Shown here: piece after piece, positions 1 through 23,149 of the stretch
Numbering within the stretch: position 1 is the first letter of the stretch
Layout: each line of letters opens with the position of its first letter
Source: a virus
DNA: 23,149 nt
IMG/VR virus record: IMGVR_UViG_3300046787_000269
Location: 1 to 23,149 of that record
Reading direction: 5' to 3' (one strand)
Position numbers and translations under genes: made by a program
The notes under the pieces: generated by a model
The model's input: only the letters and a program-made list of their open reading frames with translations
Databases searched by the model: none
Told to the model about the DNA's origin: nothing

Positions 1-610
1 ATAATGTAACACCGCCTGTGATGCTTGCAGCGTTACCGCTTCCGCTTGTTTTTACAACTTTTAACGCTTCGCCTGAGCCGCTCTTTGTTATCGTTGCAGC
101 ATCTCCACTACCGCTCGGGTGATTTACGTTTAAATTTTTTGCACTTAAACTGTGTGTACCTAAATCAACATTTCCCGTTGCGCCCGTGTATGGCACTAAA
201 TCTGTTACGCTTGGAATGGTCGGCTTATTCAAAATCTGCGCATCCCCACTTGTGGCATTCCAATCAGCGTTAACATTAACCTCGGCGCCCGCTTGAATAC
301 CTGCGAGCTTATTTTTTTCCGCTGTGGTGTAATCGTTTGTTGAAAGGCCTTTACCTGTTACTTTGTCAACCTTGTTATTTAAGGCATTGATTAAATCGGT
401 TTGGTCTGCAAGGTTACCTGTAATCGCACCCCATACAGCGCCAGCGGTTGCGCCGCCTAATTGCTCATACGAAGTGCTAGTTTCATTCCAATAGTAAGCG
501 CTATTATCGCTCTTATCGATGTATATTGTTTTAACCAATCCCGTTGTAGGAAAAGCCGCAGAATTTGCAAATACTTGTATTTGACTATTTATAATTACTT
601 CAAAACTCAT
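1..610 (-). CDS. Tail fibre / appendage protein, N-terminal part (cut by window edge)
   Basis: The reading frame is open from an ATG at base 610 to base 1, giving 203 codons with no stop, so the C-terminus lies outside the window. Residues around 90-125 carry a segment of the type GLSTNDYTTAEKNKLAGI followed by an alternating AGAEVNVNADW stretch and a LNKPTIP motif. This combination recurs in phage tail fibres and collar appendages. The last visible part (about bases 10-117) is a Gly/Ser-rich repeat of 11-12 residues starting SGSG, which suggests a repetitive beta-rich fibre shaft. The start codon overlaps the stop of the upstream structural gene (ATGA), so the two are probably translationally coupled. 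It is the most promoter-distal structural gene seen here, as expected for a host-recognition component. The exact receptor role is inferred. Confidence 0.75.
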   Translation of the reverse strand, partial: MSFEVIINSQIQVFANSAAFPTTGLVKTIYIDKSDNSAYYWNETSTSYEQLGGATAGAVWGAITGNLADQTDLINALNNKVDKVTGKGLSTNDYTTAEKNKLAGIQAGAEVNVNADWNATSGDAQILNKPTIPSVTDLVPYTGATGNVDLGTHSLSAKNLNVNHPSGSGDAATITKSGSGEALKVVKTSGSGNAASITGGVTL

Positions 611-1263
611 TGCCAATCAATTATTATTGTTGCGTTACTTAATGTGCTTACTTGTTGTGTTACGGGTGTGCCGTCGTCAACGCTTACGCTGATTTCAGTA
701 TCAGGCAAAACAAGTGTTTGCCCTGCTTCGACTAGCTCGCTATATGTGTCGTCGCTATTCACAACCAATGCAGGTGGGCAAGAGTCAACAGGAGAGCTAT
801 CTCCATTTTCAAAATCGTAATTATAAAAAGGAATTGCGCACCAATCTTGCAGGTCAAAAATGTTAAGCGTCAAGTTCATTGTCCAACCCGCGATTATATC
901 CGCTTGACGCTCGACAAATGGCTCGGTTGCAGGTGAGGTAGCGATTGTTAAATCCTCAAAGCGCTCTTGGCGCAACGTGATGTCAATGTCGCGTAAGATT
1001 TGCAGGCAGTCGCTGTGTGTTTCTTGTACACTTCGGTTGTCGTCAGTTATGTATTTGTCGCAAATAGTGATTGCCGCCGATACGTTGACGCTTTTTTCTG
1101 ATATGCTACCCGGAAGCAAAGTAACAACCATGAGCGGGTAGCTCGCAGGCGTTTCTTGCGTAAATGCTTGGAAAAACTCACCAAAGAAAAAGCCGTTGAT
1201 TTGCTTATGCTCGATTGCTATTATCTCGAGCTCCTTTGCTAGTTGGTTTATTGTCATTTCCAT
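607..1263 (-). CDS. Structural protein, possible tail completion/terminator protein
   Basis: This is a 218-residue protein that I do not recognise by name. Residues 1-110 alternate predicted helix and strand. They include INGFFFGEFFQAF, an YPLMVVTLLPGS strand and a VQETHSDCLQILRDI helix. This is reminiscent of the small tail-terminator/tail-completion folds found between the connector and the fibre genes, but that is inference. The C-terminal third is acidic and strand-rich, with a PALVVNSDDTYSELVEAGQTLVLPD segment that looks like a beta-sandwich appendage. It lies between the connector-like gene (51-bp gap) and the tail fibre (4-bp ATGA overlap). The start could be Met1 or Met3; no ribosome binding site decides between them. 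The structural location is well supported and the specific role is not. Confidence 0.6.
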   Translation of the reverse strand: MEMTINQLAKELEIIAIEHKQINGFFFGEFFQAFTQETPASYPLMVVTLLPGSISEKSVNVSAAITICDKYITDDNRSVQETHSDCLQILRDIDITLRQERFEDLTIATSPATEPFVERQADIIAGWTMNLTLNIFDLQDWCAIPFYNYDFENGDSSPVDSCPPALVVNSDDTYSELVEAGQTLVLPDTEISVSVDDGTPVTQQVSTLSNATIIIDWQ

Positions 1264-1314
1264 GCAGGTACTTCTTTAATTTTTCAATGTTACGCGGTGA
1301 GGCTCTAAATGGCT

Positions 1315-1815
1315 TTAGTGCCAATTGGTTCGGTAACTCGTTTTCTCTTGCTTTACGTTCTCGTCCTTGCATTCGCAGTTAGTGTACAATGGAAATTTAA
1401 CGCCGTTGTCATCTTTCAAATAGCCGATAAGGCGCTCTTTGTAAAAATAAGCATCTTTTCGCAAGCGGTCGCGCAGCGGGTTGCGCTCCGTGTCATTCAT
1501 GGGGTTGAAGTTTGCGTCTTGCAAAGTACCCGTGCCGCGATTCATTACACGATCAGTAACCAAATCACACGCGCGATAGTCAACAAATGCGATAAGACAT
1601 GGCAACACGTATTCGTCCATCAGCTCGCGATAGTTCGCGTTCCAATCATTATCCTCAACTCGGCGCAATAGCTCCTTATAAAGGCACGTATTAAGTGCAG
1701 GTTGTACGTTGATGTCCTGTGCTCGCGTGATTGCAATGCTGATTAGCTTTGTGTCTACATTTTGATGCACAATACCTCGGCGCTTTACCTCATCGACTGA
1801 TACTAAAAACTTCAT
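1315..1815 (-). CDS. Head-tail connector-like protein (DUF6712-like)
   Basis: This 166-residue, mostly helical protein begins with MKFLVSVDEVKRRGIVHQNV. It then shows helices with the pattern LISIAITRAQDINVQPALN and YRELMDEYVLPCLIAFVDYRA. This arrangement, in which a short N-terminal strand is followed by helices that sense an LNTxLYKELL-like motif, is typical of Bacteroidota phage proteins annotated as DUF6712. I take these to be gp6-like head-completion adaptors. It follows the portal gene with a 1-bp gap, which is where an adaptor would be expected. The C-terminus has a CECKDENVKQEK segment with two cysteines. The connector function is inferred from position and helical content. Family membership rests on resemblance only. 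Confidence 0.6.
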   Translation of the reverse strand: MKFLVSVDEVKRRGIVHQNVDTKLISIAITRAQDINVQPALNTCLYKELLRRVEDNDWNANYRELMDEYVLPCLIAFVDYRACDLVTDRVMNRGTGTLQDANFNPMNDTERNPLRDRLRKDAYFYKERLIGYLKDDNGVKFPLYTNCECKDENVKQEKTSYRTNWH

Positions 1816-1816
1816 C

Positions 1817-3826
1817 TTATTTCTTTGTTACGATTGTTTGAAACCAAAGGTGTCGGCACCAAGGTGTTGTTACCTGCGTGTCGGGGTTGGTATAAAAACC
1901 TCCGCGATATTTCCATACGTCGCGGTCAACACGGCTTGAAATGGTGTTTATTTCATCTCGGGTGTAGGCTTTGTTTAAAGCGATGAGTTGCGTGCAAAAT
2001 TCACGGCTTCCGCTCTTTGCCTCGGGAACGTCTGAGCGCACCTGATAGCTGTATCGGATTTCAAACTCTGGTATTTCGCCCTCTGCCGAATCAATTAATC
2101 GCTCGGCAAGCGCTGAAAGTTCGCCGTTTTTAATCAATCCCCAGTCATTGAGGCGCGCAATGGACAAAGCAACGTCTTTAATTGTGGTATTTGTGGCCTC
2201 GGCGATGGCGTTGGAGTCCTCTCCATTGTTTAATAAGCTCAAAATTTGCTTGTCAATGTCCTTCATTTCGGCTGAAATTTCGCCAATTGTAGCGAATACC
2301 TCATCATGCTTGGTAAACACGTCAGTCGCTAGGCTATCCCATTCAATTGGTAAGCGTGCGAATTCCCGAAAATCCGCGAATGAATCGCCAAACTCGCCGA
2401 ATACCTCAAGGTCTTCTTTACTGAATGTGTGCGAATGCTTGCAACTTGAGAACGTTGCTGCCTCAATACCCACCATTTTCTTAGCTGTGGCCTCATCAAT
2501 TGACGGGAATGAAGCTATAATAATTTCGGCGGCGCTATCGGCTGTGATTTCACCCGTTTTAACCTTGGCAACTACGTCAACAAGCGAGGCGATTTGAGCG
2601 CCGTTAAGGGCGGTTTTTGAAACATCTTCAATTGGCGCTGCTTCGGTTGTTGTGCCGGCTGCATCGGTTCCACTTGGGTTATTTACCACAACGGTTGGAC
2701 CAACCGCAGCCGCATTTGTAGCGTCTTCAATCGGTTGGATTTCGACTAGGCTTAATTCACCAACGTAGCCGCTCAATTCTGCCATGTAGTTAAGCATCCA
2801 ATTCAAGCGCTCTTGGCGCTGCATTACGTAAGTCTTTTTAAACACCTCGAATAACTGCGCTGATTCAGCCGCGTTAAATGAGCCCTGCTGCATTACTCCA
2901 AACAAAGTAGGGCTAACCACCCCGTGAGCAATTAAAATGTTTTGTAGGCAAGTTTTTCCCGTTTGGTCATAGCGCTTGTCTAGGTCATTGCCGTTTAGGT
3001 TCTGCACCAATGGCGCGCGCTCTTTGCTTTCGGCAAATGTGATAATGATGTCGCCAGCGTTGTCAACACCTGCGCTTTTTTCCTTGACCTGTGCAACAGC
3101 CTTGTTTATTTCCTCTTGCGTTTCTGGCACGCCGTCAGTCATGGTAATCAAGGTGCCACTCGAAAAGCTGTTTTGTACAAGTGAGTTATTATAGCGATTG
3201 AGTAAGTAGTCGGTTTCAATTGCGTAAATGCCTGAGAAATACGGCGGCTTTGGATAGATTCCAAGCTCTTTTTTGTTCTTCTTTACAGGGTCTTTGTAGA
3301 ATAAGAAAAACGAACCTGTTTTGTTTTCAGGGTTGTAAATCGGATAGTCGCGGTAACCTGTTTTCTCTAGGCTTTGATTTTGTGCATTCCAATCATTGGA
3401 CAAATAAACACGATCAATCTTCTCAGAAAAACGGCAGCTATCAATCGGCAAGGCTTCCCACTTAACAACCTTAGTGCCTTCCATATCCCAAGTGCCTTTG
3501 ACAATGAAACCGCCAAAGCCTTCGTAGTCCTCGGTCATTGCATCGGCAACCTCTTCAATTGTAAAGTCGCTATTTGGATTGTCTAGAAATTCCTGCAAGT
3601 TACCCGAAACGATTTCAATGCCACCGCCTGAAATGTAACGAATCTTGTTCTTTATGATACCACCATGCACAGGTGAGCCCTCGCGAAGTTCGTTAATGAA
3701 AAAAGGCCAATCATTTTTTTTGCCCCATTTCACAAAGCCGCCCTTGTCTTTCTCTTCAACAGGCTTGGCCATTTGCTTGGCAAAATTGACCTTTTCGATT
3801 ACGTTCTTAATTGGTTTGCTCTCCAT
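1817..3826 (-). CDS. Portal protein with C-terminal HTH and MuF-like extension
   Basis: This is a 669-residue protein. Residues 1-365 look like an HK97/SPP1-type portal: KNDWPFFINELREGSPVHGGIIKN near the start, then YEGFGGFIVKGTW, KWEALPIDSCRF, a stem-like region, and GVVSPTLFGVMQQGSFNAAES at about 302-322. The portal forms the dodecameric DNA channel at one capsid vertex and docks the terminase. Beyond a Thr/Ala-rich linker (about 370-405) come a helical segment (408-452), a winged-helix-like segment (about 524-580, DKQILSLLNNGEDSNAIAEA then ARLNDWGLI) and a terminal domain (588-669) with YTRDEINTIS, YRGGFYTNPDT and TPWCRHLW. That last pattern resembles the C-terminal domain of Mu F-like minor head proteins. 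No separate MuF gene is present nearby. The gene overlaps the upstream small gene by 20 bp and ends 2 bp before the connector gene. Confidence 0.88.
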   Translation of the reverse strand: MESKPIKNVIEKVNFAKQMAKPVEEKDKGGFVKWGKKNDWPFFINELREGSPVHGGIIKNKIRYISGGGIEIVSGNLQEFLDNPNSDFTIEEVADAMTEDYEGFGGFIVKGTWDMEGTKVVKWEALPIDSCRFSEKIDRVYLSNDWNAQNQSLEKTGYRDYPIYNPENKTGSFFLFYKDPVKKNKKELGIYPKPPYFSGIYAIETDYLLNRYNNSLVQNSFSSGTLITMTDGVPETQEEINKAVAQVKEKSAGVDNAGDIIITFAESKERAPLVQNLNGNDLDKRYDQTGKTCLQNILIAHGVVSPTLFGVMQQGSFNAAESAQLFEVFKKTYVMQRQERLNWMLNYMAELSGYVGELSLVEIQPIEDATNAAAVGPTVVVNNPSGTDAAGTTTEAAPIEDVSKTALNGAQIASLVDVVAKVKTGEITADSAAEIIIASFPSIDEATAKKMVGIEAATFSSCKHSHTFSKEDLEVFGEFGDSFADFREFARLPIEWDSLATDVFTKHDEVFATIGEISAEMKDIDKQILSLLNNGEDSNAIAEATNTTIKDVALSIARLNDWGLIKNGELSALAERLIDSAEGEIPEFEIRYSYQVRSDVPEAKSGSREFCTQLIALNKAYTRDEINTISSRVDRDVWKYRGGFYTNPDTQVTTPWCRHLWFQTIVTKK

Positions 3827-4166
3827 CGTATATGGTGCTGGTTATGTCGTTTTGGTAAATGTCATCGGCCGCTTTGGCTTCTTTTACAATTAGCCTGCCC
3901 ACCTCTAATAATGTGCCTGACTGTTGTTCTTTGACGCGATAAGTGTAGTCGCCCGTATAAGGAAAGGTAACGTTTACACCCTCATCAATGATAAACTCAT
4001 CGTAACGCTCAGGTGAAAGGCTTTCATTGTTTAGCACAACGGGCCCGACTTGCTCAGTGCTTTGATGGTGAGTAAACTCAAATACAAAAATCGGATTTGA
4101 CTCAGTTGCTAGCTCCGTCGCTGTTACCACTATTTGGTTGGGTTCCCCCTTGTAAACTATCAGCAT
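3807..4166 (-). CDS. Small structural protein of Bacteroidota phages, unknown role
   Basis: I chose the internal ATG at base 4166 (119 residues, MLIVYKGEPNQIVVTATELA). A longer form from base 4202 adds only a basic stretch lying inside the upstream gene. An A-rich GAAACAAAGAAAAAA tract precedes the chosen start. The protein has recurring strand motifs: NPIFVFEFTHHQ, ERYDEFIIDEG and FPYTGDYTYRVKEQ followed by LLEVGRLIV. I recognise this beta-sandwich-like pattern from unnamed proteins sitting in Bacteroidota phage head modules, but no function is established. It lies between a 69-residue protein and the portal, overlapping both (65 bp and 20 bp). A decoration or head-completion role is possible but unsupported by any motif. 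Confidence 0.65.
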   Translation of the reverse strand: MLIVYKGEPNQIVVTATELATESNPIFVFEFTHHQSTEQVGPVVLNNESLSPERYDEFIIDEGVNVTFPYTGDYTYRVKEQQSGTLLEVGRLIVKEAKAADDIYQNDITSTIYDGEQTN

Positions 4167-4311
4167 TTTTCGCGGGTTTTTTCTTTGTTTCAAATACGTC
4201 AAATCCTAATTGCTTGTAAAGCGGTTCTTGCCCTTCTTGAATGGTAAACCACTTGTTTAGCTTCATTGATTTGATTTGAATGCCTACGCACTCTTTTCTA
4301 ATTTTCGCCAT
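4102..4311 (-). CDS. Small hypothetical protein in head module
   Basis: This is a 69-residue protein of unknown function. Residues 1-42 (MAKIRKECVGIQIKSMKLNKWF through LGFDVFETKKK) could form a compact alpha/beta unit. Residues 45-69 are Asn/Gly/Ser-rich and probably disordered. It starts 65 bp downstream of the stop of the 174-residue structural gene, just beyond a terminator hairpin, and its 3' end overlaps the next gene by 65 bp. The overlap and the consistent spacing suggest a real gene in the operon. Its small size and lack of motifs leave the role open; a head-tail joining or accessory factor would fit the position. Confidence 0.6.
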   Translation of the reverse strand: MAKIRKECVGIQIKSMKLNKWFTIQEGQEPLYKQLGFDVFETKKKPAKNADSLQGGTQPNSGNSDGASN

Positions 4312-4327
4312 GATTTCAAAGGTATAA

Positions 4328-4357
4328 AAAAAGGCAAAGCGTGAACCTTGCCTTTTT
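4328..4357 (-). terminator. Rho-independent terminator after the 174-aa structural gene
   Basis: A perfect 10-bp stem pairs bases 4328-4337 (aaaaaggcaa) with 4348-4357 (ttgccttttt) around a 10-nt loop. On the minus-strand transcript the stem is followed directly by a run of seven T in total. The mirror arrangement means it could also work on the plus strand, but no plus-strand gene needs it. Confidence 0.75.
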
Positions 4358-4376
4358 GATTAGTGAATCAGATTGA

Positions 4377-4901
4377 TTAAACTGCTTGACCTAACAATGT
4401 AAGGTATACGCCGCTAGCAAGGTCTGGCACTTCGTTATCTTCCATAGAAGTAAACACCAAAGTGTGACCATTGCGGTCGCTTACTGCTACACCTGTACCT
4501 GCCTCAGATGCTTCACGCATTTGGAGGCCTTGGTCAAATCCTAATAGGATAATATCGCCGTTGCGTTTTTCAACCGCTGCGACTAAATCATCTTGTTGAG
4601 CAAGTAAATGAATTTCAGAACGCAATTCTTTAGTGTCATTATTGAGCACCATTGTAAGCGTTTCTTCATAAAATAAAGCTCCGTTATCATTGACTCGCGG
4701 TGGATAAGTAGCGCTTGAAAGGTCGCGCTTGAGCTTGTAGTGATAAGTATCACCTGTTACTGTCATTGCAGTAATTTCGTTGTTTGCCCTAGTCGGGTTG
4801 CCACTAATTTGGCTGCGAAGGAAAAATAAAACCGATTTGATACCGCCTTTTCCGTTAGTACAAATCCTATCATTCCAACCTGCTGTAAGTCCACAAGACA
4901 T
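4377..4901 (-). CDS. Abundant structural protein candidate (tail tube or decoration)
   Basis: This is a 174-residue protein beginning MSCGLTAGWNDRICTNGKGG followed by IKSVLFFLRSQI. A short Cys/Gly N-terminus leading into an IK-x-V strand is a pattern I know from unnamed structural proteins of Bacteroidota phages. The rest alternates strands (ALFYEETLTMVL, IHLLAQQDDLVAAV, GDIILLGFDQG) and ends with DRNGHTLVFTSMEDNEVPDL. Such a compact beta-rich protein could be a tail tube subunit or a capsid decoration protein; the sequence alone does not choose. It follows the major capsid gene by 61 bp. Terminator hairpins stand immediately before and after it, which would suit a separately dosed, high-copy virion component. 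That dosage argument is inference. Confidence 0.65.
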   Translation of the reverse strand: MSCGLTAGWNDRICTNGKGGIKSVLFFLRSQISGNPTRANNEITAMTVTGDTYHYKLKRDLSSATYPPRVNDNGALFYEETLTMVLNNDTKELRSEIHLLAQQDDLVAAVEKRNGDIILLGFDQGLQMREASEAGTGVAVSDRNGHTLVFTSMEDNEVPDLASGVYLTLLGQAV

Positions 4902-4928
4902 AGTTATTTAAATTTTAAGTGAGTAAAT

Positions 4929-4950
4929 AAAGGGGAGTTGCCTCCCCTTT
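4929..4950 (-). terminator. Terminator-like hairpin after the major capsid gene
   Basis: A 9-bp stem pairs bases 4929-4937 (aaaggggag) with 4942-4950 (ctccccttt) around a 4-nt loop. On the minus strand it is followed by only a short T-rich stretch (TTTATTTACT). It begins about 13 bp after the capsid stop codon. The weak T tract suggests partial termination, or a 3' mRNA-stabilising hairpin, rather than a complete stop. Confidence 0.6.
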
Positions 4951-4962
4951 GAATTTCAATGA

Positions 4963-5931
4963 TTAGGCTGTGTGTAATTTGAACACGCCGATTTCGTTTG
5001 TGAACGGAACCTGAACACCACCGCGCATTTTAGAGCGGATGTAGAGCTTATCGTCGTCTTGTGAGTACCACAATTCGTATGATGCAGAATCAGTCGCCAA
5101 ATCAGTACCGAATACGAAATGTGAACGCTTGCCAACAAATATTTCAGTTGTGCCTGCAAGACCTGGTGTTTTTACCACAGTCAAGTCAGTACCCGGAATG
5201 ATGACCTCATTCATTGCAGCGATAGCTGCAGGTGAGTAATGGAAAAAGTTAAGGTCAACTAAGTTCTTCATCAACTTGTCAAAGTTACCACGTGAAGTAA
5301 ACGCGATTTTCTCGTCGCTTTCCATGATAGCATCGCTCATGTTTGAGTAACAGCCGTAAAAAATGTCGTAAGCGTTAGAGTTGGTAATTGACGTGATGTC
5401 AGAAGGATTCAAATCAACACAACCATTAGCAACGGTTAAGATGGTTTTGAAGCCATTGAACCATTGAAGGTTTCCTGTACCTGTTGAGGTGTTACCTTGC
5501 CAAATCAATTTATCCAATTGAACTGCATTTAAGCGCATCAAATAGTCAGTGATTGCAGCCTCGAAAGGGAGTTCTTTATCTTCTGCCATTGCACCCGGAC
5601 GTAGTGCTAATTGCGTCCAGAATCCGTCAAGGTCTTTGTTGCAAAAACCTTTTTTGAAACCGATTGCAACGGTTGTGATTTTGCGATCAGAAAGGACCGT
5701 ATCACCTTGGTCAGTCATGTCGCAGTCAGCCGCTTGATAAATTACTTCGTCGTTGAGCAATTTAATGTCTTGTGAACCTTTCACACCTTCTTGAGTGCGA
5801 ATGTAGTTCAATGTTACCGCTTCGCTTACTGAGCGTGTAACTAATTCAGCTTGTTGGTCGTCAACGTAAGCCGTTAAGTCTGATACGTCGTAATCAAACT
5901 TTGATTTAATGATGGATTTTAAAGAAGCCAT
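4963..5931 (-). CDS. Major capsid protein, HK97-fold type
   Basis: This is a 322-residue protein at the expected place after protease and scaffold genes. The N-terminal part (about 1-45) is helical and hydrophilic. The segment QEGVKGSQDIKLLNDEVIYQAADCDMTD resembles the N-arm/E-loop start of this capsid group. A central helix covers about 110-145, with PFEAAITDYLMRLNAVQLDKLIW. The C-terminal half carries PGTDLTVVKTPGLAGTTEIFVGK followed by FVFGTDLATDSASYELWYS and ends VPFTNEIGVFKLHTA. Alternating strands with a terminal beta-rich A-domain are typical of capsid proteins with the HK97 fold. It assembles the icosahedral shell on the scaffold. A terminator-like hairpin follows 13 bp after its stop, and 26 bp separates its start from the scaffold stop. 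Identification rests on pattern and synteny. Confidence 0.88.
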   Translation of the reverse strand: MASLKSIIKSKFDYDVSDLTAYVDDQQAELVTRSVSEAVTLNYIRTQEGVKGSQDIKLLNDEVIYQAADCDMTDQGDTVLSDRKITTVAIGFKKGFCNKDLDGFWTQLALRPGAMAEDKELPFEAAITDYLMRLNAVQLDKLIWQGNTSTGTGNLQWFNGFKTILTVANGCVDLNPSDITSITNSNAYDIFYGCYSNMSDAIMESDEKIAFTSRGNFDKLMKNLVDLNFFHYSPAAIAAMNEVIIPGTDLTVVKTPGLAGTTEIFVGKRSHFVFGTDLATDSASYELWYSQDDDKLYIRSKMRGGVQVPFTNEIGVFKLHTA

Positions 5932-5957
5932 TTTTGTTTGTTTTTGGGGTTTAAAAA

Positions 5958-6782
5958 TTATTTACGTTCTTGTTTTGCGGCATCAAGTAGCCTTTTTTGT
6001 TGAGCTGTAAACTTGCTCTCTTCACGCGTTATGCGCTGCGTTTCGCTGCCTTTATCAGACGGCTTGCTAGCAAGTGCATTGAAGCGAGTTGTTAGAGTGC
6101 TCAAATCCTCTTTAAGTTTTCCATTTTCAGCGCTCATTAACTCAACAACGCTTTGCAATTCCTTAGCGGCTGCAAATAGGTTTGAGTTAGTCGCTTTCAG
6201 CTCAGCAATGGCCGCGCTCATTTGCTCGTCAGAGCTTTCGGCGGGTGCCGCTGGTGATGCTTCTAGGAACATTTGTACTACTCCGTTAGCGTCAACCAAG
6301 AAACGACGGCCGTTAGCATCTTGGTATTCACCTGCGGATAGTGTGTAAACATCGGTTGTTTCGCCGTATGTATAAGAGTAGGTAAGTTTTGTGCCAACTT
6401 CAATTGTTTCTTGGTCGACATTCATTGACCACATAGACACCTGTGAAATCTCAGCGAAATGCTCAAGGGCTTTTTTACTGAATACTTCCGAGCCTTCGGC
6501 TGCGTTTTCTTCTTTGCTTTGCGCAACTGCCTCAATGATTTCAATGACAACGCCGTCAGCATCTAAAACGATACTCATGTTGTCCATCTCTACAAGTACG
6601 TGCGTTCCCTCTGGGGCAGGCACTTCGTTTTCGCCATCAACAACAAATACAGGTGTGCCAACTGTAAGGTCGCCTTCCCATTTTAAAAGCGTGCCATCTT
6701 CAAGGGTGGTCTCAAAAAATTTGCCAATCATTTTGGTGATTGTAGCAAACAAGGATTTAATTTTTTCGAATTTCTCTTTCAT
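5958..6782 (-). CDS. Capsid scaffolding protein with two beta-domain repeats
   Basis: This is a 274-residue protein between the prohead protease and the capsid gene. Residues about 20-85 form a strand-rich module (LEDGTLLKWEGDL, VGTPVFVV, VPAPEGTHVLV, IVLDADGVVIEIIEA) resembling a lipoyl-like barrel. A second, shorter module at about 130-178 closes with the same kind of motif (RFLVDANGVVQMFLEA). Residues about 185-240 are a strong coiled coil (MSAAIAELKATNSNLFAAAK onwards). The basic tail FTAQQKRLLDAAKQERK would suit capsid-shell binding. Coiled coil plus basic tail next to the capsid gene is the classic scaffold layout. The beta modules are extra. The gene starts 7 bp after the protease stop. 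The scaffold role is inferred from architecture and position. Confidence 0.75.
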   Translation of the reverse strand: MKEKFEKIKSLFATITKMIGKFFETTLEDGTLLKWEGDLTVGTPVFVVDGENEVPAPEGTHVLVEMDNMSIVLDADGVVIEIIEAVAQSKEENAAEGSEVFSKKALEHFAEISQVSMWSMNVDQETIEVGTKLTYSYTYGETTDVYTLSAGEYQDANGRRFLVDANGVVQMFLEASPAAPAESSDEQMSAAIAELKATNSNLFAAAKELQSVVELMSAENGKLKEDLSTLTTRFNALASKPSDKGSETQRITREESKFTAQQKRLLDAAKQERK

Positions 6783-6789
6783 AAAGTTT

Positions 6790-7419
6790 CTATTTACCTA
6801 TTGTGCTAAGCTGTTTTACAATTGCTTCTAAGCTGCTGATAAAAGCATCTATTTCGGTTTCGTGATTACTGAATCCATCCGACGTTTTACCGCTGTCATA
6901 CAAGGCAAAAACACCCTCTATTGAGAATCCTTTGAACTCACCATCTTTGGCGCGCTGGTAAACATCGGCGTCGGTGATTTTGTAGCTACAAATGACCGTG
7001 CCGTCGGTCTCATCTTTAAACCTTTCGGGTGCTGTGAATCCTTTTGCTTCGTCGATAGTGTACAGCATGGTCATAAAAATGCCCTCAACAACCTGCTTAC
7101 CGTCATGCTCGATGTTAACGTTGTTGAAATTGCCACGGCGAGCGTAGTCAAATACAATATCCTTAATCGCTTGCTTTCCAAATTGTACGTAGTATTCTTC
7201 TTTGGTCTTGGAATCGTAGCGATAAATGGGCGTGTCGGCCGCTATCATTACACCCGTGATGCTTTGCTCATCGTCATTGAACTGATAATGCTGCTTTGAG
7301 CTGAACGTTTCGAACTGCTTTTCGTGTGCAGGCGATTTGACAAGGCTGTTAAATGATACCGTTGTTTCCGGGTCGTTTAGGTCGATGCCTATGTCGTAAA
7401 GTGGTAGGTCTCTTTTCAT
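6790..7419 (-). CDS. Prohead serine protease, XkdF-like (Peptidase_S78_2)
   Basis: This 209-residue protein matches the XkdF-like protease pattern. Residues 53-72 read SITGVMIAADTPIYRYDS, a core beta-strand entry. It continues with YYVQFGKQAIKDIVFDYARRGNF-type sequence, NVNIEHD with the probable catalytic His at 105, the PERF segment at 131, and KGFSIEGVF with the probable catalytic Ser at 166. Such proteases remove the scaffold, and sometimes the capsid N-terminus, during head maturation. The scaffold follows after 7 bp and the capsid gene next, the standard trio. The C-terminal 35 residues are a helix of unknown role. The assignment is strong for the family, and the catalytic residues are inferred from motif position. 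Confidence 0.87.
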   Translation of the reverse strand: MKRDLPLYDIGIDLNDPETTVSFNSLVKSPAHEKQFETFSSKQHYQFNDDEQSITGVMIAADTPIYRYDSKTKEEYYVQFGKQAIKDIVFDYARRGNFNNVNIEHDGKQVVEGIFMTMLYTIDEAKGFTAPERFKDETDGTVICSYKITDADVYQRAKDGEFKGFSIEGVFALYDSGKTSDGFSNHETEIDAFISSLEAIVKQLSTIGK

Positions 7420-7440
7420 ACTTATTGTGTTTTGGTGTTG

Positions 7441-9882
7441 TTATCCAAATATTGATTTTGCTTCCTGAACAGCCACTTTATTGGCTACCTCGTTAAAGTC
7501 GTTGACCTCGAGCACAACAACCGAGGTAACTGATGGCGTGCTCGTTTGCGTATTGGTTTGCTGCATGTTTGTTTGCTGTGTATTCGTGCCAATACTAAAG
7601 CTCGATGCTCCAGCTCCAACTCCGCTTGAAACATTCGGCGCCTGTGGCATTGTGCCGCCTTGATATTGCTGTGAGGCAACCGCCGCCGCTTGCGCGATAC
7701 CAATAGCTGAAGCCGATGCAATACCAAAAATCCCCATAGGCGAAGGGGGTGGCCCATAAGTGGCGATAGCCTTAGCAATAGCGCTTGCCGTGTCGATAGC
7801 GATTTGAGCAATACGCAAGGCCTTGTCTCTTTTAAACTGCGCGCGCTTAATCTTGTCCTCTTCCTGAAATGCCTTTAGGTCATTTTGATACTTGAGCTTT
7901 GCGAACTTGTCATTTATTGATTGCTTTTGCTGTTCGGTTAAATTTTGTTGCGCAAGCTCCGTTTGCTGTTGCTGATTAAGCACCTCATTTTTTTGAGCCG
8001 TTGTTTGCTTGATTTCATTCAGGCGATTTTCCTCCGCAACTTTAACAAGGTCATTGATAGCGTTTAGACTATCAAGCACCCTTTGCGCTATGTCAATCAT
8101 GTTTTGAACGGATGCCAGCTTTTGCTCAAGAGTTTTTTTATCTTGCTCTTTGATAGCGTCATTCTTTTTCTTGTTGATTTCCTCAACCTTTTTAGCATGC
8201 TGTGCCTCGAGAACTTCGATGCCTTTTTTATGTTCTTGCTCCGTTAGTATTTTGTCCTTTAATGCTTTGTCAAGTGCTTTACGTTCTTCAGCTTGCGCGT
8301 CTTCAAAGTTGCGTAGTTCGAGCTGGTATTCGTCCATTATCAATTTTTCATACTGCGCCACCAAAGCAAGGCGCTCTTTTTCTGTTTCTTCTGTTTCCTT
8401 TAGCTTCTTGTCGTCGGCCTCTTTTTGTTTAGCGTAGGCTTCGTTTTGGTATTTTAAATTTAGGTCGTTTTCAGCATTCATTCGAGCGATTTCTAAATCC
8501 TGAACTTGTTGCGATTTGGCGCCGTAATGCTTGGTTGCTAAAGCAATTTCCGCGGCGTATTTATCTTGAATGGATTTAAACTCTTTTTCTTCAGACGTCA
8601 TAGTTAATGTTTGCGCATCGGCTAAAAAACCCTTAATTTGCGCAAGTTCTTCATCTCTTTTTTTCTTGCGCTCTACCGCACGATCATTTGCTTTCTTAAC
8701 CGCTTCAGCATTTGCCACTTCAATGGCATTTGCGTTATCTGTATTAGTTTTGTATTGCTCTTTAATGTCTTTGTTTCCGTCAGATATAAACTTTTTCAAG
8801 TCCTTTGCTCGCTTGCTATCAGCATCTCCCAGCTTAATTAACATGGCTAACTCTGCTCTGTAAGCCTCTTGTTTCACTTTTAGCTCGGCTAGTATGGCCC
8901 GACCTGTTTTAAGCATCTCAGTGCGTTTCTTTTGTTCGAGCGCTGTTGTGTCTTTGCCTGCTGCTTTGGCCATGTTGATTTCATGGTCATAGCGGGCAGC
9001 TATTTTACTTTGCTCGCGGTTCAATTCATTGACACGCAGGTCGGTTTCCTTTTTAGTGTAATTACTGCGCGCTTGGCTGTTCTTTTTATTCTTAGCTGTT
9101 ACGTCATCATCCACAACGCCAAAGAATTGCAGAACCTTGGTAACTCCTGAGAATTTACCAATTACGGACACAACCTTTTCAAAGTTTGCAATAAGCAAAC
9201 CAACACCCACAACTAGCGCGCCGATGCCTGTGGAAAGCATAGCGATGCGAAGCAACTTCATAGCGCCCGTTGATTGACCTACTGCGATTGTGTAAAGCCT
9301 TTCCCAAGCTGTCCGTAATTGCAAACCTAGCACGCTTTCTTTGTTAAGTGCTACCGCAATGGTATTTATTGAGTTGGCTACTCCCTGCACGGCTTGCAGC
9401 TTAACCATTGTTTTCATGAGGTTTTCATTCTCTACACCCGTCAAGGCAATAGCACTTTGAACACCCTCGAATACAGCCGCTCCCGTTTGAATACCCATGA
9501 CCGCGGTGTCTAGGCCTACAAAATCAGAACTCAAAGCCGTTGTTTGGCTGCGAATATCACCCATTCTATCAGTAAGCTCGGCCGCTGCCCTAATGGCATC
9601 CTGACCAATTGGTGAGCTATCTCCTGCTGCGATGGCAATAGATTGGTATTCTCGTACCACTTTGCCGAGTTGACGCATTGAAAGCCCGCCTGCCTCGACC
9701 TTTTTATTAAGCGCGTCGAGCTGTTGGGCAAAATCGTCGTTTGCCTTGCTGTCGGATAGGTTGTTTTGCGTCTTATCAATGTCTTTATTGAGGTTATTTA
9801 GCGCCTTGTCAAAGCTATTAATGTCGTTAATTGTGTTGCCCGTGTCAACGCGCACGGTGTAAACTGCTTGCTTATCTGCCAT
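7441..9882 (-). CDS. Tail tape measure protein
   Basis: This is an 813-residue protein dominated by coiled coil, with long charged Lys/Glu/Gln helices from about 255 to 700. A hydrophobic segment lies at about 214-233 (AMLSTGIGALVVGVGLLIAN) and a Gly/Ala-rich hydrophobic patch near 725-755 (GPPPSPMGIFGIASASAIGI), followed by a Gln/Thr-rich low-complexity tail. An N-terminal TVRVDTGNTINDINSFDKAL segment is typical of the start of tape measure proteins in this phage group. The protein sets tail length and is ejected into the host envelope with the DNA. It is short for a tape measure, so a modest tail is expected. Its start overlaps the stop of the tail-tip gene by one base (TAATG). It lies downstream of the tail-tip genes and upstream of the head module, the reverse of the common order. 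Confidence 0.88.
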   Translation of the reverse strand: MADKQAVYTVRVDTGNTINDINSFDKALNNLNKDIDKTQNNLSDSKANDDFAQQLDALNKKVEAGGLSMRQLGKVVREYQSIAIAAGDSSPIGQDAIRAAAELTDRMGDIRSQTTALSSDFVGLDTAVMGIQTGAAVFEGVQSAIALTGVENENLMKTMVKLQAVQGVANSINTIAVALNKESVLGLQLRTAWERLYTIAVGQSTGAMKLLRIAMLSTGIGALVVGVGLLIANFEKVVSVIGKFSGVTKVLQFFGVVDDDVTAKNKKNSQARSNYTKKETDLRVNELNREQSKIAARYDHEINMAKAAGKDTTALEQKKRTEMLKTGRAILAELKVKQEAYRAELAMLIKLGDADSKRAKDLKKFISDGNKDIKEQYKTNTDNANAIEVANAEAVKKANDRAVERKKKRDEELAQIKGFLADAQTLTMTSEEKEFKSIQDKYAAEIALATKHYGAKSQQVQDLEIARMNAENDLNLKYQNEAYAKQKEADDKKLKETEETEKERLALVAQYEKLIMDEYQLELRNFEDAQAEERKALDKALKDKILTEQEHKKGIEVLEAQHAKKVEEINKKKNDAIKEQDKKTLEQKLASVQNMIDIAQRVLDSLNAINDLVKVAEENRLNEIKQTTAQKNEVLNQQQQTELAQQNLTEQQKQSINDKFAKLKYQNDLKAFQEEDKIKRAQFKRDKALRIAQIAIDTASAIAKAIATYGPPPSPMGIFGIASASAIGIAQAAAVASQQYQGGTMPQAPNVSSGVGAGASSFSIGTNTQQTNMQQTNTQTSTPSVTSVVVLEVNDFNEVANKVAVQEAKSIFG

Positions 9883-12146
9883 TATAGTATGTATTTAAGT
9901 AATTCGGTTTTTGTGCTGTTGTCATTTGTTGGATTGTAGTCCTGAATCTTTTGTAGGCGGTAAACAACCCCGTCTAAATTCAGCAAATAGCGGAAATCTA
10001 AGCCGTAAATATCCGCCTCATTCCATCGCATCGAGCATTTGACTAGACCGCCATAGCGCGAAACAAGTTCTTTCAAGAACTGCTCATGATATTGGTAAAG
10101 ATTTGCTTGCGGCAACGTTGCGCTATTCCAATAAAGCACGTCAGGCACCCCAAAATTCAAGTCAAATGTTGGGTTTGTTATTTGGTCCAAATGCCCAACG
10201 TATGGATAAACACTAAAAGCGTTAGTTGCTCCAAGTTCGTCAATGACATTAAAGTCAGCAACCTCAAAATTTCCTTTGCCTACCTGAACAATAAACGGCT
10301 TGCCTTTTTTCGGGGTTACCGCTCCGTTGTTTACGGTAAAGTTTCGCGGCACAATTAAGCCCGTGTAGGTGCCATCGTCAAATGGTATATTTGCCATGAG
10401 CTTTTGCGCAAATGGTAATTGGTAGGTGGTTGTGCTATTTGCAAGCTGGCTATCATTGACCAACTCAAACGAGCCAAATTGCTCACCAAACTTATTGAAG
10501 TAGTCAACATTGAAATAGTCGTCGTCTTTTTGCCAAAGGAACTGATAACGCTTAGAGGCTATATTTGCTGAAGGTACGATTTCGATTTGTTCGCTTTCAT
10601 CAAGTTTATGTGTAACAATAACCGCTTCATTGCTTGGCTTGTAGTATTCAATCAGCGGCTCAATCAGCAGTTTTGTTGGCTCGAACTTATCAGGCGATAC
10701 CAAAAGATTAAACATTTTTACAAAGCCATTAAAGAAATCAGCCGCGCTCATGTCAGGAAGTAACGCGGATAAATACACCGTGCTGCCCGGCACGATTTGA
10801 GCAACCGCCTTTTCAAAATTGACAAGCGTGTCAATGCTTGACACCTTAACCGAGTAGCTTATATTTTGCCCTGAAAAGCTCGCGAGGTCTATGCCTGTAA
10901 ATGCCATGATTAGGCGCAGCGATACACGCACCTCATCATTAATCAGCAAGTTCATTTGTCGCGAGTAGTCAAAGTCTATGGTAAATGATTGGCTTAGTGC
11001 TGTGGAGGTAATCGGACCCGTATAGACATCCTCAATTGCAAACACAGTGTTATTCTTGTAGATGACCGCGCGTAGTGTATAAGTAGCATTTACACCTACA
11101 ATTGTGGCGCCTGCTAAATCAAAATCTAAATCAATGGCATGACGGCCAAAGTAATGGAAGTTAAACAAGCCTCGAACTGCCGAGCGAAACAACGCAGGCA
11201 CTTCACTAACCATTTGTGATCGTATATCTTGATTGACAAATATATCAATCGCATCCGCAAAAGTAGCCGTGCCAAAACTCGGCACATATTCAGGTGTCCC
11301 GTTGTTATCTATAATTTGAACACCGCCAACTTGTTGAGCTTCTAAAATATATGCACCTGCTGAAATTTCAACATTCAGCGCGCTATCAGTATCGGCTTGC
11401 GCTGGGCTTACGCTTGGTAATTCTCCGCCTTGGTAAGCAATTGCAAGTCTTTTGAATAGATTAGATTCTAAAAAGGCGCTTTCCCAAGTCAAGCCAACTT
11501 TAGCAAAAATCTTTTGCATTATCCCGTAGCAAAAAACCTGCAAAGGAAATTGCTCAACACCAAAGGTATTGGCATTTACGCGCGGAAATCCGTAATCAAT
11601 AAGCCCGTAATAGTAGCCGACCCCATCCCATGCGCCCCCAGTGTTAATTGATTGAGAGCCGCCGTTTATTTGATTAAACCCCGCCCAGGTTTCAGAAACA
11701 TTTGCTATATCCAAAATGTGGTCGTATTCCGAATAATCGAGCTCATTTATTTTGAACTCGCCCATCTTAGCCACGTAGTCAATTATCTCGCTTACAAGAG
11801 TAATTTCAAATGTCCAAAAGCCGTCGTTGCGCTTGCAGGAAAGTAGCTGTGCGGTGCCGTTGAATTGCAGTAAACCATTTTGATACACCTGTGCAGGCGC
11901 TTTGATTGTTGGGTCAAAATCAACAAGGCTGCTTGCCTGCCCGTTTGGGTTTTCAACCGATGTCAATTGAAAGACGCTGTTGAATATCGCCTGATTGATT
12001 GACGTTCCGGGCAGCGTAATTGTTTTAGAGCTCGCACCGCTTCGCTTTGAAAGGTCAGTAAGTTCTGATACGCTAAACGAAAAAGGAAATGTAGGTCGCT
12101 CCGCAAGCTGTACAAGCTGCTCATTTATGTAGAGTTCAGTGTCCAT
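9882..12146 (-). CDS. Tail-tip / baseplate hub-like protein
   Basis: This is a 754-residue protein. The N-terminus (LYINEQLVQLAERPTFPFSF, then LSKRSGASSKTITLPGTSIN) is a pattern I associate with a large tail-tip protein of Bacteroidota siphophages. The middle is rich in aromatic residues and strands (FPLQVFCYGIMQKIFAKVGL at about 200-220). The later half includes ADFFNGFVKMFNLLVSPDKF followed by LIEPLIEYYKPSNEAVIVTH, and YQFLWQKDDDYFN. This resembles the modular beta-rich hub folds that cap the tail tube. No peptidoglycan hydrolase motif is visible. One-base TAATG overlaps couple it to the preceding tail gene and to the tape measure gene. Its role at the distal tail is inferred from synteny and size. 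Confidence 0.68.
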   Translation of the reverse strand: MDTELYINEQLVQLAERPTFPFSFSVSELTDLSKRSGASSKTITLPGTSINQAIFNSVFQLTSVENPNGQASSLVDFDPTIKAPAQVYQNGLLQFNGTAQLLSCKRNDGFWTFEITLVSEIIDYVAKMGEFKINELDYSEYDHILDIANVSETWAGFNQINGGSQSINTGGAWDGVGYYYGLIDYGFPRVNANTFGVEQFPLQVFCYGIMQKIFAKVGLTWESAFLESNLFKRLAIAYQGGELPSVSPAQADTDSALNVEISAGAYILEAQQVGGVQIIDNNGTPEYVPSFGTATFADAIDIFVNQDIRSQMVSEVPALFRSAVRGLFNFHYFGRHAIDLDFDLAGATIVGVNATYTLRAVIYKNNTVFAIEDVYTGPITSTALSQSFTIDFDYSRQMNLLINDEVRVSLRLIMAFTGIDLASFSGQNISYSVKVSSIDTLVNFEKAVAQIVPGSTVYLSALLPDMSAADFFNGFVKMFNLLVSPDKFEPTKLLIEPLIEYYKPSNEAVIVTHKLDESEQIEIVPSANIASKRYQFLWQKDDDYFNVDYFNKFGEQFGSFELVNDSQLANSTTTYQLPFAQKLMANIPFDDGTYTGLIVPRNFTVNNGAVTPKKGKPFIVQVGKGNFEVADFNVIDELGATNAFSVYPYVGHLDQITNPTFDLNFGVPDVLYWNSATLPQANLYQYHEQFLKELVSRYGGLVKCSMRWNEADIYGLDFRYLLNLDGVVYRLQKIQDYNPTNDNSTKTELLKYIL

Positions 12147-13351
12147 TAGTTAAGCTGGCTTTGATAAGTGTAAGTGCGCTCAAGCGTTACTTGCTCTTGA
12201 ATCAACCCGTTTCGCTTGCGAGTTTTGAGTTGATAGCTAGTATTTGTAACCTTGACGGGTTCAAATCCGCTCGGGGTTTCAAGGTAAACCTTTGGGCTTT
12301 CAAATAACGAAGCAACTAACCATTGCTGCACCTCGGGTGATATCCAATCGCTATTAAGTAGCATTTGCGCTTTGGATTGCTTTGAGGCCGTTACGTTTTG
12401 TCCCTGATAAATAGGGTAGGTATGTGCGCCTTCAATCCATGCGCCTTTATTTCTTTCGTAATCTTGAGCTGTAACCTCGGCGCTTTCAACACTATCCATT
12501 TCAAAGCTGAATGAATCCCACACGCCAAACTTATTGAGCCAGTGCAGGCGCCTAATTGGGTAACGCTTGCAGTCGAAATCTATCCAAAAAGCAAACTCTT
12601 CAGAAAAGCCAGTATTAAGACCTGCTCCCAAGCCTTGCGCCTGTACCGTATAGTAAGCCGAGTTTTCAAAATCAGGTGTTGTAATACTGGTATTTGCCAC
12701 AATGGTAGCAGGCGAGCAGTCAATAACCACAAGCTCATTTGTGAGGATATTGACCGTGTCAGTTGCAACAACACTATTTGCAATATCATAAAGGGTATAA
12801 ACGAAATTGATGTTTTTTGCTAATGAAAGCAAGCCTAAAAATGCGCGTTGGTCTAGGCCAACAAATGCTTTTTTACTGCGAGGCCAATACGTCAAGAAAT
12901 CAACCGTATTCGGGAATGCTGTAAATGGGTTACTGCGCGAGGCATCGTAATTTCGGTAGTCCCAATTGATAAAATCAACGTGAGTAAGCGCGGCGTTTAT
13001 AGCTATCAATGGGGTGGATGCCGCTCCGCTTTGAATTGTAGGGGGTGCTCCGTACTTTTCAAATACTTCAACATACACTTTTGCGAAGGCCTCAAAGTAG
13101 TTGGTAAGCAAAGCGCCGTCAGTTATGAGGTTTGAATTTAAGTAGCTGCGCAATACCCCTTCGGCATTAAATTTACCCCCGTCAACAGTCTCTAAAAAGG
13201 TTTCGTGAGTAGAATGATACGCGCCATTTATGTAAAGCATTACAATAAAACTGAAATTAGGCTGCGCCGCTTCGGTGCTGCTAAATGTCCATTCGTAAGG
13301 ATTGCAACCGGGCGCTACTCTTTGAGGACCCTGTGTTAATGTTATTGCCAT
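12146..13351 (-). CDS. Tail structural protein, distal-tail-like
   Basis: This is a 401-residue, strand-rich protein. The segment FAFWIDFDCKRYPIRRLHWLN followed by KFGVWDSFSFEMDS (about 255-290) matches a recurring pattern in phage tail proteins in which a C..YP.R.LHWLN-type strand precedes a G.WD.F.F strand. The C-terminus LKTRKRNGLIQEQVTLERTY is a strand pair. The N-terminus GCNPYEWTFSS and NFSFIVMLYINGAYHS suggests a first beta-sandwich. It may form a ring around the tube end or join tube to tip; I cannot distinguish these. It is coupled to the larger tail-tip gene by a TAATG overlap and overlaps the upstream gp10-like gene by 10 bp. Confidence 0.62.
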   Translation of the reverse strand: MAITLTQGPQRVAPGCNPYEWTFSSTEAAQPNFSFIVMLYINGAYHSTHETFLETVDGGKFNAEGVLRSYLNSNLITDGALLTNYFEAFAKVYVEVFEKYGAPPTIQSGAASTPLIAINAALTHVDFINWDYRNYDASRSNPFTAFPNTVDFLTYWPRSKKAFVGLDQRAFLGLLSLAKNINFVYTLYDIANSVVATDTVNILTNELVVIDCSPATIVANTSITTPDFENSAYYTVQAQGLGAGLNTGFSEEFAFWIDFDCKRYPIRRLHWLNKFGVWDSFSFEMDSVESAEVTAQDYERNKGAWIEGAHTYPIYQGQNVTASKQSKAQMLLNSDWISPEVQQWLVASLFESPKVYLETPSGFEPVKVTNTSYQLKTRKRNGLIQEQVTLERTYTYQSQLN

Positions 13352-13878
13352 GTCTTTGTGTTTCGTTCAAATTTTACGTCAAATTGTAGGCCTGTGAGCG
13401 CGGTAAGGTCGTCGCCTATGCTGGTGAGTAGTTCATCAGTGAATACCATTTCAGTAATGCGCTTAGCCTGCAAGCCGTGCCGCTTTATGCTGTATGCTGT
13501 TGCGTAGGCTTGGCGCATGTCGCCGCCTTTCCACCCTTGAATAGCTTTCGCCATTGTGGAGCTCACGCCAGCATAACGAAAGGAATAAGGCGAGCCGCTC
13601 ATCTGAGGCCTGCGATAGGTGTAGCCCTCTTTAGCGGGTAGGGCATTCACACCCTCATCAACAAAATTATAATAGCTATCGGCTTGGATTTGAAAAGACA
13701 ATACGCCCGTAGGAAAGTAGGCAACCGATTGAGCTAGCGCGCCCGAGTTGCTTGCTTTGGCTAGTATGGCCTCGCGTAGCTGTTGCGTTACGTCGTTTGC
13801 GATTCCGAGTATCAGTTTTTCATACTCACTTTGTGGAGCTGCTTGACCTGTTATACCTAAATCGCTAAGATTGACCAT
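13342..13878 (-). CDS. HK97 gp10-like tail/neck completion protein
   Basis: This is a 178-residue protein. Residues about 20-60 form a long helix (IANDVTQQLREAILAKASNS) followed by GALAQSVAYFPTGVLSFQIQ and DSYYNFVDEGVNALPAKEGY. The pattern of helix, LxxSV strand and YYxFVDEGV is characteristic of HK97-gp10-like head-tail or tail-completion proteins. Further on it has SPYSFRYAGVSSTMAKAIQG and AYATAYSIKRHGLQAKR, also typical of the group in Bacteroidota phages. The start overlaps the -1-frame end of the upstream frameshift pair by 14 bp and its stop overlaps the next tail gene by 10 bp. Function is inferred from family resemblance. Confidence 0.7.
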   Translation of the reverse strand: MVNLSDLGITGQAAPQSEYEKLILGIANDVTQQLREAILAKASNSGALAQSVAYFPTGVLSFQIQADSYYNFVDEGVNALPAKEGYTYRRPQMSGSPYSFRYAGVSSTMAKAIQGWKGGDMRQAYATAYSIKRHGLQAKRITEMVFTDELLTSIGDDLTALTGLQFDVKFERNTKTWQ

Positions 13879-14161
13879 TTATTATAGTGCTGCGCTGTTG
13901 TTTGATGCGTAGGTAGTTTTGCCAAAACAAGAACTTTTGATAAGGCATTGCGCCGATTTCTGCGACGGGTATATTCAGCTCTTTCGCCACCAAGACAAAC
14001 GCAGACGTGAAATGATACCACGCATCCTCGTTGCCCTTTGCCTCTTCTTTAGTAGCTTCTCCGTCGTCTTCGCTGCTATCCTCATCCTCGCTATCTGAAT
14101 CCCCGAAATAGCGAGTTTCCAGTCTTCGTAATTCGACAAAAAAAAATTGTAGAAGTTCCAA
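13865..14161 (-). CDS. -1-frame extension of candidate tail assembly chaperone (GT-like)
   Basis: This open frame of 98 codons overlaps the previous gene's 3' end in the -1 frame. Its own ATG at 14161 lies inside that gene, so I think it is normally reached by a -1 shift at the T9 run. That would fuse residues 1-176 of the upstream frame to 90 residues here, a 266-residue product ending at base 13865. The extension has a strongly acidic linker (GDSDSEDEDSSEDDGEATKE) followed by a helical domain (WYHFTSAFVLVAKELNIPVA, PYQKFLFWQNYLRIKQQ). That looks like real protein, unlike the basic tail of the zero frame. It runs up to the next gene with a 14-bp overlap. A sequencing indel in the homopolymer joining the two into one gene is the alternative. 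Confidence 0.62.
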   Translation of the reverse strand: MELLQFFFVELRRLETRYFGDSDSEDEDSSEDDGEATKEEAKGNEDAWYHFTSAFVLVAKELNIPVAEIGAMPYQKFLFWQNYLRIKQQRSTIINGQS

Positions 14162-14664
14162 AATTCCTCGCCATCAAAGTGCTCGGCAAATAGCTTCTCG
14201 CGCCTTTCGTTAGGGTTTATGACCTGTTGGTGTGCATCTTCTTGGTGATAGCTTAAACCTTGCTCAATGTACATTATAGCGACTAGCCGCTCGGGGTGCG
14301 CGTACAGGCTTTCGACATCGAGTAGCTTCGCGTCAATGATTTGACCCGTTGACCATGCGCCAAAGTTGGGCGTAAATTTGAACTTTTGGCCTTTGACCTC
14401 TATAAGCTCGCGCGGCTCTTTGTATTTGTAGGTCGAAAGCAAAGTGATATAATGATCAGAAATCATTAACACGTCATCAACGTCAATGCGCCGCGCTTGG
14501 CTCATTGGCATCTCCAGCATGATTGCAACAACTTGGGTGCGAAATTCTAGATTTTGCAGCAATGCCGTGAATTTGCGGTCATCAAATCCCTCGAGCAATT
14601 TTAGCCACATGGCGATTTGTCCGATTTTGATTTGAGAAATGGATGTCTTAAATTGGTGTGTCAT
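13975..14664 (-). CDS. Candidate tail assembly chaperone, zero-frame product (G-like)
   Basis: This is a 229-residue protein between the large terminase (ATGA overlap) and tail genes. Residues 1-172 look like a folded helical protein (IAMWLKLLEGFDDRKFTALL, VVAIMLEMPMS, LMISDHYITLLSTY, WSTGQIIDAKLLDVES, HPERLVAIMYIEQG), ending in DGEEFWNFYNFFL. Residue N173 begins a T9 slippery run. After it the zero frame adds 53 residues that are oddly basic (KLLKKRQRATRMRG, RLRLSWWRKS) and may not be selected. Tailed phages commonly make two chaperone forms by a programmed -1 shift, and the overlap with an acidic -1 frame suggests that here. Its place between terminase and tail genes, rather than just before the tape measure, is unusual, so the chaperone label is inference. 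Confidence 0.6.
   Translation of the reverse strand: MTHQFKTSISQIKIGQIAMWLKLLEGFDDRKFTALLQNLEFRTQVVAIMLEMPMSQARRIDVDDVLMISDHYITLLSTYKYKEPRELIEVKGQKFKFTPNFGAWSTGQIIDAKLLDVESLYAHPERLVAIMYIEQGLSYHQEDAHQQVINPNERREKLFAEHFDGEEFWNFYNFFLSNYEDWKLAISGIQIARMRIAAKTTEKLLKKRQRATRMRGIISRLRLSWWRKS
14137..14148 (-). promoter_or_regulatory. Candidate -1 ribosomal frameshift slippery site (T9)
   Basis: On the minus strand the zero-frame codons are AAT TTT TTT TTG, containing nine consecutive T (bases 14146-14138). They fit the slippery heptamers T TTT TTT and T TTT TTG. A perfect 8-bp stem (14108-14115 with 14087-14094, 13-nt loop) lies 21 nt downstream, further than the usual 5-9 nt. The -1 frame is open across the site and on to base 13865. 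Confidence 0.55.
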
Positions 14665-15854
14665 GCAAATACGTATTTGGCGCGGGTTCGTTTTTCTTTT
14701 AGTGATTGATTTGCTAAGGCCAAAGAAATAACGCTATCGTCGTGCATTCCCTTTGGCGCTGAATATTGAACGTTTCGCGTTTTGTTGTTATAGACAAAGG
14801 TAAAGTTTTCGAGCTCATCAATAAGCCAATCCTTGTCAAGAATCTGAATCGATTTGTCTTCAAATGCCACCGCTAAATCCTCAATCATTATTGGCTTTGT
14901 TTTGGTGCTGGTTACGTGTGGATAGATGAGGTTGCGGCATTTCTTTTGTAGCATCTCATAAAAGACATCACCCTGATTGTTTACCTCAACGGCGGTCATG
15001 GCATTATACTGAATGATTATAGCGGCTACCTTGTCAATTATTTGCGTCCATTCCATTTGGCGCCAACGCTCGCAGTAAACCATTTGCTTTTTGTCGTTGA
15101 GTATGGATAGCACGGTGTAGTCATCCGCTCGGCCGATGTCAAGGCCTGCAAAGTGCCTGCCTTTTTCACCTATGCCAATACAAGCGCGCACGTTTTTAAA
15201 GATACCAGCGCCGTCATCAATAAACTCGGCTAGGTATTCTTGTCTAAATATGTGCTCAGGTAGCGATGCGCGGCGCTCATCAATTTCAGCGGGGTCAATC
15301 ATGGGGTTATCATACGAAGTGAACGTAAATGATTTATAACGCTCATCGTAATTGGGGCGCATATAGATGCCGTGAAAGTGGTTTTTTCCTTTAGGCGTTG
15401 AAATGAAAAGCACCTTTTTGCCCTTGACAAGTACGGTTGCGCTCAATACCTCATCCCAAAGCTCTTTACGTGTAAATGCCGTCTCATCAATTATCAGGTA
15501 GTGAAAGGTATTGCCTCGAATGTTATCCGGACGCTCACCTGAAAAGAACTGAATTTTTGAGCCCATGCCTCCAATCAGCAGCTCGGATTTATTGAAGTTA
15601 AACAAGCCGCTATTTTGGGTGTATTTCTCGAAATCCGAAAAGACTTTCTTTGATTGCTTGTAAACAGGCGATACCCAAGCAATGTCGCAACCTGCATCAT
15701 TGATTGCCCAATAAAGCATTTGATTTAAGCCAAGCATTGATTTGCCGAACTGCCTACCGATATTGAGCGTGTAGTATTTAAACGGCTCGTTATTGATTGA
15801 GTCGTGTATCAGGCGCTGTTTTTCGTGTGGTTTGTAGCCTTTTATGGTTGCCAT
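14661..15854 (-). CDS. terL: Terminase large subunit (ATPase/nuclease)
   Basis: This is a 397-residue packaging motor that also cuts concatemeric DNA. The Walker A-like loop is NIGRQFGKSM (31-40) and the Walker B motif is YLIIDE (119-124). The coupling motif is ISTPKG (151-156). The RNase H-like nuclease domain shows GLDIGRADDYTV (Asp239), AVEVNNQGD (Glu290) and GMHDDSVISLALA (Asp372/373), the three acidic clusters expected for metal binding. Length is typical of compact terminases. The start overlaps the small subunit stop (TAATG) and the stop overlaps the next gene (ATGA). The portal it must dock to is encoded far downstream, near the left end of the window. Confidence 0.95.
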   Translation of the reverse strand: MATIKGYKPHEKQRLIHDSINNEPFKYYTLNIGRQFGKSMLGLNQMLYWAINDAGCDIAWVSPVYKQSKKVFSDFEKYTQNSGLFNFNKSELLIGGMGSKIQFFSGERPDNIRGNTFHYLIIDETAFTRKELWDEVLSATVLVKGKKVLFISTPKGKNHFHGIYMRPNYDERYKSFTFTSYDNPMIDPAEIDERRASLPEHIFRQEYLAEFIDDGAGIFKNVRACIGIGEKGRHFAGLDIGRADDYTVLSILNDKKQMVYCERWRQMEWTQIIDKVAAIIIQYNAMTAVEVNNQGDVFYEMLQKKCRNLIYPHVTSTKTKPIMIEDLAVAFEDKSIQILDKDWLIDELENFTFVYNNKTRNVQYSAPKGMHDDSVISLALANQSLKEKRTRAKYVFA

Positions 15855-16354
15855 TAAATGTCGAAATCAAAGTGGTCAACGTTTTTAGTTTCAATTTGTT
15901 GGCGGTCGTGCATACCTAAGCGATTCTTTGCGTAAAAAATACCTTTGCCTTCATTGGCTACGATGTCCACGGCAATAGCTTTCATTTGAGCGTCGATGTT
16001 TTTTATAGTGTGGCTTCGCTCACCTTCGTCATCTAGCCACCTGTACCAAGTACGGCGGTCAAGCAAAGGCATCCCCACTTTCTTGGGAATCCAAATCCGT
16101 AAGAAATAGTCAATAGTAGGGATGTGCCTATCGAGCAAGCTAACAACTCGGCCACTAGCTGAAACGTGTTCTTTGGTGTTCTCGATACATTCTACCGCGT
16201 AGTTCCATCCCAAGTCTTCTAACAAGTCGAGCTTTTCGATTATTTGAAGCGCCATCGGTTTTAGCCTTTTTACCGCGGGCTTTTTAACCGCTCTTGTATT
16301 ACTCGCTGGCTTGGTCGTTGCCTTCGCCTTCGTTGTTGTTTGCGCTTTGGCCAT
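15854..16354 (-). CDS. terS: Terminase small subunit-like DNA-binding protein
   Basis: This is a 166-residue protein directly upstream of, and TAATG-coupled to, the large terminase. It has a Lys/Thr/Ala/Pro-rich basic tail (1-33, with TTKAKATTKPASNTRAVKKP), then helices. The segment LDRRTWYRWLDDEGERSHTI (about 98-118) looks like an HTH, and GKGIFYAKNRLGMHDRQQIE (about 136-155) matches the common small-subunit ending in which an FYxKNR-G-x-D motif precedes a charged tail. The subunit recognises pac/cos DNA. The start at 16354 overlaps the upstream gene by 56 bp. The second Met (base 16255) would remove the basic tail and the overlap, so the start is uncertain. Confidence 0.78.
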   Translation of the reverse strand: MAKAQTTTKAKATTKPASNTRAVKKPAVKRLKPMALQIIEKLDLLEDLGWNYAVECIENTKEHVSASGRVVSLLDRHIPTIDYFLRIWIPKKVGMPLLDRRTWYRWLDDEGERSHTIKNIDAQMKAIAVDIVANEGKGIFYAKNRLGMHDRQQIETKNVDHFDFDI

Positions 16355-16718
16355 CCGTCAAGATTTTGATTAACTCATCTTTTTTCGCGTCTTTCGCTAG
16401 TTCAATCCCGAGCTCTTTTGCTTTGGCTTTCGCAAGGCTTTTGAGCTTCATGAAGTTCATGCCGTCAAACTCAGTGTTTGTGATCATGTTGTCCGCTTTT
16501 TTCTTGGCCGCTTTTTTGGTTTTTGTAGCCGCGTTGACACGGTGCATTGCTTGAATGACACAGGTGCCGCAGTCGATGTTGAGTGTTGAGCCCGTGAGTT
16601 CTTTGTAATGGATTGCCAGCTCTTGTTTGAGAGGCCGAGACATGTTGGCGCTGCCAAACTTGCGGAAAAATTCGAGCTTTTCGAGTAGCTCAGGCGATAG
16701 TGATAGTGTTACGCTCAT
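16299..16718 (-). CDS. Hypothetical protein with C-terminal SAP/HeH-like motif
   Basis: This is a 139-residue protein. Residues 1-45 begin with strand and helix (MSVTLSLSPELLEKLEFFRK). Residues 45-62 contain a CxxC pair (Cys50 and Cys53 in LNIDCGTCVIQAMHR). A Lys/Ala linker (KTKKAAKKKAD) follows. Residues about 88-122 (FMKLKSLAKAKAKELGIELA, then KKDELIKIL) have the two-helix pattern of SAP, HeH/LEM or Rho-N domains, which typically bind nucleic acid. The tail is Asn/Glu-rich. It lies just before the small terminase, so a role in DNA recognition or packaging is plausible but inferred. The gene starts 2 bp after the stop of the upstream 62-residue gene. Confidence 0.65.
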   Translation of the reverse strand: MSVTLSLSPELLEKLEFFRKFGSANMSRPLKQELAIHYKELTGSTLNIDCGTCVIQAMHRVNAATKTKKAAKKKADNMITNTEFDGMNFMKLKSLAKAKAKELGIELAKDAKKDELIKILTDGQSANNNEGEGNDQASE

Positions 16719-16720
16719 GG

Positions 16721-16909
16721 TTAAATGTACTTTTTAAGTTTTACTTCAAGATTTGTGCCTCTGATTTTACGACGCAAGGCGCGGTCGTTTTTTAGCTCAA
16801 TGATTAGGATTGCCCCAATTGATGACATAATGCGGTCTTGGTCAGTTATACGGCGATTGCGTCGCATCAACACGCGAAGCCCTTTAATTATTAAACGAAG
16901 TTTCTTCAT
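16721..16909 (-). CDS. Small basic hypothetical protein
   Basis: This is a 62-residue, highly basic protein (MKKLRLIIKGLRVLMRRNRR at the start, KKYI at the end) with a hydrophobic central stretch SIGAILIIEL. It has no motif I recognise. It overlaps the upstream membrane-protein gene by 26 bp and ends 2 bp before the next gene, so it fits the operon. A possible promoter box ends only 5 bp before its start codon, which, if used, would make it leaderless. Its reality as a gene is moderately supported by spacing alone. Confidence 0.5.
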   Translation of the reverse strand: MKKLRLIIKGLRVLMRRNRRITDQDRIMSSIGAILIIELKNDRALRRKIRGTNLEVKLKKYI

Positions 16910-17132
16910 AAATCAAATATAATGCAGCGCCAAAATAGGCGGCAAATGCGTTAAAAAATATCATTTCGTTGGCATCAACAAAAAGATAGTAGCAAAGATA
17001 GTAAACAACTGCCATCCAAAACGAAAGGCACGGCAAGCAGGAGAATGGCTTAAAATTCAGCTTCCCTGTTGTTCTCACCCAATTGAATATCGGTAGCGCC
17101 GCTCCTATTGCTGCAAAAATCCCTAAAATCAT
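16884..17132 (-). CDS. Small membrane protein
   Basis: This is an 82-residue protein with three hydrophobic stretches: MILGIFAAIGAALPIFNWV, FWMAVVYYLCYYLFV and IFFNAFAAYFGAALYLIY. A motif CLPCLSFWMA follows KLNFKPFS and resembles the Cys-x-x-Cys-x-x-FW signature of small DUF1360-like membrane proteins. It sits in the pre-packaging region, between the sigma-like gene (83-bp overlap) and a small basic protein (26-bp overlap). A holin is conceivable from size and topology, but no endolysin is visible in the window, so I make no functional claim. The 83-bp overlap is long; the start at 17132 is the first ATG in frame. Confidence 0.6.
   Translation of the reverse strand: MILGIFAAIGAALPIFNWVRTTGKLNFKPFSCLPCLSFWMAVVYYLCYYLFVDANEMIFFNAFAAYFGAALYLIYEETSFNN
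16914..16946 (-). promoter_or_regulatory. Possible Bacteroidota-type promoter
   Basis: On the minus strand, TTTG is followed after 21 nt by TATATTTG (bases 16921-16914), matching the TTTG / TAnnTTTG consensus known in Bacteroidota. It sits inside the 3' end of the 82-residue membrane protein gene. A transcript from here would begin near the start codon of the 62-residue gene and could feed the terminase genes. Chance occurrence is quite possible. Confidence 0.3.
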
Positions 17133-17574
17133 TTCTAAATTGCTTTATAGCATTGCACACAATGTCGTGTCGGATGCCTGTTAAACGTTCAATTTCGCGG
17201 TAACTCATTGATTGAAAGACAAGTTTAGCGATTTCTTTGCAAAAAAACTCGTTTTCCGTTGCGCTTTCTTGGTCAAAGTATTCGTCAATCAGCAGCCCGT
17301 AGTGGTTATCTTGGTATTTTTCGTCGATTTTATCGTAATCAATCGAGTCAATGTCGAGGTGATAGTTTGCGTATTGCTTATTGAATGCGCTGTCTTTCCA
17401 ATTGTATTGCTGATATGCCCAGCGTGCAAATGTGGCGGGCAGCGATTGCGGCACTATTCCCTTGTCATGCAGTAAAATGTACACAAAAGCAACAAGGTCG
17501 CGGTGAATATCTCGGTCGCTTGTTATCTTCCGAGCTATCGTATACGCCTCCCTGTTCCAAAATTCCACACTCAA
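17050..17574 (-). CDS. Sigma factor-like HTH regulatory protein
   Basis: This is a 174-residue protein starting with TTG at base 17574; a GTG two codons later is an alternative and no in-frame ATG precedes. The N-terminus (VEFWNREAYTIARKITSD, then DLVAFVYILLHD) and FARWAYQQYNWK at 49-60 resemble region-2-type helices of small sigma-like phage proteins. Residues about 121-150 (SMSYREIERLTGIRHDIVCN) form a clear helix-turn-helix like sigma region 4. It likely binds DNA and may direct or modulate transcription of the late genes that follow. A strong terminator hairpin ends only 11 bp upstream of its start, so expression would require read-through or a promoter overlapping the hairpin. The family label is by resemblance. 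Confidence 0.68.
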   Translation of the reverse strand: MSVEFWNREAYTIARKITSDRDIHRDLVAFVYILLHDKGIVPQSLPATFARWAYQQYNWKDSAFNKQYANYHLDIDSIDYDKIDEKYQDNHYGLLIDEYFDQESATENEFFCKEIAKLVFQSMSYREIERLTGIRHDIVCNAIKQFRNDFRDFCSNRSGATDIQLGENNREAEF

Positions 17575-17584
17575 AGGTAAATAA

Positions 17585-17611
17585 AAAAGCCAACTGACTG
17601 AGTTGGCTTTT
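17585..17611 (-). terminator. Rho-independent terminator closing the early gene block
   Basis: A perfect 11-bp stem pairs bases 17585-17595 (aaaagccaact) with 17601-17611 (agttggctttt) around the 5-nt loop gactg. On the minus strand it is followed by T-rich sequence, six T in a row at the stem end and beyond. It lies between the 54-residue membrane protein gene and the sigma-like gene. Confidence 0.82.
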
Positions 17612-17634
17612 AGATTGTTAGTTTTTGAATATGG

Positions 17635-17799
17635 TTAATCGAATATGCCTGCCCACCACACAAGCCAAAGTTCTAAGCACACGGCCACAAACATTCTGAA
17701 AAAGTTGTGATCATGTTCTTTTGGCTTCCCGTGAAGATGCGCGGTCATTAATAATGAAATTGACCACAAAGTGATTAAAATAATTACAGGTGTTTTCAT
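17635..17799 (-). CDS. Small two-segment membrane protein
   Basis: I chose the ATG at base 17799, giving 54 residues (MKTPVIILITLWSISLLMTA at the N-terminus), because it follows the upstream stop by 1 bp. A longer form from 17832 would start inside the previous gene. Two hydrophobic segments (residues 4-20 and about 36-52, MFVAVCLELWLVWWAGIF) flank a polar loop HLHGKPKEHDHNF. The pattern of a membrane helix, an HGK-type polar loop and a Trp-rich second helix ending in GIF is one I have seen in small unnamed membrane proteins of Bacteroidota phages. Function is unknown. A terminator follows 24 bp after the stop, so this is the last gene of its transcript. Confidence 0.6.
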   Translation of the reverse strand: MKTPVIILITLWSISLLMTAHLHGKPKEHDHNFFRMFVAVCLELWLVWWAGIFD

Positions 17800-17800
17800 G

Positions 17801-18223
17801 TTAGTCTTGTTTAGGGTTACTGCAATGCTCAATTATTTCTCTGGCTTTATCAAAAGTGATTTTGCCAATGAGTTGATGAGCAACTGTCAATGTGAGCTCA
17901 TGGCTTAATACATCCCATTCAATAATAAAGTTATCCGCCTCATAATTGACAAGGAAATACGGATAGCCGTGAGCCTCTTCAAAGACGTCGTCTTCTGCCT
18001 CTTCACGCTTGAATCCTGCTGCAATTACTTGGTCGTAGGTTGGGTTTTCTGTAAACAAGTCTTTGCGATTTAGTATTGGTTTTCCTGTACCCCAAATCAT
18101 GTCTTGAAGTTTTTGATTTTGCTTTTCTTGCTCTTCTAATAAGCGCCCTTCAAATGATTTGCAACGCTCTTCAAATATTTGACTTGCTTTTTTACCTTCT
18201 TCTGATTCTGATAAATTACACAT
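17801..18223 (-). CDS. Hypothetical early protein
   Basis: This is a 140-residue acidic protein of unknown function. Residues 1-50 are helical and charged (EEGKKASQIFEERCKSFEGR then EEQEKQNQKLQDM), likely a short coiled coil. The rest is mixed: PTYDQVIAAGFKREEAEDDV, YPYFLVNYEADNFIIEWDVL and LTVAHQLIGKITFDKAREII. The last section suggests a small alpha/beta domain. It begins 18 bp after the preceding gene and ends 1 bp before the small membrane protein gene. Placement among short early genes is compatible with a host-takeover or accessory role, which is only a guess. Confidence 0.6.
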   Translation of the reverse strand: MCNLSESEEGKKASQIFEERCKSFEGRLLEEQEKQNQKLQDMIWGTGKPILNRKDLFTENPTYDQVIAAGFKREEAEDDVFEEAHGYPYFLVNYEADNFIIEWDVLSHELTLTVAHQLIGKITFDKAREIIEHCSNPKQD

Positions 18224-18241
18224 ATTGTTGTTGTTTTTAGA

Positions 18242-18442
18242 TTACTTATTCTTTTTCATGTACTCATCAATCAATCCCATGGTTTGCGCGCTGATGGTGC
18301 CCTCACCTGTTAAAAATCGGCCAATGGCCTGCATGTTGGTGTAGCCAAATGAGCTGCAAATTATCCAAGGTGTTGTTTGCTTTTGTAAACAATATCGCTC
18401 CACTTTTTTGGCGAAGCGCTTTTCTAGTTTGGTTTGGGTCAT
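18242..18442 (-). CDS. Small putative DNA-binding protein
   Basis: This is a 66-residue basic protein. Residues 1-25 are charged helix (TKLEKRFAKKVERYCLQKQT). Residues 28-62 (SSFGYTNMQAIGRFLTGEGT, then ISAQTMGLIDEYMKKN) resemble the recognition half of an XRE-like helix-turn-helix, in which a helix ending in a Gly turn is followed by T(I/L)xxxTxxxIxxYM. It is short for a full domain, so dimerisation would be needed. It overlaps the stop of the DUF4494-like gene by 4 bp (ATGA). DNA binding is inferred from pattern; no operator is identified. Confidence 0.55.
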   Translation of the reverse strand: MTQTKLEKRFAKKVERYCLQKQTTPWIICSSFGYTNMQAIGRFLTGEGTISAQTMGLIDEYMKKNK

Positions 18443-18876
18443 TTCTCAATTGTTTCTGCATTTTGGAAATAGTCCAAAATTTTGGTTTCTACTATGGATT
18501 TGATTTGTGTTTCGAATCGCATTAATTCTTGTTCATTGTATTTTACAGCCATATCTCGAGCCATTTCAATACTTTCAGCGTTAACAAGCAACTTCATTTT
18601 GATTTCTCGGTCATCCATGTTGAAGTATTCTTGTTTGACTAGGAAATACTTATCAAATCCATATTCTTCACTACTGACTAGGTCATCAACCATAAACCTA
18701 TCCATCTTAATGATCGTGAACTCTCCACGAATGCGCTCCCCTAAATGAGTGTAAACGTTAGCCTCGCAGTCTGTAAATGTGTGGCCATCGAATAGGTATT
18801 GCTCAACAACGCGCTTGAATGTGCCGTTATCGAATTGCTTGGTGTAGCTTACTTTGGTTAAAAATGTTTGTTTCAT
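18439..18876 (-). CDS. DUF4494-like protein
   Basis: I selected the ATG at base 18876 (145 residues, MKQTFLTKVSYTKQFDNGTF). The longer frame from 19011 runs 45 codons inside the upstream gene. The order of motifs fits DUF4494, a family of unknown function common in Bacteroidota and their phages: an N-terminal KVSYTKQ...NGTFKRVVEQYLFDG strand pair, an FTDCEANVYTHLGERIRGEF helix with a turn, a second strand group with KYFLVKQEYFNMDDREIKM, and a final helix to LDYFQ. Its biochemical role is not known to me. The protein overlaps its upstream neighbour by 50 bp and its downstream neighbour by 4 bp. It sits close to the recombination genes. Confidence 0.72.
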   Translation of the reverse strand: MKQTFLTKVSYTKQFDNGTFKRVVEQYLFDGHTFTDCEANVYTHLGERIRGEFTIIKMDRFMVDDLVSSEEYGFDKYFLVKQEYFNMDDREIKMKLLVNAESIEMARDMAVKYNEQELMRFETQIKSIVETKILDYFQNAETIEK

Positions 18877-19171
18877 TTTGGTAGTTTTTAAATGTTTCGT
18901 TGTAATAAAATTCAGCTTCTTGCTTCTGTGCATCCAAATCTTCATCTGTAAATACCAATTCTTGGTTAAACTCTTCAACCAAAGATTCCCAACATGATTG
19001 CGTAGTCTCAATTGAACATTTTATAATCTGCTGTTTAAAAGTCTTGCGCGCCTGTTTAAATATTTCAGAAACGTTGCTTTTGTAGTCAGTTATAGTGCCA
19101 TTCTCATTAACCAGTGCGTTTAGTTTTTCTTCTATTTGATCAACTACTGTTTGCTCCTTGTCATTACTCAT
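18827..19171 (-). CDS. Hypothetical helical early protein
   Basis: This is a 114-residue acidic, mainly helical protein of unknown function. It begins MSNDKEQTVVDQIEEKLNAL and continues with long charged helices (DYKSNVSEIFKQARKTFKQQ, ESLVEEFNQELVFTDEDLDA, QKQEAEFYYNETFKNYQNET). Its start overlaps the stop of the MBL nuclease gene by 4 bp (ATGA), so it is probably made with the recombination proteins. A coiled-coil partner for a DNA-repair protein is a possibility suggested only by context. The two Cys residues show no metal-binding spacing. Confidence 0.58.
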   Translation of the reverse strand: MSNDKEQTVVDQIEEKLNALVNENGTITDYKSNVSEIFKQARKTFKQQIIKCSIETTQSCWESLVEEFNQELVFTDEDLDAQKQEAEFYYNETFKNYQNETNIFNQSKLHQAIR

Positions 19172-19875
19172 AACTCAATTACTTGGTTTTTATCAGCGCA
19201 AATAGTCGGAATCCCGAAAGCCTTTTCAGTGTCCTGAATGAAGCGTTTTTCATCCGTATATCCATCGCTGAGGTGAATTAAAATGATTTGTTTGCACTCG
19301 CTTAAATCGAGCGTTTTTAGGGTTAATAAAGCGGCTTGAAAGCTCATGTGCGAGCGAAAGCGGCGCTTGTTTACAAAGTCATCAGCTTTGCCTTTGATGA
19401 GTTCCTCGCAGTAGTTTGCTTCAATCATTACGCAGGTTAGCTTGAATGCCGAAAAGTCATATTGTAACTTGTAGTTGTCAGTAATGAATAGCACGCGGTC
19501 AATAATGAAGTTAAGCGGCTCGGCTGCGTCATGGTTTGCGGTAAATGAACCAGCAAGAAAACCGAAAACCTCCCTTAAATATCCTTGATTTAAACGGCCT
19601 ATCCTATCTTCTGGACCAACTTTAAGCGCATCGTAAGTACCTGTGCTTGCATACATCGGAATCCCTGCGCCAACTACTTGCTTCCATGATTTAGAGTGGT
19701 CTTGTCACTGGTGCTCGTGAGACACGAGCACTGCTTTTATTTTTAAGAGGTTAAAATTTACTGCCTTTTGAATCTCGGCGAACTTAACACCGCACTCAAC
19801 TAAGAGCGCGGCGTTGTTCTTTTCGATTATGTAGGCGTTGCCTTTACTGCCGGATGAAATAATGTTGATTCTCAT
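19168..19875 (-). CDS. MBL-fold nuclease-like gene interrupted by in-frame UGA
   Basis: The ATG at 19875 overlaps the RecT stop (TAATG). The frame reads MRINIISSGSKGNAYIIEKN, then LLVECGVKF, then VLVSHEHQ and a TGA at codon 57 (bases 19707-19705), followed by QDHSKSWKQVVGAGIPMYAS and 179 open codons to base 19168. This is a YycJ-like metallo-beta-lactamase nuclease: SSGSKGN, the HxHxDH region, ANHDAAEPLNF with a further metal His, and a LIHLSDGYTD ending. MBL nucleases next to RecT are expected to supply the single strands that RecT anneals. The codons CAC CAG TGA CAA GAC CAC split HxHxDH by two extra codons, one of them the stop. A 6-nt hop from CAG to CAA would restore HEHQDH. Without recoding, only a 56-residue fragment is made, or the distal part starts independently at Met (19656). 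Whether it is recoded or broken is open. Confidence 0.72.
19702..19731 (-). promoter_or_regulatory. Candidate translational bypass site (hairpin, CAG-UGA-CAA)
   Basis: A perfect 9-bp stem with a 3-nt loop (19731-19723 GTGCTCGTG with 19719-19711 CACGAGCAC) directly abuts a CAG codon (19710-19708), then UGA (19707-19705) and CAA (19704-19702). The two Gln codons flank the stop. The layout matches a +6 hop over a stop, but this is a hypothesis. Confidence 0.4.
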
Positions 19876-20870
19876 TACTCAGGGAAATTAGTTATTTCGG
19901 GTGTAATTGCTGCCTTTGATTTTTTAGGAGCTGGCTCTTCTTGAGGTGGTCTAGTGTCTAACTCGAAAGCAATCGACTGGCTTGCGGTTTCATTGACAAC
20001 CTCGTGAGTAATATCCTCTGTTGGCGTTGGCTCAGCATTAAACTCATCTTGAATTTGCGACAACTTGGCGAATTGCGCGTCAATTTTTGAGCTATCAATA
20101 ATTACATCGTTGTAAGCTGCGCGGCAAATGGTTTTGTATGCCATTTCTTCATACCAACCTTCTATCTTTTCACCTTTGTAGTTTGTACCACCCCAAAATT
20201 CAGCGCTTGCGTATTTTGGCTTACGTTTTTCAATGTCAGCTTTTGTAAATACTCGAATGCGGTCGGCTTTTCCGTCTTGGTAGCGCTGGCAATAAAAACC
20301 GCCTAGCAAATCTCCACGATCAAAAGGATTTTTCACATTGAAAACATATGTATCGCGCTCGTTGTTCACATCCTTTTTAATCAATCGAAACTCATCATTT
20401 GAGTAAACAAGCTCAATAATGACATCTTTAAGCTCTTCAAGTGCATACTTTAAAGCCTTCAGCCCAAGGCCGCGATAACCAATAATTGGCGTAATATCAT
20501 ACTTATTCGTATGGTTGTTTTTGTATGGAATTAGATTCACATGATTTGGCTGCAACGGGTCAAGGCCTACACTCGATAGCGGCACCACCTGCATTGCAAG
20601 CGCGTTCATGTTTAGATTCTCCCAAGCGTAAGGCAAGGGCTCTCGTTTGTCCTGAGGTGTCTTTAAGCGCTTCGTCTCGGCAAGCGCCAAACTCTGGTCG
20701 AGTTTAATAAAATAGTTGCTAATCAGGTTCTTTTGAAAAGGTGTTAGTTCTACTTTTCCGACTGAGCTTTCAAACTCTTTCATTACCGCTTTTGTAAAGC
20801 GTTCGGATGCTGCGGCTTTCGCTACTGCAACTTCCTTTTCTGCCACTGCTGGCTGTGTTGTTGTGTTCAT
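19875..20870 (-). CDS. recT: RecT-family single-strand annealing protein
   Basis: This is a 331-residue protein. RecT proteins anneal complementary single strands during phage recombination and replication. Residues about 24-60 (RFTKAVMKEFESSVGKVELT, PFQKNLISNYFIKL) form the N-terminal helix pair. LNMNALAMQVVPLSSVGLDP (86-105), HVNLIPYKNN and YDITPIIGYRGLGLKALKYA (124-143) are the central core. GDLLGGFYCQRYQDGKADRI, the KADIEKRKPKYA segment and WYEEMAYKTICRAAYNDVII complete the family pattern. The C-terminal tail (about 270-331) is acidic and Pro/Lys-rich, as in many RecT proteins. The MBL nuclease-like gene follows with a one-base TAATG overlap, which is the expected nuclease-annealase pairing. 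A tRNA-Trp lies 95 bp upstream. Confidence 0.93.
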   Translation of the reverse strand: MNTTTQPAVAEKEVAVAKAAASERFTKAVMKEFESSVGKVELTPFQKNLISNYFIKLDQSLALAETKRLKTPQDKREPLPYAWENLNMNALAMQVVPLSSVGLDPLQPNHVNLIPYKNNHTNKYDITPIIGYRGLGLKALKYALEELKDVIIELVYSNDEFRLIKKDVNNERDTYVFNVKNPFDRGDLLGGFYCQRYQDGKADRIRVFTKADIEKRKPKYASAEFWGGTNYKGEKIEGWYEEMAYKTICRAAYNDVIIDSSKIDAQFAKLSQIQDEFNAEPTPTEDITHEVVNETASQSIAFELDTRPPQEEPAPKKSKAAITPEITNFPE

Positions 20871-20965
20871 TGTATATGAATTTAATTGGTTACAAAAGAT
20901 GCTCGTCTTTCCGAGCCGTCAGCGTTCTATTGAAAAGAAGGAAGTTATTGCGCCTATACCTTTTG

Positions 20966-21037
20966 CACGACACCTAGGACTCGAACCTAGACTAATGGAT
21001 TTGGAATCCATTGTGCTACCAATTACACCAATGACGC
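20966..21037 (-). tRNA. tRNA-Trp (CCA anticodon)
   Basis: The 72-nt minus-strand cloverleaf has a D-arm GTGT/GCAC with loop AATTGGTA, an anticodon stem ATGGA/TCCAT with loop TTCCAAA (anticodon CCA), a 4-nt variable loop and a T-arm CTAGG/CCTAG with loop TTCGAGT. The discriminator base is G, as is usual for tRNA-Trp. The acceptor stem has one T-T mismatch (position 4-69) and a G-T pair at the end, and no 3' CCA is encoded. The D-stem pair 11-24 is U-A. It stands between a homing endonuclease and recT, in the same direction as the operon. Confidence 0.85.
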
Positions 21038-21040
21038 ATT

Positions 21041-21140
21041 TGCCTTTTTCTCGGAAAGGCTAACCTATCTCCCTACGATGAGAACCGCGAGCAATTAAGA
21101 CCGGTGGATTACGTTCCTCACGTCTGAGGCATATTTTTAA
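21041..21140 (-). other. Structured non-coding leader between HNH gene and tRNA
   Basis: No open frame is credible in this stretch. It holds a 6-bp hairpin (21042-21047 with 21055-21060, GCCTTT/AAAGGC on the minus strand) just before the tRNA. It also holds a second hairpin with stem CCTCA/TGAGG near 21114-21130. I tried to fold the interval as a second tRNA and failed. It may be leader RNA or tRNA-processing sequence. Confidence 0.35.
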
Positions 21141-21148
21141 CAAATATA
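21141..21148 (-). promoter_or_regulatory. Possible -7 promoter box upstream of the tRNA-recT unit
   Basis: TATATTTG on the minus strand fits the Bacteroidota TAnnTTTG box. The upstream -33 element is poor (TTTA about 23 nt away rather than TTTG). If real, it would start a transcript covering the structured leader, tRNA-Trp, recT and the MBL gene. Confidence 0.3.
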
Positions 21149-21170
21149 AGTATTTATAGTGGATTATATG

Positions 21171-21647
21171 CTAAAGCGTAGCTAATTTTTGACTATACGC
21201 CAAGTGAGCTGTTATTTCACAAGTGAAAGTACCTAAGTAAAGCACCTCGTTATTTACCACAATTTGAGATTTCCACTTTTTGCCAGACCTATAAACGCCT
21301 TTAAACCTACTTGCATACTTTCCTTGCGTTTTGCAAATGTTGTATCTATGTGTTACGATTTGCAAATTGCTTAATCGGTTGTCATTTGGAATATCATTAA
21401 TATGGTCTATAACCATTTTGAATCCATTTGGCACATGGTTTAAAAATGCCTCGGCTACTAAATGGTGAATCAATTTTACCTTCCTTAAATTATTTCCGTA
21501 AAGCGTAACAAACAAGTACCCATCTTTGTGAACTGATGGCTTTAAAATTCTTTCCTTGTCAAATCTTAGGCTTTTAACATTGCCAAAATTGCTTACTTGG
21601 TAAGCTCCCTCAAAATTGGGAATATCTCTCCAGACTTCTTTTTGCAT
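21171..21647 (-). CDS. Free-standing homing endonuclease, NUMOD4-HNH-AP2
   Basis: This is a 158-residue protein with three short modules. NUMOD4 lies at 4-27 (EVWRDIPNFEGAYQVSNFGN). The HNH nuclease core lies at about 58-100, with HH at 61-62, VIDHINDIPNDNRLSNLQIV at 79-98 (catalytic-site His82 and Asn90) and RYN. An AP2-like DNA-binding module lies at about 113-150 (SRFKGVYRSGKKWKSQIVVN, then LYLGTF). Such genes encode selfish homing endonucleases that cut a related phage genome lacking the insert. No intron or interrupted gene is obvious on either side, so it appears free-standing, in the gap between the Rad50-like gene and the tRNA-recT unit. Two copies of an 11-bp sequence lie just upstream of its start. 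Confidence 0.88.
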   Translation of the reverse strand: MQKEVWRDIPNFEGAYQVSNFGNVKSLRFDKERILKPSVHKDGYLFVTLYGNNLRKVKLIHHLVAEAFLNHVPNGFKMVIDHINDIPNDNRLSNLQIVTHRYNICKTQGKYASRFKGVYRSGKKWKSQIVVNNEVLYLGTFTCEITAHLAYSQKLATL

Positions 21648-21651
21648 TTTA

Positions 21652-21675
21652 TAGCGTTTAAATTTAGCGTTTAAA
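21652..21675 (-). repeat. Tandem 11-bp direct repeat upstream of the HNH gene
   Basis: The sequence tagcgtttaaa occurs at 21652-21662 and again at 21665-21675, a 13-bp period. It lies 5-28 bp before the HNH start codon, in a 112-bp AT-rich gap after the Rad50-like stop. A regulatory-protein binding site or insertion scar is possible. Confidence 0.55.
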
Positions 21676-21759
21676 AAGAAATGAGGAAGGCGTAAACGCT
21701 TCGCTTTTCACGCGGCCAATTACCTCCGCGCTATCCTCAATCAAAAATACATTTTTTTC

Positions 21760-23149
21760 TTACACAATTACAGTCAATTCATCAAACGCCTTATCCACCT
21801 GCAAGCTAATCACTTGGCAGTCGGTTTCGATTATCTCAACAATGCTTTCACGCGCGTCAATGAATACGGGTGCAAACATGCCGAAATGGTAGTTAAGCGC
21901 GTTGATTACGTCAAGGCCAGCGTTTATTTTCATGGCTGTGTTTAGATCGTTGTAAGGCGTGCCGTTTACCGTTGCCTCACAAGTTGGTGCCAGGCCTCCG
22001 TTGATTTGTTCATCAAACATTTTCCACTTGACAATAGCAAACTTCGCGTTTACTCGGCTTTCGACTAGCTCAATGTGCGCTTTTTCGTATGCGTCAATTT
22101 GGAAAGCCACGCGCTCAAGGCTTGCGATTTGTTGGGCAAGTGCACGCTTGTTTTCTGCTAACTCTGCAATTCGGGTGTTAATATCGGCAATGTGGCTAAG
22201 TTTTACAAGCGATGCCTCAACCTCTTTGATTTGCTCATCTAGTTGCTCGCGTTCTTGCTTCAATGCGTTGTTACAAGCCGCCTCAGGTGTGTAAGGTTTG
22301 TGCGTATCGATAGCGTTTTTCAATGCCAGCATTTCGGAAGTGTCGGCAGGTTCTTGCTCGACTACAAATGAGCTTTCTACTTCTTTTAGATAGGTTTCTT
22401 TTGCGATGCGGTAGGCTGTTAGGTCGCCTCTTTTATTTGCAATTTTAATAAGTTCCTCAGCCACCTCGTTAATCTTAGTCTTTACATCCTGCGCCTCAGC
22501 AACTATTTGTTTTATTGCGTTGGCTTTAGCTAGGTTGAATTTTTCGAGTTGCTCTTGCTCGTTACTTTCCATCGGACGCTGGCAGCATGGGCAGCTTTCC
22601 GCAATGGGCGCAAATTCCTTGTCTTTCTCAGCTTGGTACTTTTCTTTGAGCTTGGCTTGCAAATTTGTAAGCACGCGAAAATTTGCCTCGTTTTGATTCT
22701 CAGAACTGCCGTTTTCACTTAATGCAAATTCAATTTTTTGGATTTCTAGGCGCAGCTCCGCTTTGCGTTTCTCGTATGCCTGTGCGCGGTCGTTGTGGTC
22801 TTTGAGTAGCTCGCGTTTCGCTTTCGTGTACTCGTCTTGCCTTTTGTAAAGCTGGTTATTGCTATCAATGACTTTTTGCTGTTCGGCTTTGTTTTGCTCG
22901 GCAATATCCTCTAGCTTCGCATCAATCAATTGCTTAGACACCTTATGCAAGCCTAGTTTTGTCTCCAGCTCCGTAGCATCCAACTCGGTTACGGTCATGC
23001 TTGTAAGCTCCTCAATCTTTGGCGCAATGCCATCAAGTTGCTCCTTTAATCTTTTGCGTTCCGATGCGATGCGCGTTTTTTCGTCTGTAAGCGACTTTCT
23101 CGCCTCAAGTAAAGCAAGTAGTTCGTTTGCTGATTTAAATTCAGCAGGC
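21760..23149 (-). CDS. Rad50/SMC-like AAA ATPase with zinc hook (5' end outside window)
   Basis: The frame is open to the right edge: 463 residues are visible, and no stop occurs upstream of the Met at 22998, so the N-terminal ATP-binding half is missing from view. Long charged coiled coil on both sides brackets a CPCC zinc-hook (Cys136 and Cys139 counted from the Met at 22998, in PIAESCPCCQRPM). The C-terminal ATPase half shows a signature-like DLNTAMKINAGLDVINAL, then FAPVFIDARESIVEI as the Walker B/D-loop equivalent, and CQVISLQVDKAFDELTVIV as the closing strands. Such proteins act with a nuclease to process DNA ends, as SbcC or T4 gp46 do. No SbcD-like gene is visible. The MBL nuclease-like gene 1.9 kb downstream might be its partner, an inference only. 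Confidence 0.82.
   Translation of the reverse strand, partial: PAEFKSANELLALLEARKSLTDEKTRIASERKRLKEQLDGIAPKIEELTSMTVTELDATELETKLGLHKVSKQLIDAKLEDIAEQNKAEQQKVIDSNNQLYKRQDEYTKAKRELLKDHNDRAQAYEKRKAELRLEIQKIEFALSENGSSENQNEANFRVLTNLQAKLKEKYQAEKDKEFAPIAESCPCCQRPMESNEQEQLEKFNLAKANAIKQIVAEAQDVKTKINEVAEELIKIANKRGDLTAYRIAKETYLKEVESSFVVEQEPADTSEMLALKNAIDTHKPYTPEAACNNALKQEREQLDEQIKEVEASLVKLSHIADINTRIAELAENKRALAQQIASLERVAFQIDAYEKAHIELVESRVNAKFAIVKWKMFDEQINGGLAPTCEATVNGTPYNDLNTAMKINAGLDVINALNYHFGMFAPVFIDARESIVEIIETDCQVISLQVDKAFDELTVIV

Follow-up and report, generated by a model that had tools for sequence, protein, structure and literature searches.

A putative programmed in-frame stop-hop at the catalytic motif of a phage MBL-fold enzyme family

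The stretch of DNA analysed here (the window) is a 23,149-bp virus record (IMGVR_UViG_3300046787_000269 in IMG/VR) of the tailed-phage type, with terminase, portal, RecT and SbcC-like genes. Directly after recT, on the minus strand, lies an MBL-fold gene (19875 to 19168) whose translation reads MRINIISSGSKGN...VLVSHEHQ-stop-QDHSKSWK..., and the frame 3' of the in-frame TGA stays open over 178 sense codons before it ends at a second TGA. Membership of the gene product in phrog_392 ('metal-dependent hydrolase') was judged from a profile match (E 3e-51), the HxHxDH motif and the downstream His/Asp motifs, all of which are present. On the same strand, a tRNA-Trp gene (anticodon CCA; 20965-21037) is located between recT and an HNH gene, the latter encoding a free-standing NUMOD4-HNH endonuclease (21171-21647) 1.3 kb upstream of the MBL gene. 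A long portal-like gene (1817-3826, minus strand) shows a weak C-terminal match, below the Pfam cut-off, to a wHTH-PRTase-associated domain. The features of the interrupted gene are as follows.

19168..19875, minus strand: interrupted MBL-fold gene (class II phosphodiesterase-like, phrog_392), 235 codons plus stop, in-frame TGA as codon 57
19705..19875, minus strand: part 1, from the start codon up to the in-frame TGA, encoding 56 aa with the C-terminal end ...VLVSHEHQ
19168..19704, minus strand: part 2, proposed landing codon to real stop, 178 codons (QDHSK...IEL), stop-free and under purifying selection in stop-bearing relatives
19694..19756, minus strand: 63-nt block, proposed transferable cassette, identical in stop-bearing close relatives (one substitution, in L004) and strongly different from stop-free ones
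19711..19731, minus strand: hairpin GTGCTCGTG-TCT-CACGAGCAC (codons VLV-S-HEH), perfect 9-bp stem with 3-nt loop, proposed mRNA-pulling 5' stem-loop
19708..19710, minus strand: CAG (Gln), proposed take-off codon, read from the sequence
19705..19707, minus strand: in-frame UGA stop with C as the next base, read from the sequence
19702..19704, minus strand: CAA (Gln), proposed landing codon, readable by the same tRNA-Gln(UUG), read from the sequence
19696..19701, minus strand: GAC CAC, the D and H of HxHxDH by sequence and motif alignment, where normal decoding would resume

An earlier note on this DNA had described the codons CAC-CAG-TGA-CAA-GAC-CAC within the metal-site motif and a perfect 9-bp stem with a 3-nt loop immediately 5' of the take-off codon; we confirmed both on the minus strand (TGA at 19707-19705, hairpin at 19731-19711). 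The 3' end of the hairpin is the base directly before CAG, and the hairpin is unique within the window, where none would be expected by chance. Folded within 48 nt of context, it reaches -14.5 kcal/mol (z of -4.3 against dinucleotide shuffles), an energy matched by only 0.12% of synonymous re-drawings from the codon usage of the phage. CAG UGA is unpaired in the predicted folds. The signal is local, because the fold energy of a 121-nt stretch around the site is ordinary (z -0.5).

All 41 intact relatives compared have the same four motif residues (H53, H55, D57, and H58), in line with the earlier note's claim that a single residue is required between HxH and DH. Because of this invariance, only a net skipping of six nucleotides would give a legal active site. 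An intact relative is predicted with high confidence (pLDDT 92) to adopt a class II phosphodiesterase-like MBL fold, the structures nearest to this model being YhfI, Apyc1, RNase Z, and PhnP-type phosphodiesterases. Apyc1 holds two zinc ions through its HxHxDH motif (PMC9117128). The likeness to Apyc1, YhfI, and RNase Z consists of the MBL fold and the HxHxDH motif; the phrog_392 protein, however, is only 14-18% identical to solved members, Apyc1 is uninterrupted, and the phosphodiesterase role of phrog_392 is a predicted one. The MBL gene adjoins recT in many phages, and a homologue in a Porphyromonas phage is annotated as anti-Pycsar (Apyc1-like).

We rejected two general causes for a stop at this position. 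TGA is the terminal stop of 5 of the 26 window genes checked, as well as of the interrupted gene; it is therefore an ordinary stop in this phage, and UGA has not been reassigned in an alternative genetic code. A phage-encoded suppressor tRNA was also dismissed as a general cause, the window having a tRNA-Trp(cca) and the other window-clade contigs scanned being free of tRNA genes.

Relatives of the gene at 81% identity or more were found at 13 IMG/VR loci, one of which (L014) contains just the final third. The identical CAG TGA CAA and hairpin are present in five IMG/VR contigs from other metagenomes (L002, L003, L004, L006, and L007), with L002 and L003 carrying the same gene in two different metagenomes. 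Since two GenBank isolate genomes additionally carry a different version of the element (see below), the assembly artefact that the earlier note had offered as an alternative is excluded. Seven close relatives have neither insert nor hairpin and encode HEHGDH or HEHLDH. Only about half of the close relatives in the window clade carry the element, so it is dispensable there.

The 63-nt block stands out in comparisons of these alleles. Across alignment columns 121-180, 59 of 60 sites are invariant in stop-bearing alleles versus 34 of 60 in stop-free alleles, and synonymous divergence for the same pairs is 0-0.18 in the block versus 0.24-0.77 upstream and 0.26-0.79 downstream. Because stop-bearing and stop-free members cluster together in the gene flanks, the block appears to have moved between backgrounds by short-tract recombination, to be held by constraint at the RNA level, or both. 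It includes eight codons 5' of the hairpin (FNLLKIKA), which contain no KKYK-like signal and have no equivalent in the other lineages. A separate variable module (window about 19550-19620, minus strand; residues about 90-112), which reads RIGRLNQGYLREVFGFL versus RQRALYHGAISGPVKCF and others, is exchanged among close relatives without regard to whether they carry the stop cassette.

When the window gene was used directly as a DNA query against phage genomes, no match was returned. A protein search of phage genomes, in which no stop pattern was used, led to the cultured Cellulophaga phages phi18:3 and phi46:3 (GenBank), whose interrupted MBL gene has about 35% amino acid identity to that of the window and is annotated as two genes. 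The junction in these phages is GTGGCCGCGTGTATAGTTACACACGGCCAC-CAA-TGA-CAG-GAC-CAT (HGHQ-stop-QDH), with a hairpin (12-bp stem, one mismatch) on its 5' side that ends right at the take-off codon. In their siblings phi19:3 and phi13:2, precisely TGACAG is missing and the motif reads HGHQDH, which in phi19:3 is the predicted hop product of phi18:3. The MBL genes of phi19:3 (L056) and phi18:3 (L043) differ little beyond the six nucleotides and a roughly 50-nt patch beginning at the insert (about 1670-1725), a pattern that suggests gene conversion at the insert. Two more divergent lineages, known from one metagenomic contig apiece (L050 and L052, the latter missing its 3' end), both have CAA TGA CAA with a stem ending at the take-off codon.

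Codon position, net +6 spacing and Gln-UGA-Gln identity are the same in all lineages, while the wobble bases differ (CAG/CAA; CAA/CAG; CAA/CAA twice), as do the stem sequences. In each of the four, the take-off and landing codons are readable by one tRNA and the stop, always UGA, directly follows take-off. A tree of 86 family members, for which the trait column was masked, requires no fewer than four changes of the stop trait and rejects its confinement to one clade. As L050 and L052 have long branches and may share an origin, we take three to four independent lineages as the safe figure; the architecture recurs in at least that many. The earlier note had looked to homologues for conservation of the insert and hairpin, an expectation that holds across distant relatives, where the element is recurrent, but not among close relatives, where it is polymorphic.

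We also scanned 2.9 million viral contigs for HxHQ-stop-QDH encoded with CAR-TGA-CAR. The scan gave 14 stretches, nine of them phrog_392 MBL genes; L048/L051, L049/L053, and L055 were discarded as chance matches in other frames. Control scans for GGN-TGA-GGN and CAR-TAR-CAR gave 15 and 22 stretches, none of which was in an MBL gene, and no further interrupted motif was seen among more than 100 additional relatives. Among 84,980 genomes of bacteria and archaea, the single match (L020, Rokuibacteriota) lies in a non-MBL gene and was likewise attributed to chance. The MBL gene of Staphylococcus phage StB27 (L220 801-1504) aligned in two pieces, the first part being unannotated, and has a small frame-shifting indel near codon 40, which we consider an ordinary indel different from the stop element. 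In a screen of 1.33 Mb of collected DNA, 19 matched-codon stops were found inside long open frames, nine of which are the Gln-UGA-Gln element; because part of this DNA was gathered by pattern, the instances unaffected by that bias are those of the window and phi18:3 alone. A different site, AAA-TAG-AAA, lies in frame between adjacent head-region genes in L027 (13466 of the reverse complement) and L039 (about 14568). Here, the first gene ends in ...KQLSTIGK or ...KQLSTISK and the next starts with MKEKFEK, with matched Lys codons and no stable hairpin.

To compare the pairing potential at the site, we folded the 48 nt up to and including the second His codon. The energies of the four stop-bearing lineages are -13.7, -15.9, -20.8, and -20.9 kcal/mol, and the last (3') base of the hairpin is paired in 6/6 stop-bearing sequences from all four. 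In a separate comparison with shuffled sequences, the lineages have z values of -4.3, -5.1, -2.6, and -3.2. For 70 distinct intact relatives, the mean is -7.3 kcal/mol (sd 3.4); three reach -13.7 kcal/mol, two of which are the phi18:3 siblings, and 11 of the 70 have a 7-bp helix at the hairpin boundary. The hairpin is still present in stop-free phi19:3 and weakened in stop-free phi13:2. Because the conserved codons of the family give modest pairing potential in general, the hairpin may have been recruited from pre-existing pairing rather than made anew.

Downstream of the stop, dN/dS between stop-bearing alleles is 0.08-0.24 at dS 0.26-0.79, which argues for translation of this part of the gene. 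The earlier note had named a recent 6-bp insertion as another alternative; simple decay is disfavoured by these values and by the recurrence in at least three to four lineages. If the cassette has moved recently, part of the purifying selection could date from stop-free backgrounds.

Our interpretation is that the element is likely a programmed in-frame stop-hop, the most compact kind of translational bypassing. Ribosomes would translate up to the Gln codon 5' of UGA, whereupon the upstream stem, unwound during their passage, would re-form directly behind the P site and pull the mRNA backwards (and so the ribosome forwards). UGA followed by C is a leaky, weak stop context, and the combination of this pull with slow termination would allow peptidyl-tRNA-Gln to come off CAG, move on by six nucleotides, and pair again at CAA. 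One Gln would thereby be decoded from nine nucleotides, HEHQ-DH would rebuild the metal site, and a full-length MBL phosphodiesterase/nuclease would be made, while ribosomes terminating at UGA would release an inactive 56-aa fragment. The sequences show the anatomy of the site, its recurrence, the open and constrained downstream frame, and the motif invariance; from these we infer that a hop takes place, that the hairpin pulls, and that tRNA-Gln(UUG) is the carrier. A hairpin touching the take-off codon would be well placed to pull over a very short distance, and the usage of UGA only would fit competition with release factor 2 at the weak UGA-C context. The nine-nucleotide codon-stop-codon layout and the predicted HxHQDH outcome fit an in-frame stop-hop, and phi19:3 encodes exactly that peptide. 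As an interpretation, the +6 hop of peptidyl-tRNA-Gln from CAG to CAA that the earlier note put forward is supported.

Other explanations share some of this evidence. Plain read-through, in which a near-cognate or suppressor tRNA decodes UGA to give HxHQ-X-QDH, is compatible with the leaky UGA-C context, the open downstream frame, and the window's own tRNA-Trp gene. We consider it improbable, because the resulting three residues between HxH and DH should, judging from the spacing conserved in 41 relatives, destroy the metal site. It also leaves unexplained the matched Gln codons in every lineage and the empty controls (0/15 and 0/22), and the window-clade contigs scanned other than the window, including all five other stop-bearing ones, have no tRNA gene. 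Inactivation is about as improbable. Here, a broken allele of a dispensable anti-defence gene would be spreading by recombination, with only the 56-aa fragment made or the gene switched off, as might be suggested by the coexistence of stop-bearing and stop-free alleles in close relatives and the short-tract recombination of the block. Random inactivation would not, however, demand Gln-UGA-Gln and a hairpin, nor does it account for the independent recurrence of the same architecture in divergent lineages, the strong downstream purifying selection, or the lack of any other in-frame stop in the motif among the more than 100 relatives read.

A split protein, with termination at UGA and downstream re-initiation giving two chains that assemble, has a precedent in other split phage enzymes (PMC2988022) and is how GenBank presents phi18:3 and phi46:3, with two separate MBL genes. 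However, both the TTG annotated as the second start (locus position 1702) and the window's first ATG (19656) lie 3' of the codons for the D and H ligands, which would leave DH out of either chain; with the matched codons and the +6 register also unexplained, we regard this arrangement as very unlikely. Least credible is removal of the six nucleotides from RNA or DNA (by processing, editing, or programmed DNA rearrangement) before translation. The same protein would be expected and the hairpin does adjoin the site, but the retained codons need not match under such a mechanism, and the stop-free DNA variants are found only as separate contigs or isolates. We know of no phage system that removes 6 nt in this way.

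Two ideas may be considered for the purpose of a stop-hop. It could be regulatory, with a fraction of ribosomes completing the enzyme, or, by analogy, the insert could be selfish or protective, its six nucleotides interrupting the DNA where the gene is most conserved. A linked homing endonuclease was evaluated and rejected for want of a consistent association with the insert. A 96% identical copy of the window NUMOD4-HNH gene was found only in the L012 record, and in L052 a different NUMOD4-HNH gene (about 5836-6400) immediately precedes the interrupted gene. NUMOD4/HNH genes also occur in stop-free L012 and phi19:3 and are absent from stop-bearing records other than the window and L052, so the linkage is unsupported.

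To our knowledge, efficient natural bypassing in bacteria and phages has so far meant almost entirely T4 gene 60. If our interpretation is true, these genes contain the simplest natural bypass signal (six nucleotides, zero frame), present in several phages of which two are cultured with a cultured host. It would also mean that apparent nonsense mutations within active-site motifs can be functional, and would provide a short module for directly testing the pulling role of a 5' hairpin. Gene finders currently split or discard genes of this kind.

Bypassing as such is already known, whereas the in-frame stop-hop was known only from synthetic genes according to a 2016 review by Atkins et al., which stated that none was known in nature (PMC5009743). 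Our search of openly accessible literature, later papers included, turned up synthetic stop-hops but no natural one. In E. coli, synthetic stop-hops with an identical layout are functional, with matched codons flanking the stop as the requirement (PMC5009743). They share with the phage element the codon-stop-matching codon order, the net +6, the zero frame, and the decoding of 9 nt as one amino acid, but they are designed reporters, whereas the phage element occurs naturally, recurs, and has a 5' hairpin abutting its take-off codon.

T4 gene 60 is believed to rely on a 5' stem-loop whose re-pairing behind the ribosome pulls the mRNA (PMC5009743), and synonymous mutations that remove it have been used to lower bypassing (PMC11194080). 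The T4 insert is also thought to protect against a nearby endonuclease (PMC5009743). Both cases involve a phage gene, a stop directly 3' of take-off, and a movable DNA segment. T4 gene 60, however, has a 50-nt gap, Gly codons, and UAG, as opposed to a 6-nt gap, Gln codons, UGA, and zero frame, and its 5' stem-loop lies further 5' instead of abutting the take-off codon. The take-off stem-loop containing the stop, the 3' stem-loop, and the KKYK nascent-peptide signal of T4 are not seen in the phage element, for which a homing-endonuclease linkage of the T4 mobA/gene 60 kind is also unsupported. The byp elements of Magnusiomyces/Saprochaete mitochondria are similar in being short inserts that are bypassed in translation and thought to be mobile, but they are mitochondrial, longer, context-independent, relaxed in codon matching, and present in dozens per genome. 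Against these systems, the phage element is probably the first natural in-frame stop-hop family: a minimal, portable hairpin with Gln-UGA-Gln that would have repeatedly arisen or spread within a single phage enzyme family, in phages of different hosts, at the catalytic motif, where it may control the amount of enzyme or shield the motif DNA from a site-specific nuclease.
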